Positions 1-64,000 of a stretch of DNA of 64,000 bases are shown piece after piece. This stretch comes from Streptomyces sp. SN-593 (GTDB lineage Bacteria; Actinomycetota; Actinomycetes; Streptomycetales; Streptomycetaceae), in NCBI RefSeq assembly GCF_016756395.1, contig NZ_AP018365.1, forward strand, positions 2,797,501 through 2,861,500. Reading direction: 5' to 3'. The notes under the pieces were generated by a model that saw only the letters and a program-made list of their open reading frames with translations, had not been told where the DNA came from and made no database searches. Position numbers and translations under genes: made by a program. Every line of letters begins with the position of its first letter. The first letter of the stretch is position 1.

Positions 1-18
1 TGAGGGAGGATGGCGCGC

Positions 19-1251
19 ATGGCTGGCACTCCAGGAACGCCGCGCGTACTGCGCGCCATGAACGACCGCGCCGCGCTCGACCTCCTGCTGGAGCACGGCA
101 CGCTCTCCCGCACCCGCATCGGCAAGCTCACCGGGCTGTCCAAGCCGACCGCGTCGCAGTTGCTCGCCCGGCTGGAGGCGGCCGGCCTGGTGCTCGCCAC
201 CGGCACCACCGCGGGCCGCCCGGGCCCCAACGCCCAGCTCTACTCGGTGAACCCGGCCGCCGCCCACGTCGCCGGGCTCGACGTGAAGACCGAGCGGATC
301 CGGGCCGCGGTCGCCGACATCACCGGCCGTACCGTGGGCGACTTCCGGTTGCCCACCCCCAGCCACCGCGCGGGCAGCGCGGTGGAGCACGTGGTGCGGG
401 CGCTGGAGGGAGCGGTGAAGGCCGCCGGGCTCAGCCGCGCCGACCTGCACCGCGTGGTGATCGGCACGCCCGGCGCGTTCGACCCGAGCACCGGCCGGCT
501 GCGCTACGCCAGCCACCTGCCCGGCTGGCACTCCCCCAGCCTGCTCGACGAGCTGGCCGCGGCGCTGCCGATCCCGCTGGAGTACGACAACGACGTCAAC
601 CTCGCCGCGATCGCCGAGCAGCGCCTCGGCGCCGCCCGCGGACACGGCGACTTCGCGCTGCTGTGGAACGAGGAGGGCATCGGCGCGGCCTTCGTGATCG
701 GCGGCCGGCTGCACCGGGGCTGGACCGGCGGCGCCGGCGAGGTCGGCTTCCTGCCGGTGCCCGGCACCCCCCTGGTCCGCAACGTCGTCAAGGCGAACAA
801 CGGCGGCTTCCAGGAGCTGGCCGGGTGCAACGCGGTGCTGCGGACCGCCCGCGAGCTGGGCCTCGACGTCCCCGAGGGCAGCCTTGAGGACGCCGCGGCC
901 GCGCTGCTGCGCCGGGCGGCGGACTTCCACGAGGAGGCGGCGAGCGCGGACGGCGGCGGCGAACCCGCCGGACCCTACGCGGAGTTGCTGGCCCGCTGCG
1001 CCACCGGCCACGCCGTCGGCCTCGCCTCGATCGTCGCGGTGCTCGACCCCGAGCTGATCGTGCTGGCGGGCGACGTGACCGTCTCCGGCGGCGAGCCGCT
1101 GCGCGCGATGATCCAGGCCGAACTGGCCGAACTCGCCGTGCCCCGGCCCCGGTTGGTGCTCGGCACCGTACAGACGCACCCCGTCCTCAGCGGCGCGCTG
1201 GAGAGCGCGCTCGCCACCACCCGCGACGAGGTGTTCGACACCTCCCGCTGA
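19..1251 (+). CDS. ROK family transcriptional regulator
   Basis: This 410-residue protein has an N-terminal winged helix-turn-helix (about residues 10-60, with LTGLSKPTASQLLARLEAAG as the recognition region) followed by a ROK sugar-kinase-like domain. Glycine-rich stretches around LLWNEEGIGAAFVIGG and TGGAGEVGFLP are typical of ROK proteins. The Cys-rich zinc motif of active ROK kinases is not present in its usual form (only an isolated Cys in ELAGCNAV), so it is read as a sugar-responsive regulator rather than a kinase. I chose the ATG at 19 because the GGGAGG at 4-9 is well spaced from it; an ATG at 10 directly abuts that sequence. It lies 250 bases upstream of a sugar ABC transporter operon on the same strand, which it probably controls. 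The inducer cannot be read from the sequence. Confidence 0.9.
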   Translation: MAGTPGTPRVLRAMNDRAALDLLLEHGTLSRTRIGKLTGLSKPTASQLLARLEAAGLVLATGTTAGRPGPNAQLYSVNPAAAHVAGLDVKTERIRAAVADITGRTVGDFRLPTPSHRAGSAVEHVVRALEGAVKAAGLSRADLHRVVIGTPGAFDPSTGRLRYASHLPGWHSPSLLDELAAALPIPLEYDNDVNLAAIAEQRLGAARGHGDFALLWNEEGIGAAFVIGGRLHRGWTGGAGEVGFLPVPGTPLVRNVVKANNGGFQELAGCNAVLRTARELGLDVPEGSLEDAAAALLRRAADFHEEAASADGGGEPAGPYAELLARCATGHAVGLASIVAVLDPELIVLAGDVTVSGGEPLRAMIQAELAELAVPRPRLVLGTVQTHPVLSGALESALATTRDEVFDTSR

Positions 1252-1340
1252 CCCCCGTCCCGCGCGCACGGCCGTAGCCGCCCGGAGCCGCGAACCAGCC
1301 CACCGGACCACCCGCCCCACCGCACCCCTACGCACGAGCG

Positions 1341-1391
1341 CAGCACCGCCCCACCAGCACCGCCCCACCAGCACCGCCCCACCGGCACCGG
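1341..1391. repeat. 14-bp tandem repeat in ROK-transporter intergenic gap
   Basis: The unit CAGCACCGCCCCAC occurs three times exactly, followed by a fourth imperfect copy, in the gap between the ROK regulator and the sugar-binding protein. The run is C-rich on this strand. No function can be assigned; it may be replication slippage or lie in the 5' leader of the operon. Confidence 0.75.
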
Positions 1392-1500
1392 CACCCGCAC
1401 CCTCACCACCCCCAGCGGAACGGCAGGCCCCACGCCGTCCCGTCGGCACCGCACACCCTCAACCGCCCCGCTCCACCCGGTCCCCCGGAGGTAAAGCGCA

Positions 1501-2829
1501 GTGTCCCGTCTGACGAAGGCCGCCGCCGTCGCGGCCGCCGCCACCCTGTCCCTGCTCGCGAGCGCGTGTACCGGCCAGAGCACCTCCGGCGCGAACGACG
1601 ACGCGAGCAAGGACGTCACCATCAACTTCTGGCACGGCTGGTCCGCGCCCAACGAGCTGAAGGCGATCAACGACAACGTCGCCCGCTTCGAGAAGCTGCA
1701 CCCCAACATCCACGTCAAGGTGCAGGGCAACATCACCGACGACAAGATCAACCAGGCGCTGCGGGCCGGCGGCGGCAAGGCGCCCGACGTGGTCTCCTCC
1801 TTCACCACCGACAACGTCGGCCAGTTCTGCTCCTCCGGCGCCCTCGCCGACCTGGCCCCGTTCCTGGCGGCGTCGCACATCGACCCGGCGACCACGTTCC
1901 CGAAGACGATGCAGGAGTACACGCGGTACGACGGCGTCCAGTGCACCCTGCCGCTGCTCGGCGACGCCTACGGGCTCTACTACAACAAGAAGGAGTTCGC
2001 CGCCGCCGGCATCGCCGCGCCACCCCGGACCATGTCCGAACTCAAGGCCGACGCGGTCAAGTTGACCAAGTCCACCGGCGACTCCTACTCCCAGCTCGGC
2101 TTCATGCCGGACTTCCACGGATACGAGTCCACCCCGACCCACTTCGCCGCCCAGTGGGGTGTGAAGTGGTTCGACGCGGACGGCGGCTCGCAGACCGCGA
2201 AGGACCCGGGCTTCACCGAGATGTTCCAGTGGCAGCAGTCGATGGTGAAGGCGCTCGGCGGCTTCTCGAAGCTGGAGAGGTACCGCAACACCTTCGGCGA
2301 CGAGTTCGGCGCGAAGAACCCGCTCCAGACCGGCCAGGTCGCCATGGGCATCGACGGCGAGTGGCGGCTGGGCATGGCCGCGGACGCCGGCGTCACCGAC
2401 CTCGGCGTGGCCCCCTTCCCCGTCCCCGACGACCAGGCGGGCACCTACGGCAAGGGCTACGTCACCGGCACCATCGTGGGCATCGCCAACACCAGCACCA
2501 AGAAGAACGCGGCCTGGGAGCTGGTGAAGTTCATGACCACCGACACCGACGCGGTCGTCTCCTTCGCCAACGCGATCCACAACGTGCCCTCCACGCTGGC
2601 CGCGCTGAAGTCCCCGGAACTCGACCAGGACCCGGGCTTCAGGACCTTCATCGACATCGCGCAGAACCCCGACAGCACCACCACCCCGCCCAGCGTCAAC
2701 GGCGGCGCCTACCAGGTCACCATGCAGGACTTCGGGTACGCCTACGAGTCCGGCAGGGCCAAGGACCTCGCATCCGGGTTGAAGGGCGTCGACGCGCAGG
2801 TCGACAAGGACATCGCGCAGGCCAGGTGA
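1501..2829 (+). CDS. sugar ABC transporter substrate-binding lipoprotein
   Basis: This 442-residue protein is a family 1 (MalE-like) extracellular solute-binding protein. A signal peptide of about 22 residues ends in a lipobox-like LLASAC with Cys23 as the probable lipidation site. INFWHGWSAPNELKAINDNVARFEKLHP is the usual start of the mature domain. The GTG start is preceded by GGAGGT at 1489-1494. It overlaps the next permease gene by one base (TGATG), so the two are very likely translationally coupled. It should capture an oligosaccharide or glycoside outside the cell and pass it to the permease pair that follows. No ATPase gene is in the operon; such importers in Streptomyces usually share the distant MsiK ATPase (family knowledge, not seen here). 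Confidence 0.93.
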   Translation: MSRLTKAAAVAAAATLSLLASACTGQSTSGANDDASKDVTINFWHGWSAPNELKAINDNVARFEKLHPNIHVKVQGNITDDKINQALRAGGGKAPDVVSSFTTDNVGQFCSSGALADLAPFLAASHIDPATTFPKTMQEYTRYDGVQCTLPLLGDAYGLYYNKKEFAAAGIAAPPRTMSELKADAVKLTKSTGDSYSQLGFMPDFHGYESTPTHFAAQWGVKWFDADGGSQTAKDPGFTEMFQWQQSMVKALGGFSKLERYRNTFGDEFGAKNPLQTGQVAMGIDGEWRLGMAADAGVTDLGVAPFPVPDDQAGTYGKGYVTGTIVGIANTSTKKNAAWELVKFMTTDTDAVVSFANAIHNVPSTLAALKSPELDQDPGFRTFIDIAQNPDSTTTPPSVNGGAYQVTMQDFGYAYESGRAKDLASGLKGVDAQVDKDIAQAR

Positions 2830-3776
2830 TGAGCGCCGTGCACCCCGTGCTGCGCGCCAGGCGCAGGAAAGAGGCCCTGCGGAACCTCGCGTTCCTCTCA
2901 CCGTGGATCATCGGGTTCGCCGTCTTCTTCGTCTACCCGCTGCTGTCCACCGTCTACTTCTCGTTCATGCACTACAACGGCTTCAACCCGCCGACGTGGA
3001 CCGGCGGGAGGAACTGGTCGTACGTCTTCACGCAGTACCCGCTGTTCTGGCCGGCGCTGCGGAACACGCTGTGGCTGGTCGTCGTGACGGTCACCCTGCG
3101 GGTGGTCTTCGGGCTGGGCATCGGCCTGCTGATCACGAAGATCAGGACCGGCGCGGGCCTGTTCCGCACCGCCTTCTACCTGCCCTACCTCGCACCGCCG
3201 GTCGCCGCCACCATGGCGTTCGTCTTCCTGCTCAACCCCGGCACCGGTCCCGTCAACCACCTCCTGGGCGGGATCGGGCTGCCCACCCCGGGCTGGTTCA
3301 CCGACCCGCACTGGTCCAAGCCCGCACTCACCACGCTCGCGCTGTGGGGCATCGGCGACCTGATGGTCATCTTCATGGCCGCGCTGCTCGACGTCCCCAA
3401 GGAGCAGTACGAGGCAGCCGAGTTGGACGGCGCCGGCCGCTGGGCCCGGTTCCGGTACGTCACGCTGCCGAACATCTCGCCGATCGTGATGTTCGCGGTG
3501 GTCACCGGGGTCATCCAGACCATGCAGTACTACACGCAGCCTCTGGTCGCCGGGAAGGTCGCCTCGGGCGTCATCGGCAACTCCGGCCAGCAGTTCGAGC
3601 CCGGCTACCCCGACAAGTCCACCCTGACGCTGCCGCAGCTCGTCTACAACCTGGGCTTCCAGCGCTTCGACTACGGCTCCGCGTGCGTGGTCGCCCTGGT
3701 GCTGTTCGTGCTGGCGATGGTGTTCACCGCCCTGCTGATGCGGCGCCGCAGCGGCTTCCTCACGGCGGAGGACTGA
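2829..3776 (+). CDS. sugar ABC transporter permease (MalF type)
   Basis: This 315-residue inner-membrane protein has about six hydrophobic segments, the first at residues 20-45 (LAFLSPWIIGFAVFFVYPLL). The cytoplasmic EAA loop that docks the ATPase is at about residues 192-210 (EQYEAAELDGAG). The ATG at 2829 overlaps the stop codon of the binding-protein gene, which fixes the start. It pairs with the next gene to form the heterodimeric translocation channel. The length is normal for the family. Confidence 0.93.
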   Translation: MSAVHPVLRARRRKEALRNLAFLSPWIIGFAVFFVYPLLSTVYFSFMHYNGFNPPTWTGGRNWSYVFTQYPLFWPALRNTLWLVVVTVTLRVVFGLGIGLLITKIRTGAGLFRTAFYLPYLAPPVAATMAFVFLLNPGTGPVNHLLGGIGLPTPGWFTDPHWSKPALTTLALWGIGDLMVIFMAALLDVPKEQYEAAELDGAGRWARFRYVTLPNISPIVMFAVVTGVIQTMQYYTQPLVAGKVASGVIGNSGQQFEPGYPDKSTLTLPQLVYNLGFQRFDYGSACVVALVLFVLAMVFTALLMRRRSGFLTAED

Positions 3777-3781
3777 TCCGG

Positions 3782-4699
3782 ATGACGCACATGACCGACA
3801 CCGCCCCCGCCCCCGGCGCGGCCTCCCGCCGCACCGCCCACACCCCCGACCCCCGCGCCGCGCGGGCCGCCCGGCGCCGCCGCACCCTGCACTGGATCGC
3901 GGTGCACGCGCTGGGCATCGCCGCCGCCGCGTTCTTCGTGCTGCCGTTCGTCTTCGTGGTGCTCACCGCACTGATGACCGACAACCAGGCGCTGACCCGC
4001 TCGCTGTGGCCGCACCCCTTCGCGTGGTCCAACTTCCGTACCGTCTGGGACACCCCGGGCTTCCTCACCTGGTGGCGCAACACCCTGGTCTACTCCGTCG
4101 CCGGCACCGTGCTGACCGTCGTGTCCTCGCTGCCGGTCGCCTACGCGCTGGCCAGGTTCCGCTTCCGCGGCCGCAACCTCGTCATGGTGCTGGTGATCTC
4201 CACCATGATGCTGCCGCCCCAGGTGGTCATCATCCCGATGTACCTGTTCTGGACCAAGCAGCTCCACATGGACGGCACCCTGTGGCCGCTGATCATCCCG
4301 ATGGCCTTCGGCGACGCCTTCACCATCTTCCTGCTGCGCCAGTTCCTGCTGACCATCCCCAAGGAGTACACCGAGGCGGCCAAGGTGGACGGCTGCGGCG
4401 AACTGCGCACCCTGCTCACCGTGATCGTGCCGATGATCCGCCCCGCCATCGCCGCGGTCGCCCTCTTCCAGTTCTTCGCCTGCTGGAACGACTACTTCGG
4501 CCCGCAGATCTACGCCAGCTCCAACCCCGCGGCGTGGACCCTCAGCTACGGCCTGGAGTCCTTCAAGGGCGCCCACCACACCAACTGGAATCTGACCATG
4601 GCCGCCACCGTTCTCGTGATGGCCCCGGTGATCGTGGTCTTCTTCTTCGCACAGAAAGCCTTCATCGAAGGTGTGACCCTGACAGGAGTCAAGGGATGA
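3782..4699 (+). CDS. sugar ABC transporter permease (MalG type)
   Basis: This 305-residue permease has a positively charged N-terminal tail, a first membrane span near residues 40-62 (LGIAAAAFFVLPFVFVVLTAL) and the EAA loop near residues 194-215 (KEYTEAAKVDGCG). It starts five bases after the previous stop. An alternative ATG lies three codons downstream. Its stop overlaps the ATG of the GH4 enzyme gene (ATGA), tying transport directly to catabolism. Confidence 0.93.
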   Translation: MTHMTDTAPAPGAASRRTAHTPDPRAARAARRRRTLHWIAVHALGIAAAAFFVLPFVFVVLTALMTDNQALTRSLWPHPFAWSNFRTVWDTPGFLTWWRNTLVYSVAGTVLTVVSSLPVAYALARFRFRGRNLVMVLVISTMMLPPQVVIIPMYLFWTKQLHMDGTLWPLIIPMAFGDAFTIFLLRQFLLTIPKEYTEAAKVDGCGELRTLLTVIVPMIRPAIAAVALFQFFACWNDYFGPQIYASSNPAAWTLSYGLESFKGAHHTNWNLTMAATVLVMAPVIVVFFFAQKAFIEGVTLTGVKG

Positions 4700-5973
4700 A
4701 ACTGGCGGTCGTGGGCGGCGGGTCCACATACACGCCCGAACTCGTCGACGGGTTCGCCCGGTTGCGCGACACGCTGCCCGTGGAGGAGCTGGTCCTGATC
4801 GACCCGGCCGCGGAGCGGCTGGAGCTGGTCGGCGGGCTCGCCCGGCGGATCTTCGCCAAGCAGGGGCACCCCGGCCGGATCGTCACCACCGACGACGTGG
4901 CCGCCGGCGTGGCGGGCGCGGACGCGGTGCTGCTGCAACTGCGCGTCGGCGGGCAGGCCGCGCGCAACCAGGACGAGACATGGCCGCTGGAGTGCGGCTG
5001 CGTCGGGCAGGAGACCACCGGCGCGGGCGGGCTCGCCAAGGCGATGCGCACGGTGCCGGTGGTGCTCGACATCGCCGAGCAGGTGCGCAGGACCGCGCCG
5101 GACGCGTGGATCATCGACTTCACCAACCCGGTCGGGATCGTGACCCGGGCACTGCTGCGCGCCGGGCACAGGGCGGTCGGGCTGTGCAACGTGGCCATCG
5201 GCTTCCAGCGGAAGTTCGCCCGGCTGCTGGACGTGGCGCCCGAGCAGGTGCACCTGGACCACGTGGGGCTCAACCACCTCACCTGGGAGCGCGGGGTGCG
5301 GCTGGGCGGCCCGGACGGCGAGGACGTGCTGCCCCGGCTGCTGGCCGAGCACGGCGACGCGATCGCCGAGGACCTGCACCTGCCGCGCCGGGTGATCGAC
5401 CGGCTCGGCGTCGTCCCGTCGTACTACCTGCGCTACTACTACGCGCACGACGCGGTGGTGCGGGAGCTGGGCACCAAGCCGTCGCGGGCCGCCGAAGTCG
5501 CCGAGATGGAGAAGCAGTTGCTCCGGATGTACGGCGACCCCGCGCTCGACGAGAAGCCGGAGCTGCTGTCCAGGCGGGGCGGCGCGTTCTACTCCGAGGC
5601 CGCCGTCGCGCTCGCCGCCTCCCTGCTGCGCCCGCAGTCCCCGTCGTGGCGGGGCGACGTGCAGGTGGTCAACACCCTCAACAACGGCACCCTGCCCTTC
5701 CTGCCCGACGACGCCGTCGTCGAGGTGCCCGCCCGGGTGGACGGCACCGGCGCCACGCCGCTGCCGGTACCGCCGCTGGAACCGCTCTTCGCCGGGCTGG
5801 TCGCGGCCGTCACCGCCTACGAGGACCTGGCGCTCACCGCGGCGCTGCACGGCGGCCGGGACCGGGTCTTCGCCGCGCTGCTGGCCCACCCGCTGATCGG
5901 CCAGTACGAGTACGCCGAGAAGCTGACGGACCGTCTGGTCGCGCACAACCGGGAGCACTTCGCGTGGGCGTGA
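4696..5973 (+). CDS. GH4 family 6-phospho-beta-glucosidase
   Basis: This 425-residue protein is a glycoside hydrolase family 4 enzyme, a group that uses NAD and a divalent metal to cleave 6-phospho-glycosides by a redox-elimination mechanism. The N-terminal Rossmann motif is KLAVVGGGSTYTPELV. Expected metal-site residues are visible as Cys164 in GLCN and His194 in GLNH, with His189 close by. NPVGIVTRALL and LNNGTLPFLPDDAVVEVP are also family signatures. Start and stop overlap both neighbours. GH4 enzymes normally act on sugars phosphorylated by a PTS, but this operon has an ABC importer and a kinase instead, so the substrate is probably phosphorylated by the next gene product. Exact specificity (gluco, galacto, N-acetyl) is not determined. 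Confidence 0.9.
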   Translation: MKLAVVGGGSTYTPELVDGFARLRDTLPVEELVLIDPAAERLELVGGLARRIFAKQGHPGRIVTTDDVAAGVAGADAVLLQLRVGGQAARNQDETWPLECGCVGQETTGAGGLAKAMRTVPVVLDIAEQVRRTAPDAWIIDFTNPVGIVTRALLRAGHRAVGLCNVAIGFQRKFARLLDVAPEQVHLDHVGLNHLTWERGVRLGGPDGEDVLPRLLAEHGDAIAEDLHLPRRVIDRLGVVPSYYLRYYYAHDAVVRELGTKPSRAAEVAEMEKQLLRMYGDPALDEKPELLSRRGGAFYSEAAVALAASLLRPQSPSWRGDVQVVNTLNNGTLPFLPDDAVVEVPARVDGTGATPLPVPPLEPLFAGLVAAVTAYEDLALTAALHGGRDRVFAALLAHPLIGQYEYAEKLTDRLVAHNREHFAWA

Positions 5974-6977
5974 CTTCCGAGCCGCTCGTCCCCGGCGGCG
6001 TCCTCGCCGTCGACGCGGGCAACAGCAAGACCGACGTGGCCCTGGTCGCCGCCGACGGACGGGTGCTGGGCGGCGCCCGGGCCGGCGGCTTCCAGCCGCC
6101 GGTCGTCGGGATCGGCCCGGCCGTGGCGGTCGTGGCCGACGCGGTCGAGCGGGCGGCCGCGGCCGCCGGGCTGCCCGCGGCGGGCGACCGCGGCGGCCGG
6201 CCGCTGGTCGAGCACACCTCGGCGTGCCTGGCCAACGCCGACCTGCCGGTCGAGGAGCGGCAGTTGCAGGAGGCGCTGCACGCCCGCGGCTGGGCGCGCG
6301 ACACGCAGGTCGCCAACGACACGTTCGCGATCCTGCGGGCCGGCGTGGACCGGCCGCGCGGGGTCGCCGTGGTGTGCGGCGCCGGGATCAACTGCGTCGG
6401 GCTGCTGCCGGACGGGCGCACCGCGCGCTTCCCGGCGATCGGCAAGATCTCCGGGGACTGGGGCGGCGGCTCCGGGCTGGCCGAGGAGGCGCTGTACCTC
6501 GCGGCGCGCGCCGAGGACGGCCGGGGCGGACCGACCGCGCTGGCCACGACGCTGCCCGCGCACTTCGGGCTGCGCACGATGTACGAGCTGATCGAGGCGC
6601 TGCACCTGGAGCGCATCCCGCACGAGCGGCGGTACGAACTGACACCGGTGCTCTTCGCGACCGCCGACGCGGGCGACGCGCTCGCCGGCTCCGTGGTCGA
6701 CCGGCAGGCCGAGGAGGTGGTCGCGCTGGCCACGGTGGCCCTGCGGCGCCTCGACCTGCTCGACGACGAGGTGGACGTGGTGCTCGGCGGCGGCGTCATG
6801 GCGGCCGGCAACCCCCGGCTGCTGGACGGCGTCACCGCGGGGCTCGCCTCGGCCGCGCCCAAGGCCCGGGCGCACGTCGTCACCGCGCCCCCGGTGCTCG
6901 GGGCGGCCCTGCTCGGGCTCGACCACACCGGCGCGCCGCCGTCCGCCCACGCGACCCTGCGCACGTACTACCCGTAG
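5964..6977 (+). CDS. BadF/BcrA-type sugar kinase (GlcNAc kinase-like)
   Basis: This protein of about 337 residues belongs to the BcrAD/BadFG ASKHA ATPase family that includes N-acetylglucosamine kinases. The phosphate-1 motif is DAGNSKTDVALV, followed by CGAGINCVGLLPDGR and GDWGGGSGLAEEAL. Two GTG codons are possible starts, 5964 and 5970. I prefer 5964 because GGGAG at 5951-5955 is eight bases away; 5970 would give a GTGA overlap with the upstream stop. Being last in a transporter and GH4 operon suggests that it phosphorylates the imported glycoside, or the free sugar released by GH4. A strong hairpin follows. Confidence 0.87.
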   Translation: MGVTSEPLVPGGVLAVDAGNSKTDVALVAADGRVLGGARAGGFQPPVVGIGPAVAVVADAVERAAAAAGLPAAGDRGGRPLVEHTSACLANADLPVEERQLQEALHARGWARDTQVANDTFAILRAGVDRPRGVAVVCGAGINCVGLLPDGRTARFPAIGKISGDWGGGSGLAEEALYLAARAEDGRGGPTALATTLPAHFGLRTMYELIEALHLERIPHERRYELTPVLFATADAGDALAGSVVDRQAEEVVALATVALRRLDLLDDEVDVVLGGGVMAAGNPRLLDGVTAGLASAAPKARAHVVTAPPVLGAALLGLDHTGAPPSAHATLRTYYP

Positions 6978-6984
6978 GAGGCGG

Positions 6985-7044
6985 CCGCCCCCGCCCGCGC
7001 ACCCCCCGGACGACCGGGAGGAGGGGTGCCCGGCGCGGGGGCGG
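6985..7044 (+). terminator. strong hairpin after the sugar operon
   Basis: CCGCCCCCGC (6985-6994) is perfectly complementary to GCGGGGGCGG (7035-7044), and further pairing is possible inside the loop (CACCCC with GGGGTG). It begins seven bases after the kinase stop codon. No U-tract follows, which is usual for actinobacterial terminators. Confidence 0.8.
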
Positions 7045-7161
7045 GAAACCCGCAGGGGGCACAGGGTGCCCCGGAACCGTCGAACCGCCGGACGCGTGTG
7101 CAGAGGTAGACGGCGGCAGCCATACTGCTGCTGCACGCCGAACGCTTCGTGGGGAGGGTGC

Positions 7162-8631
7162 GTGACGCAGACGCCAACCGGCAGCAGCACGGGTACCGCA
7201 CCGGTGCGGGCGGTACCGGACCAGGCGGCAGAGCGGCAGGGCGGGACCGCCCGGCCCCTGCCGCCCGCCGCGCACGCCCCGCGCCTGACGGCCTGGCGGG
7301 AGTCACTCGTCCGGGTACGGGCGGCGGCCACCACGGAACCGGGCCGGCTGCGCCTGATCGGCGCGGCCGTCGCCGCCCTCGTCCTCGCCTTCGGCGCCGT
7401 CACCGCCTGGCAGGTGGCCGAACGGCAGTCCGCGGCGGGCAACGTGATCGACCACAGTGCCCCGTTGAGCGCGAACGCGGCCGAGATCTACCGCTCCCTC
7501 GCCGACGCGGACGCCACCGTCGCCGGCGGCTTCCTGGTCGGCGGCGAGGAGCCGAAGAAGGTGTCGGACCGCTACCGGAACGACATCACCACCGCAGCCG
7601 AGCTGATCGCCGACGCCGCCGCGAACAGCGCCGGCTCGCCGCAGGCGCGCACCCAGATCGCCACGCTGAACAGCCAACTCCCGCAGTACACCGAGCTGGT
7701 GGCGACCGCGCAGGCCGACAACCGGCAGGGGCTGCCGCTGGGCGGCGCCTACCTGCGGTACGCCGACGCGCAGATGCGCAAGCAGGGCGGCCTGCTGGAC
7801 GCCGCCGACAAGCTCTACCAGGCCGAGAACGGCCGGCTCGGCGCGGACTACTCCGACGCGAAGGCCATGCCGTACGTGTCCTGGGCGCTGGGCGTGATCG
7901 CGCTCGCCGCGCTGGTCTGGGCGCAGCGCCGCCACTACCGCCGCACCAACCGGGTGTTCAACCAGGGCCTGCTGACGGCGACGGCGGCGACCGCGGTGGT
8001 GCTGGTGTGGCTGGTCGCGGCGCACACCGTGGCCCGGAACGACCTCGCGGACTCCTCCACCCACGGCGCGAAGTCGATCCAGGTGCTCAACAACGCCCGC
8101 ACCGAGGTGCTCCAGGCCCGCGGCGACGAGAACCTGACCCTGGTCGCACGCGGCTCCGGCGACGAGTACGAGAAGAACTTCACCCAGGAGATGGAAGCGC
8201 TGGCCGGCAAGGGCAGCGGCGCCACGGCGGCCGACGGCAGCGAGCTGGCCCAGGCGCTGGCTCTCGCGGACAAGGAGGCCGGCCGCGCGCCGGTGCGCTC
8301 CGCGATCGCGGACCTCGCCGAGTGGCGGCAGCGGCACACCAGCGAGCGCGCCGCCGACGACGGCGGCGACTACACCACCGCGGTCGCCGAGGTGATCGGC
8401 GGGAAGAACAGCAGCGGCGCGCAGGTGACGGAGACCACCGGGAAGACCTTCGACGCGGTCGACACCAGCCTGGGCCAGGCCGTCGCGCAGGAGCAGAAGG
8501 AGTTCCACCAGGCCGCGACCGACGGCCGCGGCGCGCTGGCGCTGCTGCCGTTCGGCGCGGGTGTGCTGGCGGTGCTCGCCGCCGCTGCCGCGCTCGTCGG
8601 CATCGGCCGGCGGCTGTCGGAGTACCGGTGA
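7162..8631 (+). CDS. glnX: GlnX-like membrane signalling protein
   Basis: This protein of about 489 residues has a hydrophobic segment near residues 50-75 (LRLIGAAVAALVLAFGAVTAW), a long helical extracytoplasmic region, two spans in the middle (MPYVSWALGVIALAALVWAQ and LLTATAATAVVLVWLVAAHTVA), a second helical loop and a C-terminal span (LLPFGAGVLAVLAAAAALVGI). This layout, and its place before a GlnH-like binding protein and a PknG kinase, match mycobacterial GlnX, which relays amino-acid binding by GlnH across the membrane to PknG (established in mycobacteria). The GTG start follows GGGGAGGG at 7151-7158. The assignment rests on topology and gene context more than on sequence motifs. Confidence 0.8.
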   Translation: MTQTPTGSSTGTAPVRAVPDQAAERQGGTARPLPPAAHAPRLTAWRESLVRVRAAATTEPGRLRLIGAAVAALVLAFGAVTAWQVAERQSAAGNVIDHSAPLSANAAEIYRSLADADATVAGGFLVGGEEPKKVSDRYRNDITTAAELIADAAANSAGSPQARTQIATLNSQLPQYTELVATAQADNRQGLPLGGAYLRYADAQMRKQGGLLDAADKLYQAENGRLGADYSDAKAMPYVSWALGVIALAALVWAQRRHYRRTNRVFNQGLLTATAATAVVLVWLVAAHTVARNDLADSSTHGAKSIQVLNNARTEVLQARGDENLTLVARGSGDEYEKNFTQEMEALAGKGSGATAADGSELAQALALADKEAGRAPVRSAIADLAEWRQRHTSERAADDGGDYTTAVAEVIGGKNSSGAQVTETTGKTFDAVDTSLGQAVAQEQKEFHQAATDGRGALALLPFGAGVLAVLAAAAALVGIGRRLSEYR

Positions 8632-8702
8632 ACGCGGTGCGGACGTACAGACGTACACAGGGGCGGAGCAGGTCCGGCCGGGCCGGGAGCGAGGAGGTCG
8701 CG

Positions 8703-9707
8703 GTGAGCCGTACAGCACGCGGATGGGGCGGGGTCGCCACGATGGCGGCGGCCTGCGCGCTGACCGTCACGGCGGCGCTGAGCCCGTTGGGCGTGGGGCC
8801 GCTGGCCGGCGTCCCGGCTGCGGTGCGGGCCTCGACCTCGGTGCCCTCCGCCGGCACGCCGATCGCGCACGGGCAGTACGCCGCCGCGACCGACGCGGGC
8901 ACCTGCGCGGCGCCGGAGGCCAGCCTGTCGCCGTCGTCGGGCAGCACCGACGGCGCGGCCGTGGAGCGGATCAGGAAGCGCGGCCGGCTGATCGTCGGGG
9001 TGGACCAGAACAGCTACCTGTGGGGCTTCCGCGACCCGGAGACCGGCGCCATCGCGGGCTTCGACATCGAGATCGTGAAGGCCGTCGCGCAGGACATCCT
9101 CGGCAGTTCGGCGAAGGTGCAGTACCTCACGGTGCCCACGAACAAGCGGGTGCCGGACATACAGGAGCACAAGGTGGACATGGTGGTGCGCACCATGTCG
9201 ATCACCTGCGACCGGCTCCAGAAGGTGGCGTTCTCCATCCCCTACTTCGAGGCCGGCCAGCAGCTTCTGGTGCCCAAGGACTCGGCGATCACCGGGTACG
9301 ACGACAGCCTCAAGGGCAGGACGGTGTGCACCGCGTCGAGTTCGACCGGGCAGGCCAAGCTGGAGCAGGACGCGCACGGCGCCCGCGTGAAGGCCGTCGA
9401 CAACCAGCTCGACTGCCTGGTGCTGCTGCAACTGGGCCAGGTCGACGCGGTGTTCACCGACAACGCGCTCGCCGCCGGCCAGGCCGCGCAGGACCCGACG
9501 GTGCACGTGGTCGGATCACCGGTCACCAAGGAGCCGTACGGTGTGGCCATGAACCTGGACGACAAGGACCTCGTGCGCCGGGTCAACCAGGTGCTGACGG
9601 CCTACGAGGCCGGCGGCGCGAACAGCGCGTGGATGCACTCCTACGAGAAGTGGCTCGCCAAGGACCTGCCGGGTGTCACCGGACCGCCGGAGCCGACGTA
9701 CCAGTAG
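8703..9707 (+). CDS. glnH: GlnH-like amino-acid-binding protein
   Basis: This 334-residue protein is a family 3 extracellular solute-binding protein. The mature domain starts near RIRKRGRLIVGVDQNSYLWGFRDPETGAIAGFDIEIVKAVAQDILG. An N-terminal hydrophobic signal (residues 10-40) is present, but no clear lipobox is seen, unlike mycobacterial GlnH, so it may be secreted or held by its signal anchor. No permease or ATPase genes for amino-acid import are nearby; its partners are GlnX and PknG, so the likely role is sensing extracellular Asp, Glu or Gln rather than transport. The GTG at 8703 follows GAGGAGG at 8691-8697. A GTG at 8628 overlapping the glnX stop is an alternative start. Confidence 0.85.
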   Translation: MSRTARGWGGVATMAAACALTVTAALSPLGVGPLAGVPAAVRASTSVPSAGTPIAHGQYAAATDAGTCAAPEASLSPSSGSTDGAAVERIRKRGRLIVGVDQNSYLWGFRDPETGAIAGFDIEIVKAVAQDILGSSAKVQYLTVPTNKRVPDIQEHKVDMVVRTMSITCDRLQKVAFSIPYFEAGQQLLVPKDSAITGYDDSLKGRTVCTASSSTGQAKLEQDAHGARVKAVDNQLDCLVLLQLGQVDAVFTDNALAAGQAAQDPTVHVVGSPVTKEPYGVAMNLDDKDLVRRVNQVLTAYEAGGANSAWMHSYEKWLAKDLPGVTGPPEPTYQ

Positions 9708-9860
9708 GGAGGGCGGTTCTCCGGGAGGTGCGGTCCGCCGGGGGCGGGGCCTCCCGCCGGCGGGGACGCTCCGCCGGACGGCGGGACGGCAAGGCAGCGA
9801 GGCAGCGGGACGGCGGGGCGGCACGGTCAGCTTGGGCACGGCCTACGGGAAGAGGGTGTG

Positions 9861-11150
9861 ATGGCGGTCGCGGGAGCCTCCGGACCGGTGATGGGCCGGG
9901 AGGACGTCGATCTTGCGCTGGAGCGGCTCGGCGCCGAGCACGAAGCCGTCGAGACCTCCCTGCTCGCCCTCCAGGACCACTCCGGGCGCAGACTGCTCGA
10001 AGGCGCCGAGCTGACCGGCGTCACCAAGGAGCGGTGGGAGCGCACCGACACGGCGATCACCGCGATGTGGGCGCACTTCGACGCGTACACCGGCGCGTTG
10101 CACGCCGCCCGCGAGCTGCGGGCCCGCCGCCGCTGGCCGACCCAGACCGAACTGGCGCGGCTCACCGAGCTGTTGCGCGGCGAGGGCGTCACGGTGCTGG
10201 GCGCCACGGTGCCCGACCACGAGCGCTCGCTCACCGGCCCGGCCCGCGCCAGCGAGCAGTTGAGCCTGGGCGAGCTGGTCCGCCGGATGACCGCCTGGTA
10301 CGACCAGGCCATGGAGACCGTGGCCGCCGCCGACGCGGTGTGGTCCGCGCTGCCGGCCCGGATCGACCTGCTGGCCGCCGAGACGCAGCGGGTCCGCTCG
10401 CTGGCGCGCTCGGTGGGCGTGCGCCCGGGCGAGCACCCCTGCGGCGACGAACTGGAGTCTCTGGTCGAGGAGTTGACGGAGCTGCGGGCCCGCAGCGTCT
10501 CGGACCCGCTGGCCTTCTGGAACCCGCTCCCGGCCCCCGGCCGGCCCGACACCGGGCGCTACGACGACGCCGGGCGCCGGCTGGAGGAGATCCGGCGCGA
10601 GGTGGAGGCGGTCCTGCATGTGCGGGACGACGCCGAGCACCGGCTCGGGCGGCTGCGCGACGTGATGTCGCGGGCCGACCGCACCCTCACCGAGGCGCGC
10701 GCCGCGCGGGTCGAGGTGCTGTCGAAGATCCTTGCCTCCGACGTGCCCGCGGTCAGCGGGCCGGCCTCCGCGCTGCACGAACAGCTCGCCGCGGCCGAGG
10801 AGTTCGCCAGGACCGCGCAGTGGCACCGGCTCTCCCCGCTGCTGGACGGCCTGGAGGGGCACGCCGACGACGAACTGCTGCGCGCCAGGGAGTCGTTGAC
10901 GGCGGTGACCGCGCCGCTGGCGGTCCGGGCGGAGCTGCGCGGCCGACTCGACGCGTACCGGGCCAAGGTGGCCAGGCTCGGTCTGGCGGAGGACCCGGTG
11001 CTGATCGAACGGTACGACCAGGCACGGCGGTTGCTGTGGAGCGCGCCGTGCGACCTGGGCGCGGCCGAGCGGGCGGTACGGCGCTACCAGCAGGCCGTCT
11101 CCGACCTGGGCAGTACCCCGAGCGGTTCCGCTGACCGGGGGTCGGCATGA
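9861..11150 (+). CDS. predicted coiled-coil protein in the PknG cluster
   Basis: This 429-residue protein has no family I recognise. It is almost wholly charged and alpha-helical in composition, rich in Glu, Arg, Ala and Leu with runs such as REVEAVLHVRDDAEHRLGRLRD. There is no signal peptide or membrane span, so it is probably a cytoplasmic coiled-coil protein. It sits between the receptor pair and the kinase, with a gap of about 150 bases before it. AGAGGG at 9851-9856 supports the ATG at 9861; the GTG at 9858 is in frame. Its stop overlaps the ATG of the small repeat ORF. A scaffold or adaptor role between the membrane proteins and PknG is inference from position only. Confidence 0.8.
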   Translation: MAVAGASGPVMGREDVDLALERLGAEHEAVETSLLALQDHSGRRLLEGAELTGVTKERWERTDTAITAMWAHFDAYTGALHAARELRARRRWPTQTELARLTELLRGEGVTVLGATVPDHERSLTGPARASEQLSLGELVRRMTAWYDQAMETVAAADAVWSALPARIDLLAAETQRVRSLARSVGVRPGEHPCGDELESLVEELTELRARSVSDPLAFWNPLPAPGRPDTGRYDDAGRRLEEIRREVEAVLHVRDDAEHRLGRLRDVMSRADRTLTEARAARVEVLSKILASDVPAVSGPASALHEQLAAAEEFARTAQWHRLSPLLDGLEGHADDELLRARESLTAVTAPLAVRAELRGRLDAYRAKVARLGLAEDPVLIERYDQARRLLWSAPCDLGAAERAVRRYQQAVSDLGSTPSGSADRGSA

Positions 11151-11386
11151 GCGGGCACGCGGCGTCGGCGCCGCACCCGTCGACACCGCGCCCGTCGGCG
11201 CCGCACCCGTCGACACCGCGCCCGTCGGCGCCGCACCCGTCGACACCGCGCCCGCGCCCGCGGGCGGGTCGGCGCGCGATCGGCGGTCCGCGCGCGAGAA
11301 TCGGCACGGGGCCGCGCCCGGGAGCGGGCATCGGCACCGGCGGCCGTGCGGAACAGGCGACGGCGTCAGGTACAGGGAAGGCGTGA
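11147..11386 (+). CDS. short Pro/His/Ser repeat ORF, doubtful
   Basis: This 79-residue ORF starts with an ATGA overlap onto the coiled-coil gene and ends 10 bases before the pknG start. Its first half is a threefold ten-residue repeat (SAPHPSTPRP) encoded by an exact 30-bp DNA repeat. The rest is Arg/Gly rich. Codon third positions are GC-rich in this frame and the start overlap is suggestive, but low-complexity sequence can mimic both. It may be a real small disordered protein or just the pknG leader. Confidence 0.35.
   Translation: MSGHAASAPHPSTPRPSAPHPSTPRPSAPHPSTPRPRPRAGRRAIGGPRARIGTGPRPGAGIGTGGRAEQATASGTGKA
11163..11252. repeat. three perfect 30-bp tandem repeats
   Basis: A 30-bp unit beginning CGTCGGCGCCGCACCCGT is repeated three times without mismatch at 11163-11192, 11193-11222 and 11223-11252. 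The period is a multiple of three, so it keeps the reading frame of the small ORF that contains it. Perfect identity suggests recent expansion and a possible length polymorphism between strains. Confidence 0.95.
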
Positions 11387-11396
11387 GGGGGAGACC

Positions 11397-13976
11397 GTGA
11401 GCGAGTGCCAGCGACCCGGCTGCGACGGGACCTTGGAGGACATGGGCGGCGGCGACCTGTACTGCGACACGTGCGGGCTGGCGCCGTCGCCGGCCCCCGC
11501 GCCGGCGGCTGCCCCGTCCGGTGCCGCGGGCTCCGGTACGGGCGCGGGCGCGGCAGGTGCGGGCGGCCCTGGTACGGGGGGTGCGGCGCCGGTTCCCGGC
11601 GCCCGCTCCGGCGCGGACTCCGGCCAGTCCTCCACCGGCGCGTCCTCCGCTTCCTCCTCCCGCTCCTCGCGCTCCTCCCAGGCGTCGCGCCGCTCGGTCT
11701 CCGGGCGGCTGTCGCAGTCACTGGCCGGCGGCTCCACCGGCGGCTCGGTGTCGGTGCGCAGCACCCGCGGTTCGAGCAGCGGCCCGACCCGCGGCAAGCT
11801 GGGCGCCGGGCTGGTGCCCGTACCGACGGTGCCGCGGCCCGATCCGGCCGCCGCGGTGCTGGAGAACCCGGAGGTGCCCGAGCGCAAGCGGTTCTGCAGC
11901 AAGGGCGACTGCGGGGCGCCGGTGGGCCGCAGCCGCGAGGGGCGCCCCGGCCGTACCGAGGGCTACTGCACCAAGTGCGGGCACCCGTACTCCTTCACGC
12001 CCAAGCTGCGCCCGGGGGACGTGGTGCGCGGGCAGTACGACGTGGCGGGCTGCCTCGCGCACGGCGGGCTCGGCTGGATCTACCTGGCCAGGGACCGCGC
12101 GGTGGCCGACCGCTGGGTCGTGCTGAAGGGCCTGCTCGACACCGGCGACGAGGACGCGCTGGCCGCCGCGGTCTCCGAGCGGCGCTTCCTCGCCGAGATC
12201 GAGCACCCCAACATCGTCCGGATCTACAACTTCGTCGAGCACCTCGACCAGCGCACCGGCACCCTCGACGGCTACATCGTGATGGCGTACGTCGGCGGCA
12301 AGTCGCTCAAGGAGATCGCCAACGAGCGCCGCACGCCCGAGGGCCGGCGCGAGCCGCTGCCGGTCGCCCAGGCGATCGCGTTCGCCATCGAGGCCCTGGA
12401 CGCGCTCGGCCACCTGCACAGCCGCAACCTGCTGTACTGCGACTTCAAGGTGGACAACGCGATCCAGACCGAGGACCGGCTCGAACTCATCGACATGGGC
12501 GCGGTGCGCCGGATGGACGACACCGAGTCGGCGATCTACGGCACGGTCGGCTACCAGGCGCCCGAGGTCGCGGAGGTCGGCCCGTCGGTCGCCTCCGACC
12601 TGTACACCGTCGCCCGCACCCTGGCGGTGCTGACCTTCGACTTCCAGGGCTACACCAACGTCTTCGTGGACAGCCTGCCCGACCCGGACAAGATCGAGGT
12701 CTTCCGGCGCTACGAGTCGTTCTACCGGCTGCTGGTGCGTGCCACCGACCCGGACCCGCACAAGCGGTTCGCCTCGGCCGAGGAGATGGCCGACCAGTTG
12801 CTGGGGGTGCTGCGGGAGGTCGTCGCCCTGGAGTCGGGCACGCCGCGGCCGGCCCTGTCCACCCTCTTCGGTCCCGAACTGCGCGTGGTGGACACGCAGT
12901 TGGTGCGGCCGCTGACCGGGGACACCTCGCAGCTCGGCGCGGTGCGCCCGCCGGACGCGCCGCGGCGCTCCCGCGCGGACCGCGGTGCCCGGGCGCAGAC
13001 CGCGCCCGCCGTACCGCCGCCGGGCGGCGGCTGGGGCCCCGGCCGGCCGATCGTCTCCCGGCTCGACACGACCGCGGCCGTCCTGGCGCTGCCGGTCCCG
13101 CACGTCGACGCCGGCGACCCCAACGCCGGCTTCCTGGCCGGTATCGCGGCCGCGGCGCCCGGCGAGGCGGTGGCCGCGCTGGCGTCCGCGCCGGTCGACT
13201 CGGTGGAGAAGCGGCTGCGCGAGCTGCGGGCCCTGCTGGAGCTGGACGACCTGCCGGGCGCCCAGGAGGTGCTGCGCGGTCTGGAGGAGTCCGGCGAGGA
13301 CTGGCGGGTGGTCTGGCACCGCGGCCTGGTCGGGCTGTGCGCCGCCGACCACGCGACGGCGGCGCTCAGCTTCGACGCGGTCTACGACGCCTTCCCCGGC
13401 GAGCCCGCGCCGAAGCTGGCGCTGGGCGTCTGCGCGGAGGTGCTCGGGCAGCTCGACAACGCCGCCGAGTACTACCGCCTGGTGTGGACCACCGACCACG
13501 CCTACGTGAGCGCGGCCTTCGGGCTGGCCCGGGTGCTGCTGAGGTCCGGCGACCGGGTCGGCGCGGTGCGCGCCCTGGAGTCGGTGCCGGAGTCGTCCAT
13601 CCACTACACCGCCGCCCGGGTCGCCGCGATACGCGCCCGGCTGCGCGACCGCGCGCCGCAGGAGCCGCTGCTGCCGGACCTGCACGCCGCGGCCCGCCAG
13701 GTCGAGGACCTGCAACGGCAGGGCCTGGACCACGACCGCCGCGAGCAGCTCGCCACGGAGGTGTACGGCAGCGCGCTGGACTGGGTGCTGGCCGGCCGCA
13801 ACGGTGCGGGCGGGGCCCGGGACGCGCCGGTGCTCGGCGCCGAACTGGACGAGCGCGGACTGCGGTTCGGCCTTGAGCGGTCCTACCGGGTGCTCGCCCG
13901 GCTGGCCCGCCAGGGCGGTACGAGGATCGAACTGGTGGAGCGGGCCAACCGCTTCCGCCCCAGGACCTGGGTGTGA
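11397..13976 (+). CDS. pknG: PknG-type serine/threonine protein kinase
   Basis: This 859-residue kinase has the PknG architecture. First comes a Cys4 motif (Cys4, Cys9, Cys23, Cys26), then a long Ser/Gly/Ala-rich linker, a rubredoxin-like module (FCSKGDCGAPVGRS then YCTKCGHPYSF), the kinase domain and a C-terminal TPR-like helical region (about residues 570-859). Lys244 (VVLKGLL) is the ATP lysine, Asp349 in YCDFKVDN the catalytic base and Asp366 in IDMGAV replaces the DFG aspartate. IYGTVGYQAPEV matches the PknG activation segment. The GTG start follows GGGGGAGA. The extra N-terminal Cys4 motif makes it longer than the 750-residue mycobacterial PknG. In mycobacteria PknG controls TCA-cycle flux in response to amino acids; here its targets may include the FHA protein encoded downstream. 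Confidence 0.95.
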   Translation: MSECQRPGCDGTLEDMGGGDLYCDTCGLAPSPAPAPAAAPSGAAGSGTGAGAAGAGGPGTGGAAPVPGARSGADSGQSSTGASSASSSRSSRSSQASRRSVSGRLSQSLAGGSTGGSVSVRSTRGSSSGPTRGKLGAGLVPVPTVPRPDPAAAVLENPEVPERKRFCSKGDCGAPVGRSREGRPGRTEGYCTKCGHPYSFTPKLRPGDVVRGQYDVAGCLAHGGLGWIYLARDRAVADRWVVLKGLLDTGDEDALAAAVSERRFLAEIEHPNIVRIYNFVEHLDQRTGTLDGYIVMAYVGGKSLKEIANERRTPEGRREPLPVAQAIAFAIEALDALGHLHSRNLLYCDFKVDNAIQTEDRLELIDMGAVRRMDDTESAIYGTVGYQAPEVAEVGPSVASDLYTVARTLAVLTFDFQGYTNVFVDSLPDPDKIEVFRRYESFYRLLVRATDPDPHKRFASAEEMADQLLGVLREVVALESGTPRPALSTLFGPELRVVDTQLVRPLTGDTSQLGAVRPPDAPRRSRADRGARAQTAPAVPPPGGGWGPGRPIVSRLDTTAAVLALPVPHVDAGDPNAGFLAGIAAAAPGEAVAALASAPVDSVEKRLRELRALLELDDLPGAQEVLRGLEESGEDWRVVWHRGLVGLCAADHATAALSFDAVYDAFPGEPAPKLALGVCAEVLGQLDNAAEYYRLVWTTDHAYVSAAFGLARVLLRSGDRVGAVRALESVPESSIHYTAARVAAIRARLRDRAPQEPLLPDLHAAARQVEDLQRQGLDHDRREQLATEVYGSALDWVLAGRNGAGGARDAPVLGAELDERGLRFGLERSYRVLARLARQGGTRIELVERANRFRPRTWV

Positions 13977-13980
13977 ACCG

Positions 13981-15414
13981 ATGCGACCACTGCCCGAGTC
14001 GGCGCCCTCGGCGCCCACGGCCCGCCCCACGATCTGCCCCGACTGCTCGGAACCCCAGGGTCCCGAGGACCGGTACTGCGGGCGCTGCGGGCGCGACCTG
14101 AGCGCGCCCGTCCCCGGGCCGGGGCCCGCTGACCCGGGCCCGGGCCCGGACGGCCCGGCCGCCGCGGAGCCACGGGCCGCGGGGCGGGACGGTGCGGACG
14201 GCGGTGCGGACAGCGGCGCCGCCGAGGCCGGGACCGACCTCGCCCCGGCCCCGGAACCGGCCGGCACCGGCTCCTTCCTGCTCGCTCCCCCGCAGACCGC
14301 CTCCGCTTCCTCCGGTTCCTCCCCTGCCGCCTCTTCCGCCTCGTCCTCCTCCGACGACACGCTTCCGCTCGGCTTCTCCGCGCACCGGTCCGACCCGCGC
14401 GGGGACGACGCCGGCAGCGGCGGTGCGGCCGGCGGCAGCGGGACCGGGAGCGGCGGCGGCAGCGGCAGCGGCGGGAGCGGGGCCGGCGCCCCGGCCGCGG
14501 CCGGCCCGGTGTGCGTGGCGTGCGGCGTCGGCGGGGTCGACGACGACGGCTACTGCGAGCACTGCGGGCACGCCCAGCCCCGGCAGCGCGACCACCAGGA
14601 GAAGGAGCTGGAGGGCGTGGCCGCGGTGAGCGACCGCGGGCTGCGGCACCACCGCAACGAGGACGCGTTCGCGCTGGGCACCGTCGCCCTGCCCGACGGC
14701 GGCGCCGCCGTGGCGGCCGTGGTGTGCGACGGCGTGTCCACCGCCTACCGTCCCGACGACGCCTCCGCGGCGGCGGCCGCGACCGGCAGCGAGGCGCTCT
14801 TCGCCGCCCTGGAACGCGGCGCCTCCCCCGACGACGCGATGCGCGAGGCGCTGCTGACCGCGTTCGACGCGGTGAGCGCGCTCGCCGAGGAGGAGCCCCC
14901 GGAGCCGGTCCACCGCAACGCCCCGGCGTGCACCTGCGTGAGCGCGGTCATCACCGGCCCGGTCTTCACCGTCGGCTGGATCGGCGACAGCCGCGCGTAC
15001 TGGGTGCCGGACGACCGCGGCCGCCCGGCCGCCCGCCTCACCGAGGACGACTCGTGGGCCGCGCGGATGGTCTCGGCCGGGCTGATGTCGGAGGCCGAGG
15101 CGTACGCCGACGCGCGCGCCCACGCGATCACCGGCTGGCTCGGCGCGGACGCGGTCGAGGTGGACCCGCACGTGGCGGCCTTCCAGCCGGAGGGCCCGGG
15201 CGTGGTCGTGGTGTGCACCGACGGGTTGTGGAACTACGCCGAGTCGGCCGCGGAGATGGCCGAGGCGGTGCCGGCCGACGCCCGGACCAGGCCGCTGGCG
15301 AGCGCGCGTTCGCTGCTCGGCCTGGCGCTCGACGGCGGCGGACACGACAACGTGACGGTCGCGGTGCTGCCGTTCCCGGCAGACGTCGCACGGGCAGTAT
15401 CCCCCTCCGCCTAG
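13981..15414 (+). CDS. PP2C-type phosphatase with zinc ribbons
   Basis: This 477-residue protein ends in a PP2C Ser/Thr phosphatase domain (about residues 213-477). Its metal and catalytic motifs are SDRGLRHHRNEDAF, VVCDGVS, GDSRAYWV, VVCTDGLWNY and GGGHDNVTVAVL. Two Cys4 zinc-ribbon-like motifs precede it: Cys19/22/33/36 and Cys178/181/192/195, separated by a Gly/Ser/Ala linker. No membrane span is seen, so it should be cytoplasmic. It starts four bases after the pknG stop, so kinase and phosphatase are probably made together and act on common substrates. The same ribbon type occurs in the kinase and the FHA protein, suggesting a shared docking partner. Confidence 0.92.
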   Translation: MRPLPESAPSAPTARPTICPDCSEPQGPEDRYCGRCGRDLSAPVPGPGPADPGPGPDGPAAAEPRAAGRDGADGGADSGAAEAGTDLAPAPEPAGTGSFLLAPPQTASASSGSSPAASSASSSSDDTLPLGFSAHRSDPRGDDAGSGGAAGGSGTGSGGGSGSGGSGAGAPAAAGPVCVACGVGGVDDDGYCEHCGHAQPRQRDHQEKELEGVAAVSDRGLRHHRNEDAFALGTVALPDGGAAVAAVVCDGVSTAYRPDDASAAAAATGSEALFAALERGASPDDAMREALLTAFDAVSALAEEEPPEPVHRNAPACTCVSAVITGPVFTVGWIGDSRAYWVPDDRGRPAARLTEDDSWAARMVSAGLMSEAEAYADARAHAITGWLGADAVEVDPHVAAFQPEGPGVVVVCTDGLWNYAESAAEMAEAVPADARTRPLASARSLLGLALDGGGHDNVTVAVLPFPADVARAVSPSA

Positions 15415-15493
15415 CTCCGGCCGGCGCGGCGCCCGGGTGTCCGCGCACGGCAGGGGGGCGGACGAGCATCGGCGTTAAGGAGCACAGGAAGCG

Positions 15494-16819
15494 ATGCCCA
15501 GTCTTTCGAAGTCGAACGTGCCGCAGTTCTCCGTCGACGTGTACCAGAACGAGTACCTGCCCGAGGGCGGCCGCGAGGTCAACGCGATCGTCACGGTGAC
15601 CTCGACCGGCGGCGGCACCTCCGGCGGCCTGCCCCTGCCGGGCGGCTCCGCGTCGGCCGGGGTGGTCATCATGGTCGACTGCTCGGGGTCGATGGAGTAC
15701 CCGCCGACGAAGATGCGCAACGCGCGGGACGCGACCGCGGTCGCCATCGACGCGCTGCGCGACGGGGTGGCGTTCGCGGTGGTGGCCGGCACCCACCAGG
15801 CCCGCGAGGTCTACCCGGCCAACGGCGGTCTGGCGGTGGCCGACGCGACCACCCGCGCGCAGGCCAAGCAGGCGCTGCGCAAGCTCACCGCGGGCGGCGG
15901 CACCGCGATCGGCACCTGGCTGCGGCTCGCCGACCGGCTGCTGGACGGCTCCGGCGTCGGCATACGGCACGGCATCCTGCTCACCGACGGCCGCAACGAG
16001 CACGAGAAGCCGGAGGACCTGGCGAGCGCGCTGGACTCCTGCGCGGGCCGGTTCACCTGCGACGCGCGCGGGGTCGGCACCGACTGGGAGGTCAAGGAGG
16101 TCACCGGGATCGCCTCGGCGCTGCTCGGCTCGGCGGACATCGTCGCCGACCCGGCCGGCCTGGCCGCCGACTTCCAGGCGATGATGCACAGCGCGATGGG
16201 CAAGGAGGTCGCGGACGTCGGCCTGCGGGTGTGGACCCCGCAGAACGCCGAGATCGCGTTCGTGAAGCAGGTCGCGCCCACCGTCGAGGACCTGACCGGG
16301 CGGCGCACGCAGTCCGGTCCGCGCAGCGGGGACTACCCGACCGGGTCATGGGGCGACGAGTCGCGCGACTACCACATCTGTGTGAAGGTGCCACCGGTCG
16401 TCGTCGGCCAGGAGATGCTGGCCGCCCGGATCTCGCTGGTGTTCCCGCAGGCCGCCGGCACCCCGGAGGTGCCGGCGCAGGGACTGGTGCGGGCGCTGGG
16501 CACCGACGACATGGCCGCCTCGACCCGGATCAGCCCGCAGGTCGCCCACTACACCGGGCAGGCCGAACTGGCGCAGGCGATCCAGCAGGGTCTGGAGGCC
16601 CGCAAGTCCGGTGACCTGGACGCGGCCACCGCCAAGCTGGGCCGGGCGGTGCAGCTCGCCAGCGTCTCCGGCAACGAGGGCACCGCGAAGCTGCTGGCCA
16701 AGGTGGTGGACGTGGTGGACGCGGCGAACGGTACTGTGCGGTTGAAGCCCAAGGTCGCCGACGCCGACGAGATGACCCTGGAAACGCGGTCGACGGTGAC
16801 CGTGCGAGTGAAGAAGTAG
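15494..16819 (+). CDS. VWA domain protein of the PknG cluster
   Basis: This 441-residue protein has a von Willebrand factor A domain (about residues 50-240) with an intact MIDAS: Asp62 in DCSGSM, the Thr of GGGTAIGTWLRL and LLTDGRNEH. An N-terminal beta-sandwich-like segment (FSVDVYQNEYLPEGG) and a C-terminal helical part with TPR-like pattern follow. No signal peptide or membrane span is present, so it acts in the cytoplasm. AAGGAG at 15478-15483 supports the ATG. VWA proteins linked to a kinase and PP2C are known from TerY-P type triads; a role as a metal-dependent assembly factor for the complex is inferred from that parallel. Confidence 0.92.
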   Translation: MPSLSKSNVPQFSVDVYQNEYLPEGGREVNAIVTVTSTGGGTSGGLPLPGGSASAGVVIMVDCSGSMEYPPTKMRNARDATAVAIDALRDGVAFAVVAGTHQAREVYPANGGLAVADATTRAQAKQALRKLTAGGGTAIGTWLRLADRLLDGSGVGIRHGILLTDGRNEHEKPEDLASALDSCAGRFTCDARGVGTDWEVKEVTGIASALLGSADIVADPAGLAADFQAMMHSAMGKEVADVGLRVWTPQNAEIAFVKQVAPTVEDLTGRRTQSGPRSGDYPTGSWGDESRDYHICVKVPPVVVGQEMLAARISLVFPQAAGTPEVPAQGLVRALGTDDMAASTRISPQVAHYTGQAELAQAIQQGLEARKSGDLDAATAKLGRAVQLASVSGNEGTAKLLAKVVDVVDAANGTVRLKPKVADADEMTLETRSTVTVRVKK

Positions 16820-16889
16820 CCATCGGGTACCAAGTGCTCGCGCACACCTTTTTAAGCCGCCCGAGCCGGGCGGAGGGGGAGCCGACACC

Positions 16890-17960
16890 ATGCCGATCTG
16901 TGCCAACGGCCACCAGAGCAGCGCCACCGACTGGTGCGAGGTCTGCGGCCTGCTGATGGCGTCGCCGGCCGCGGGGTCGCGGCCGGCGTCCTCCGCGTCG
17001 TCGTCCTCGGCCTCGCCGGTCTCGGCCCCGCCGTCCTCGCCCTCGCCGCCCGGGTTCGGCGAGGGCCCGGCGGGCGGCTCCGAGCGCTGCCCGAACTGCG
17101 GGACGCCGCGGGAGGGCGCCGCGCTGTTCTGCGAGGAGTGCCGCTACAACTTCCGCACCCACGCGGCGACCGTGGTGCCGCCGCAGCCCGTCCCGCCCGA
17201 GTACCCGCCCTACCAGCGGCAGGAGTCGCAGGTCTCGCGGCCGTCCCAGGTCAACCGGCCGGCGGAGTCGGTGCCGGACGGCTCGGTCACCGTCACCTCC
17301 GGCTCGGGGGACTTCGTGCTCGACCCGCCGTCCAGGCCGGCGCGGCCGGGGGCGTACGAGCCGGGGTCCGCAGGGCCGGGGGCGTACGAGCCGGGGTCCG
17401 CAGGGTCGGGGGCATCCGCGCCGGAGTTCGCGGGGTCGGGGGCATCCGCGCCGGGGTCCGCGGGGCCGGGGGCATCCGCGCCGGGGTCCGCGGGGCCGGG
17501 CGGCTCGGCCACCGCCACCGGGCAGCCGCCGCAGTCCGCCGCGGCGGGCAGCAGCGCCGGCTGGGTGGCGGTGATCGCCGCGGACCGGGCGTACTTCACC
17601 GCGATGATGGCCCGCAGCGGGCCCGACGCCGGGAAGCTGTACTTCCCCGTGTTCTCCCCGGAGGTGGAGGTCCCGCTCACCGGGCACCAGGTCACGATCG
17701 GACGCCGCCGGCACAGCACCGGCGAGGCGCCGGACATCGACCTGTCCCGCTCCCCGGAGGACCCGGGGGTGTCGCACCACCACGCGGTGCTGGTGCAGCA
17801 GCCGGACGGTTCGTGGTCGGTGGTCGACCAGGACTCCACGAACGGGACCACGGTGAACCTCGCCGAGGAGTCCATCCGGCCCTACCTGCCCGTCCCCCTG
17901 GCCGAGGGGGACCGGGTGCACGTCGGCGCGTGGACCACGATCACGCTGCGGCGGATGTGA
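16890..17960 (+). CDS. FHA domain protein with N-terminal zinc ribbons
   Basis: This 356-residue protein begins with Cys/His motifs (CANGHQSSATDWCEVCG, then CPNCGTPREGAALFCEECRY). A Pro/Gly/Ser linker with five ten-residue repeats follows, and a C-terminal FHA domain (about residues 255-356). FHA phosphothreonine-binding residues are present: Arg272 in IGRRR, SHHHAVL, and Ser316/Asn318 in DSTNGT. Being downstream of PknG and PP2C, it is the likely phosphorylation target or reader, similar in role to mycobacterial GarA. However, the ETTVETT phosphosite of GarA is not present and the protein is twice as long. A small hairpin (CCGCCCG, three bases, CGGGCGG) lies just before the ribosome site. 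Confidence 0.9.
   Translation: MPICANGHQSSATDWCEVCGLLMASPAAGSRPASSASSSSASPVSAPPSSPSPPGFGEGPAGGSERCPNCGTPREGAALFCEECRYNFRTHAATVVPPQPVPPEYPPYQRQESQVSRPSQVNRPAESVPDGSVTVTSGSGDFVLDPPSRPARPGAYEPGSAGPGAYEPGSAGSGASAPEFAGSGASAPGSAGPGASAPGSAGPGGSATATGQPPQSAAAGSSAGWVAVIAADRAYFTAMMARSGPDAGKLYFPVFSPEVEVPLTGHQVTIGRRRHSTGEAPDIDLSRSPEDPGVSHHHAVLVQQPDGSWSVVDQDSTNGTTVNLAEESIRPYLPVPLAEGDRVHVGAWTTITLRRM
17341..17500. repeat. 30-bp tandem repeats in FHA protein linker
   Basis: Five full 30-bp copies and a partial sixth begin at 17341, 17371, 17401, 17431, 17461 and 17491. They encode ten-residue units of the type GAYEPGSAGP and GASAPGSAGP. The first two copies are nearly identical to each other, and the last three form a second subfamily. 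The frame is kept, so copy number can change without breaking the protein. Confidence 0.95.
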
Positions 17961-17978
17961 GCCCCGCGGCCCGGGCGT

Positions 17979-18959
17979 TCACGTCCCGGCGATCGGCCAG
18001 GTGTGCGGGCCGTCGGGACGGTCGCGCCAGATCCACTGGTCCGGGCCGTCGACGGTGAGGCCGTAGCGGGTGCGGTCGGCGGCGGACGCCCGGCCGAACA
18101 CGCTCACGGCGAGGCCGTGTTCGGGGGTGCCGGCCGGTGCGCCGGAGGCTCCGCGCAGCGGGACGAAGTACGCGGGCGTGGGCAGGAACCGTCCCTCCGC
18201 CCGGCCGGGCCCGTGCACGGTCAGGGCCACCAGGCCGGCGGCCAGCGGCAGCAGCGCCAGGCCGCCGGGCACGCACTGCTCCAGCCAGGCCGCGGGCACC
18301 CCCGGCAGCTCGCAGGTGGCCATGATCCGGTCGTACGGGGCGCGGGGCGGATGCCCCAGCGCGCCGTCGCCGGTGACCACGGCGACCGAGCGGGCCGCCT
18401 CGGTGCCGTAGGCGTCCAGGTGGGCGCGGGCCGCGGCCGTGATCTCCGGCTCCAGGTCGATCGTGGTCACCGTGCCCGGGCCGAGCCGGTGGGCCAGGAG
18501 CGCCGCGTTGTAGCCGGTGCCCGCACCGATCTCCAGCACCCGTTCCCCGCCGTGGACGTCCAGCGCCTGGCACATCAGCGCCATGAGCGAGGGCTGGCTG
18601 CTGGAGGAGACAAGCTCGCCGCCGACCACGCGGGTGGCGATCGGCCGGTCCTCGTAGGCCGCCGCGAGCCGCCGGCCCGACCAGCCGTCGAACCCCGCGT
18701 ACCCGCCCCCGTCCCCGCCTCCACCGCCCGCGGGCTCGTCCTCGTAGCCGTCGTCGTACCCGTCCTCGTAGCCGCCCTCGTCGTCCAGCACGAACAGGTC
18801 GCGCGGGACCTCTTCGAAGGCCGCCCGCCAGGCGGGGTCGGTCAAGCCGCCGCCGGCCACGATGCGGGAGACCATCCGGGCCCGCAGCGACCCCGCGGCG
18901 GCGGCGTACCGCTGCCCGCGGCGTCCCTGCTGCCGCCCGTCGGGCCCTGTTCCGGCCAT
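17979..18959 (-). CDS. protein-L-isoaspartate O-methyltransferase-like protein
   Basis: This protein of about 326 residues has a PCMT-type SAM-binding motif, VLEIGAGTGYNAALL, at residues 141-155, preceded by IATRVVGGELVSSSSQPSLMALM, which matches the family's substrate loop. A low-complexity insert rich in Gly, Asp, Tyr and Glu (residues 59-88) interrupts the N-terminal part, and a C-terminal domain of about 120 residues is added. Such extended PCMT-like enzymes occur both as damage-repair methyltransferases and as peptide-modifying enzymes. No precursor peptide gene is nearby, so repair or an unknown target is more likely. GGAGG lies only one base before this ATG, so the true start may differ. 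Confidence 0.8.
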   Translation of the reverse strand: MAGTGPDGRQQGRRGQRYAAAAGSLRARMVSRIVAGGGLTDPAWRAAFEEVPRDLFVLDDEGGYEDGYDDGYEDEPAGGGGGDGGGYAGFDGWSGRRLAAAYEDRPIATRVVGGELVSSSSQPSLMALMCQALDVHGGERVLEIGAGTGYNAALLAHRLGPGTVTTIDLEPEITAAARAHLDAYGTEAARSVAVVTGDGALGHPPRAPYDRIMATCELPGVPAAWLEQCVPGGLALLPLAAGLVALTVHGPGRAEGRFLPTPAYFVPLRGASGAPAGTPEHGLAVSVFGRASAADRTRYGLTVDGPDQWIWRDRPDGPHTWPIAGT

Positions 18960-19043
18960 ACCTCCATCGTGCGCCGGAAAGCCCCCGGAGGACGAACCGG
19001 AACACCGCTGAGGGCCGGGCGGCGCATCTGCGACGATGGAAGG

Positions 19044-19448
19044 GTGAATGAGATCCGGCGCGGCGAGTTGCAGCAGCAGACGTTCTACGAACTCGTCGGC
19101 GGCGAGGAGACCTTCCGCCGCCTCGTACACCGCTTCTACCAGGGCGTCGCCGAGGACCCCGAGCTGCGCGCGATGTACCCGGAGGAGGACCTCGGCCCGG
19201 CCGAGGAGCGCCTGACGCTGTTCCTGATGCAGTACTGGGGCGGCCCGCGCACCTACAGCGACAACCGCGGCCACCCCCGGCTGCGGATGCGGCACATGCC
19301 CTTCGCGGTGGACCGCGCCGCCCACGACGCCTGGCTGCGCCACATGCGGGTGGCCGTCGACTCCCTGGAGCTGCCCGCCGAGCAGGAGCGCCAGCTCTGG
19401 GACTACCTGGTCTACGCCGCCGCCTCGATGGTGAACACCCCGGGCTGA
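19044..19448 (+). CDS. glbO: group II truncated haemoglobin
   Basis: This 134-residue protein is a trHbO-type globin. The haem-pocket stretch FLMQYWGGPRTYSDNRGHPRLRMRHMPFAV contains the proximal His in LRMRHMPF and the group II signature YWGGP. FYQGVAEDPELRAMYP forms the B-CD region with its Tyr. It binds haem and probably O2 or NO in the cytoplasm. The GTG start is within 85 bases of the divergent methyltransferase start, so the two share a promoter region. The length fits the family. Confidence 0.93.
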   Translation: MNEIRRGELQQQTFYELVGGEETFRRLVHRFYQGVAEDPELRAMYPEEDLGPAEERLTLFLMQYWGGPRTYSDNRGHPRLRMRHMPFAVDRAAHDAWLRHMRVAVDSLELPAEQERQLWDYLVYAAASMVNTPG

Positions 19449-19618
19449 CCCCGCCCCGCGTCCCCGTGGGCCCGCTGGCCCGGTCGGTGTGGCCGGAAAC
19501 GTGCGCCCGGGACGTCCGCTCGGCGGACCATCACGATCGGATTGCGACATGGGCCGCCCCGCTTATGCGCCGCCGCGCTCTTTGAGAGCATCCCGTCAGG
19601 AACCGACGGGGGGAACGT

Positions 19619-22600
19619 GTGACCGGATTCGTCCTGCTACGTGTCCGGGCGCATCGGCTCCTGCTCGCCGCCGCCCTCCTCACGGTGCTGCTGACCACGT
19701 GCGTGCTCGCCACGTTCACCGCCTTCACCGGGGCGATAGGCGACGCGGCCCTGCGCCGCACCCTCCAGCACCAGGCCGCCGGCCAGGCCACCGTCGAGGT
19801 GCAGAGCGACCTGAACGGCACCACCGCGGCGGCCGTCGACAAGGCCGTGCGCGGCCACCTGAGCGACGCCTTCGCCGGGCTGCCCACCAGCGTCCACGGC
19901 AGCACCCGCTCCGGCCCGTACGGCCTGCCCAGGAGCCCGCGGACCCCGGCCCCGACCTCGGACGACGAGCCCGACCTGACCCTGCTGGCCACCTTCGACC
20001 GCGCCCAGGTCCGGCTGGTGGAGGGGAGGTGGCCGGCCGCGGCCGGGCGGAGCGCCTCGCGGGTGCAGGTCGCCGTCCCGCAGGTGGCCGCGCAGGACCT
20101 CGGCGCCTCACCCGGCGACGTCCTCACCCTCGCCGACCGGCTCGGCGGCGCCCCGCTGACCATCCAGATCAGCGGCGTGTTCCAGCCACGCGACCCGGCC
20201 TCCCCGTACTGGCACCTCGACCCGCTGGGCGGGCGCGGCGCGCACACCGTCGCGTTCACCACGTACGGGCCGATGCTCGCCGACCCGGGCACCTTCGACT
20301 CCGGCCGGGTCACCGCGGCCGCGATGTCCTGGCAGGCCACCGGCGACTTCCGGCACGCCGGCGCGCGGTCCATGGACCGGCTGGAGAACGGCGTCCGGCA
20401 GACGCTCTACGCGCTCCACGACGACCAGGCCACCTCCACCACCACCGCGAGCAGCGGCCTGCCCGACCTGCTCGACGCGCTGCGCCGCAGCATGCTCGTC
20501 ACCCGCTCGACGCTGCTGATCGGCGCGCTGCAACTGGTGATCCTGGCCGGCTTCGCGCTGCTGCTGGTGGCCGGGCTGCTCGCCGAGGAGCGGGCCGGGG
20601 AGACCGCGCTGCTGCGCGCCCGCGGCGGGTCGCGGGCCCGGGTCGCCCGGCTGGCCGGCGGGGAGGCGCTGCTGCTCGCGGTGCCCGCGGCCGTGGTCGC
20701 CCCGCTCCTGGCCGGGCCGGTCACGCGGGGGCTGGCCGGCACCGGCGCCATGGCCCGCACCGGCGTCAGCCTCGGCTCCGGCAGCACGGGCCCGGCCTGG
20801 CTGGTCGCGCTGGCCGCCGCGCTCGCCTGCGCCTGCGCGGTGATCGTGCCGGCGCTGCGCACCGGAGGCCCCGGCGCCGTAGGGACCGCGCGCGCCCGGC
20901 TCCGCTCGCTGCCGGGCGGAGTGCAGGCCGGCGCGGACATCGGGCTGCTGATCGTCGCGGGCATCGCCTACTGGCAGTTGGACCGGCGCGCGTCGGGCAG
21001 CGGCGCGCTGAGCACGAACGCGGGCGGCGGCCTCGGGGTGGACCCGATCCTCGTGGCGGCACCCGCGCTGTGCCTGCTGGCCGGCACGATGCTGGTGCTG
21101 CGGCTGCTGCCGCTGGTGGCGAAGCTCGGCGAACGGCGGGCAGCGCGCGGCCGCGCGCTGCCGCTGGCGCTCGCCGGCTGGCAGCTCGCGCGGCGGCCCC
21201 GGCGCGGCGCGGGAGCCGCGCTGCTGCTGGTGCTGGCGATCGCGATGGGGGTCTTTTCGATCGGGCAGAGCGCGAGCTGGGACCGCTCGCAGCGCGACCA
21301 GGCGCAGTACGCCGTCGGCGCCGACCTGCGCGTCACCGGCATGACGACCCCGCCGTTCGGGCAGCCCGGGATCTTCGCGCACCAGGCGGGCATCGCCGCC
21401 GCGGCCCCCGCCGGCAGCGCCGGCCTCCTCCTCGACCAGAACCGGACGGCGACCGTGCTGGCCATCGACTCCGCGCGGGCCGGGAAGGCGATGCGGTTCC
21501 GTTCCGACCTCACCGGGGGGCGGTCGGCGGCCGAGGTGCTGGCACCGCTGCGCGAGGGGGTCCGGGCCGGCGGCGGTTTCGCGCTGCCGGCGGACGCGCG
21601 GAAGGCGGGGTTCGAGGCTGTGCTGAGGCCGGGCGCGGGCGGGTCCGGGGAGTCAGGCGGGTCCGGCGGGTCCGGCGGGTCCGGGGAGTCGGGCGGGCCG
21701 GGCGGGCCGGGCGGATCGGGCGGATCGGGCGGATCGGGTTCAGGGGGGACCGGGGGTTCGGCCGATCCGGGCGGTGCGGCCGGCACCCCGGGCGCCGTGG
21801 ACCACGTCGGCCTCGACATCGTGGACGCCGACGGCGTGCCGTACTCCGTCCCGATCGGCGACGTACCCGCCGACGGCCGGCCGCACCCGCTGGTCCTCGA
21901 CATCGCCTCGCTGGCCGGCGCGGCGGACGGCGCGCCCGCCGGTCCGCTGCTGGTCACCGGCCTGAGCGTCGGCTTCGACGTCCCGGACCAGGACGGGGCC
22001 TACACGCTGGCGGTCTCGGACGCGCGGGTCACCGATGCCGCGGGCACCGTCCGCACGCTGGCGGTGCCCACCCAGCAGTGGTCGTCCGCGCCCGCCTTCG
22101 ACGACCCCTCGCTCGCCCAGTTGCCGCGCACGCGCGACCCGCAGTCCGAGGTCCCGCGCGTCGGCGGGGGCGCGACGCTGGCGCTGCGCTACGACACCGG
22201 CGCCGTCCAGGTCACCAGGGGCGCCTCCGACGCGGCGCCGACCGCGACGGTGCAGGTCCGCGCGAACACCCCCGAGCCGCCCGCCGTCTCCGGTGTCGCC
22301 ACCGACGCCTTCCTCGCCTCGCAGCACGCGAAGGTCGGCGGCAGCGTCACCGTCCAACTGGGCGGTGTCCAGGTGCCGGTGCGCGTCGCGGGTTCGGTCC
22401 GCGCGATCCCCGGGCTCGGCGACGGCCGGACGGCCGGCACGGGTGCGGCCGGGTCCGACGGCTCGGCCGCGGGCTCCGGGTCCGACGGCTCCGACGCGTC
22501 CGACAGTTCGTCGCCCGGGTCGGACGCGGACGGCGGGGCGGGGTCGGACGCCGACCAGGACGTCGGCGGCGTGATCGTCGACCTGCGCGCGGTCAACCAG

Positions 22601-23194
22601 TACCTCCGGTCCCACGACGGCCAGGCCGTGGAGCCCACCGAGTGGTGGATCGCCGCCCGCCCGGGCGCGACCGCGCGGACCGCCGCGGCGCTGCGCGCCC
22701 GTACGGACGTCGACACCGTCCTGGTCGCCGACGAGACCGCCGCCGACCTGCGGTCCGACCCGCTGGGCGCCGGCCCGCAGTCGGCGCTGCCGGCCGCGGT
22801 CGTGGCCGCGGTGGTGCTGGCCGCGCTCGGCTTCGCGGTCTCCTCGGCGGGCGCGGTGCGCGAGCGCACCGCGGAGTTCGCGGTCCTGCGGGCGCTGGGC
22901 GCGCCCCGGCGCCAGCTCGCCCGGGTGATCGCGGCCGAGCAGGGGCTGCTGGTCCTGGTGTCGCTGGTCGTCGGCGCGGCGCTCGGCGCGCTGCTGACCC
23001 GGCTCGTGACGCCGCTGATCGTGCTGACCCCGCAGGCCACCACCCCCGTACCGCCCCTGGTCGTCCGACTGCCGGCCGGCCGCCTGCTCGAACTGCTCGC
23101 GGAGGTCGTGGTGGTGCCGGTCCTGGTGGTCCTGGCGACGGCGGTACGCCGGGGCGACCCGGCGACGGCGCTGCGGCGGCAGGGGGAGGACTGA
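19619..23194 (+). CDS. large FtsX-type ABC exporter permease
   Basis: This 1191-residue protein starts with a membrane span (HRLLLAAALLTVLLTTCVLATF), then a large extracytoplasmic domain, an FtsX core around residues 290-420 (LLIGALQLVILAGFALLLVAGLLAEERAGETALLRARGGS), more spans near 505-540, a second large loop that includes a Gly/Ser linker, and a C-terminal FtsX domain (ERTAEFAVLRALGAPRRQLARVIAAEQGLL). The architecture is that of MacB/LolE-like mechanotransmission systems rather than a classical transporter. It starts a three-gene operon with the next permease (one base gap after the stop) and an ATPase. The substrate is unknown. Confidence 0.9.
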   Translation: MTGFVLLRVRAHRLLLAAALLTVLLTTCVLATFTAFTGAIGDAALRRTLQHQAAGQATVEVQSDLNGTTAAAVDKAVRGHLSDAFAGLPTSVHGSTRSGPYGLPRSPRTPAPTSDDEPDLTLLATFDRAQVRLVEGRWPAAAGRSASRVQVAVPQVAAQDLGASPGDVLTLADRLGGAPLTIQISGVFQPRDPASPYWHLDPLGGRGAHTVAFTTYGPMLADPGTFDSGRVTAAAMSWQATGDFRHAGARSMDRLENGVRQTLYALHDDQATSTTTASSGLPDLLDALRRSMLVTRSTLLIGALQLVILAGFALLLVAGLLAEERAGETALLRARGGSRARVARLAGGEALLLAVPAAVVAPLLAGPVTRGLAGTGAMARTGVSLGSGSTGPAWLVALAAALACACAVIVPALRTGGPGAVGTARARLRSLPGGVQAGADIGLLIVAGIAYWQLDRRASGSGALSTNAGGGLGVDPILVAAPALCLLAGTMLVLRLLPLVAKLGERRAARGRALPLALAGWQLARRPRRGAGAALLLVLAIAMGVFSIGQSASWDRSQRDQAQYAVGADLRVTGMTTPPFGQPGIFAHQAGIAAAAPAGSAGLLLDQNRTATVLAIDSARAGKAMRFRSDLTGGRSAAEVLAPLREGVRAGGGFALPADARKAGFEAVLRPGAGGSGESGGSGGSGGSGESGGPGGPGGSGGSGGSGSGGTGGSADPGGAAGTPGAVDHVGLDIVDADGVPYSVPIGDVPADGRPHPLVLDIASLAGAADGAPAGPLLVTGLSVGFDVPDQDGAYTLAVSDARVTDAAGTVRTLAVPTQQWSSAPAFDDPSLAQLPRTRDPQSEVPRVGGGATLALRYDTGAVQVTRGASDAAPTATVQVRANTPEPPAVSGVATDAFLASQHAKVGGSVTVQLGGVQVPVRVAGSVRAIPGLGDGRTAGTGAAGSDGSAAGSGSDGSDASDSSSPGSDADGGAGSDADQDVGGVIVDLRAVNQYLRSHDGQAVEPTEWWIAARPGATARTAAALRARTDVDTVLVADETAADLRSDPLGAGPQSALPAAVVAAVVLAALGFAVSSAGAVRERTAEFAVLRALGAPRRQLARVIAAEQGLLVLVSLVVGAALGALLTRLVTPLIVLTPQATTPVPPLVVRLPAGRLLELLAEVVVVPVLVVLATAVRRGDPATALRRQGED
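21635..21765. repeat. 9-bp Gly/Ser repeat tract inside permease gene
   Basis: A run of GGGTCCGGC, GGATCGGGC and related nine-base units encodes a (GGS)n/(GGP)n linker of about 40 residues in the second extracytoplasmic loop of the first permease. It stays in frame and divides two folded extracellular parts. Slippage could vary its length. Confidence 0.9.
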
Positions 23195-23195
23195 G

Positions 23196-26100
23196 ATGGC
23201 GGCGCGGAAGCAGGACGGCGGCGGGCGGAAGCCGGAGGAGGGCGCGCGGAACCCGGCGGGCGCGGAGGCTGCGGCGGACACGGCGAGCGCGGCAGGCGCC
23301 GCGGGTTCGGCGGGTATGGCTGGTGCCCCAGGTGCCCCAGGCACGGCTGGCGCGGGCGGACCGCGGGCTGCGGCGGACCCGGCCGGCACGGCGCCCGCGC
23401 AGGCTCCGGCGGACACCGCCGCCCCCGGGGACGTGCGGCTCGCCTGGGTCCGGGTGCGGCTGCGCTCCGCCCGCGGCGCGACCCTGGCCGCCTTCGTGCT
23501 CGTGCTCGTCACCGCCTTCCTCGCGGCGGCGCTGCCGCGGGCCGTGGACCGCTACGAGGACGGGGCGCTGCGGCACGCGGTGCGGGCCGGCCAGTACCAG
23601 GACCGCGGGATCGCCCTGACCGAGAGCTACGAGGCACAGCAGGGCCTCGGCGGAACCGACCCGCTCCGGCCGGCGGGCATCGACGCCGTCCAGACCGCGG
23701 CCCGCTCGCTGCTGGCGCGCTCCGTTCCGCTCGCCCCGGGCGCCTCCGTCCAGGGGGCCCGTACCACCAAGGAGTCCGAGGTCACCGACCCCGGACTGCC
23801 GCTCACCTCCTCGCATCCGCCGACCGCCGACCTCGTCGCGCAGGCGGGCGTCGCGGCGCACGCCCGGCTGGTGTCCGGCCGGATGCCGCGCGCGCCGGGC
23901 GCCGCGCCCGGCGGATCGGCCCCGGCCGCCGTCGAGGCGGTCGTGACGGTGCGAACGGCCCAGGTGCTCCACCTCGCGGTCGGCCGTACCCTCCACCCGC
24001 GCGGGCTGAGCCCGACCCCGATGACCGTGCGCGTCACCGGCATCGTCGCCCCGCGCGACCCCGGGGCCGCGTACTGGAACGAGGACGACGACCTGCTCGG
24101 CCCGGTGGTGAACTCGCAGCCGGCCGGTATCGGCGAACAGCCCAAGACGTACTGGCACTTCACGCTGCTGACCGACCCCGGCGCCGCCCCCGCGCTGCCG
24201 CAGCTCGGCGCGGGCATCTCCCTCTACTGGTACGAACCGCTGGACGTCGGCCGGCTGACCGCGCACGGCGTCCCCGCGCTGCGCGCCACCCTGGCGTCGC
24301 TGTCCGGCGGCCCGCTGGCGGCCCGGTTGCAGGACGCGGTCGGCAGCCAGGTGGACGTGGGCGACGGCCTCGGCACCACCCTCACGAACTTCGTCCAGGA
24401 ACGCGACGCCACCGACCCGCTGGTGCTGATCGCCGCGGTGGGCGTCGGCACCACCGCGCTGGCCGTACTGCTGATGGCCGGCGGCCTCGCCGCCGAGCGG
24501 CGGCGCACCGAGGTCGCCCTGCTGCGGGCCCGGGGCGGATCGCTGCGCGGAGTCGCCGGGCGGCTCGCCGCGGAGACCGCGGCGGCGGCCGTGCCCGGCG
24601 GCGCGGCCGGCACGCTGCTCGCGCTCCTGCTGCTGCCCACCGGCCGCTGGCTGCTGCCGGTGCTGCTGGCCGCACTGGCCACCGCGGTCGTGGTGCTCGC
24701 GCTGCCGCTGCGGGCCGCCTTCGCGGTGCGCAGGCCCCGCCCGGGCGGGCGGGAGGACGTGGCCACGGCCCGGCCGACGCGGCGTCGGCTCGTGGTCGAA
24801 CTGACCGTCGTGGTGCTGACGGTGGGCGCGGTGGTGGCGCTGCGGCAGCGCGGCGGCGGGGGGGCCGGCGGCACCGGCGGCTCCGGGGGCGGCAGCGGTC
24901 CGGGCACCGACCCGTACCTGGCCGCCGCTCCGGTGCTGGTGGCGATCGCCGCCGCGCTGGTCCTGCTGCGCCTGTACCCGCTGCCGCTGCGCCTGCTGGC
25001 CCGCCCCGCGGCCCGGCTGCGCGGCGCGGTCGCCCCTCTCGGGCTGGCCCGCGCGGGCCGCTCCTCCGCGGGTGGCCAGTTGCCGCTGCTGGCGGTGCTG
25101 GTGGCGCTGACCGTGACGTCCTTCGGCGGCTCGGTGCTGGCCGGGATCGGGCAGGGCAGGGACCGGGCGGCCACCGCCACGGTCGGCGCCGACGCCCGGC
25201 TCGACGCGGTCACCTCCACGCTGTCGCCGCGGCTGCCCGCCGCCGTGCGGAAGGTGCCCGGGGTCGGGCTGACCACCACGGCGCGGGTGGAGCAGAACTC
25301 CGCCGACGCGACCTTCAGCGAGTCGTACGCGGTGGTGCTGGTCGACCCGTCCTCGTACGACAGGGTGACCCGCGCGGCCGGGCTGCCGTCCTTCCCGGCG
25401 GGCGCGCTGTCCGGGCACCGGGGGACGGCGGGCGACGAGGTGCTGCCCGCGGTGCTCTCGCCCGGCCTGGCCCGGCAGGTCGGCCGGGAGACGGTCTCGC
25501 TCGACACCGACCTCGGCAGCACCGGCATCCGCACCGCGGCCGTGCTGCCGACCACCCCGGCCGCGCCCGGGAGCGAGTTCGTGATCGTGTCGGCGGCCTC
25601 GGTCGCCGCGCTGGCCCCGGCCGCCGGTTCGGCCGCGGCGCAGGTGGTCCCCACGACGATGCTGGCGATGGCGGCGCCCGGCCGGCGGATCGACGCGAAG
25701 GCGCTGCGCGAGGTGGCGGCGACGGACACCTCGTCGGTGTCGGTCCTGCTGCGCAGCCAGGAACGGGCGGCACTGAAGGACAGTCCGCTCCAGCACGGCG
25801 CCCGGCGGCTGTACCTCGCGGCGGTCGCGGCGGGTGCGGGCTACAGCGCGCTGGCACTGCTGCTGTCGCTCCTCCAGGCGGCGCCGGGTCGGGCCACGCT
25901 GCTGGCGAGGCTGCGGACGATGGGCATGACGCGGGGGCAGGCACGGCGGCTGGTGCTGCTGGAGATGCTGCCGCAGGTGCTGCTGGGCGCGGTCGGCGGC
26001 GTGCTGGTGGGGCTGGCGGTGGTCCCGCTGCTCGGGCCGGGCGTGGACCTGCGGGCGCTGACGTTCGGCACGGCGCCGGGCGACTTCGCCGCGGTCGACT

Positions 26101-26249
26101 TCGGACTGGGACTGCGGGCGAACCCCTGGGCCCTGGCCCTGCCGTCGGCGGGGTTGCTGGTACTGGCCTGTGCGGTGCTGCTGACGCAGGCGTGGCTGTC
26201 CGGGCGGCGGCGGGAAAGCACGGAACTGAGAGCGGGGGACCGGGTATGA
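23196..26249 (+). CDS. second FtsX-type ABC exporter permease
   Basis: This 1017-residue permease has an Ala/Gly/Pro-rich cytoplasmic tail of about 75 residues, a first span at about 95-115 (TLAAFVLVLVTAFLAAALP), a long extracytoplasmic region, and FtsX cores around DPLVLIAAVGVGTTALAVLLMAGGLAAERRRTEVALLRARGGS and near the C-terminus (LLARLRTMGMTRGQARRLVLLEMLP). Its ATG lies one base after the previous stop. Both permeases share the AERR.ETALLRARGG signature, so they probably arose by duplication and act as a heterodimer with the next ATPase. Confidence 0.9.
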   Translation: MAARKQDGGGRKPEEGARNPAGAEAAADTASAAGAAGSAGMAGAPGAPGTAGAGGPRAAADPAGTAPAQAPADTAAPGDVRLAWVRVRLRSARGATLAAFVLVLVTAFLAAALPRAVDRYEDGALRHAVRAGQYQDRGIALTESYEAQQGLGGTDPLRPAGIDAVQTAARSLLARSVPLAPGASVQGARTTKESEVTDPGLPLTSSHPPTADLVAQAGVAAHARLVSGRMPRAPGAAPGGSAPAAVEAVVTVRTAQVLHLAVGRTLHPRGLSPTPMTVRVTGIVAPRDPGAAYWNEDDDLLGPVVNSQPAGIGEQPKTYWHFTLLTDPGAAPALPQLGAGISLYWYEPLDVGRLTAHGVPALRATLASLSGGPLAARLQDAVGSQVDVGDGLGTTLTNFVQERDATDPLVLIAAVGVGTTALAVLLMAGGLAAERRRTEVALLRARGGSLRGVAGRLAAETAAAAVPGGAAGTLLALLLLPTGRWLLPVLLAALATAVVVLALPLRAAFAVRRPRPGGREDVATARPTRRRLVVELTVVVLTVGAVVALRQRGGGGAGGTGGSGGGSGPGTDPYLAAAPVLVAIAAALVLLRLYPLPLRLLARPAARLRGAVAPLGLARAGRSSAGGQLPLLAVLVALTVTSFGGSVLAGIGQGRDRAATATVGADARLDAVTSTLSPRLPAAVRKVPGVGLTTTARVEQNSADATFSESYAVVLVDPSSYDRVTRAAGLPSFPAGALSGHRGTAGDEVLPAVLSPGLARQVGRETVSLDTDLGSTGIRTAAVLPTTPAAPGSEFVIVSAASVAALAPAAGSAAAQVVPTTMLAMAAPGRRIDAKALREVAATDTSSVSVLLRSQERAALKDSPLQHGARRLYLAAVAAGAGYSALALLLSLLQAAPGRATLLARLRTMGMTRGQARRLVLLEMLPQVLLGAVGGVLVGLAVVPLLGPGVDLRALTFGTAPGDFAAVDFGLGLRANPWALALPSAGLLVLACAVLLTQAWLSGRRRESTELRAGDRV

Positions 26250-27445
26250 GCGGGGAAGCGCGGGAGCAGGGCGCGGGCACGGGCTCGGGCACGGCGGGTA
26301 CGGACCCGGTCGGAGCGGGTGCGCGGGGCGCCGGCGGCGCGGGTGCGGGTGAGCCGGGTGCGGGTGCCCCCGGGCCGGGTGAGCTGGGTCCGGGTGCTCC
26401 CGGTCAGGGTGAGGCGGCCACCGACGGCCCGGGTACGGACGGTGCGGCTACTCACCGGGCGGGCGGCGCGGGCCGTGAGGGCGACGGGCGGCCCCCGGTG
26501 CGCAGCCTCGCCGACCTGGAGCAGCAGGCCACCGCCCGCCTGGGCGGTCCCGCGTACGGGCACGACGCGCTGATCAGCTGCGACCGCCTGGTGCGGATCT
26601 TCACCGCGGACGGCGTCGAGGTGCAGGCGCTCCAGGGCCTGGACCTGCTGGTCGGCAAGGGCGAGCTGATGGCCCTGGTCGGCGCGTCGGGCAGCGGCAA
26701 GTCCACGCTGCTGAACATCCTCGCCGGCCTGGACGTCCCCACCGCGGGCGCGGCCTCCGTCGACGGCTACGACCTGCTCGCCATGGACGCGGCCGCCCGG
26801 CTCAGCTACCGCAGGCACGTCGTCGGCTTCGTCTGGCAGCAGACCGCGCGCAACCTGCTGCCGTACCTGACCGCGGCCCAGAACGTGGTGCTGCCCATGC
26901 AACTGGCCGGCCGCGGCGGCCGGGGCGCCAGGCGCCGGTACTCCGCCCGCGCCGCCGAACTGCTCGACATGGTCGGTGTCGGCCACTGCCGGGACCGGCA
27001 CCCCGGCCAGATGTCCGGCGGTGAGCAGCAGCGCGCCGCGATCGCGGTCGCCCTCGCCAACAGCCCCGCGGTGATCCTCGCCGACGAGCCGACCGGCGAG
27101 CTGGACTCGGCGACCGGCGAGCAGGTCTTCGCGTCCTTCCGCACCGCCAACGAGGAGTTGGGCACCACCGTGGTCGTGGTCACCCACGACCACGCGGTCG
27201 CGAACTCCGTGCGGCGCACCGTCGCCATCCGCGACGGCCGCACCGCCTCCGAGGTGGTCCGCCGCACCGAGGTCGACGAGCACGGCCAGGAGTCGGTGGT
27301 CGCCCGGGAGTACGCCACGGTCGACCGCGCCGGACGCCTCCAGCTCCCCCGCGACTACACCGACGCGCTGGACATCCGCTCCCGGGTGCTGCTGGAGCTG
27401 GAACAGGACCACATCGGGGTCTGGCCGGACCGCCCCGAGGAGTAG
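26246..27445 (+). CDS. ABC transporter ATP-binding protein (MacB/LolD type)
   Basis: This 399-residue ATPase carries an unusual Gly/Ala/Pro-rich N-terminal extension of about 85 residues before the ABC domain. Walker A is GASGSGKST with Lys152, the signature is MSGGEQQRAAIA, Walker B is AVILADEPTGELD, and the switch His is in VVVVTHDH. ATGA overlap with the upstream permease stop marks the last gene of the exporter operon. A C-terminal part after the ABC domain (EVDEHGQESVVAREYATVDRAGRLQLPRDYTDAL) resembles a small regulatory tail. Confidence 0.92.
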   Translation: MSGEAREQGAGTGSGTAGTDPVGAGARGAGGAGAGEPGAGAPGPGELGPGAPGQGEAATDGPGTDGAATHRAGGAGREGDGRPPVRSLADLEQQATARLGGPAYGHDALISCDRLVRIFTADGVEVQALQGLDLLVGKGELMALVGASGSGKSTLLNILAGLDVPTAGAASVDGYDLLAMDAAARLSYRRHVVGFVWQQTARNLLPYLTAAQNVVLPMQLAGRGGRGARRRYSARAAELLDMVGVGHCRDRHPGQMSGGEQQRAAIAVALANSPAVILADEPTGELDSATGEQVFASFRTANEELGTTVVVVTHDHAVANSVRRTVAIRDGRTASEVVRRTEVDEHGQESVVAREYATVDRAGRLQLPRDYTDALDIRSRVLLELEQDHIGVWPDRPEE

Positions 27446-27562
27446 CCGCGCCCAGGAGCAGCCGCAGGAACGGCCGCAGGCGCAGCCGCCCGGAGGAGCG
27501 CCGGAGGAGCGGAAGAGGAGTAGCCGTGCCCCTCCCCCGGCGGACCGGCCGGCCCGTGGCGG

Positions 27563-28279
27563 TCAGGAGGGGGAGACCGTCAGTCCCGCCGCCCCCGACG
27601 CCCTTCGTATCGCCACCGAGCCGTAACCGGTGCGCAGCCGCAGCCACGGGCCGGCCGCGAGCACCGCGACCGCCTCGTCCGCGGCCTCGCCGGAACGCCG
27701 CGCCGGCAGGAACCCGAGCGCGTGGGCGGCGTGCACCACGCGCAGTGTCACCCCGGCTCCGCCCCCGGGCAGCGGCCGACTCCACAGCTCCTCGGCGAGG
27801 GCGTCCAGTTCGGCCCGCGAGCGCCGCTCGGGCACCAGCGCCTCCGTACGCTCCCGGAACTCCGCGACCGCCCGCGCCGCGACCTCCCGTACGACGGTCG
27901 CCCGCAGTTCCGCGACCCGCCGCCAGCCCTCGCGCGGCGGCAGCAGCCCGGCCCACGCCGGACCGGTGACGGACGGCGGCACCGTGAACCGGCCGCCCCC
28001 CACCGCTTCCCCGACCGCCTCCAGCAGTTGCCCGGCCGACACGGTGGCGTCCACCACCGCGGCTATCCCGTCGCCACCGAGCGCCAGGCTCTTGACGGCC
28101 AGCACCCCGCCGAAGGGGGGCTGCCCGAACACGCCCAGCGCCGCCTCCCCCGCCGCCGAACGCAGCCGCACCACCGCCGCCTTGTCCCACCTCACCAACC
28201 GTCCGAGGAACGCGGCGAGGTCGGCCTCCACGACCGCCGCCCCGCCCGGTCCCTCGGCGAAGCCGAGCCGCACACTCAC
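27563..28279 (-). CDS. protein of unknown function upstream-coupled to thioesterase
   Basis: I do not recognise this 238-residue protein. It has no signal peptide or membrane span and contains a predicted amphipathic helical middle (GWRRVAELRATVVREVAARAVAEFRERTEALV). Its GTG start overlaps the stop of the thioesterase gene (GTGA), so it is the third gene of an ettA-thioesterase operon and is probably translated by coupling. Third-position GC is normal for the window. Convergent with the exporter ATPase, with 117 bases between stops. Confidence 0.8.
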   Translation of the reverse strand: MSVRLGFAEGPGGAAVVEADLAAFLGRLVRWDKAAVVRLRSAAGEAALGVFGQPPFGGVLAVKSLALGGDGIAAVVDATVSAGQLLEAVGEAVGGGRFTVPPSVTGPAWAGLLPPREGWRRVAELRATVVREVAARAVAEFRERTEALVPERRSRAELDALAEELWSRPLPGGGAGVTLRVVHAAHALGFLPARRSGEAADEAVAVLAAGPWLRLRTGYGSVAIRRASGAAGLTVSPS

Positions 28280-28698
28280 CCGACCACGGCCCCCTCGTCC
28301 CGGTAGCGCTCCAGGAACGCCCGCTCCTCCCGGGTGATCCGCCGCGGCCGCTGCTCGGCCAGCGAGTACGGCACCACGACGGTCGCCGCCCGCGCGTACA
28401 CCGCCTGCTCGTCCTTCACCTCGTACCTGACGGTCATCGACGCGGCGTTGATGCTCTCCACCCACGTCTCGATCGCCACCGGCTCGTACCGGTGCACCAG
28501 GGGCCGCAGGTAGTCGATCTCGTGCCTGGCCACCACCGACCCGCCCGAGAACGTCCCGCCGCCTTCCCTGTCCGCCAGCCGGAACATGAGGTCGATCCGC
28601 GCTTCCTCCAGGTACCGCAGGAAGAGCACGTTGTTGACGTGCCCGTACGCGTCCATGTCGCCCCAGCGCAGCGGACAGCGGAAGACGTGCCGGGCCAT
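28276..28698 (-). CDS. hotdog-fold acyl-CoA thioesterase
   Basis: This 140-residue protein is a 4-hydroxybenzoyl-CoA-type thioesterase. The signature LRWGDMDAYGHVNNVLFLRYLEEARIDLMF contains the catalytic Asp and the HVNN motif. It should hydrolyse short or medium acyl-CoA thioesters in the cytoplasm. Its ATG overlaps the ettA stop codon (ATGA), and its stop overlaps the next gene's GTG. The link between a translation factor and a thioesterase is a common actinobacterial gene order rather than evidence of shared function. Confidence 0.93.
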   Translation of the reverse strand: MARHVFRCPLRWGDMDAYGHVNNVLFLRYLEEARIDLMFRLADREGGGTFSGGSVVARHEIDYLRPLVHRYEPVAIETWVESINAASMTVRYEVKDEQAVYARAATVVVPYSLAEQRPRRITREERAFLERYRDEGAVVG

Positions 28699-30362
28699 CA
28701 GCCGCGCGTCAGCTTCTTGTACGTGGCCCGGTGCGGGCGCGCCGCGTCCGGCCCCAGCCGCTCGACCTTGTTCTTCTCGTACGACTCGAAGTTGCCCTCG
28801 AACCAGAACCACTTCGAGTCGCCCTCGTACGCCAGGATGTGCGTCGCCACCCGGTCCAGGAACCACCGGTCGTGGGAGACGACCACGGCCGCACCGGGGA
28901 ACTCCAGCAGCGCGTTCTCCAGCGACGACAGCGTCTCCACGTCGAGGTCGTTGGTCGGCTCGTCCAGGAGCAGGAGGTTGCCGCCCTGCTTGAGGGTCAG
29001 CGCGAGGTTCAGCCGGTTGCGCTCACCGCCGGAGAGCACCCCGGCCGGCTTCTGCTGGTCCGGCCCCTTGAAGCCGAACGCCGACACGTACGCCCGCGAC
29101 GGCATCTCGACCTGCCCGACGTTGATGTAGTCCAGGCCGTCCGAGACGACCTCCCACAGCGTCTTCTTGGGGTCGATGTTGGAGCGGCCCTGGTCCACGT
29201 ACGAGATCTTCACGGTCTCGCCGACCTTGATGGTGCCGGTGTCCGCCTGCTCCAGGCCCTGCAGCATCTTGAACAGCGTGGTCTTGCCCGCGCCGTTCGG
29301 CCCGATGACACCGACGATGCCGTTGCGCGGCAGGGTGAACGACAGGTCGTCGATCAGCACCTTCTCGCCGAACGCCTTGTGCAGGTGGTCCACCTCGACC
29401 ACGACCGACCCGAGCCGCGGACCCGGCGGGATCTGGATCTCCTCGAAGTCCAGCTTCCGCATCTTGTCGGCCTCGGCGGCCATCTCCTCGTACCTGGCCA
29501 GTCGGGCCTTCGACTTGGCCTGCCGCCCCTTGGCGTTGGAGCGGACCCACTCCAACTCCTCCTTCAGGCGCTTCTGCCGCTTGGCGTCCTTCTGCCCCTC
29601 GACCTTCAGCCGGGACGCCTTGTTCTCCAGGTACGTCGAGTAGTTGCCCTCGTACGGCAGCGCCCGGCCGCGGTCCAGCTCCAGGATCCACTGCGCGACG
29701 TTGTCCAGGAAGTACCGGTCGTGGGTCACGGCCACCACGGTGCCGGGGTACTTCGCCAGGTGCTGCTCCAGCCACTGCACCGACTCCGCGTCGAGGTGGT
29801 TGGTCGGCTCGTCCAGCAGCAGCAGGTCGGGCGCCTCCAGCAGCAGCTTGCACAGCGCCACCCGGCGCTTCTCGCCACCGGACAGGTTCGTCACCGGCCA
29901 GTCCCCGGGGGGGCAGCCGAGCGCGTCCATCGCCTGCTCGAGCTGCGCGTCCAGGTCCCACGCGTTGGAGTGGTCGAGCTGCTCCTGCAGCTTGCCCATC
30001 TCGTCCAGCAGCGCGTCGGAGTAGTCCGTCGCCATCTGCTCGGCGATCTCGTTGAACCGGTCGAGCTGCGCCTTCGTCTCCGCGACGCCGTCCTGCACGT
30101 TCTCCAGGACCGTCTTCGACTCGTCCAGCGGCGGCTCCTGCAACAGCATGCCCACGCTGTAGCCGGGCGACAGGAACGCGTCCCCGTTCGACGGCTGCTC
30201 CAGCCCCGCCATGATCTTCAGCACGGTGGACTTACCGGCACCGTTCGGGCCGACCACACCGATCTTCGCGCCCGGCAGGAAGCTCAGCGTCACATCATCG
30301 AGGATGACCTTGTCGCCGTGCGCCTTGCGCGTCTTGCGCATCGTGTAGATGTACTCAGCCAA
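28698..30362 (-). CDS. ettA: energy-dependent translational throttle protein EttA
   Basis: This 554-residue protein is an ABC-F ATPase with two nucleotide-binding domains and no membrane spans. Walker A motifs are GPNGAGKST at about residue 38 and again in the second half (VIGPNGAGKTT). Signatures LSGGEKRRVALCKLL and LSGGERNRLNLALTL and Walker B motifs LLLLDEPTNHLD and LLLLDEPTNDLD are intact. The inter-domain linker (KASRLKVEGQKDAKRQKRLKEELEWVRSNAKGRQAKSKARLARYEEM) with its arm is characteristic of EttA. It binds the ribosomal E site and gates the first steps of elongation according to ATP level (known for E. coli EttA). Confidence 0.95.
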   Translation of the reverse strand: MAEYIYTMRKTRKAHGDKVILDDVTLSFLPGAKIGVVGPNGAGKSTVLKIMAGLEQPSNGDAFLSPGYSVGMLLQEPPLDESKTVLENVQDGVAETKAQLDRFNEIAEQMATDYSDALLDEMGKLQEQLDHSNAWDLDAQLEQAMDALGCPPGDWPVTNLSGGEKRRVALCKLLLEAPDLLLLDEPTNHLDAESVQWLEQHLAKYPGTVVAVTHDRYFLDNVAQWILELDRGRALPYEGNYSTYLENKASRLKVEGQKDAKRQKRLKEELEWVRSNAKGRQAKSKARLARYEEMAAEADKMRKLDFEEIQIPPGPRLGSVVVEVDHLHKAFGEKVLIDDLSFTLPRNGIVGVIGPNGAGKTTLFKMLQGLEQADTGTIKVGETVKISYVDQGRSNIDPKKTLWEVVSDGLDYINVGQVEMPSRAYVSAFGFKGPDQQKPAGVLSGGERNRLNLALTLKQGGNLLLLDEPTNDLDVETLSSLENALLEFPGAAVVVSHDRWFLDRVATHILAYEGDSKWFWFEGNFESYEKNKVERLGPDAARPHRATYKKLTRG

Positions 30363-30544
30363 GAGAAACCGTCCGGCATTCGAGAAGGGCCAATGTGCGG
30401 CTCCGCCGCGTGAGGGCAGATACGCCCCATCTTGCCAGCCGTCCGCCCCGGGGAGCGAACGGGTAGGTCAGCCCCTCCGCCCCGGGGGTCCCTCGGGCCC
30501 CGGAGGGCCGGAGGGACCCGGGCGCGTTCCTCTGCCGGGCGGTC

Positions 30545-30574
30545 CCGGTCGGGCGGGCGGACCCGCCCGACCGG
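30545..30574 (-). terminator. 13-bp perfect hairpin after surface-protein gene
   Basis: CCGGTCGGGCGGG pairs perfectly with CCCGCCCGACCGG around a four-base loop, starting nine bases beyond the stop codon of the thioester surface protein. A second inverted repeat, GGGTCCCTC (30486-30494) with GAGGGACCC (30511-30519), lies further on, before the ettA start. Both can act in either direction and isolate ettA from upstream transcription. Confidence 0.85.
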
Positions 30575-30582
30575 TCACCGGC

Positions 30583-32016
30583 TTACGCGGCGGAGTTCTT
30601 CCGGGTGTTGCGGCGGAAGAAGAAGACCGCTCCGCCACCGACCACCACGAGGGCGACCGCTATGCCCGCGATCAGCGGGGTGGAGCTGCTGCTGCCGGTC
30701 TCGGCGAGGTTGCCGGTGCTCGACGACGCCGGGCTGGGCTGGTTGGTGGCCGGGATGGTCGGCGGCGCGGTGGCCGCCTTGCAGTCCAGCACGCCCTTGA
30801 ACGTCTTCACCGACTTGTCCGGCAGCGTGATGTCGATCTTGTAGCCCTGGTCCTCGGCGACGGGGACCGTGATCGTCTGCGACGCGCCGGGGGCGATGGT
30901 GTAGGTCTTCCCCTCCAGCGTGAAGGTGAAGGCCTCGTCGCCCTTGTTGGTGGCGCTGACGTCCACGCCGGACTTGGAGCAGTTCACCTGCGCGGACAGC
31001 GCCGGTATCGGGCCCTGGTCCGCCCACGTGGCCGTCGCGGTGGCCGTGATCTCGCTCTGGCTGGTACCGGCCAGGATCATGGTCTGGCTCGGGCCGCCGG
31101 TCTTGGAGTTGGTGCCCGCGAAGGCGCGCCCGACCGGCACGCTCGTCGTCGCCGACACCGTCACCGAGGTGCTGCCCTCCTTCGTGCCCGCGGGCACGTC
31201 GAAGTACAGCTGGCTGCCGTCGGACACCGTCGTGACCGGGTTGCCGTCCGCGTCGACCAGCTTCACGCCGGAGGGCGCGTCCGCGGCCAGCACCGCCTGG
31301 GCGCCGGTGGCGCTGGTGTGCGCGGTCACCGGGCCGATCTTGCCGCCGGACTTGCCGGACACCGACGGCGGAGTGAGCTCCAGCGACGGCGACGGCTCGG
31401 CGACGGCCTGCGCGGACTGGTCGAGGTAGTCCGCCAGCTTCTCCGCCGCCGGGTCGTCCGCGGCCGCCTTCGGGTCGTCGGACAGCCGCCAGATCGCGAC
31501 CTGGGTGCCGGCCGCGGCCGTCTCCTTGGTCAGCGGACCCGACCCCGCCGTGTTCGCCAGCGCGCCGAGGTCGCTGACCGTCGGGAAGGAGTGCTGGAGT
31601 ATCCAGGTGATCTTCCCGGCCACGTCCTTGTCCCGGCCCGCCTGGGTCAGGGACGTCGCGCTCCAGGGGACCTCGTTGTAGACGGCGTTGCCGCTGGTGT
31701 CGGCGCCGTTGTAGAGGTCGATGCAGTAGGTGTAGACGCTGGTGCCGTCGCTGAGGTCCAGCTTGAACAGCCCGGCCAGCTCCGCGGCGGACTTGCCGCT
31801 CTTGTCGGTCACGGTCGCGCTGCCGTACATCCCCGGCACGAGCTCGCCGAGCTTGCCGGTCGCGCCGCCGGACGTGGTGGTCGCGGTGCCGTCGCCCGAG
31901 CTGCCGCTGTCGGCGCCGGCCGTGGTCGCCCCCGCGAAGGCGCCTGCCGCGAGCAGGCCGGCCGTGATGCCGGCCGCCGCGAGGCGGGCAGCGCCTCGTC
32001 TGTAGGTGTTGAACAT
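30583..32016 (-). CDS. thioester (TQXA) domain cell-wall-anchored protein
   Basis: This 477-residue surface protein has a signal peptide (about residues 1-35), a thioester domain, Ig/DUF11-like beta domains and a sortase signal. The internal thioester is predicted between Cys98 (YTYCIDLYNG) and Gln172 (GTQVAIWRLSDD, the TQXA motif). The C-terminus has LAETG at 437-441, then a hydrophobic span and a basic tail (FFFRRNTRKN), a pattern used by class E sortases. Thioester domains form covalent bonds to host or matrix amines in Gram-positive adhesins; in a soil organism the target is unknown. The start at 32016 follows GGAGGGG; upstream Met codons lack a ribosome site. Confidence 0.92.
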   Translation of the reverse strand: MFNTYRRGAARLAAAGITAGLLAAGAFAGATTAGADSGSSGDGTATTTSGGATGKLGELVPGMYGSATVTDKSGKSAAELAGLFKLDLSDGTSVYTYCIDLYNGADTSGNAVYNEVPWSATSLTQAGRDKDVAGKITWILQHSFPTVSDLGALANTAGSGPLTKETAAAGTQVAIWRLSDDPKAAADDPAAEKLADYLDQSAQAVAEPSPSLELTPPSVSGKSGGKIGPVTAHTSATGAQAVLAADAPSGVKLVDADGNPVTTVSDGSQLYFDVPAGTKEGSTSVTVSATTSVPVGRAFAGTNSKTGGPSQTMILAGTSQSEITATATATWADQGPIPALSAQVNCSKSGVDVSATNKGDEAFTFTLEGKTYTIAPGASQTITVPVAEDQGYKIDITLPDKSVKTFKGVLDCKAATAPPTIPATNQPSPASSSTGNLAETGSSSSTPLIAGIAVALVVVGGGAVFFFRRNTRKNSAA

Positions 32017-32260
32017 GACTTTTCCCCTCCGGGCGAGGCACCTGGTCGTGATGAAGGGGTTGACCCCGCCTTGCCGAGCCCCCGTGCATACGAACGCCGA
32101 AATCCTAGGAAGCACGCATGCCATGACCACAGCCGAAAGCGGCCTGAGCGCCATTCGAATCTGAATCGTTACGCACCCGCGGGCGTGTCTCCGTCATTGT
32201 CGATAAATCCTCGACGCAATTCACGCCAGAAATACCTGCGGGTATTCGCCTTCCGACGGC

Positions 32261-32695
32261 TCACGGCACGGCGGCCGTCAACTCCGGTGCCGGCGGCCGG
32301 ACTTCCGCCCGGGCAGCGCCGGCGGCGCCACCACCCCCGCCCGAACGGCTGAACCGGGCCACACCACGGGCCAGATCATGCCCGATCGCCACCGCCTCCA
32401 ACTCCGCGGCGAGATAGCGCCGGCCGTCCTTCTCGTCCTGCCTGATCCGCAACCTGCCCTGCACCACCAGCGGTTCACCGAGACAGACGGACTCCTTCAC
32501 ATTGCTCCCGAGGTTCCGCCACGCGCGCACGGTGTAGAAGCTCGTCGCGCCGTCGGTCCACGCGCCGCGCTCGGCGTCCCAGCGACGCGTGGTCGTCGCC
32601 AGCCGAAACCGGGTCACGACCAGACCGGTGGCCGTCACCTGGCTCTCCGGCTCCGTGGCGACATTTCCCACAACGGTCACCAAGGTCTCGTTCAT
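32261..32695 (-). CDS. ssbB: single-stranded DNA-binding protein SsbB
   Basis: This 144-residue protein has the SSB OB-fold start (ETLVTVVGNVATEPESQVT, TRFRLATTTRRWD, FYTVRAWRNLGSNVKESVCLGEPLVVQGRL). It ends in PELTAAVP and lacks the acidic DDDIPF-type tail with which the main SSB recruits partners. That is the mark of the second Streptomyces SSB, SsbB, which is needed for chromosome segregation in spores (known for S. coelicolor). It follows the dynamin-like pair on the same strand, 126 bases away, so the three probably form a sporulation-linked locus. Confidence 0.9.
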   Translation of the reverse strand: MNETLVTVVGNVATEPESQVTATGLVVTRFRLATTTRRWDAERGAWTDGATSFYTVRAWRNLGSNVKESVCLGEPLVVQGRLRIRQDEKDGRRYLAAELEAVAIGHDLARGVARFSRSGGGGGAAGAARAEVRPPAPELTAAVP

Positions 32696-32821
32696 CGCGC
32701 ATTCCTTTCGATCCGCCGCGCTCCCGTGCGGAACGCGGTGAGACCATCTTGCGCGAAATCGGACGGCCCGGGAAAAAATATCCGGAAACTGTGGATAGCT
32801 CGCTGGATGTGGATAACTTCG

Positions 32822-34855
32822 TCACTCGGGCGAGTGATACGAACGGTCCGCCCCGCTTCGGGCCGGCGCCGGCACCGCGCTCCGGCGCGTATCCGACGAG
32901 CCGCCCGCCGGCAGGAACCGGGCGGGCCCAGGCGCCGAGCCGGCCACGACCGCGTACTGCTCGCGGACCTCGCGGTAGCGCATCAGCTCGGCCGCGACCG
33001 GTTCGAGGACCCGCGCGCGGCCGCAGTCGGCCGCCGCGTCCCGCAGCCGGCGCTCAGCGGCCTGTCCGTATCTCCTGGCCGGCCCCCGCGCGGCGATCCG
33101 GCAGGTTCCCGAGACCAGCGGGCCGCCGAACCCGCCGACCGCGACCGTGACGAGCGGCGGCCACCACGGCAGGTCCAACGAGCCGGAGCCGACCGCGGTC
33201 AGGCAGACCACCCCGGCCAGCGCGAGCACCATCAGCAACCACTGCACGACCGCGGCGGCCGACCACCAGCCCGGGCGCTCCGGCGCGCGCGGCCGGGCCC
33301 GGACCGCAGCCGCGTCGAGCGCCGCCGGCAGCCCTTCCCCTCCACGCCGGGCCGCGTCCCGCACGGCCCTCGCCCACGGCTCCGGCAGCCCGCGGGCCGC
33401 ATCGGCGGAAAGTCCGCGCACCGCCTCGTCGATCACCGGCCGCGAGGCCGTCCGCCGCGGCGGTCCGGCCTGCACCGTTCCGCCGCGCGCGAGAGGCCGC
33501 ACCTCGGTCCGCCGCGGGCTGTCTGTCCTCCGACCGGGTGAACCCGTCATTTTCCGGGCGAAACGGGAACAGCCCGCGACGCCGACCCGTTCCCCCATCA
33601 GTCGACTCCACGGAGTGCCGCAGGCGTCCCACGCGGCACTCGACCACTCCTTCTCCGCCGACAGACCGGCACCGGCCGCTCCCACCGCGTCCGCGAGCCG
33701 GTCGACGAACTCCTCGCGCGCCGGATCGGTGAGCCCGGCGCCGCCCTCGCCGACGTAGAGCGGCTGGATCCCGCTCGCCATGCGGTCCATGTCCGCCGCC
33801 AACCGCCGTCCCGCAGCGGCGCGTTCGGAGACGATCTGGGCCAGCACGGCGCGCAGGTCCGGCACGCCCTGCCCGGTGAGCGCGGAGGCGGCGAGCACCA
33901 CGGCGCCCGCCTCGCCGTGCTCGCCGACCGCCAGCCCGTCCTCGTCGAGCAGCCGCCGCAGGTCGTCGAGGACGAGATCGGCCGCGTCCCCCGGGAGACG
34001 GTCGACCTGGTTCAGCACCAGCACGGTGACATCGGCGTGCCCCGCCAGGGGCCGCAGGTAGCGCTCGTGCAGTGCCGCGTCGGCGTACTTCTCCGGGTCC
34101 AGCACCCAGACGACGACGTCCACCAACCGCAGCAGGCGGTCCACCTGCTCGCGGTGCCCGGCGGCGGCGGAGTCGTGGTCCGGGAGGTCGATCAGCACCA
34201 GCCCGTCGAGGCTCTGCTCCTCGGCGTCGCCGAGGTCGTCCCCGATCTCGGCGACGCCGCCAACTGAACAGTGGGAAGCACCCTCGGAAGACCCGCCTCG
34301 GCCCGGCGGGCACGGCACCCGCTCCGGCCGCCGCCCCTGCCGGTGCGGCGGCTCCTCGGCGGGGCCACCGGCCGGTACCTCCATGCCCGCACCGGCCTCT
34401 GCCACTGCCGCTGCCTCCGCGGGCCCGGGGGCGGACATGTCCCGCAGCCCGTAGCGGGCGTAGCGGTCCTGCGGGGCCACGCCCAGCCGGTCGAGCAGCC
34501 CCGCGGCCCGCTCCGGTTGCCATGCGCAGGACACCGGTCGTGAGGTGGTGGGGCGGCGCACTCCCGTGGCGGACAGTTCCAGTCCGGTCAGCGCGTTGAA
34601 GAGGGTGGACTTGCCGCTGCCGGTCGCCCCGGCCACGGCGACCACGGTGTGGTCGAGGGACAGCCGGCGCCGCTCGCCGACCCGCGCGAGCAGTTCGCTG
34701 CCGTCGGCCAGTTCGTCCGGGCCGATCCGGGTCCTGGACAGGCCGAGCAGCTCGCCGAGGGCTTCGATCCGGACGGTCAGGGGGTCGGCCACCGCGGGCT
34801 CGGCGGAGGCGTTCGGGTCGTCCAGGGCCGAGGGGCTGGTGGCCACCGGGGTCAC
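32822..34855 (-). CDS. dynB: dynamin-like GTPase with membrane spans (DynB type)
   Basis: This 677-residue protein has a GTPase domain with a P-loop GATGSGKST (Lys82), switch region [21 protein letters not shown] as the G3 motif and [10 protein letters not shown] as G4. Two hydrophobic segments near the C-terminus ([20 protein letters not shown] and [18 protein letters not shown]) suggest a membrane hairpin. The GTG start overlaps the stop of the upstream GTPase gene (GTGA). Streptomyces DynA and DynB are dynamin-like proteins that stabilise FtsZ rings in sporulation septa; the paired genes and the membrane spans match DynB. The name rests on my recall of gene order with ssbB. Confidence 0.82.
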
Positions 34856-36510
34856 CTCTCCTTCTGCAGTACGGACAGGGCGGCGATCAGGGCGGACTGC
34901 TGTCCCGGGGGGACGTCGTAGCCGTCGACGGGGGCGAGCCGGGCGTCGCGTTCGCGGGACAGCAGCCCGGCGACGGCGTCGTCGAGCAGGGCGCGCGCGG
35001 CATCGCACAGCCGGACGGCGGCCTGGGCGCCGAGTGTTTCGGCAAGGCGTTCGCCGGCGGGCCGGCCCTGTCTGCCTCCGAGCAGCACCGCGGTCAGCAG
35101 GGCGGCGACGTCCTCCGGATCACAGGCCGGTCGGTCGGCGGAGCGGGCCGCGCGGGCCTCGGTGTGGGCGAGCTCCCTCAGACCGCGCCGCCAGCGCCGT
35201 ACACCCTTGTCGATGCGGGTGGCGACGGCCACCCGGTCGCGGTCGGGTCGGGAGGCGGGCTCGTGGAGCAGGGCGGCGCCGGCCGGCTCCTGCCGCCACG
35301 CCTCGGCCACGCGGTCGTCGGCGGCGTCGGTCTCGGTGCGCAGCAGGGCTGCCAGTTCCTCGGCCAGGGCGCGCTGGAGGGCGGCCGGGCCGCACGCCGG
35401 GTAGCCGCGCCAGTACACCAGCGCCTCCCCGGCGAGGAGGCTGCCCGCGCCGACTGCCGCGGCGGTGCGGACGGCCGCCCGGTCGTAGGCATCCTCGGCG
35501 GCGCGGGTCAGCCGCTGGGCGGCGGCGTGCTGGGCGGCCGAGGCGGCGGCCAGTGCGGGCAGCCGGTCGCGGAGCGAGTCGAGGGTGCCGACGGCGGTCC
35601 GGCGGGCGGCGTGCTGCCGCGCGGCGGGGTCCTCGGCGCAGTGCGCCAGCCAGGCGCGCAGCGCGGCGACGGTGGTCTGGGGCAGCAGCCCGGCTCCGGC
35701 GGCGGACTCGGGCAGTTCGGGCACGGTGAAGCGGGGCACGTCGCCGAGGCCGGACTTGGTCAGGAGCGCCGCGTAGTGGCGGCTGACGTCCTCGGCCACC
35801 TGGTGCGGCACCCGGTCCAGGACGGTGGCGAGCGTGACGTCGTACTCCTTGGCGGCGCGCAGCAGGTTCCAGGGCAGGGCGTCGGCGTAGCGGGAGGCGG
35901 TGGTGACCAGGATCCAGATGTCGGCGGCGCAGATGAGTTCCGCGGCGAGCTCGCGGTTGCGGCCGACCAGCGAGTCGATGTCGGGGGCGTCGAGGAGGGC
36001 GAGGCCGCGGGGCAGGGAGTCGTCGGCCTCCAGGCGGAGTTCCGCCCGCTCGGGCCCCTGGCGTTCCGTCTCGGCCCGGTCCGTCCCGTCCTCGTCCGCC
36101 CGGGAGCGCTGGCGCACCGACCAGACGCGGGTCAGGCCCGGCAGCACCCGCGGGTCCGCGAACCAGGCGCGGTCTTCGGGGTGGCAGACCAGCACCGGGG
36201 TACGGGTGGTGGGCCTCAGCACCCCGGACGCGCTGATCCGGCGCCCGACCAGCGAGTTGACCAGGGTGGACTTGCCCGCCCCGGTGGAGCCGCCGACGAC
36301 GGCCAGGAGCGGCGCCTCCGGAGCCTTGAGCCGGGGAACGAGGTAGTCGTCGAGCTGGCTCAGCAGCTCCTGGCGGGTACGGCGGGCCCGGTCGGCCCCC
36401 GGCAGCGGGAAGGGGAAGCGCGCCGCATCGACGCCGTCACGCAGCGCCGACAGCGCGTCGAGCAGCTCGGGCCGTACGTCCAAGATCACCACAATGGCAC
36501 AATGCCCCAT
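34852..36510 (-). CDS. dynA: dynamin-like GTPase (DynA type)
   Basis: This GTPase of about 552 residues has a P-loop [10 protein letters not shown] (Lys80), the switch [12 protein letters not shown] and a G3-like [12 protein letters not shown]. The rest is helical, with a moderately hydrophobic [21 protein letters not shown] segment. It is the first gene of the pair with dynB. The start is uncertain: an ATG at 36510 and two GTG codons at 36492 and 36489 are all in frame, and none has a good ribosome site. Known Streptomyces homologues begin close to VILDVRP, so 36489 or 36492 may be the real start. Confidence 0.8.
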
Positions 36511-36820
36511 ATTGGCGTGATTTTGAAGCGTATTCGGTACGGTTTGCCCTATTCGCGCAGCGCGGCACCCCGATGGGACGCATGTGGACCAGGGGACGGA
36601 ATGAGCCACCGGCATAACGAGTGCACAACAGCAGCATTTCGACCCGTCAAAAGCGATGCGGCTTCAGTGGCCACCTGGGATTATCGGACCGCTTCACCGA
36701 ACCTCCACAACGTGTCACGCGGGTGAAGCATGCGGCAGCGGGCATCTGTCGCCCTATCCTTGACCCCGGTACGAGGTCACGGAACCACCCAGGGGCGGAG
36801 ACAGCCGCGGCCACTGTCCG
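36511..36820. other. divergent intergenic region between dynA and tRNA-Arg
   Basis: This 310-base gap must hold the promoters of dynA and of the tRNA gene. It is less GC-rich than its surroundings near 36490-36730. No clear -35/-10 pair or palindrome stands out. TTGACC near 36769 could be a -35 element for the tRNA but no matching -10 is evident. No protein-coding gene is supported here. Confidence 0.6.
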
Positions 36821-36896
36821 GCCCCCGTAGCTCAGTGGATAGAGCAGGTGCCTTCTAAGCACTTGGCCGCAGGTTCGAGTCCTGCCGGGGGCACCA
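36821..36896 (+). tRNA. tRNA-Arg (anticodon TCT)
   Basis: The sequence folds as a complete cloverleaf. The acceptor stem GCCCCCG pairs with CGGGGGC, the D stem is GCTC/GAGC, the anticodon stem is GGTGC/GCACT around loop CTTCTAA, and the T arm is GCAGG-TTCGAGT-CCTGC. Loop positions 34-36 read TCT, so it decodes AGA, a rare codon in this GC-rich genome. The discriminator base is A at 36893 and CCA is encoded at 36894-36896. Confidence 0.96.
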
Positions 36897-37137
36897 CACC
36901 GGATCACCGCCAGCGATGATCGCCGGTCATCTCATCCTTCTTTTTCGCCTTTGCGATGATATCCGCCCTGGTGAACCGTTGCCTCAGGTGGCTGATTTCA
37001 GCCCCTGAAGCGACTGTTGCCGGGGTTGTCCGGGATGCGTCCCGCCTCGGACCGTGGCAGGGCGCGACCCCGCCCGCGCCACCACACCGGGCCCCCGGTC
37101 ACCCCGGTCGTCCTGCCCTCCCGGCAGGGCCGTTCCG

Positions 37138-38130
37138 TCAGGTGTCGAGGAGCTCCGGCACGAAGACGTCCTCGCACGTGAGCCGCCGCTTGGACAGGCC
37201 CTGTTCGTGGTGGTAGCGCAGGAAGGTGTCGAGGGCCGTCCGGTTCGCGGTGATCCCGTACGGCCACCAGTCGTCGCCCAGCAGTCGGCGGTTGCGCTCG
37301 AACAATGCGCTGAACCAGGGGGTGATGAGGCCCATGTGCTGCTTGGTGGCACCCTCGCGGTAGGCGCGGGCGGCGAGCTCCTTGGCCTGGACGAAGGCGT
37401 CGTACACCGCCCGGGCCAGGCCACGCCGGCGCGCCCACTCGCGGCGGATCGCGACGACGTGCATCGGGGGGAAGATCCCGGTGCGGCGGTAGTAGTCCCG
37501 CTCCACGGCCTCGTAATCGGGGAACAGGCGGGCGACCTTCGGCGAGCCGTCGAGCAGCGCCTGGGGCACGTCCACGGAGATCAGCGCGTCGATCTCGCCG
37601 GCCGCGAGCATGGCGCCAAGGGTCCGGCCGTCCTCCGCGTGGCGCACGTCGACGCCGTCCGGGACCGGCTGCGGGATCCAGTCGAAGGAGGGGACGGGGT
37701 GGTTGGTGCCGCCGATCACCCAGTGGCAGCGGTCCGGGGTGACGCCGTACTCGTCGGCCAGGACGCCCTTCATCCACACCCCCGGGTCGTGGCCGTAGAG
37801 CGCGAACTCGCCGATGGTCCGGCCGGCCAGGTCCTGCGGTTTCTCGATCCCGCTGTCCGTGTTCACGAAGACCGCCGAGTGGCGGAAGTTGCGGTTGGGC
37901 AGGATCGGCAGCGCCAGGAAGGGGGAGTCGTCGAGGTCGAAGGTGCGCAGGAAGTAGGTGAGGCCGAGCTCGGCCACGTCGTGATGCCCCTCCACGACGC
38001 GGCGGAAGATGTCGGACACCAGGGGGGCGGTCTCGAAGGACGCGTCCACCCCGTCGATCTCGACGCGGCCGTCGAGCAGGGCCTCGGTGTGTTCGTAGGC
38101 GTGGACGCCGACGCTCAGGGTCGGGTTCAT
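37138..38130 (-). CDS. 4,5-dihydroxyphthalate decarboxylase-like binding-fold protein
   Basis: This 330-residue protein has no signal peptide and has the periplasmic-binding-protein-like fold seen in 4,5-dihydroxyphthalate decarboxylases and related proteins. It opens with LSVGVHAYEHTEALLDGRVEIDGVD and contains LPILPNRNFRHSAVFVNTDSGIEKPQDLAGRTIGE, both family hallmarks. The lack of a signal peptide argues for a cytoplasmic enzyme rather than a transport receptor. It is divergent from a TetR gene with 129 bases between starts that hold two operator-like palindromes, so the TetR protein probably represses it. The aromatic substrate is unknown and no other aromatic catabolic genes lie beside it. 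Confidence 0.82.
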   Translation of the reverse strand: MNPTLSVGVHAYEHTEALLDGRVEIDGVDASFETAPLVSDIFRRVVEGHHDVAELGLTYFLRTFDLDDSPFLALPILPNRNFRHSAVFVNTDSGIEKPQDLAGRTIGEFALYGHDPGVWMKGVLADEYGVTPDRCHWVIGGTNHPVPSFDWIPQPVPDGVDVRHAEDGRTLGAMLAAGEIDALISVDVPQALLDGSPKVARLFPDYEAVERDYYRRTGIFPPMHVVAIRREWARRRGLARAVYDAFVQAKELAARAYREGATKQHMGLITPWFSALFERNRRLLGDDWWPYGITANRTALDTFLRYHHEQGLSKRRLTCEDVFVPELLDT

Positions 38131-38177
38131 CAGCAGGTCTCCCCTTCGGGGGGTTCGTCGGACGGGGGTCGCTTCCG

Positions 38178-38191
38178 TGAATGAACGTTCG
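38178..38191. promoter_or_regulatory. putative TetR operator 1
   Basis: TGAATGAACGTTCG contains the perfect core GAACGTTC and shares its left half TGAATG with a second site 51 bases away. It lies between the divergent decarboxylase-like and TetR genes, closer to the former, where it could block that promoter. Confidence 0.5.
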
Positions 38192-38228
38192 CTTTAATGG
38201 TGATCCCGGCACAGCCGGGGCGTCAAGA

Positions 38229-38242
38229 TGAATGACCATTCA
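38229..38242. promoter_or_regulatory. putative TetR operator 2
   Basis: TGAATGACCATTCA is an inverted repeat with perfect six-base arms (TGAATG/CATTCA) and a two-base spacer. It ends 17 bases before the TetR start codon, a position fit for autorepression. Its centre is 51 bases from that of the related site upstream. Confidence 0.6.
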
Positions 38243-38259
38243 CGTTGGAAGGGGTCGCC

Positions 38260-38877
38260 ATGCCGCGCCTCACCGCCGAGCGCCGCGAGGCCAAGCGCGC
38301 CGAGATCGTCGCCGCGGCCCGCCGCTGCTTCTCCCGCGAGGGCTTCCACCAGACCTCGATGCCGGACATCGCCGCCGAGGCAGGGGTCTCGGCGGGGGCG
38401 CCCTACCGCTACTTCGCCAGCAAGGAGGAGATCATCCTCGCCATCGCGGGAGACGCGTTCCGGTTGATCTTCGAACCGGTCGAGCGACTGGCCGACGGCA
38501 CCGACGCCCCCACCCTCGGCGAGTTGGTCGCCGCCGCGCTCGGCACGATCAGCGGCGAGACCGTACGGGACGCCGCGGGGCACCCGGTCGACGTCGACGA
38601 ACTCCTGCGCTGCGCCGTGCAGACGTGGTCGGAGGCGCTGCGCAGCGACGAGGTGCGCGGCCCGGCCGCGGAGGGCTTCGAGCGGGTACGGGCCAGCATC
38701 GCCGGAGCGCTGGACCGCGGCCGGGCCGCGGGCACGGTCCCCGCCACCCTCGACCCCGACCGTGGCGCCCGGGTGGTGATGGGGCTGCTGCACGGCTTCC
38801 TGCTCCAGCGGGTGGCCTTCGGGCTCACCGACACGGCCGGCCTCGCGGCCGACCTGCACGCCGGGCTGATCATGTGA
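38260..38877 (+). CDS. TetR family transcriptional regulator
   Basis: This 205-residue protein has a typical TetR N-terminal helix-turn-helix at residues 10-55 (IVAAARRCFSREGFHQTSMPDIAAEAGVSAGAPYRYFASKEEIILAI) and an all-helical ligand-binding C-terminus. The ATG at 38260 follows GGAAGGGG. It is divergent from the decarboxylase-like gene and probably represses it and itself through the two palindromes between them. The hydrolase gene downstream may be a further target. Ligand not known. Confidence 0.93.
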   Translation: MPRLTAERREAKRAEIVAAARRCFSREGFHQTSMPDIAAEAGVSAGAPYRYFASKEEIILAIAGDAFRLIFEPVERLADGTDAPTLGELVAAALGTISGETVRDAAGHPVDVDELLRCAVQTWSEALRSDEVRGPAAEGFERVRASIAGALDRGRAAGTVPATLDPDRGARVVMGLLHGFLLQRVAFGLTDTAGLAADLHAGLIM

Positions 38878-38912
38878 CCGAGCCGGGGGCAGGAGGACCC
38901 CGCCAAAACCCG

Positions 38913-38943
38913 TTGGCGTACGGGGCGGCCCCGCTGCTACGTT
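38913..38943 (+). promoter_or_regulatory. candidate promoter upstream of 17-codon ORF
   Basis: TTGGCG at 38913-38918 and TACGTT at 38938-38943 are separated by 19 bases, a slightly long but usable sigma-70-type spacing. It lies just after the TetR stop codon and would drive the small ORF and hydrolase. Confidence 0.45.
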
Positions 38944-38980
38944 TCCGGAGGCCGTGCGAGAGACCGAGGAGGTGGTACCC

Positions 38981-39034
38981 GTGAACGCAGTATCGACATG
39001 GGTGCTCCCCTCCGGGGTCACGGTCGGGCGGTAG
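38981..39034 (+). CDS. 17-residue ORF with near-perfect ribosome site
   Basis: GTG AAC GCA ... TAG encodes VNAVSTWVLPSGVTVGR. It is preceded by GAGGAGGTGG at 38967-38976, one of the best ribosome sites in the window, at proper spacing. It lies between a candidate promoter and the hydrolase gene, whose ATG is 53 bases beyond the stop. In between is a short inverted repeat (CGGGAG/CTCCCG). It could be a leader peptide with a regulatory role or a small protein in its own right. I cannot place it in a family. Confidence 0.5.
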   Translation: MNAVSTWVLPSGVTVGR

Positions 39035-39087
39035 GTGGACAGGTCGCCCGGGAGCGCCGTTCCGGTGTCCTCCCGAAAGGCACGACC

Positions 39088-39828
39088 ATGCACATCACTT
39101 CGCAACAGCGCCTCGACGACGGCGTCGACGAGAGTCGGTTCACCCTCGGCGACATCCCCGGCATCCTGTGGACGCCCGCGTCGGCGTCCGCGTCCGTACC
39201 GGCCCCGCTGATCCTGCTCGGCCACCCTCCCCTCGGCCTGCGCGCGATGTACCCCCGGCTGGCGGCCCGTGCCCGGCACGCCGCGGCGGACGGCTTCGCC
39301 ACGGCCACCATCGAACTCCCCGGCAGCGGGGACCGGCCCCGCTGGCCCGCCGTCGAGCAGGCCCGCGGTGACCTGCGCCGGGCGATGGAGGCCGGCGAAC
39401 CGGTCGGCGACGAGATCGTCGACGCCCTCGTCCTCCCGCTGGTCGACAAGGCCGTTCCGGAATGGCAGGCCGCCCTGGACGCCCTGCTGTCACTGCCCGG
39501 GATCGCCGGACCGGTCGGGTACTCGGGCGGGGTCATCTCCGTCGGCGTCCGGCTGGCGGTGGTCGAGCCGCGCGTGTCGGCCGCCGTCCTGTTCGCCGGG
39601 AGTCTGGTGCCGCGCGCCACGTTCGAGGAGGCGCGAAGGGTCACCATCCCCCTGCACGTCCTGCTGCAGTGGGACGACGAGGGGAACGACCGGCAGGCAT
39701 CCCTGGACCTGTTCGACGCCTTCGGTTCCGAGGAGAAGTCCCTGCACGCCCACCTCGGCGGGCACACCGGCGTGCCGCAGCACGCGGGGGACGCCGCGTC
39801 CCGGTTCCTCGTCCGGCATCTGAGGTAG
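39088..39828 (+). CDS. alpha/beta hydrolase (dienelactone hydrolase-like)
   Basis: This 246-residue protein has an alpha/beta-hydrolase core. The nucleophile elbow is GYSGGV with Ser146, the acid is likely in LLQWDDEGNDRQ and the His in HLGGHTGVPQH. LILLGHPPLGLRAMYPRLAARARHAAADGFATATIELPGSGD is the oxyanion region. Ser instead of Cys as nucleophile separates it from true dienelactone hydrolases. The ATG follows GAAAGG. With the phthalate-decarboxylase-like gene and TetR regulator nearby it may belong to an aromatic or lactone catabolic set, but this is weak inference. Confidence 0.85.
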   Translation: MHITSQQRLDDGVDESRFTLGDIPGILWTPASASASVPAPLILLGHPPLGLRAMYPRLAARARHAAADGFATATIELPGSGDRPRWPAVEQARGDLRRAMEAGEPVGDEIVDALVLPLVDKAVPEWQAALDALLSLPGIAGPVGYSGGVISVGVRLAVVEPRVSAAVLFAGSLVPRATFEEARRVTIPLHVLLQWDDEGNDRQASLDLFDAFGSEEKSLHAHLGGHTGVPQHAGDAASRFLVRHLR

Positions 39829-39847
39829 GTCCCGCCGGCCCGCCGTT

Positions 39848-39919
39848 CGGTCCGACCGCCCCACCGCCCCACCACTGGCAACGGCGGCGCTCGGCCGAGG
39901 TGTCGGGGCGGGCGGACCG
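39848..39919. terminator. long-stem hairpin between convergent genes
   Basis: CGGTCCGACCGCCCC (39848-39862) pairs with GGGGCGGGCGGACCG (39905-39919) with one mismatch in 15, around a 42-base loop. It lies between the hydrolase stop and the convergent copper ATPase stop, fitting a two-way terminator. Confidence 0.7.
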
Positions 39920-39981
39920 TACGGGTCCCGGCCGCCCCTCCGGTGCGGGCGATGCCCTCCCGGCCGACGGTGCGGCCGCCC

Positions 39982-42348
39982 TCAGGCTCGGTGGCCGCCC
40001 GCCGCACCCGGTCGGCGGCCACCGCTGCGGGCGGCGGGCGGGGCCGGGTTCCACGACCGCAACCGGAGGCTGTTGCCGACGACCAGCAGCGAACTGGCCG
40101 ACATCGCCACGGCCGCCGGCATCGGGTCGAGCCAGCCGGTCGCGGCGAGCGGGAGGGTCACGGCATTGTAGGCGAACGCCCAGGTCAGGTTGGCGCGAAT
40201 GGTGCCACGGGTGCGGCGCGCGAGGCGTACGGCGTCGGCGACGGCGTGCAGGTCGGCGCGTACCAGGGTGATGTCGGCGGCGGCCGCCGCGGCGGCGGTG
40301 CCGTCGCCCAGCGCGATCCCGAGGTCGGCACGCGCCAGCGCGGCCGCGTCGTTGACGCCGTCGCCGATGAACGCGACCCTGCGGCCCTCGGCGCGCAGCC
40401 TGGCCACGAGTTCGGCCTTGCCGTCGGGCGAACACCCGGCGTGGACCCGGGAGATGTCGAGGTGCTCGGCGACCGCGCGGACCGGACCGGGACGGTCGCC
40501 GCTGGCCAGGACCGGGTGCACCCCGAGCCGCCGCAGGTGGTCCACGGCCCGGTAGGCGTCGGGCCGCAGGACGTCACCGATCTCGACGACGGCCTCGGGG
40601 GTGCCGTCGACGGTGACCTGGACGCAGGTGCGCGCCGCGCGCTCGGCGGAGGCGACCGCCTCGGCCAGGGCGCCGGTCAGCCGGGGTTCGGGGGTGCCGA
40701 CGGCGACGCGGTGTCCGTCCACCACGCCGGCCACGCCGGAGCCCGGCGTCGCGTGGAAGCCGGTGACGGGCGGCAGCGGCGTGTCCCGGCCGGCGCGTGC
40801 GTACGCCGAAAGCGCCCGGCCCAGCGGGTGCTCGGAGCCGTGCTCCACCGCACCGGCCAGCCGCAGCGCCTCCTGCACACCGATGCCGCCCGCCCGCGCG
40901 CTCACCCCGGCCACGGTCATCCGGCCGGTGGTGAGGGTGCCGGTCTTGTCCAGTACCACGGTGTCGATGTTCTGGAGCGACTCCAGCGCGCGGGCCCCGC
41001 CGACGAGGACACCCATCCGCGCGCCGCGCCCGGTCGCGGCCAGGAGCGCGGTCGGGGTGGCCAGGCCGAGCGCGCACGGGCACGCGACCACCAGGACCGC
41101 GACGCAGGCGGTGACCGCCGCCTGCGCGTCGGCGCCGGCACCCAGCCAGAACCCCAGGACCGCGACCGCGACGGCCAGCACCGCCGGGACGAACACCCCG
41201 GCGACGGCGTCGGCGAGGCGCTGCGCGCGGGCCTTGTCGGCCTGCGCGTCGGCGACCATCCGCGCGATCCGGGCCAGGCGCGTGTCGGCACCGACCGCCG
41301 TGGCGCGCACCAGCAGCAGCCCGCCCGCGTTGACCGCGCCGCCCACCGCCTCCGCGCCCGCCCCGACCTCGACCGGCTCGCTCTCACCGGTGATCAGGGA
41401 CAGGTCCAGGGCGGAGACGCCCTCGACCACGGTGCCGTCGGTGGCGACGCGTTCACCGGGCCGCACCACGAACTCCTGCCCCACCCGCAGTTGCTGCAAG
41501 GGCACGGTGTGCTCGCCGGCCTCGTCGCGGACGGTTGCCTCCGCCACGGTGAGCCCTGCCAGGGCGGTCAGCGCGCTCCCGGTGGCGCGGCGGGCCCTGC
41601 CCTCCAGCAGCCGCCCGGCGAGCACCGCCAGCGGCACGCTGACCGCGCCTTCGAGGTAGACGTGCGTGCCCTCGTGGAGCATCGGCATCAAGGTGAACGG
41701 CATCCGGTAGTCGCCGCCGCCGGCGCCGCCCCACAGCAGCGCGTACGTCGACCAGCCCAGCGAGGCGGCCACGCCCAGCGAGACCAGGGTGTCCATGGTC
41801 GCGGTGGCGTGCCGCAGCCCCCGCAGCATGCGGGCGTGGAAGGGCCAGGCGCCCCAGGTCGCCACCGGCACCGCGAGCACGAAGCAGAGCCACTGCCAGC
41901 CGGCGAACTGCCAGGGCGGCACCATCGACAGGGCCAGGACCGGCAACGCTCCCGCCGCGACCAGCGCCACGCGCGACACCTCGTCGCGGCCCGCACCGGA
42001 GTCCGCCGCCGGTTCCGGCTCGCCCCTCAGCACCGAGGCTCCGTAGCCGGCCGCCTCGACGACACCCACCAACTCCTCGGGGGTGACGCTCCCGGGATGG
42101 CTGACCCGGGCGGTGTTCGTGGCCAGGTTGACGGTGGCGCGCACGCCCTCCAGCCGCGCGAGCCGCTTCTCCACCCGGCTGACGCACGCGGCGCAGGTCA
42201 TGCCGGTGACGGCCAGGTCGGTCACGGCCGCGGTGCCTTTCGTGGTCGGGGTGATCGGGGTGGCCAGCGTGGTCGGGGTGGCCGCCGCCCCGGACTCCTG
42301 GGCTCCGGACTCCCGGACTGAGGTGGCTCCGCCCTGGTCCGTGCTCAT
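39982..42348 (-). CDS. copper-translocating P1B-type ATPase
   Basis: This 788-residue ATPase has an N-terminal heavy-metal domain with GMTCAACVSRVEKRL (Cys52, Cys55), eight predicted spans, the actuator motif ITGESEPVEVG, the intramembrane CPCALGLATPTALL motif of Cu(I) pumps, DKTGTLT as phosphorylation site, the SEHPLGRAL motif and GDGVNDAAALARADLGIALG. It exports Cu(I), or loads it into extracytoplasmic proteins. Its ATG overlaps the stop of the small Met/His-rich membrane protein gene. An ECF sigma factor and a PCuAC chaperone are upstream on the same strand, so the set probably serves copper handling outside the membrane, as in cuproenzyme assembly. Confidence 0.95.
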   Translation of the reverse strand: MSTDQGGATSVRESGAQESGAAATPTTLATPITPTTKGTAAVTDLAVTGMTCAACVSRVEKRLARLEGVRATVNLATNTARVSHPGSVTPEELVGVVEAAGYGASVLRGEPEPAADSGAGRDEVSRVALVAAGALPVLALSMVPPWQFAGWQWLCFVLAVPVATWGAWPFHARMLRGLRHATATMDTLVSLGVAASLGWSTYALLWGGAGGGDYRMPFTLMPMLHEGTHVYLEGAVSVPLAVLAGRLLEGRARRATGSALTALAGLTVAEATVRDEAGEHTVPLQQLRVGQEFVVRPGERVATDGTVVEGVSALDLSLITGESEPVEVGAGAEAVGGAVNAGGLLLVRATAVGADTRLARIARMVADAQADKARAQRLADAVAGVFVPAVLAVAVAVLGFWLGAGADAQAAVTACVAVLVVACPCALGLATPTALLAATGRGARMGVLVGGARALESLQNIDTVVLDKTGTLTTGRMTVAGVSARAGGIGVQEALRLAGAVEHGSEHPLGRALSAYARAGRDTPLPPVTGFHATPGSGVAGVVDGHRVAVGTPEPRLTGALAEAVASAERAARTCVQVTVDGTPEAVVEIGDVLRPDAYRAVDHLRRLGVHPVLASGDRPGPVRAVAEHLDISRVHAGCSPDGKAELVARLRAEGRRVAFIGDGVNDAAALARADLGIALGDGTAAAAAAADITLVRADLHAVADAVRLARRTRGTIRANLTWAFAYNAVTLPLAATGWLDPMPAAVAMSASSLLVVGNSLRLRSWNPAPPAARSGGRRPGAAGGHRA

Positions 42349-42632
42349 CGCATCCCCGCCATGCCGTGCCCGCCGTCGTCCCCGCCCGAGCCGTCCGCCG
42401 CCGAGCCCCCGCCCATGGAACCGCCTCCCATGGAACCGGGAACGCCCACCGGGGCGGGGTGCATGCGCGGGTTGACCGGCCCGGCCGCCCGCCCGACCGA
42501 CCAGGCGACGGCGAAGACGGCCACGAGGGCGACCAGGAAGGCAGCCAGCACCGCCCCCGGCGGTACTGGTCGGGACGGGGGAGCGGCGGAACCGGCGGAG
42601 GCGGTCGTCGGGACCGCCGATGTGGTGGGCAC
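42345..42632 (-). CDS. small membrane protein with Met/His/Gly-rich tail
   Basis: This 95-residue protein has one predicted span (VLAAFLVALVAVFAVAWSVGRAAG) and then a tail with HPAPVGVPGSMGGGSMGGG and a final GGHGMAGMR. Repeated Met and His on the extracytoplasmic side suggest copper binding. Its stop overlaps the ATG of the copper ATPase, so it is coupled to it. Probably a metal-binding partner of the pump; no known family recognised. Confidence 0.75.
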   Translation of the reverse strand: MPTTSAVPTTASAGSAAPPSRPVPPGAVLAAFLVALVAVFAVAWSVGRAAGPVNPRMHPAPVGVPGSMGGGSMGGGSAADGSGGDDGGHGMAGMR

Positions 42633-42773
42633 GGGAACTCCAGGAGAGGGGCGTGGGAACGTGCGGGATGACGCCGGGGAAGCCCCCTCCCGGAAGTCCC
42701 CCGGGGCAAGGCCCGTTCACGGGACGGAGGATTCGCGGGAGGCGGATTCGTGGTCGAAGGAGCCGACTTCCGG

Positions 42774-43289
42774 TCAGTCGCCGGGCCGGACGACGACGGC
42801 GTCCGTGGTGACCGTGCCGCTCCCGGTGAACTCCAGGGTCAGCCGGACATGTTGGCCGAGGCTCAGGTGCGGCGGGTCCGGCACCATGAGGTCGACGGTC
42901 TCGGGGGCCATCGTGAGCGCCTGGCCGGGACCGATCGTCACACCGTTCAACACCTCCATGTGGCCGGCGTGCGCGACGACCACCGTACGGGCGGGCATCG
43001 CCGCGCCCCACGGGGTACGCGCCCCGGTCAGCGTGTCGGCCGACCCGCCGCTGTTGCGCAGGTTCACGAACGCGGCCGTCGCGTCCGGCGACATCGGCAG
43101 CAGGATTCGCGCCCCACTGACGCGCATCACGGCGTCCGGAGCGCCCGCCGCACCGGACGCGGCGTACACCGCCAGCGCGAACAGCGCGAGCGCGGCGGCG
43201 CCGAGCGGAACGGCCGCGCCACGCAGGAGCGGTACGACCCGGCGGAGGGTGCGGGAGGCGCGCGCGGGCGCGCCGGGGCGGTACGTCAC
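42774..43289 (-). CDS. PCuAC-family periplasmic copper chaperone
   Basis: This 171-residue protein has an N-terminal membrane anchor or signal (VPLGAAALALFALAVYAA) and a PCuAC (DUF461) domain. The copper-ligand pattern is visible: HAGHMEV with His/Met, ALTMAPETVDLMVPD and later residues. PCuAC proteins hold Cu(I) outside the membrane and deliver it to cytochrome oxidase in concert with Sco. The GTG start overlaps the stop of the preceding small membrane protein. The gene lies in a run with copper ATPase and ECF sigma. Confidence 0.88.
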   Translation of the reverse strand: MTYRPGAPARASRTLRRVVPLLRGAAVPLGAAALALFALAVYAASGAAGAPDAVMRVSGARILLPMSPDATAAFVNLRNSGGSADTLTGARTPWGAAMPARTVVVAHAGHMEVLNGVTIGPGQALTMAPETVDLMVPDPPHLSLGQHVRLTLEFTGSGTVTTDAVVVRPGD

Positions 43290-43726
43290 GTTCCAGTAGT
43301 CGGACCCGGCCCCGGTGGAGTTCCCGGCCGTTTCCCTTCACTTCCGCGCCGCCCGCGTGGCCGGCGGACCCGATCCCCCGCGACCACCGCGACGACCAGC
43401 CGGAGCGCCACGGCGACGACAGCTCCCACGGCCACTCCCCCGAACACCCCGGCCGAGCCGGCCAGACGGCCGCCGAGCCAGCCGTACCCGCCGGCCAGCA
43501 CCGCAGTGCCGGCGAGCGTCAACGCCCGACCTCGCAGGTCACGTTCCCGCACGTCCCGTTCCCGCCGTTCCCATTCCCGCCGTTCCCGGCCCCGCCGGCC
43601 CCGACGGCCCCGACGGCGCCGGCACCGACGCCGTCCCGACGCGACCGGCTCCTCCCACGGCCAGAGGGGTTCCCCCGCCGCCGGGCGGCGTGACGGGGTG
43701 AACCGCCCGCCCGACCGGCGCGTCAC
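43286..43726 (-). CDS. Arg-rich small membrane protein, unknown
   Basis: This 146-residue ORF starts with an Arg-rich cytoplasmic part (RRRCRRRRGRRGRRGRERREWERR) followed by two predicted spans (ALTLAGTAVLAGGYGWLGG and GVFGGVAVGAVVAVALRLVVAV) and a basic tail. Its stop overlaps the GTG of the PCuAC gene, which supports it as a real gene in a coupled operon. The arginine run raises the chance of a wrong start. No family recognised. Confidence 0.55.
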   Translation of the reverse strand: MTRRSGGRFTPSRRPAAGEPLWPWEEPVASGRRRCRRRRGRRGRRGRERREWERRERDVRERDLRGRALTLAGTAVLAGGYGWLGGRLAGSAGVFGGVAVGAVVAVALRLVVAVVAGDRVRRPRGRRGSEGKRPGTPPGPGPTTGT

Positions 43727-43814
43727 CTTCGCGGAACCTGTCCGCCGGGCATCTCGCACCCCATACCGCCTCTCTCGTCGATCGGTTGCCCGTTGCGTGC
43801 CCGCGGGCAGGTGG

Positions 43815-43843
43815 GGGCGGGCCGCCAGGTCGGCGGCCCGCCC
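43815..43843 (-). terminator. 12-bp perfect hairpin after ECF sigma gene
   Basis: GGGCGGGCCGCC (43815-43826) pairs perfectly with GGCGGCCCGCCC (43832-43843) around a five-base loop. It begins 23 bases beyond the sigma-factor stop and lies before the start of the copper operon. It should separate the two transcripts, so the copper genes probably have their own promoter. Confidence 0.85.
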
Positions 43844-43866
43844 GTCGTCGGGACGCGGCGGAACCG

Positions 43867-44481
43867 TCAGGCCGCCGCGGCCGCCGCCTCGGGTTCGTCG
43901 GCGGCGACCAGCAGTGCGTGGACGTCCGCCCGGGCCCGCGCCACACGGGAGCGGACGGTGCCCACGGGGCACCCGGTGCGGGCGGCCGCTTCGGCGTACG
44001 GCAACTCCAGGAGCTGGGTGAGCACGAACGCCTCCCGGCGCCCGCGGTCCACCGTGCTCAGCAGGTCCAACAGGGCGACGCCCTCGTCGAAGCCGGGTCC
44101 GTGGGCGGGTTGCGCCCGCTCGGCCGCCTCCAGCCAGTCGTCCGTTGCCGACGTCCGGGGCCGCGCCGCGTCGTAGCGGTAGCGGTCGACCACCACACGG
44201 CGGGCGATGGACAGCAGCCAGGTGCGGGCGCAGGAGCGCCCGGCGAACCGCGGCAGGCCGGACAGCGCCCGCAGGTACGTCTCCTGGGTGAGGTCGTCGG
44301 CCCCGGAGAAGTCAGCGGTCAGGTGGGCGACGAAGCGCCGGACGTCGGCGCGGGTGGCCCGGACGAAGTGTTCGATCGCCTCCTCGTCGCCGCGGCCGGC
44401 GGCCAGGGCCCAGGCGGTCACCTGGGCGTCGTCACGTGCGACCGGCGGCCGGTCGCCCCGGGGGTTCCGGGCAGGGGTCAT
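43867..44481 (-). CDS. ECF sigma factor (SigC-like)
   Basis: This 204-residue protein has sigma region 2 (DVRRFVAHLTADFSGADDLTQETYLRALSGLPRFAGRSCARTWLLSIARRVVVDRYR) and region 4 (EAFVLTQLLELPYAEAAARTGCPVGTVRSRVARARADVHALL). No anti-sigma gene lies next to it. It is followed by a hairpin and then the copper genes. SigC of M. tuberculosis controls copper acquisition genes, and the context here fits a similar role by inference. The ATG at 44481 lies within a gene-free region that holds a repeated motif. Confidence 0.92.
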   Translation of the reverse strand: MTPARNPRGDRPPVARDDAQVTAWALAAGRGDEEAIEHFVRATRADVRRFVAHLTADFSGADDLTQETYLRALSGLPRFAGRSCARTWLLSIARRVVVDRYRYDAARPRTSATDDWLEAAERAQPAHGPGFDEGVALLDLLSTVDRGRREAFVLTQLLELPYAEAAARTGCPVGTVRSRVARARADVHALLVAADEPEAAAAAA

Positions 44482-44588
44482 GTTCTCGGGTCCTTCGCTC
44501 GTGCGGGACCGGCCGTGATCACGGCACGCGGTCCCGCCGACGGGCGGCCCGCCCTTCGCGCGCGCCGCGGTCGTCGGACGCGGGACGT

Positions 44589-44652
44589 CGCGCACGGGAC
44601 GTCGTACACGGAGGCGTCGTACACGGGGTGCCGTACACGGCGGCGTGCACGC
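44589..44652. repeat. spaced direct repeats upstream of ECF sigma gene
   Basis: CGTACACGG occurs at 44603, 44618 and 44632, with variants CGCGCACGG at 44589 and CGTGCACGC at 44644, so the spacing is 14, 15, 14 and 12 bases. The array lies about 110-170 bases upstream of the ECF sigma start, within the 376-base gene-free stretch 44482-44857. It may be a cluster of regulator-binding sites or a decayed tandem repeat. No other gene is supported in that stretch. Confidence 0.6.
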
Positions 44653-44857
44653 GCTGGTGAGGACGCGCGGACCGGTGAAGGCGTACGCACACGAACGCGC
44701 TGACGCGGCGGCGTGGTGCCGGGCAGGCCGACGGGATCAGGGTCCGGTACGGTCCACGCGGTGCCGGGGCGGCGCGAAGCCGGCCGCGGGGGCAGCGGGA
44801 CATACCGGCGCTGCGGCCGTCGGAGCGGCCGGACAACCGGCCGGTGGCGGGCGCCTG

Positions 44858-45556
44858 TCAGATCAGGACGACGAGCGGCGGCGGCCCGCGCCGCACCACC
44901 GCGTGCCTCAGCAGCACCTCGGCGGGCCGCAGAGGCGGCACGGTGCCGGCCCGCACGCGCGGCAGCGGCGGCAGCGTGATCCCGCACACCGCCAGGACGT
45001 ACCGCAGCGGAGCGGCCAGTACCCAGGCCAGCGAGCGGATCATCCGGTGGAGGGCGACCTCGCCCCGCCACATCCACAGGCCGCACACCAGGGCGGCAGC
45101 GGCGTGCAGCAGGAGCATGCCCGGGGACCACTCGTGCATGGCCATGCCGCCGCCCGGCCCCGCCATGGACCCGGTGCCGCCCGGGCCCGGCGCGGCCATC
45201 CCCATGCCCGGCATGAACGGCATTGAAGGCATGGAAGGCATGGGGGGCATGGAGGACGTGGCGGGCATCGCCGGGTCGGGCACGGCCGAGGGAGCGGCGC
45301 CGACCCACTGCCCGAGCAGGAAGACGCAGTGGAGCCCCAACTGCGTGGCCAGGCTGCCGCCGAGGATCACCGGCGCGCCGCGCCGCCTCCCGAAGGCCCA
45401 CCACGCGAGGGCGGTGACCCCGGCGAACGCGTACAGCAGAGCCCAGACCGGGACCCCGGCGCCGGACATCATCGCGTGGCCGAGGCCGCTCATCGCCGTG
45501 CACACGGCCGCGAACACGGCTGAGCGCACAAGGCGGAGGGCGGGCATCCGGGCCAT
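44858..45556 (-). CDS. Met/His-rich integral membrane protein
   Basis: This 232-residue protein has about five predicted spans. Between two of them is an exposed loop with tandem PMPSMPSMPFMPGMGM motifs followed by GGGMAMHEW. Methionine clusters of this kind bind Cu(I), and other residues at the first loop (GHAMM) add to that. It lies upstream of the ECF sigma on the same strand, with a 376-base gap between. A role in copper sensing or storage is inferred from composition and place; the family was not identified. Confidence 0.78.
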   Translation of the reverse strand: MARMPALRLVRSAVFAAVCTAMSGLGHAMMSGAGVPVWALLYAFAGVTALAWWAFGRRRGAPVILGGSLATQLGLHCVFLLGQWVGAAPSAVPDPAMPATSSMPPMPSMPSMPFMPGMGMAAPGPGGTGSMAGPGGGMAMHEWSPGMLLLHAAAALVCGLWMWRGEVALHRMIRSLAWVLAAPLRYVLAVCGITLPPLPRVRAGTVPPLRPAEVLLRHAVVRRGPPPLVVLI

Positions 45557-45683
45557 GGCGACATCGTGCCAGCCGTCGGCGCCCGTGACGTCACCGGGGC
45601 ACGCGGTCCCGACCGCCGCGCGCACCGGGCCCGTTGAGACCCCGTTGCAGTCGGCTGACGTGTGCATCTACGCTGGCCGGGCC

Positions 45684-45848
45684 GTGGTGCTCGGGAAACC
45701 GGTGGGAAACCGGTGCGGCCCTCGCCACTGTGATCGGGAAGTCACCGTGCTCGTTCCGCCCCGCAGGGGGTGGACGCCACTGGCCGTTTCGGCGGCTGGG
45801 AAGGCGGAGGACGGCGACGTCGGACCCGTAAGCCAGGAGACCGGCCAC
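45684..45848 (+). promoter_or_regulatory. cobalamin riboswitch
   Basis: The leader contains the landmarks of an AdoCbl/B12 riboswitch in order: GGTGCTCGGGAAACCGGTG, GCGGCCCTCGCCACTGTGA, CGGGAAGTCACC, GCCACTGG, GGGAAGGCGG, GACGTCGGACCCGTAAGCC and AGGAGACCGGCC (the B12 box). It ends about 50 bases before the ATG of the nickel/cobalt transporter, whose translation or transcription it should repress when cobalamin is plentiful. Boundaries are approximate. Confidence 0.95.
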
Positions 45849-45896
45849 GGCACGCACGACGAACTGTCCACGAGGTGCTGGAGAGGCTGCCCCGGT

Positions 45897-47048
45897 ATGA
45901 CCCTGCCCGAAAACCCGCCGTCGCCCGCCGGACCGCCCGCGGGGACGCCCTCCCCCGGGCCCGTCGCCCACCGATTCGCACGCGCCGACTGGATACGCAC
46001 CGGCGTGCTGCTGGCCGCGATCGCCGCCCTGCACGCCGCGGCGTTCGCCATCCTGGTGATGATGGTCGCGCCGCACCACTACACCGTCGGCAAGCAGGCG
46101 TTCGGCGTCGGGCTGGGGGTCACGGCCTACACCCTCGGCATGCGGCACGCCTTCGACGCCGACCACATCGCCGCGATCGACAACACCACGCGCAAGCTGA
46201 TGGCCGACGGGCAGCGCCCCGTCTCGGTCGGCTTCTGGTTCGCCCTCGGCCACTCCTCGATCGTCGTCGCCATGGCCGGCATGATCGCCGGCGGCGCCAA
46301 GATCGCCGGCACCCTGATGAACGAGGACTCCGAGACGCACGTCACCCTCGGCGTCATCAGCACCAGCGTCTCGGGGACTTTCCTCTACCTCATCGCCGCC
46401 CTCAACCTCGTCGCCCTGCTGGGCATCTACCGGGTGTTCAAGGAGATGCGCGCGGGCAACTTCGACGAGCACGAGCTGGAGAAGCACCTGGACAGCCGGG
46501 GCTTCATGAACCGCCTGCTCGGCCGACTCACCAAGTCGATCCGCCACCCCGGCCAGATGTACCCGGTCGGCGTCCTGTTCGGCCTCGGCTTCGACACCGC
46601 CACCGAGGTCACCCTCATGGTGATGGCGGGTTCCGGCGCCGCCTCCGGCCTGCCCTGGTACGCGGTGCTGTGCCTGCCGCTGCTGTTCGCCGCCGGCATG
46701 AGCCTGTTCGACACCCTCGACGGCACCTTCATGAACTTCGCGTACCACTGGGCGTTCTCCAACCCGGTCCGCAAGGTCTACTACAACCTCACGATCACCG
46801 GCCTGTCCATCGCCGTGGCCTTCGTCATCGGCACCATCGAACTCGTCGGCGTCCTGCACGACAACGCCGGCTTCACCAACGGCGCCACCGACTGGATCTC
46901 CGGTATCAGCCTGGACAACGTCGGCTACGTCATCGTCGGCCTGTTCGTCGTGGTCTGGGCCTGCGCCCTGGCCTACTGGCGGTTCGCGAAGGTCGAGCGC
47001 CGCTGGGGCGCCGCGGCACGCGCCGGCTCGGGCGGGATGTCGTCCTAG
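45897..47048 (+). CDS. NiCoT family nickel/cobalt transporter
   Basis: This 383-residue membrane protein belongs to the HoxN/NixA family. The metal-selective signature HAFDADHIAAIDN is in the second span (His84-His90), and LGHSSIVV and LFGLGFDTATEV are the other family motifs. Control by a cobalamin riboswitch shows that it most likely supplies cobalt for B12. GAGAGG at 45881-45886 precedes the ATG. The acidic/basic loop after span 4 (KEMRAGNFDEHELEKHLDSRGFMNRL) is normal. Confidence 0.95.
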   Translation: MTLPENPPSPAGPPAGTPSPGPVAHRFARADWIRTGVLLAAIAALHAAAFAILVMMVAPHHYTVGKQAFGVGLGVTAYTLGMRHAFDADHIAAIDNTTRKLMADGQRPVSVGFWFALGHSSIVVAMAGMIAGGAKIAGTLMNEDSETHVTLGVISTSVSGTFLYLIAALNLVALLGIYRVFKEMRAGNFDEHELEKHLDSRGFMNRLLGRLTKSIRHPGQMYPVGVLFGLGFDTATEVTLMVMAGSGAASGLPWYAVLCLPLLFAAGMSLFDTLDGTFMNFAYHWAFSNPVRKVYYNLTITGLSIAVAFVIGTIELVGVLHDNAGFTNGATDWISGISLDNVGYVIVGLFVVVWACALAYWRFAKVERRWGAAARAGSGGMSS

Positions 47049-47061
47049 TCCCGCGGGGCCG

Positions 47062-47856
47062 TCACCGGGCGAGGAAGTCGATCACCGCCGGCAGCGCCTC
47101 GGGGTCCTGGAACGGGAAGATGTGCCCGCCCTCGAAGACCCGCAACTCGGCGCCCGGTATCGCCCGGGCCACCGCCTCGCTGTTGGCGACCGGCGCGATG
47201 CCGTCGTAGCGCCCGGCGGCGACCAGCGTCGGGCAGGTGACGGCCGGGAGCCGGTCGTACACGTCGTGCGCGGCGCGGGCCCGGAGTTGGAGTTCCTCTC
47301 CCAGCCGCACCGCGGCCGGCTTGCCGGCCGCCAGCCGCCCGCGCATCGACTCGACCACCGCGCGGTCGCCGGGGCGGGAGGCCAGCCACTCCGCGGTGAA
47401 GCGGGTGTCAAGGATGCCCGCGTACCGGGCCTGCCGCTCCTCCAGAGGGAGTTCGCCCAGCGTGTGCAGCGGGTACGAGGAGCCGCCGGGTCCCCCGGAC
47501 GAGGTGCACAGCAGCGCCATCCGCTCGATCCGTTCCGGCCGGGTGACGGCCAGTTCCTGGGCGACCATCCCGCCGAAGCTGATCCCGAACACGCGGAAGG
47601 ACGGCCAGCCGAGGTGGTCGGCGAGCGCCGCCGCGTCCGCGGCGAGGTCGGCCATGGCGTACGGCCCGGAGGCGGCCGCGGACCGGCCGATGCCGCGCTG
47701 GTCGAAGGCGGCGACCTCGAAGCGGCCGGCCAGGCGCAGGAGCAGGGGGGCGGCCTCGACGAGCGTCCCGCCGGACCCGTTGAGGAACAGCAAACGCGGT
47801 CCCGTGCCCGTCACCTGGTAGGTGAGGGCGGTTCCGTCGAGGTCGGCGGTGGCCAT
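47062..47856 (-). CDS. alpha/beta fold hydrolase
   Basis: This 264-residue protein has the alpha/beta hydrolase core with the oxyanion region LLFLNGSGG, the nucleophile elbow GISFGGM (Ser93), the acid in GRYDGIAP and the His in GGHIFPFQ. AAGGAG eight bases before the ATG supports the start. It is convergent with the cobalt transporter (13 bases between stops). Resembles beta-ketoadipate enol-lactonase-like esterases; substrate not known. Confidence 0.9.
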   Translation of the reverse strand: MATADLDGTALTYQVTGTGPRLLFLNGSGGTLVEAAPLLLRLAGRFEVAAFDQRGIGRSAAASGPYAMADLAADAAALADHLGWPSFRVFGISFGGMVAQELAVTRPERIERMALLCTSSGGPGGSSYPLHTLGELPLEERQARYAGILDTRFTAEWLASRPGDRAVVESMRGRLAAGKPAAVRLGEELQLRARAAHDVYDRLPAVTCPTLVAAGRYDGIAPVANSEAVARAIPGAELRVFEGGHIFPFQDPEALPAVIDFLAR

Positions 47857-48138
47857 CCGATCAGCTCCTTGTCCGGTGCGTCCGCTTGCACGTCGTACCG
47901 CGCCGCGTGGTGTCGCGCCGCGCCGCGCCGTAGCGTGTCGCGCCGTACCGTGTCGATCCGCGGTGCTCGGGAATTCTCGCGCACGGCGGGGTCGCGCGGG
48001 GCGCGCGAGCGGTATCCGGCGGGCGGGCGGCCCTCCCGCCCGGCCGCCCGCGACGCCGTTCGGGAGTGCCGCCACAGGAGGGGGTCGCTACGGGATGCGG
48101 CCGCTGTGGGAGGGGTCGGCAGCCTGCGGCCCGCCGGA

Positions 48139-49221
48139 TCAGGACCAGGCGGTGCCGCCCGCGTAGTCGGAGGCGAGTGCCGTGTTGATCCCGGAGATGA
48201 TCGGCGCCGAGGTGGTGATGAAGCCCAACTCGCGGTTCTTGTTGAGCGAGGCGCTGGAGAAGTTCTGCGAGCCGACGTCGACCGTGGCGGCGCTGGTGCC
48301 GTAGTCCGCGACGATCGCCTTCGCGTGGATGTAGAGCGACGCGGTGTAGGCGTAGGTGCGCACGTGGACGCCGGCGGCGGTGAGGGCGTCGAACTCGTCG
48401 GCGTACTCGTTGTCGTCGTTGGTCATGGTGACCTCGACGTTCACCCCGCGCTTGGCGGCGTTCTCCAACGCGGTGGTGACGGTCGCGTAGCCCATCTCCT
48501 CGTTCTCCACCGAGAGGCTGGCGGTGGCGCCGTTGATGATCGCCAGGATCTTCGACTGGGCGTCGGTGGGGCTCCACACCAGGTGGTCGCCGTCGGTGGG
48601 GGTGATGGCGGTGCCGGCGTAGTCGGCCGCGAACACCTTCTCTATCGCCTTGACGTCGAGGGAGTTGTTCTCGATGACGGCGAAGTCACGGCTGGTGGAG
48701 TAGTACTGGCTGGTCAGATTGCCGCTCATGATGGCGGTGGTGGCGTCGTCCACCGTGAGGGTCTTCTGGTGGGTGGCGGCGTAGGTGGTGGAGGCCCAGT
48801 GGGTCGGCACGCCGTTGGCGTTGAGGTAGGTGTACGCCGCGGTGTTGTTCGACTTCTCCAGGTTCTGGTCCAGGATCACCCGGACCGTCACCCCGCGGGC
48901 CGCCGCGGCGGCGAGGTCGTGCTCGGCGGTGGTGTCGGTGAGTTCGTACATCGTGAGGTCGATGCTGGTCGTCGCCGAGCCGATCAGGTCGTAGATCGCG
49001 CCGTAGCCGGCCGACGGTTCCGTGACCAGGGTGTAGGTGACGGCGGAGGGAGTGACGGCGGAGGGGGAGCCCGCGTCGGAGGTGGTGGCGGTGGTGGAAC
49101 CGGACGTGGCGGGACCGGACGTAGCCGGACCGGACGTGGCCGCTCCGGCGGTACCGGCGGTGCCCGCGATCAGGGCAGCGGCGGCGAGCAGGCAGGCGGG
49201 ACGGATGTACGGGCGGGACAT
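48139..49221 (-). CDS. secreted phospholipase-D-like (HKD) protein
   Basis: This 360-residue protein has a signal peptide ending near GTAGTAGAA, a Thr/Ser/Gly/Pro-rich linker and two PLD-like domains. The HKD motifs are degenerate but present: THQKTLTVDDATTAIMSGNLTS and YIHAKAIVADYGTSAATVDVGSQNFSS (HxKx4D with Asp in VDD and AD). It may act as an extracellular nuclease or phospholipase. The linker contains the repeat ATSGPATSGPATSG encoded by a short direct repeat. Between it and the hydrolase gene at 47857-48138 there are short CG-rich direct repeats (GTGTCGCGCCG). Confidence 0.88.
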   Translation of the reverse strand: MSRPYIRPACLLAAAALIAGTAGTAGAATSGPATSGPATSGSTTATTSDAGSPSAVTPSAVTYTLVTEPSAGYGAIYDLIGSATTSIDLTMYELTDTTAEHDLAAAAARGVTVRVILDQNLEKSNNTAAYTYLNANGVPTHWASTTYAATHQKTLTVDDATTAIMSGNLTSQYYSTSRDFAVIENNSLDVKAIEKVFAADYAGTAITPTDGDHLVWSPTDAQSKILAIINGATASLSVENEEMGYATVTTALENAAKRGVNVEVTMTNDDNEYADEFDALTAAGVHVRTYAYTASLYIHAKAIVADYGTSAATVDVGSQNFSSASLNKNRELGFITTSAPIISGINTALASDYAGGTAWS

Positions 49222-49691
49222 GCGCACCTCGTGGGATCGTCCGACATGACATGTACAGGACATCACGAGATCGACCGGGGATCATCACAGCCCTGGCGAA
49301 ATCCTGGACTCGGCTTGGCAAAGTCCCCCACCCCGAACCCCCGCCCCCACAGATCCCCACTGCCCGACTCGCACCCCTCCAGTCCCGTGCGCACAGCACC
49401 GTCACCAAGTCTTCGACGAAACCACCCCGTACACAGCGGCGCCGAGCCCGGCACCGGGGCGACGGGGACGCGCCCCTGATCCCGATCCACCACGGCGCGC
49501 GAGCCCCGGCGCGACAGCCCACCCCGCAAGGCGGCCGCGCGATCGCATCTCCGAGATCGTCGCGGATTTGATGATTTGAACCGTTTGCGATGGTTTGCCG
49601 GATTCGTGACCGGGCACACCCCATTCGGCCCCTCCCCCGGCCGTGACCGACCGTAGCGCCGTGGGGTCGCAGCGCGAGGAGCTGGTGACAG
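49222..49691. other. 470-base divergent intergenic region
   Basis: This region holds the promoters of the PLD gene and the divergent sigma factor gene. Near the PLD start is an AT-richer stretch with ACATGACATGTACAGGACAT, where ACATGT is palindromic and GACAT recurs. The middle part (49310-49540) is C-rich and shows no supported gene on either strand. The part 49560-49620 is AT-richer and carries a candidate stress-sigma promoter. Confidence 0.6.
49593..49617 (+). promoter_or_regulatory. candidate SigB/SigF-type promoter
   Basis: GTTT at 49593-49596 is followed after 15 bases by GGGCAC at 49612-49617. The consensus for Streptomyces SigB-like factors is GNNTN14-16GGGTAY; this differs in one key position. 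It would start transcription about 70 bases before the sigma gene, suggesting autoregulation. Confidence 0.4.
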
Positions 49692-50645
49692 ATGGCATCT
49701 TCCGTGTCCGTGTCCGCGTCCGGTCCGATACCCGCACGCACCTCCCACCGGGGCAGGCATCCCCACGACGACGCCCCCGACACCGCCGAGGCATTCCGCC
49801 GTCTGGCCCGCCTTCCGGACGGCGCCCCCAAGGAACGGCTGCGCCAGGAGATCGCCACCGACTGGCTGCCGATGGCGCACCGCCTGGCCGGCCGGTACCG
49901 CAACCGCGGCGAGTCGCTGGACGACCTGCGCCAGGTGGCCGCCCTCGGCCTGGTCAAGGCGGTGACCCGGTACGATCCGGACCGCGGCACCGCTTTCGAG
50001 AGCTACGCGGTGCCGACCATCGACGGCGAGATCAAGCGGCACTTCCGCGACTGCATGTGGTCGGTACACGTGCCGCGCCGGGTGCAACTGCTCAGGGCGC
50101 GGGTCCGCGCCGCGCACCAGGAACTGGCCCAGAGCCGGCCGGGCCGGGAGCCCACCGCACAGGAGATCGCCGAGCACGCCGGCCTCACGGAGGAGGAGGC
50201 CGCCGCGGGACTGGAGGCGCTGGAGAGCTTCAGCTCGCTGTCGCTGGACGCCCAGTGCCGGCAGCCGCTGGACACCGGACCCATGTCCCTGGCCGACACG
50301 CTGGGCGCCCCCGACCCGGCGCTCGACGTCGTGCTGGACCGCGAGGCGGTCAAACCGCAACTGTGCCGCCTCCCCGAACGCGAACGCCAGATCCTCTACC
50401 TGCGCTTCTTCCGCGGAATGACGCAGAGCATGATCGCCGACCAGCTCGGCATATCCCAGATGCACGTGTCCCGGCTGATCAGCCGGTCCTGCTCGGCGAT
50501 CCGCGCGGAGGTGGTCGGGGCCGAGCACGCGGTGGACGCCCTCGAACGCGGCACCGCCGCCCCCGCCGGCTCGCACGCCGCGCCCGTCCGCGATCACCCG
50601 CAGGCTCCGGACACCGCCTCCCCCGCGCACCGCCGTGCGGCCTGA
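49692..50645 (+). CDS. SigB/SigF-subfamily sigma factor
   Basis: This 317-residue sigma factor has region 2 (RYRNRGESLDDLRQVAALGLVKAVTRYDPDRGTAFESYAVPTIDGEIKRHFRD), region 3 (PTAQEIAEHAGLTEEEAAAGLEAL) and region 4 (LPERERQILYLRFFRGMTQSMIADQLGISQMHVSRLI). It belongs to the Streptomyces family of nine SigB-like factors for stress and development. No anti-sigma or antagonist genes adjoin it, so control probably comes from elsewhere. The region 2 WSVHVPRR motif is typical. The exact paralogue cannot be named from sequence reading alone. Confidence 0.93.
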   Translation: MASSVSVSASGPIPARTSHRGRHPHDDAPDTAEAFRRLARLPDGAPKERLRQEIATDWLPMAHRLAGRYRNRGESLDDLRQVAALGLVKAVTRYDPDRGTAFESYAVPTIDGEIKRHFRDCMWSVHVPRRVQLLRARVRAAHQELAQSRPGREPTAQEIAEHAGLTEEEAAAGLEALESFSSLSLDAQCRQPLDTGPMSLADTLGAPDPALDVVLDREAVKPQLCRLPERERQILYLRFFRGMTQSMIADQLGISQMHVSRLISRSCSAIRAEVVGAEHAVDALERGTAAPAGSHAAPVRDHPQAPDTASPAHRRAA

Positions 50646-50843
50646 GGGCACTCCCCCAGGCCCGCTCGGGCGGACGGCCCCGGCCGCCCGGGCCACCCCT
50701 GCCGCATCCCCCGCCCCTGCTCTTCACCTGCGCATCCTCCTTTCCCCCACCCGAACTCCCCTGGGCGGGAACAGGCATGCTTTTGCCCGAAAGGGCTACG
50801 AGGGTGAACAGGCGGTGTGAGAAAGTGAGCGCCTGAGCTGCCC

Positions 50844-50868
50844 CCGGCAGGCTTCGAGCACCTGCCGG
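50844..50868. terminator. hairpin between sigma and MarR genes
   Basis: CCGGCAGG pairs with CCTGCCGG around a nine-base loop, 200 bases after the sigma stop in the 308-base gap 50646-50953. It may end the sigma transcript. The rest of the gap is pyrimidine-rich and no gene is supported in it. Confidence 0.5.
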
Positions 50869-50930
50869 CACCGCGCTCGCCGCCGGGGGCGAACGCGCAG
50901 GCAGCCATGGGCCACCCCGGCGAGCAGGCA

Positions 50931-50949
50931 AACGATGCGAGGGATCGTT
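50931..50949. promoter_or_regulatory. inverted repeat over the marR ribosome site
   Basis: AACGAT (50931-50936) and ATCGTT (50944-50949) are perfect inverted arms. The seven-base spacer holds the GAGGG that forms the ribosome site of the MarR gene, whose ATG is at 50954. As DNA it may be the MarR operator; as RNA it could hide the ribosome site in a hairpin loop. Confidence 0.5.
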
Positions 50950-50953
50950 GCGT

Positions 50954-51445
50954 ATGGACTCCACACTGTCCGGGGCGACTTCGACAGCCCGACGCCGCAG
51001 ACGGCTGACGAACCACATCAAGGAGCACGTACGGGGCCTGAACGCGCAACTGACACTGCTCAACCACCAGATCGGCGCACACCTGGACCTCCGGGACGCC
51101 GACCTCGAGTGCCTTGACCTGGTCAGCCGGCACGGTCCGCTGGGCCCGACGGCGCTCGCCCGGCGCGCGGGGCTGCACCCGGCCACGCTCACCGGCGTGC
51201 TGGACCGGCTGGAACGCGGCGGCTGGGTGGTGCGCACCCCGAACCCGAGCGACCGCCGGGCGATACTCGTCCAGGTGATCAAGGAGAAGGAAGCCGAGAT
51301 CGGCTACCTCCTGTCCGGCCTCAACCACGCCATGGACGACGTGTGCGCGGGATACGACGACGACGAACTGACAACGATCGCCGACTTCCTGCTCCGCAGC
51401 GTCAAGGCAGGGGAGATCGCCACCGACGAGCTCTCCGAGGGCTGA
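50954..51445 (+). CDS. MarR family transcriptional regulator
   Basis: This 163-residue protein has a winged helix-turn-helix (LGPTALARRAGLHPATLTGVLDRLERGGWVVRTPNPSDRRAILVQVI), with the DRR wing of MarR proteins. N- and C-terminal helices form the dimer interface. The ATG at 50954 is preceded by GAGGG in the loop of an inverted repeat that is a likely autoregulatory site. Neighbours do not reveal the target; the next genes on the same strand are 536 bases away. Confidence 0.93.
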   Translation: MDSTLSGATSTARRRRRLTNHIKEHVRGLNAQLTLLNHQIGAHLDLRDADLECLDLVSRHGPLGPTALARRAGLHPATLTGVLDRLERGGWVVRTPNPSDRRAILVQVIKEKEAEIGYLLSGLNHAMDDVCAGYDDDELTTIADFLLRSVKAGEIATDELSEG

Positions 51446-51981
51446 CCCGCCCGCCCGCCTCACCGGCCCGGCCCCCGCGCCCCAGCTCCACCACCCACGG
51501 CGCGGCGGCCGGGCCGCGCGCTTTCCGGTGCCCTTGCGCACCCCGCGGCCACCTGCGGCCAACGGCCCTCCTGCCGCCACGCGTTCCACCTTCCGCGTCG
51601 CCAACACCCTCTGTCGCCAGGCCACTCGACCAGCGGCACTCCGCCAGGCGTCCGGCCGCGGCCTCCTCCACGCCGTCGCGCTATGCCCTCCGCCAGGTGA
51701 CGAACCCCCGCCCGCTCCGCAAAGCCTCCCCTCCTCCCGCGCCTCCCGGTGGGCCTCCGCATGCCCCGCCGCCGCCATCCGTCGAACCCGCCGCGACTCA
51801 CCGGCGGCTCCGCCGCAGACGGGAGGGCGAACCCTCTCGCTTCCGACACGACAGCCCCCAGATGCACACTCTTGTTCATTACTCGCTCTTTTCAAGCAGA
51901 ATCAATCATCTACACTGACCGCAGAACGCGCACGACACCCGCTCGCGCACCACAGCGCACGGCTCATCCCGAGGAGACCGC
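51446..51981. other. 536-base gene-free region before SIS gene
   Basis: The first 400 bases are strongly C-rich on this strand with no coding pattern that I would support. The last 130 bases are notably AT-richer (CTTGTTCATTACTCGCTCTTTTC, then AATCAATCATCTACACT). TACACT at 51911-51916 could be a -10 element. Half-site-like TTCATT, TTCAAG and TCAATC repeats there could bind the regulator of the SIS/aldolase genes. GAGGAG at 51971-51976 is the ribosome site. Confidence 0.5.
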
Positions 51982-52872
51982 ATGGCCGCCCCGTCCCTGA
52001 CCACCACCGAGATCACGACCCAGCCCGACTGCTGGCAGCGCGCGGTCGAGCTCGCCCCGGAGCAGTCCGGGAAGCTGCCCGCCCGCGGTGAGCGGGTCGC
52101 GGTCATCGGCTGCGGCACCTCGTGGTTCATGGCGCAGTCCTACGCCACCCTGCGCGAGAGCGCCGGGCACGGCGAGACCGACGCCTTCGCCGCCTCCGAG
52201 TTCCCGCTCGGCCGCAGCTACGACCGCGTGCTCGCGATCACCCGCTCCGGCACGACCACCGAGGTCCTCAGGGCCTGCGAGCAGTTGCTCGGCTCCACCC
52301 CGGTCACCGCCATCACCGCCGACCCGAAGACGCCGGTGATGCAGGCGGCGGACGAGATCATCGTCCTCGACTTCGCCGACGAGCAGTCCGTGGTGCAGAC
52401 CCGCTTCGCCACGACCGTGCTGGCCCTGCTCCGCGCCCACCTCGGCGAGGACCTGACCACCGCGATCGCCGACGCCCGCACCGCCGTAAGCGACGAGCTG
52501 GCCCCCGAGGCGCTCTCGGCCGAGCAGATCACCTTCCTCGGCACCGGCTGGACCTACGGACTGGCCCAGGAGGCCGCGCTGAAGATGCGGGAGGCCGCCG
52601 GCGCCTGGACCGAGGCATACCCGGCCATGGAGTACCGCCACGGCCCGATCAGCATCACCGGCCCCGGTCGCGTGGCCTGGTCCTTCGGCCCGCTGCCGGA
52701 AGGTCTGGCCGGGAACATCGCCGCGGTCGGCGGCCACCTCGAGCACCGGCCCACGGTCGACCCGCTCGCCGACCTGGTGCGCGCCCAGCGCCTCGCCGTC
52801 GCGATCGCCGAGGCGAAGGGCTACGACCCGGACCGCCCGCGCAACCTGACCCGGTCGGTCATCCTCGCCTGA
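51982..52872 (+). CDS. SIS domain sugar isomerase (AgaS/GlmS-like)
   Basis: This 296-residue protein has two SIS domains like those of the isomerase half of GlmS or AgaS. Motifs are VIGCGTSWFMAQSYATLRESAG, AITRSGTTTEVLRAC and FLGTGWTYGLAQEAALKMREAAGAWTEAYPAMEYRHGP. There is no glutaminase domain, so it should deaminate or isomerise an amino-sugar phosphate. With the class II aldolase gene 179 bases downstream, it fits catabolism of galactosamine-like sugars to tagatose phosphates by analogy with AgaS and AgaY, though the kinase step is not encoded here. Confidence 0.9.
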   Translation: MAAPSLTTTEITTQPDCWQRAVELAPEQSGKLPARGERVAVIGCGTSWFMAQSYATLRESAGHGETDAFAASEFPLGRSYDRVLAITRSGTTTEVLRACEQLLGSTPVTAITADPKTPVMQAADEIIVLDFADEQSVVQTRFATTVLALLRAHLGEDLTTAIADARTAVSDELAPEALSAEQITFLGTGWTYGLAQEAALKMREAAGAWTEAYPAMEYRHGPISITGPGRVAWSFGPLPEGLAGNIAAVGGHLEHRPTVDPLADLVRAQRLAVAIAEAKGYDPDRPRNLTRSVILA

Positions 52873-53051
52873 TTTCCACCGCCTCCACCTCCTCCTTCCT
52901 CCCGCTGACGCTGCGTCCTCATGTGTCGGCGCCCGATTCCACCTCCCGTCCGCCGCGTCCGCGGCCGATCCACCCGCCCGAACCGTCGGCACGCTCCGTG
53001 CCGAGCCACCGGTCCCGTACGACCCCAGGGACCCGGATCCGAGGAAGCCGC

Positions 53052-53912
53052 ATGCCGACCGCCACCACCGCCGAACTCGTCTCCGCCGCCCACGCGTCCG
53101 GCGGTGGCGTGGCCGCCTTCAACGTGATCACCCTGGAGCACGCAGAAGCGATCACCGCCGCAGCCGAGCAGACCGGCCTGCCCGTCATCCTCCAGATCAG
53201 CGAGAACGCCGTGAAGTTCCACGGCGGCCTCCTCGACGGTGTGCTCGCGGGTGCGGCGGCCGCCGCCGCAGCGGCCTCCGTACCCGTCTCCCTCCACCTG
53301 GACCACGTGGAGGACGAGGCGCTTGTCCGCACCGGGGTCGCGGCCGGCGTGTCCTCGGTGATGTTCGACGCGTCGGTCCTGCCCTACGAGCAGAACGTCG
53401 GCGCCACCGCCCGCGTCACCGAGTGGGCCCACACCCACGGGGTGTGGGTGGAGGCCGAACTCGGCGAGGTCGGCGGCAAGGACGGTGCGCACGCCCCGGG
53501 TGTGCGCACCGACCCTGCGGAGGCGGCTGCCTTCACCGCCGCCACGGGAGTGGACTCGCTGGCCGTCGCGGTCGGCAGTTCGCACGCGATGACCGAGCGC
53601 ACCGCCCGGCTCGACCACGAACTCATCGGCCGGCTGCGTGAGTCCGTGGGCGTGCCGCTGGTCCTGCACGGCTCGTCCGGCGTGTCCGACGGCGAGCTGC
53701 GGCAGGCAGTCGCCGCAGGCATGGCGAAGATCAACATCGGGACGGCGCTCAACATCGCCTTCACCACCGCCGTACGCGACTACCTCGCCAGCGACCCGAC
53801 GGCGGTCGACCCGCGCCGCTACCTCCGCCCTGGTCTCGACGCGATGACGGCCACCGCCGCCCACCTGCTGCGGGTCGTGGCCGGTGAACCCGAGCAGGAA
53901 GGCCGAGACTGA
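53052..53912 (+). CDS. class II (zinc) ketose-bisphosphate aldolase
   Basis: This 286-residue aldolase has the zinc motifs SLHLDHVED and LHGSSGVSD, with VEAELGEVGGKDG and AKINIGTALNIAF as further active-site strands. It cleaves fructose- or tagatose-1,6-bisphosphate; the short GatY/KbaY-like length and its place next to an AgaS-like isomerase favour tagatose bisphosphate. AGGAAG precedes the ATG. The 52873-53051 gap has no clear terminator, so it may be co-transcribed with the SIS gene. Confidence 0.9.
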   Translation: MPTATTAELVSAAHASGGGVAAFNVITLEHAEAITAAAEQTGLPVILQISENAVKFHGGLLDGVLAGAAAAAAAASVPVSLHLDHVEDEALVRTGVAAGVSSVMFDASVLPYEQNVGATARVTEWAHTHGVWVEAELGEVGGKDGAHAPGVRTDPAEAAAFTAATGVDSLAVAVGSSHAMTERTARLDHELIGRLRESVGVPLVLHGSSGVSDGELRQAVAAGMAKINIGTALNIAFTTAVRDYLASDPTAVDPRRYLRPGLDAMTATAAHLLRVVAGEPEQEGRD

Positions 53913-54181
53913 CGGTGCGGGATCGTGCGGGATCGTCGCGTACTCGAAGTCTGCCGCATTCCGGCCGGCCCGAAAAGATCTACGCCCACAAGCAACTCGA
54001 ACGAGTGAGCGACCGCAGTTCAGTGTGATCGGTATGCCAGTCATACCGGCCATGACCTGCGGTTTGTCACCGTTACGCGGGTTCCGTGTCACAGAAGATC
54101 AACAACCGCATGCGCCGACCGCGGCCCGTCGTTGTCCGGACGAAGGTGCTGATCGACATCGCTGTGGCATGGAGGTGCTTC

Positions 54182-54385
54182 ATGGCCGATCGAACGCTGT
54201 GGTCGTACGCGGACATCGCAGCCCACATCCGCGTCCAGGTGGACACCGTGCGCTCGTACCGGAAGCACGGGCACCTGCCCGATCCCGACGTGGTGGAGCG
54301 CGGGAAACCGTTCTGGTACGCGGACACGATCCGGTCGTGGAGCGCCAGGCGCCCGAGCAACAGGGGGCGCCGAGAATCCGGCTGA
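54182..54385 (+). CDS. small AlpA/MerR-like helix-turn-helix protein
   Basis: This 67-residue protein has a winged HTH of the excisionase/AlpA type (LWSYADIAAHIRVQVDTVRSYRKHGHLPDPDVVERGKPFWYADTIRSW), in which the -Trp-Tyr-Ala-Asp- ending is usual. GGAGGT at 54171-54176 gives a good ribosome site for the ATG at 54182. An in-frame extension to 54086 has no such support. Such small proteins are found as prophage or integrative-element regulators, but no other element genes are nearby; it is probably a house-keeping relic or stand-alone regulator. The 269 bases before it hold only a probable promoter. Confidence 0.85.
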   Translation: MADRTLWSYADIAAHIRVQVDTVRSYRKHGHLPDPDVVERGKPFWYADTIRSWSARRPSNRGRRESG

Positions 54386-54483
54386 CCGGAGCGGAAGACC
54401 CCGCACGGCATCCGCGCCGCGGGCCGGCCGATGCGCCGGGGCGAACGCAAAGAGGCCGGGGAACGACCCCGACCAGGACATGA

Positions 54484-55467
54484 CTACGTGCCGCGCCCGG
54501 TCAGCGGACAGGAACTGTCGTCCGCGTCGTTGTCGGGGGGCGGCAGGGGGGAAGGCAGGATCTCCCGGCCCTCCAAGGGCACCGAGACCGGGGGAGGTCT
54601 CTCGGGTGGGACCGGAGGAGGGAATCCCGGGGCGGCGGGAGCCGCGGGTGGTTGCGGCGGGGGCGGAGCCGGCAGGCCCCCGGAGACGGCTCCCGCGGCC
54701 CCACCGGCTGCTCTCGCCGCAGTCGCCGCACCGCCGGCCGCACTCGCCGCACCGGCCACGGCGGGCGCGGCCTGCGCCGCGGCGCCGCCGTCACCTCCGC
54801 CCGCGACGGACGCGGCCACGACCGACGAGGGGCGGCCTGCGTCCTGGTGGCCGCTGTCCCGGCGGCGGGACACCCACTGGGCCACCGTGCCGACCCCCGC
54901 GACCAGCAGGGATATACCGAGCCCCAGGGACAGGGCGTAGAAGGAGTTCGAGGCGGCCCGACCGCTGATGTACCCGGCGCCGACCGAGTACGACGCCCAC
55001 ACCGCCTCGGCGACGCCCGCGCCGATCACGTAGCGCCGGGCGGGATAGCGCACGACGCCGGCGGCCAGCCCGCCGATCACCCGACCGCTGGGCAGGAAGC
55101 GGACGCCTATGACGAAGGGCACCCCATGGCGCTGGATGCGCAGAGCCGCCCATTTGAGCAGCGCCGCCTGCCGGGGCCTGCGGCGCATGCGGTTGAGCAC
55201 GCGGCCGCTGAGGGCCCGACCGGTGCGGTGCAGCAGCATGTCCCCCATGACGGCGCTGCCCGCCACCACCAGGAGCACGAGGGCGATGCTGAGGCGCCCC
55301 TCCGCGGCCATCACACCGCCCGTGACGAGCAGGACGGCGTTGGGCACGAGCGGCGGGGCCGTCGTCGCGGCCAGCAGCGCGTACGCCCACAAGACGTTGC
55401 CACCCCGCAGGTGCTCGGCGAGACCGGAGGTGAAGTCCAATGACGACACGCTCAGTGCAACGTCCAT
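54484..55467 (-). CDS. DedA/VTT-domain membrane protein with long disordered tail
   Basis: This 327-residue protein has a DedA-like core (about residues 25-205) with several spans and the family signature GVRFLPSGRVIGGLAAGVVRYPARRYV. The last 120 residues are Ala/Gly/Pro-rich and cytoplasmic or extracytoplasmic by prediction only. DedA proteins are lipid scramblase or carrier-recycling proteins (e.g. of undecaprenyl phosphate). GAGGGG precedes the ATG. The tail is unusual in length for the family. Confidence 0.9.
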   Translation of the reverse strand: MDVALSVSSLDFTSGLAEHLRGGNVLWAYALLAATTAPPLVPNAVLLVTGGVMAAEGRLSIALVLLVVAGSAVMGDMLLHRTGRALSGRVLNRMRRRPRQAALLKWAALRIQRHGVPFVIGVRFLPSGRVIGGLAAGVVRYPARRYVIGAGVAEAVWASYSVGAGYISGRAASNSFYALSLGLGISLLVAGVGTVAQWVSRRRDSGHQDAGRPSSVVAASVAGGGDGGAAAQAAPAVAGAASAAGGAATAARAAGGAAGAVSGGLPAPPPPQPPAAPAAPGFPPPVPPERPPPVSVPLEGREILPSPLPPPDNDADDSSCPLTGRGT

Positions 55468-55692
55468 ATCACCGCCCCTCTTCCCACCCCCTGGGAACAA
55501 CGCTGACAGCGGTTCCCGTGACTCGGCAAGCGTGTTTGGCGGTGTAGGGGCACTTCTCCGCCGATTCCCCGGAAATCTCATCCTCGGGACGCAGCGGCGC
55601 TACTCCTGTGGGTGGAGACGCCTCACGACACGCCGCCACGTGTCCGGAGCGGCACGTGTCCGCGCGCCGCCGCGGGTCGCCCGCCGGCGGCC

Positions 55693-56439
55693 TCAACGCC
55701 CGAGCAGCTCGCCGCCGTTGCACTGCAGGATCTCACCGGTGATGAAGCCCGCCTCCGGGGAGGCCAGGAAGAGCACCGCCGCGGCCACGTCCGCCGGGCG
55801 GCCGACCCGGCCCACCAGGGTGCGTCCGGCGCGCCGGGTCAGCTCCGCGTCGTTGAGCCGCGAGCCGAAGAACTCGGTGCCCGCCACGGTCCCGGGAGCG
55901 ACGATGTTGCAGGTGACGCCCTGCGGCCCCAGTTGGGCGGCCAGGGAGTGGTTCCAGGCGTGCAGAGCGGCCTTGGAGGCCCCGTAGGAGCCACCGCCGC
56001 GCAGCGCGGCGACCGAGGTCACGGTGACCACGCGGGCGCCGTCGGCGAAGCGGTCGCGCATCGACTCGGTGAGCAGCACCGCCGTGAGGACGTTCCGCTC
56101 GAAGTCGCCGCGCCAGCGGGCCAGCAGGCCGTGCGGTCCGGCGCCGACCGCGAGCTCACGGCTGCCGGCGCTGTTCACCAGGACGTCGACCCGGTAGGGC
56201 AGGTGCGACAGGACCGTCTCGACGTCGTCCGGATCGGCCAGATCGCATACGACCGGGGTGACGTCCAGAGCGCGCTGGGTGCGCAGCTCGTCCGCGGCGG
56301 CGTGCAGGACCTCGCGGCGGCGGCCGACGATCGTGACGTGGTGGCCGTCCTCCGCGAACCGGGTCGCGATGGCCAGGCCGATGCCCGTGCCTCCGCCGGT
56401 CACCACGATGTTCCGGACCGCTGTCCCGTTCTCTGCCAT
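55693..56439 (-). CDS. short-chain dehydrogenase/reductase
   Basis: This 248-residue protein is a classical SDR. The cofactor motif is TGGGTGIG, NSAG is the structural motif and YGASK with the preceding Ser (VTSVAAL) provides the catalytic Ser-Tyr-Lys set. FITGEILQCNGGELL is the usual C-terminus. NADP preference is suggested by the basic GRRREVL after the second strand. Substrate unknown. The gene stands alone between a DedA gene and the citrate synthase gene. Confidence 0.92.
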   Translation of the reverse strand: MAENGTAVRNIVVTGGGTGIGLAIATRFAEDGHHVTIVGRRREVLHAAADELRTQRALDVTPVVCDLADPDDVETVLSHLPYRVDVLVNSAGSRELAVGAGPHGLLARWRGDFERNVLTAVLLTESMRDRFADGARVVTVTSVAALRGGGSYGASKAALHAWNHSLAAQLGPQGVTCNIVAPGTVAGTEFFGSRLNDAELTRRAGRTLVGRVGRPADVAAAVLFLASPEAGFITGEILQCNGGELLGR

Positions 56440-56593
56440 GTGCTCCGCCCCTCGAGGAGAGACAGCACGCTACGGGATCACGCCCGACCGGCCGCGAGCG
56501 GGGTAGCCTGCGCAAACACCCCCGCCGAAGAGACGTAGATCACATCGCTTGCGGCGTAACCATTACGGTGTCTCATGGGTCTTATGTCTTGAA

Positions 56594-56653
56594 CACCGGC
56601 CCCCGGCGGAGCCGGTGCGGGGGGTTGAGGTACGGTCCATCTAGGGGGATGGA
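56594..56653. repeat. two small inverted repeats in SDR-gltA gap
   Basis: CACCGGC (56594-56600) pairs with GCCGGTG (56611-56617), and TCCATC (56636-56641) pairs with GATGGA (56648-56653). They lie in the 420-base gap 56440-56859 between the SDR start and citrate synthase stop. They may be terminator parts of the citrate synthase transcript or belong to an unannotated small RNA. The gap also holds the SDR promoter; no protein gene is supported there. Confidence 0.5.
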
Positions 56654-56747
56654 TCGAGTTGCGTCGCCGGGGCGACACCGGGGAGCTTGAGCGGCCCTCC
56701 CGGCCGCCTCGTCCCGGCTTGGCGCAGCCGCCGAAGAACGCCCGGTA

Positions 56748-56813
56748 CGGACCCGTGGGGGGATCCGCTCCGGGAAACGGGAGCGCCCCGTGCCGGACCC
56801 GTGGGGGGATCCG
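56748..56813. repeat. 20-bp direct repeat, two copies
   Basis: CGGACCCGTGGGGGGATCCG occurs at 56748-56767 and again without mismatch at 56794-56813, a period of 46 bases. The second copy forms the loop of a longer hairpin beyond the citrate synthase stop. Each copy is itself nearly palindromic (GGACCC/GGGATCC). Confidence 0.9.
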
Positions 56814-56826
56814 TCGCGGGGCGCTC
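56781..56826 (-). terminator. hairpin after citrate synthase gene
   Basis: GAGCGCCCCG (56781-56790) pairs perfectly with CGGGGCGCTC (56817-56826). The 26-base loop contains one copy of the 20-bp direct repeat, which can form an inner stem. It lies 34 bases beyond the citrate synthase stop on that strand and is the likely terminator. Confidence 0.75.
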
Positions 56827-56859
56827 TCCTGTGTGCGTGCCTCCGGGCGTGCGCCCAGG

Positions 56860-58149
<1,290 letters not shown>

Positions 58150-58273
58150 GTCATTCCCTCACCGACGGTTTTGCCTCTTCTTCGAGGTGCCCTGACTACG
58201 TCCACTGTCCCCCATTTGGCACTGGGGTGTGCACTCGGGGTCGGCCATCGGGCCGAAAAGTGGCACGGAGTGC

Positions 58274-60496
58274 CTATTTTGCGCCCAGATCAAGCCGATG
58301 GTCGAGAGCCGTGAAGCGACGACCCGCGGAGACCGTCCGCACGGCCTGCCCGATCGCCCGACGCGACCCCACCAGCACGACCAGGCGTTTCGCCCTCGTG
58401 ACCGCGGTGTAAAGCAGGTTGCGTTGGAGCATCATCCAAGCCCCGGTAGTGACGGGGATCACCACCGCCGGGTACTCGCTGCCCTGCGATCTGTGGATCG
58501 TGACGGCGTAGGCGTGGGTCAGCTCGTCCAGTTCGTCGAAGTCGTATCCGACTTCCTCGTCCTCGTCAGTCCGCACCGTGAGCTTCTGCTCGACCGCGTC
58601 GAGGGCGGTCACCACGCCCACGGTGCCGTTGAAGACGCCGTTGGCGCCCTTCTCGTAGTTGTTCCTGATCTGCGTGACCTTGTCGCCGACGCGGAAGGTA
58701 CGGCCGCCGAAGCGGCGCTCCGCCACGTCCGGGCGGGAGGGGGTGACAGCCTGCTGGAGGAGGCCGTTGAGCACACCGGCGCCGGCCGGGCCGCGGTGCA
58801 TCGGGGTGAGCACCTGGACGTCCCGGCGGGGGTCGAGGCCGAACCTGGCCGGAATCCGACGGGCCACGACGTCGACTGTCAGCCGGGCCGCCTCCTCCGA
58901 GTCCTCCTCGGCGAAGAGGAAGAAATCGGCCAGTCCCTGAGTGACCGGCGGCACTCCCGAGTTGATCCGGTGCGCGTTGGTCACCACCCCGGACTGCTGG
59001 GCCTGGCGGAAGATACGGGTCAGCCGCACGGCCGGCACCGGTCCACCCGGGGCCAGCAGGTCCCGCAGCACCTCGCCCGCCCCCACGCTCGGCAATTGGT
59101 CCACGTCGCCGACGAACAGCAGGTGCGCCCCGGGTGGCACCGCCTTCACCAGTTTGTTCGCCAGCAGCAGGTCCAGCATCGACGCCTCGTCGACCACCAC
59201 GAGGTCCGCGTCCAGCGGCCGGTCACGGTCGTACGCCGCGTCGCCGCCCGGCTTGAGCTCCAGCAGGCGGTGCACCGTCGAGGCGGGGGCCCCGGTCAAC
59301 TCGGCGAGCCGCTTGGCGGCCCTGCCGGTCGGGGCGGCGAGCACCACCTTGGCCTTCTTGGCAGCCGCCAGGGCTACCACCGAGCGCACCGTGAACGACT
59401 TGCCGCAGCCCGGGCCGCCGGTGAGCACCGCGACCTTCTGCGTGAGCGCCAGGCGCACGGCCTCCTGCTGCTCGGGGGCGAGGTCCGCGCCGGTCCGGTC
59501 GGCGAGCCACGCCAGCGCCTTGTCCCAGTCGACATCCTGGAAGGCCGGCATCCGGTCCTCCGGCCCGCGCAGCAGTCGCAGCACCTGGGCGGAGAGGGCG
59601 ATCTCCGCGCGGTGGAACGGCACCAGGTACACCGCCCTGACCGGCTCGCCGTCGCCGTCGGGCGACGGGACCCGCTCGCGCACCACGCCCTCCTCGTCGG
59701 CCAACTCCCCCAGGCACTCGATCACCAGGCCGGTGTCCACCTGAAGCAGCTTCACCGCGTCGGCTATCAAGCGCTCCTCGGGCAGGAAGCAGTTGCCGCT
59801 GTCCGTGGCCTGCGACAGGGCGTACTGGAGGCCGGCCTTGACCCGCTCGGGGCTGTCGTGCGGGATGCCGACGGCCTGCGCGAGCCGGTCGGCGGTCAGG
59901 AACCCGATGCCCCACACCTCGGAGGCGAGCCGATATGGCTGGTTCTTCACCACGGAGATGGACGCGTCGCCGTAACTCTTGTAGATCCGCACGGCGATGG
60001 ACGTGGAGACCCCCACGCCTTGGAGGAAGACCATCACCTCCTTGATCGCCTTCTGCTCCTCCCATGCGGCGGCGATCAGCTTCGTCCGCTTCGGTCCGAG
60101 ACCCGGCACCTCGACCAGGCGGGTGGCCTCGGTCTCGATGACGTCCAGCGTGTCGGTGCCGAAGTGCTCCACGATGCGCTCGGCGATGCGCGGCCCGATG
60201 CCCTTGATGAGCCCGGAACCGAGATAGCGGCGGATCCCCTGCACGGTGGCGGGCAGGACCGTCGTGTAGTTCTCCACCGTGAACTGCTTGCCGTACTGCG
60301 GGTGCGAACCCCAGCGGCCGTGCATGCGCAGGGACTCACCGGGCTGCGCGCCGAGCAGGGCGCCGACCACGGTGAGCAGGTCGCCGGCGCCGCGGCCGGT
60401 GTCGACGCGCGCGACCGTGTAGCCGTTGTCCTCGTTGGCGTACGTGATCCGCTCAAGGACGCCCTCCAGGACCGAGAGGTGCGGTGCCTCACCCAT
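58274..60496 (-). CDS. recD2: SF1B DNA helicase RecD2
   Basis: This 740-residue helicase has an N-terminal OB and helix-hairpin-helix part (YLGSGLIKGIGPRIAERIVEHFG, then VPGLGPKRTKLIAAAWEEQ) that is specific to RecD2, followed by the helicase core. Walker A is LTGGPGCGKSFT, Walker B VVVDEASMLD, and HRSQGSEYPAVVIPV is motif VI region. It unwinds DNA 5' to 3' in repair and acts without RecBC. It is downstream of a three-gene catabolic operon, with 293 bases between, which hold a hairpin and its own promoter. Confidence 0.95.
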   Translation of the reverse strand: MGEAPHLSVLEGVLERITYANEDNGYTVARVDTGRGAGDLLTVVGALLGAQPGESLRMHGRWGSHPQYGKQFTVENYTTVLPATVQGIRRYLGSGLIKGIGPRIAERIVEHFGTDTLDVIETEATRLVEVPGLGPKRTKLIAAAWEEQKAIKEVMVFLQGVGVSTSIAVRIYKSYGDASISVVKNQPYRLASEVWGIGFLTADRLAQAVGIPHDSPERVKAGLQYALSQATDSGNCFLPEERLIADAVKLLQVDTGLVIECLGELADEEGVVRERVPSPDGDGEPVRAVYLVPFHRAEIALSAQVLRLLRGPEDRMPAFQDVDWDKALAWLADRTGADLAPEQQEAVRLALTQKVAVLTGGPGCGKSFTVRSVVALAAAKKAKVVLAAPTGRAAKRLAELTGAPASTVHRLLELKPGGDAAYDRDRPLDADLVVVDEASMLDLLLANKLVKAVPPGAHLLFVGDVDQLPSVGAGEVLRDLLAPGGPVPAVRLTRIFRQAQQSGVVTNAHRINSGVPPVTQGLADFFLFAEEDSEEAARLTVDVVARRIPARFGLDPRRDVQVLTPMHRGPAGAGVLNGLLQQAVTPSRPDVAERRFGGRTFRVGDKVTQIRNNYEKGANGVFNGTVGVVTALDAVEQKLTVRTDEDEEVGYDFDELDELTHAYAVTIHRSQGSEYPAVVIPVTTGAWMMLQRNLLYTAVTRAKRLVVLVGSRRAIGQAVRTVSAGRRFTALDHRLDLGAK

Positions 60497-60616
60497 CTGC
60501 TGGCTCCCTCCGGGCCGGTCGGTGATCTGCTCCGAAGGTACCGGCAGTGACCGACATCGCGGCGCCCGTCACCCGCGCGGCTGTGGACAACTCCCCCGGC
60601 GCGCGGGAGAAAGCGC

Positions 60617-60644
60617 GAGGGGCCCGGCCGAAGCCGAGCCCCTC
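60617..60644. terminator. hairpin between catabolic operon and recD2
   Basis: GAGGGGC-C-CGGC and GCCG-A-GCCCCTC pair over 11 positions with one mismatch around a CGAA tetraloop. It lies about 145 bases beyond the isomerase stop on the minus strand and before recD2. Tetraloop and stem make a stable terminator. Confidence 0.75.
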
Positions 60645-60789
60645 GTCATCCCTCCCCCTGTACCCCCGAAACCCCCCTCGGGCGTACCAGCCGGGCTCCC
60701 TGAACCCCCTCCGGGAGCCCCGATGCCATGTACGACACGTCGAGCGGGGAAAGGGTTGTACCGCGGGACGGGAAAATTCCAAGATCTTT

Positions 60790-61641
60790 TCAGAGCACGT
60801 GCCGCCGGTACCGGTCCGCGACCTCGGCGAGCACCTCGGCGCCGTCCCTGGCCCACAGACCGGGGTTGAAGATCTCGACCTCCACCTGGCCCCGGTACCC
60901 GGCCTCGTCGGCCCGCACGCGCAGTCCCCGCAGGTCGACGCATCCGTCACCGAGCTGCCCGCGCCCGAGCAGCACCCCTTCGGGCAGCGGCGTCACCCAG
61001 TCCGCGACCTGGAAGCTCGCGATCCGCCCGCTCCCGCCGGCACGCGCGATCCCCGCCTCCGCACGGTCGTCCCACCACAGGTGGTAGGTGTCCACGACGA
61101 CACCCACGTGTTCGGGTGCGAACCGCTCCGCGATGTCCAGCGCCTGTCCCAGCGTCGAGACCACGCAGCGGTCCGAGGCGAACATCGGGTGCAGAGGCTC
61201 GATCGCCAGCCGCACACCGTGCTCCGCCGCGTACGGCACGAGTGCGCCGATCGCGTCCGCCACCCGCTCCCGGGCCGCCGCGATGTCCCGCTCGCCCTCG
61301 GACAGGCCGCCCGAGACGAGCACCAGGGTGTCGGTCCCGAGCATGGCGGCCTCGTCGATCGCCGCCCGGTTGTCGGCCAGCGCCTCCGCCCGCCGCGCCG
61401 GGTCGGACGCGGTGAAGAAGCCGCCCCGGCACAGGGAGGTGACGGCGAGACCGTGCTCCCTCATCAGCGCGGCCGCGTCGCGCACCCCGTACTCCTGGAC
61501 CGGGGCGCGCCACAGGCCGACCGACCCGATGCCGAGCGCCGTACATCCCTCGGCCAGTTCGGGAAGCGACCACTGCTTCACGGTCTCCTGGTTGATACTC
61601 AGGCGTGCGAGGTCCCGCGCGGTGCCCTGGTCGGCGGTCAT
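60790..61641 (-). CDS. sugar phosphate isomerase/epimerase (IolI-like TIM barrel)
   Basis: This 283-residue protein has the xylose-isomerase-like TIM barrel of IolI and related proteins. Metal-site stretches are RLAIEPLHPMF, VVVDTYHLWWD, ASFQVADWVTPL and VEVEIFNPG. ATGA overlap with the upstream DUF993 gene marks it as the last gene of the operon. It should isomerise a keto sugar or cyclitol intermediate. Confidence 0.9.
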   Translation of the reverse strand: MTADQGTARDLARLSINQETVKQWSLPELAEGCTALGIGSVGLWRAPVQEYGVRDAAALMREHGLAVTSLCRGGFFTASDPARRAEALADNRAAIDEAAMLGTDTLVLVSGGLSEGERDIAAARERVADAIGALVPYAAEHGVRLAIEPLHPMFASDRCVVSTLGQALDIAERFAPEHVGVVVDTYHLWWDDRAEAGIARAGGSGRIASFQVADWVTPLPEGVLLGRGQLGDGCVDLRGLRVRADEAGYRGQVEVEIFNPGLWARDGAEVLAEVADRYRRHVL

Positions 61642-62801
61642 GCGTCCACTCCGTGTACGGCGAGCAGCCCGCGCATCCGGGCTTCGGCGAGTTCGGGGTC
61701 GGCGAACAGGCCGACCCGGTCGGCGAGTTCGTACGCCCGCGCGAGGTGGGGAAGGGAACGCGCGGACTGGAGGCCGCCGACCATGGTGAAGTGGTCCTGG
61801 AATCCCGCAAGCCAGGCGAGCAGGACCACTCCGGTCTTGTAGAAGCGGGTGGGCGCCTCGAAGAGGTGCCGCGACAGGCCGACCGTCGGGTCCAGCAACG
61901 CCCGGAATCCGGCGGCATCACCGGTGTCCAGGGCGCTGACCGCGGCGGCCGCCACCGGCGCCAGCGGATCGAAGATCCCGAGCAGCGCATGGCTGAAGCC
62001 CTCGCCGTCGCCCTCGATCAGCTCCGGGTAGTTGAAGTCGTCGCCCGTGTAGCAGCGCACCCCCTCCGGCAGACGGCGGCGCAGCGCGACCTCCCGGTCC
62101 GCGTCAAGCAGCGAGACCTTGATGCCGTCAACCTTGTCCGGATGGGCGGCGATGACCTCCAGGAAGGTCTCGGTCGCGGCGTCGAGGTCGTCGCTGCCCC
62201 AGTAGCCAACCAGCGCGGGATCGAACATCGGGCCGAGCCAGTGCAGGATCACCCGGTCGGCGGACTGCCGCAGCAAGTGTCCGTACACCTCCAGGTAGTC
62301 GTCGGGTCCTTTGGCGACGGCGGCCAAGGCGCGCGAGGCCATCAGGACGGCCTGCGAACCGGCCTCCTCCACCACTGCCAACTGCTCCTCGTAGGCGGCC
62401 GTGACCTCGGCGAGGCCGGCCCCCGAGGCGGCGGCACCGGCCAGTTGGTCGGTGCCCACTCCGCACGCGATCCGGCCGCCCGTCAGCCGCGCCTCCGCAG
62501 AGGACCTGCGGATGAGCTCCGCCGCGACCGGCCAGTCCAGGCCCATGCCGCGCTGCGCGGTGTCCATGGCCTCGGCCACCCCGAGCCCCGTGCTCCACAG
62601 GTGGTGGCGGAACGCGAGGGTCGCGTCCCAGTCCACGGCCGCGGGGGCGTCGGCCGCGGTGCGCATCGGGTCGGCGACGACGTGGGCGGCCGAGTAGACC
62701 ACCCTGCTGCGCAGGGGCAGTCCCGCCGCATGGACGACGGGTTCGGAACGTGGCCGGTAGGCGCGCAGTTCACCGGACGCGTCGGGCAGCAGGAGGGTCA
62801 C
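61638..62801 (-). CDS. DUF993 dihydrodipicolinate-synthase-like protein
   Basis: This 387-residue protein matches the DUF993 group, distantly related to the DapA aldolase family. Recognisable stretches are GRIACGVGTDQL, DRVILHWLGPMFDP and VDGIKVSLLDADREVALRRRLPEGVRCYTGDDFNYPELI; Lys in GIKVSL is a candidate Schiff-base residue by analogy to DapA. The GTG start overlaps the upstream oxidoreductase stop (GTGA). Its reaction is not known; the operon suggests an aldol cleavage or dehydration in degradation of a sugar-like compound. Confidence 0.88.
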   Translation of the reverse strand: MTLLLPDASGELRAYRPRSEPVVHAAGLPLRSRVVYSAAHVVADPMRTAADAPAAVDWDATLAFRHHLWSTGLGVAEAMDTAQRGMGLDWPVAAELIRRSSAEARLTGGRIACGVGTDQLAGAAASGAGLAEVTAAYEEQLAVVEEAGSQAVLMASRALAAVAKGPDDYLEVYGHLLRQSADRVILHWLGPMFDPALVGYWGSDDLDAATETFLEVIAAHPDKVDGIKVSLLDADREVALRRRLPEGVRCYTGDDFNYPELIEGDGEGFSHALLGIFDPLAPVAAAAVSALDTGDAAGFRALLDPTVGLSRHLFEAPTRFYKTGVVLLAWLAGFQDHFTMVGGLQSARSLPHLARAYELADRVGLFADPELAEARMRGLLAVHGVDA

Positions 62802-63949
62802 AGCGACAGCTCCGGGACCTCGAAGCGGCGGCCTTCCTCGGAGGACCTCAGGCCGAGCTCGGCGAGCTGGACGCCCCGGGCACCGGCCAGCAGGTCCCAG
62901 CGCCACGGCTCGTCGAGCGCCACGTGGCGCAGGAAGAGCTCCCACTGCGCCTTGAAGCCGTTGTCGAAGTCGGCGTTGTCCGGGACCTCCTGCCACTGGT
63001 CGCGGAAGGTCTCCGTCGCCGGCAGGTCGGGGTTCCAGACCGGCTTGGGCGTGGCCGAGCGGTGCTGGACGCGGCACTTGCGCAGCCCCGCGACGGCGGA
63101 GCCGTGGGTGCCGTCCACCTGGAACTCGACCAGTTCGTCCCGGTTGACCCGCACGGCCCAGGAGGAGTTGATCTGCGCGACGGCCCCGCCCTCCAACTCG
63201 AAGACACCGTAGGCCGCGTCGTCCGCGGTGGCGCCGTACGGCTTGCCCTGCTCGTCCCAGCGCTGCGGGATGTGGGTGGCGGTGAGCGCCTGGACGCTGC
63301 GCACCCGGCCGAACAGCTCGTGCAGCACGTAGTCCCAGTGCGGGAACATGTCCGCCACGATGCCGCCGCCGTCCTCGGCACGGTAGTTCCAGGACGGGCG
63401 CTGCGCGCTCTGCCAGTCGCCCTCGAAGACCCAGTACCCGAACTCGCCGCGCACGGAGAGGATCCGGCCGAAGAAGCCCCCTTCGACCAGCCGCCGGAGT
63501 TTCTGCAGGCCGGGCAGGAAGAGCTTGTCCTGCACCACGCCGTGCTTCACTCCGGCCTCGGTGGCGAGCCGTGCGAGTTCCACGGCTCCGGCCAGCGTGG
63601 TGCCCGTCGGCTTCTCGCAGTAGATGTGCTTGCCTGCCGCGATGGCCTGCCTGACCGCCCCTTCGCGGGCGGAGGTCACCTGGGCGTCGAAGTAGATCTC
63701 GACCGACGGGTCGGCCAGGACCCCGTCCAGGTCGGTGCTCCAGTGCTCGATGCCGTGCCGCTCGGCGATCGCGCGCAGCGCGTGCTCGCGGCGGCCGACG
63801 AGTACGGGCTCCGGCCACAGCACAGTGCCGTCGCCCAGGTCGAGGCCGCCCTGCTCGCGCAGGCCGAGGATGGACCGTACCAGGTGCTGCCGATAGCCCA
63901 TGCGTCCGGTGACGCCGTTCATGGCGATCCTCACGGTCTTGCGTGTCAT
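62798..63949 (-). CDS. Gfo/Idh/MocA family oxidoreductase
   Basis: This 383-residue protein has an N-terminal Rossmann fold (VRIAMNGVTGRMGYRQHLVRSI, with GVTGRMG replacing the more common GxGxxG) and the EKPTGTTLAGAVEL catalytic-lysine motif of the family. C-terminal alpha/beta domain with YWVFEGDWQSAQRPSWNYRAEDGGGIVADMFPHWDYVLHELFG binds the sugar. AGGAGAGG precedes the ATG. It is the first gene of the three-gene operon as seen, and probably oxidises a sugar or cyclitol for the next two enzymes. The 50 bases upstream to the window edge may hold the promoter. Confidence 0.92.
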   Translation of the reverse strand: MTRKTVRIAMNGVTGRMGYRQHLVRSILGLREQGGLDLGDGTVLWPEPVLVGRREHALRAIAERHGIEHWSTDLDGVLADPSVEIYFDAQVTSAREGAVRQAIAAGKHIYCEKPTGTTLAGAVELARLATEAGVKHGVVQDKLFLPGLQKLRRLVEGGFFGRILSVRGEFGYWVFEGDWQSAQRPSWNYRAEDGGGIVADMFPHWDYVLHELFGRVRSVQALTATHIPQRWDEQGKPYGATADDAAYGVFELEGGAVAQINSSWAVRVNRDELVEFQVDGTHGSAVAGLRKCRVQHRSATPKPVWNPDLPATETFRDQWQEVPDNADFDNGFKAQWELFLRHVALDEPWRWDLLAGARGVQLAELGLRSSEEGRRFEVPELSL

Positions 63950-64000
63950 GGGCCTCTCCTGGGCGGTCGGGGGCGGGGTGGGAAGTGCGGTCGGCAAGGT

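Follow-up and report, generated by a model that had tools for sequence, protein, structure and literature searches.

A seven-gene PknG locus in Streptomyces sp. SN-593 as a probable full form of an actinobacterial nutrient-sensing module

Introduction

Work on the kinase PknG has centered mainly on M. tuberculosis and C. glutamicum. The chain that leads from GlnH and GlnX through PknG to GarA/OdhI is established in mycobacteria and corynebacteria (PMC6069109, PMC9769921, PMC8546545), and the three-gene operon is found across Actinobacteria, Streptomyces included (PMC6069109). Here we analyze a stretch of 64,000 nucleotides from Streptomyces sp. SN-593 (NZ_AP018365.1, positions 2,797,501 to 2,861,500; hereafter the window), in which the genes for GlnX, GlnH, and PknG belong to a run of seven. 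We consider it probable, at about 0.6, that this locus is the complete version of the PknG-based nutrient-sensing module of actinobacteria, equipped with a writer, an eraser, a reader, and candidate scaffolds of its own.

Results

The tandem of GlnX, GlnH, coiled-coil (CC), PknG, PP2C, VWA, and FHA genes that an earlier note had read on the plus strand at 7162-17960 is borne out by the open reading frames and their intact motifs (Table 1). That list of parts, drawn from sequence alone, was right about the seven genes and overlooked the zinc ribbons, which occur on PknG, PP2C, FHA, and GarA. Intergenic gaps range from 4 bases (PknG stop to PP2C start) to 246 bases (CC to PknG).

Table 1. Genes of the PknG locus, in window positions
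Product	Position	Strand	Family match
GlnX-type membrane signal transducer	7162..8631	+	NCBIfam NF058618 GlnX subfamily, 1.4e-135, above cut-off
GlnH-type amino-acid-binding protein; conserved N-terminal Cys, a candidate lipobox	8703..9707	+	
All-helical coiled-coil protein (CC), candidate adaptor	9861..11150	+	
PknG-type kinase: N-terminal zinc ribbon, linker, rubredoxin, kinase, TPR	11397..13976	+	
PP2C phosphatase with N-terminal zinc ribbons	13981..15414	+	PF13672, 2.9e-11
VWA protein with VWA_3_C	15494..16819	+	PF13768, PF18571
FHA protein: two N-terminal zinc ribbons and FHA domain	16890..17960	+	PF00498, 1.2e-13

GlnH starts at a GTG at 8703 with GGAGG upstream, retains the TMSITC loop, and has M. 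tuberculosis GlnH (6H1U/6H2T, 1.7e-59) as its nearest solved structure. PknG matches the Pfam models PknG_TPR (3e-84), PknG_rubred (4e-30), and Pkinase (3e-21) (PF16918/PF16919/PF00069), and the kinase relatives are from Actinacidiphila and Streptomyces. Its conserved residues are K261, E278, D366, K368, N371, and D383, numbered from base 11346, and its N-terminal ribbon reads CQRPGCDGTLEDMGGGDLYCDTCG. The VWA protein has a complete MIDAS (D62, S64, S66, T137, D165), and its structure model, with a pLDDT of 65, is too low for use. The FHA protein carries the canonical phosphothreonine-binding residues G271 R272, S295, H298, and N318 G319. In alignments of 58-109 diverse loci, the catalytic-loop, MIDAS, PP2C metal-ligand, and FHA phosphothreonine-binding residues are at least 93% conserved, as are the ribbon cysteines of PP2C and FHA and, across 95 loci, the N-terminal cysteine of GlnH.

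Searches of the coiled-coil protein against the Pfam and NCBIfam families gave nothing above cut-off. Its AlphaFold2 model (pLDDT 87) is nearly all alpha, and Foldseek returned nothing for it at E ≤ 0.001. A likeness to EzrA, the top VIA-align match (Z 10.4, rmsd 13), falls within the usual range for helical bundles and was set aside. Downstream in the window, at 19619-23194, lies an FtsX-like permease of 1191 aa with a long Gly/Ser-rich insertion.

Each of the 64 Streptomycetaceae loci whose flanks are fully covered has the complete set of seven genes. Taken by itself this count proves little, because the neighboring genes on both sides (for a GH4 glycosidase, a BadF-type kinase, a methyltransferase, and a globin) are conserved there too, as would be expected if the arrangement were synteny without functional linkage. 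Outside the Streptomycetaceae, in contrast, these flanking genes occur at none of the loci, whereas PP2C, VWA, and FHA are still present and the seven-gene set remains linked even where its order has changed. In Streptosporangiaceae-like genomes (f15) the order is CC-PknG-PP2C-VWA-FHA-GlnX-GlnH, and a Nonomuraea locus (L190) clusters with two of these genomes with full support. In the f16, f22, and f11 genomes the genes are ordered as in Streptomyces, the helical one being weak or undetected in some, and in one genome of another class (L150) the set is present with GlnX-GlnH inverted. Since the gene set recurs across families while the flanking genes do not, its association is not due to chance. 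The flank comparison thus largely refutes mere synteny, which we regard as very improbable.

The set varies in detail. Four loci (f15g31) lack VWA but retain the ribbons, PP2C, and FHA, so VWA is not strictly required, and in one genome (G372) about 10 kb separate PP2C from VWA-FHA. A plasmid search with the VWA protein matched only one Nonomuraea record, of chromosome size. The earlier note had allowed that PP2C, VWA, and FHA might prove only occasional neighbors of pknG; in our survey they are regular neighbors in most of the non-Mycobacteriaceae families covered, with f41 as an exception.

GlnX-GlnH-PknG alone, the reduced form, was found in Mycobacterium-like and Corynebacterium-like genomes and also in two f41 genomes. 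The Mycobacterium-like PknG gives a full-length alignment with 2PZI, a structure from M. tuberculosis (1402 bits), and the top match of the Corynebacterium-like PknG is the C. glutamicum structure 7MXB. Two Mycobacteriaceae-like genomes (L115, L148) carry an additional full seven-gene island beside the reduced PknG locus. In a PknG tree rooted on PknG paralogues, these two island PknGs form the sister group of the reduced mycobacterial ones (100/99), and the two groups lie inside island-bearing lineages. Forcing the island PknGs into one clade was rejected (AU p 0.0079). Because the reduced PknGs are nested within island-bearing lineages, the reduced state is most simply explained as a loss, and from this phylogeny the mycobacterial three-gene paradigm looks derived from a fuller module. 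The earlier view of the module as a trait of this lineage is therefore too narrow, the island being widespread and the mycobacterial triple nested within it. Ribbonless PknG copies with no GlnX or GlnH nearby were also seen in f4g28 genomes (L112, L114, L116, L165, L167), and divergent ribbonless copies with GlnX-GlnH on the opposite strand in f16g32 genomes (L105, L132, L164).

A genome-wide search for the VWA protein in 23 genomes (E ≤ 1e-15) found no orthologue in the sampled Mycobacterium-like or Corynebacterium-like genomes with reduced PknG or in genomes lacking PknG. Matches outside the island were confined to PknG-paralogue clusters (G000, G228) and a broken copy in G075. The Streptomyces sp. 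SN-593 genome has a second, diverged PknG-like gene at G000:C1:2494816. Diverged PknG-like kinases adjoin VWA genes at L090, L091, L154, and L272; a Trypsin_2 protein is encoded upstream of the kinase at L091 and L154, and the VWA proteins of L090 and L154 have a zinc ribbon at the end.

The N terminus of island PknGs is a C-x4-C...C-x2-C ribbon that reduced PknGs lack. It is present in 80 of 80 Streptomycetaceae PknGs, and N-terminal ribbons also occur on island PP2C and FHA and on GarA. At least two of PP2C, VWA, and FHA lie near 58 of 64 ribbon-PknG loci as against 0 of 38 ribbonless ones (102 loci, relatedness ignored), a comparison that, like all our ribbon counts, is not blind, as the ribbon pattern was loosened after inspection, its first version having been too strict. 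An independent-pairs test of ribbon against island gave about 4 to 0, which cannot reach significance. One genome (G195) has a ribbon on PknG and on GarA, yet no PP2C, VWA, or FHA gene nearby and no VWA orthologue. In G075 (L157, L273), the PknG ribbon is half lost and the PknG locus lacks VWA and FHA, with PP2C, a broken VWA, and FHA at a second locus, which makes it a suggestive case.

The earlier note had taken the island FHA protein as the counterpart of GarA. This equation does not hold, for a GarA/OdhI homologue is encoded separately in the same genome, about 5 Mb from the island (G000:C1:7884997, L083; 8.1e-55, below the family's curated cut-off), with a SETTS (ETTS-type) motif and an N-terminal zinc ribbon. 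An initial search for GarA found it as a gene of its own in each of the 15 genomes covered. The GarA ribbon is present in 29 of 31 genomes with ribbon-PknG, the two exceptions being the Mycobacteriaceae-like genomes with the extra island, in none of 13 with reduced PknG only, Mycobacterium-like and Corynebacterium-like GarA being ribbonless, and in 7 of 25 without PknG. Because the losses sit on few branches, this pattern is only a lead to a possible PknG-GarA ribbon link rather than proof of one, and in an independent-pairs test the association between the PknG and GarA ribbons was not significant.

Discussion

In the module as we picture it, GlnH would bind an extracellular acidic amino acid and GlnX would relay the signal across the membrane to PknG, which would phosphorylate GarA, encoded elsewhere and bearing an ETTS motif, and probably also the FHA protein of the island. 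PP2C from the same locus would remove this phosphate mark, the FHA protein would recognize phosphothreonine on PknG or its targets, the VWA and helical proteins would aid complex assembly, and the N-terminal zinc ribbons of kinase, phosphatase, reader, and GarA would serve as docking tags. From the conserved gene content and intact sites we infer the roles of PP2C as dedicated eraser, FHA as phospho-reader, VWA and the helical protein as assembly factors, and the ribbons as docking elements, and it is likewise from sequence that we infer every interaction involving PP2C, VWA, FHA, the helical protein, or the ribbons. More tentatively, the ribbons of PknG as writer, PP2C as eraser, FHA as reader, and GarA as substrate might be a common docking address of an ancestral module; mycobacteria and corynebacteria might then have lost the ribbons, phosphatase, reader, and scaffold, and would today depend on phosphothreonine-FHA contacts for PknG to dock with GarA.

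The same genes could instead form two separate, linked branches, with GlnX-GlnH-PknG sensing amino acids and PP2C, VWA, FHA, and the helical protein making up a second PknG output, its main substrate the FHA protein, unrelated to GarA and 2-oxoglutarate metabolism. The island FHA is indeed distinct from GarA, and GarA is ribbonless in the two Mycobacteriaceae-like genomes where a full island accompanies the reduced PknG. However, those two genomes aside, the ribbon state of GarA tracks that of PknG (29/29 versus 0/13), and the sensor genes remain with the island even where it is reordered. We therefore judge this division rather unlikely.

A further alternative assigns the kinase-PP2C-VWA part to a defense or conflict system, either the TerY-P triad or the GAP1-N2 kinase theme. 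Actinobacterial neighborhoods have been described that combine a fusion of zinc ribbon and active kinase with a PP2C and a standalone vWA (Kaur et al. 2020, PMC7159879), and PknG-like paralogues adjoin trypsin-like and VWA genes. Against this, PADLOC matched the generic kinase domain only, with no match for PP2C, VWA, or FHA, although TerY-P models may be absent from it, and the island is near-constant at a syntenic site in Streptomycetaceae, unlike patchy defense islands. A defense role is accordingly improbable, and the TerY-P connection drawn in the earlier note comes down to generic domain resemblance.

If the three-gene system is a reduced derivative of a nutrient-sensing module of this kind, much PknG regulation may have gone unseen: a phosphatase devoted to the pathway, a protein that reads the phosphate mark, candidate scaffolds, and docking through ribbons. 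Such regulation could matter for how Streptomyces controls the TCA cycle and supplies antibiotic precursors. Neither the seven-gene module nor GarA ribbons were described in the literature searched, which is weak evidence of novelty as most subscription papers lay outside it.

The nearest published arrangement is that of the GAP1-N2 neighborhoods with a zinc-ribbon kinase, PP2C, and vWA (PMC7159879). Their third theme shares with the island an active zinc-ribbon kinase, a PP2C, a standalone vWA, and occurrence in actinobacteria. It differs in being described with DO-GTPase, GAP1, and FNIII, none of which turned up when the seven proteins, along with seven flanking stretches, were compared with Pfam (the GAP1 model may lie outside the Pfam set), and PknG is unmentioned in PMC7159879. 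The TerY-P triad likewise brings a kinase, PP2C, and VWA together at one locus, to which the island adds a sensor, FHA, and a helical protein. The mycobacterial and corynebacterial GlnX-GlnH-PknG system with GarA/OdhI has the same sensor, transducer, and rubredoxin-kinase-TPR kinase (without the rubredoxin in Corynebacterium) and a genomic GarA orthologue. Its locus, in contrast, lacks the PP2C, VWA, FHA, and helical-protein genes, and its PknG and GarA are ribbonless.
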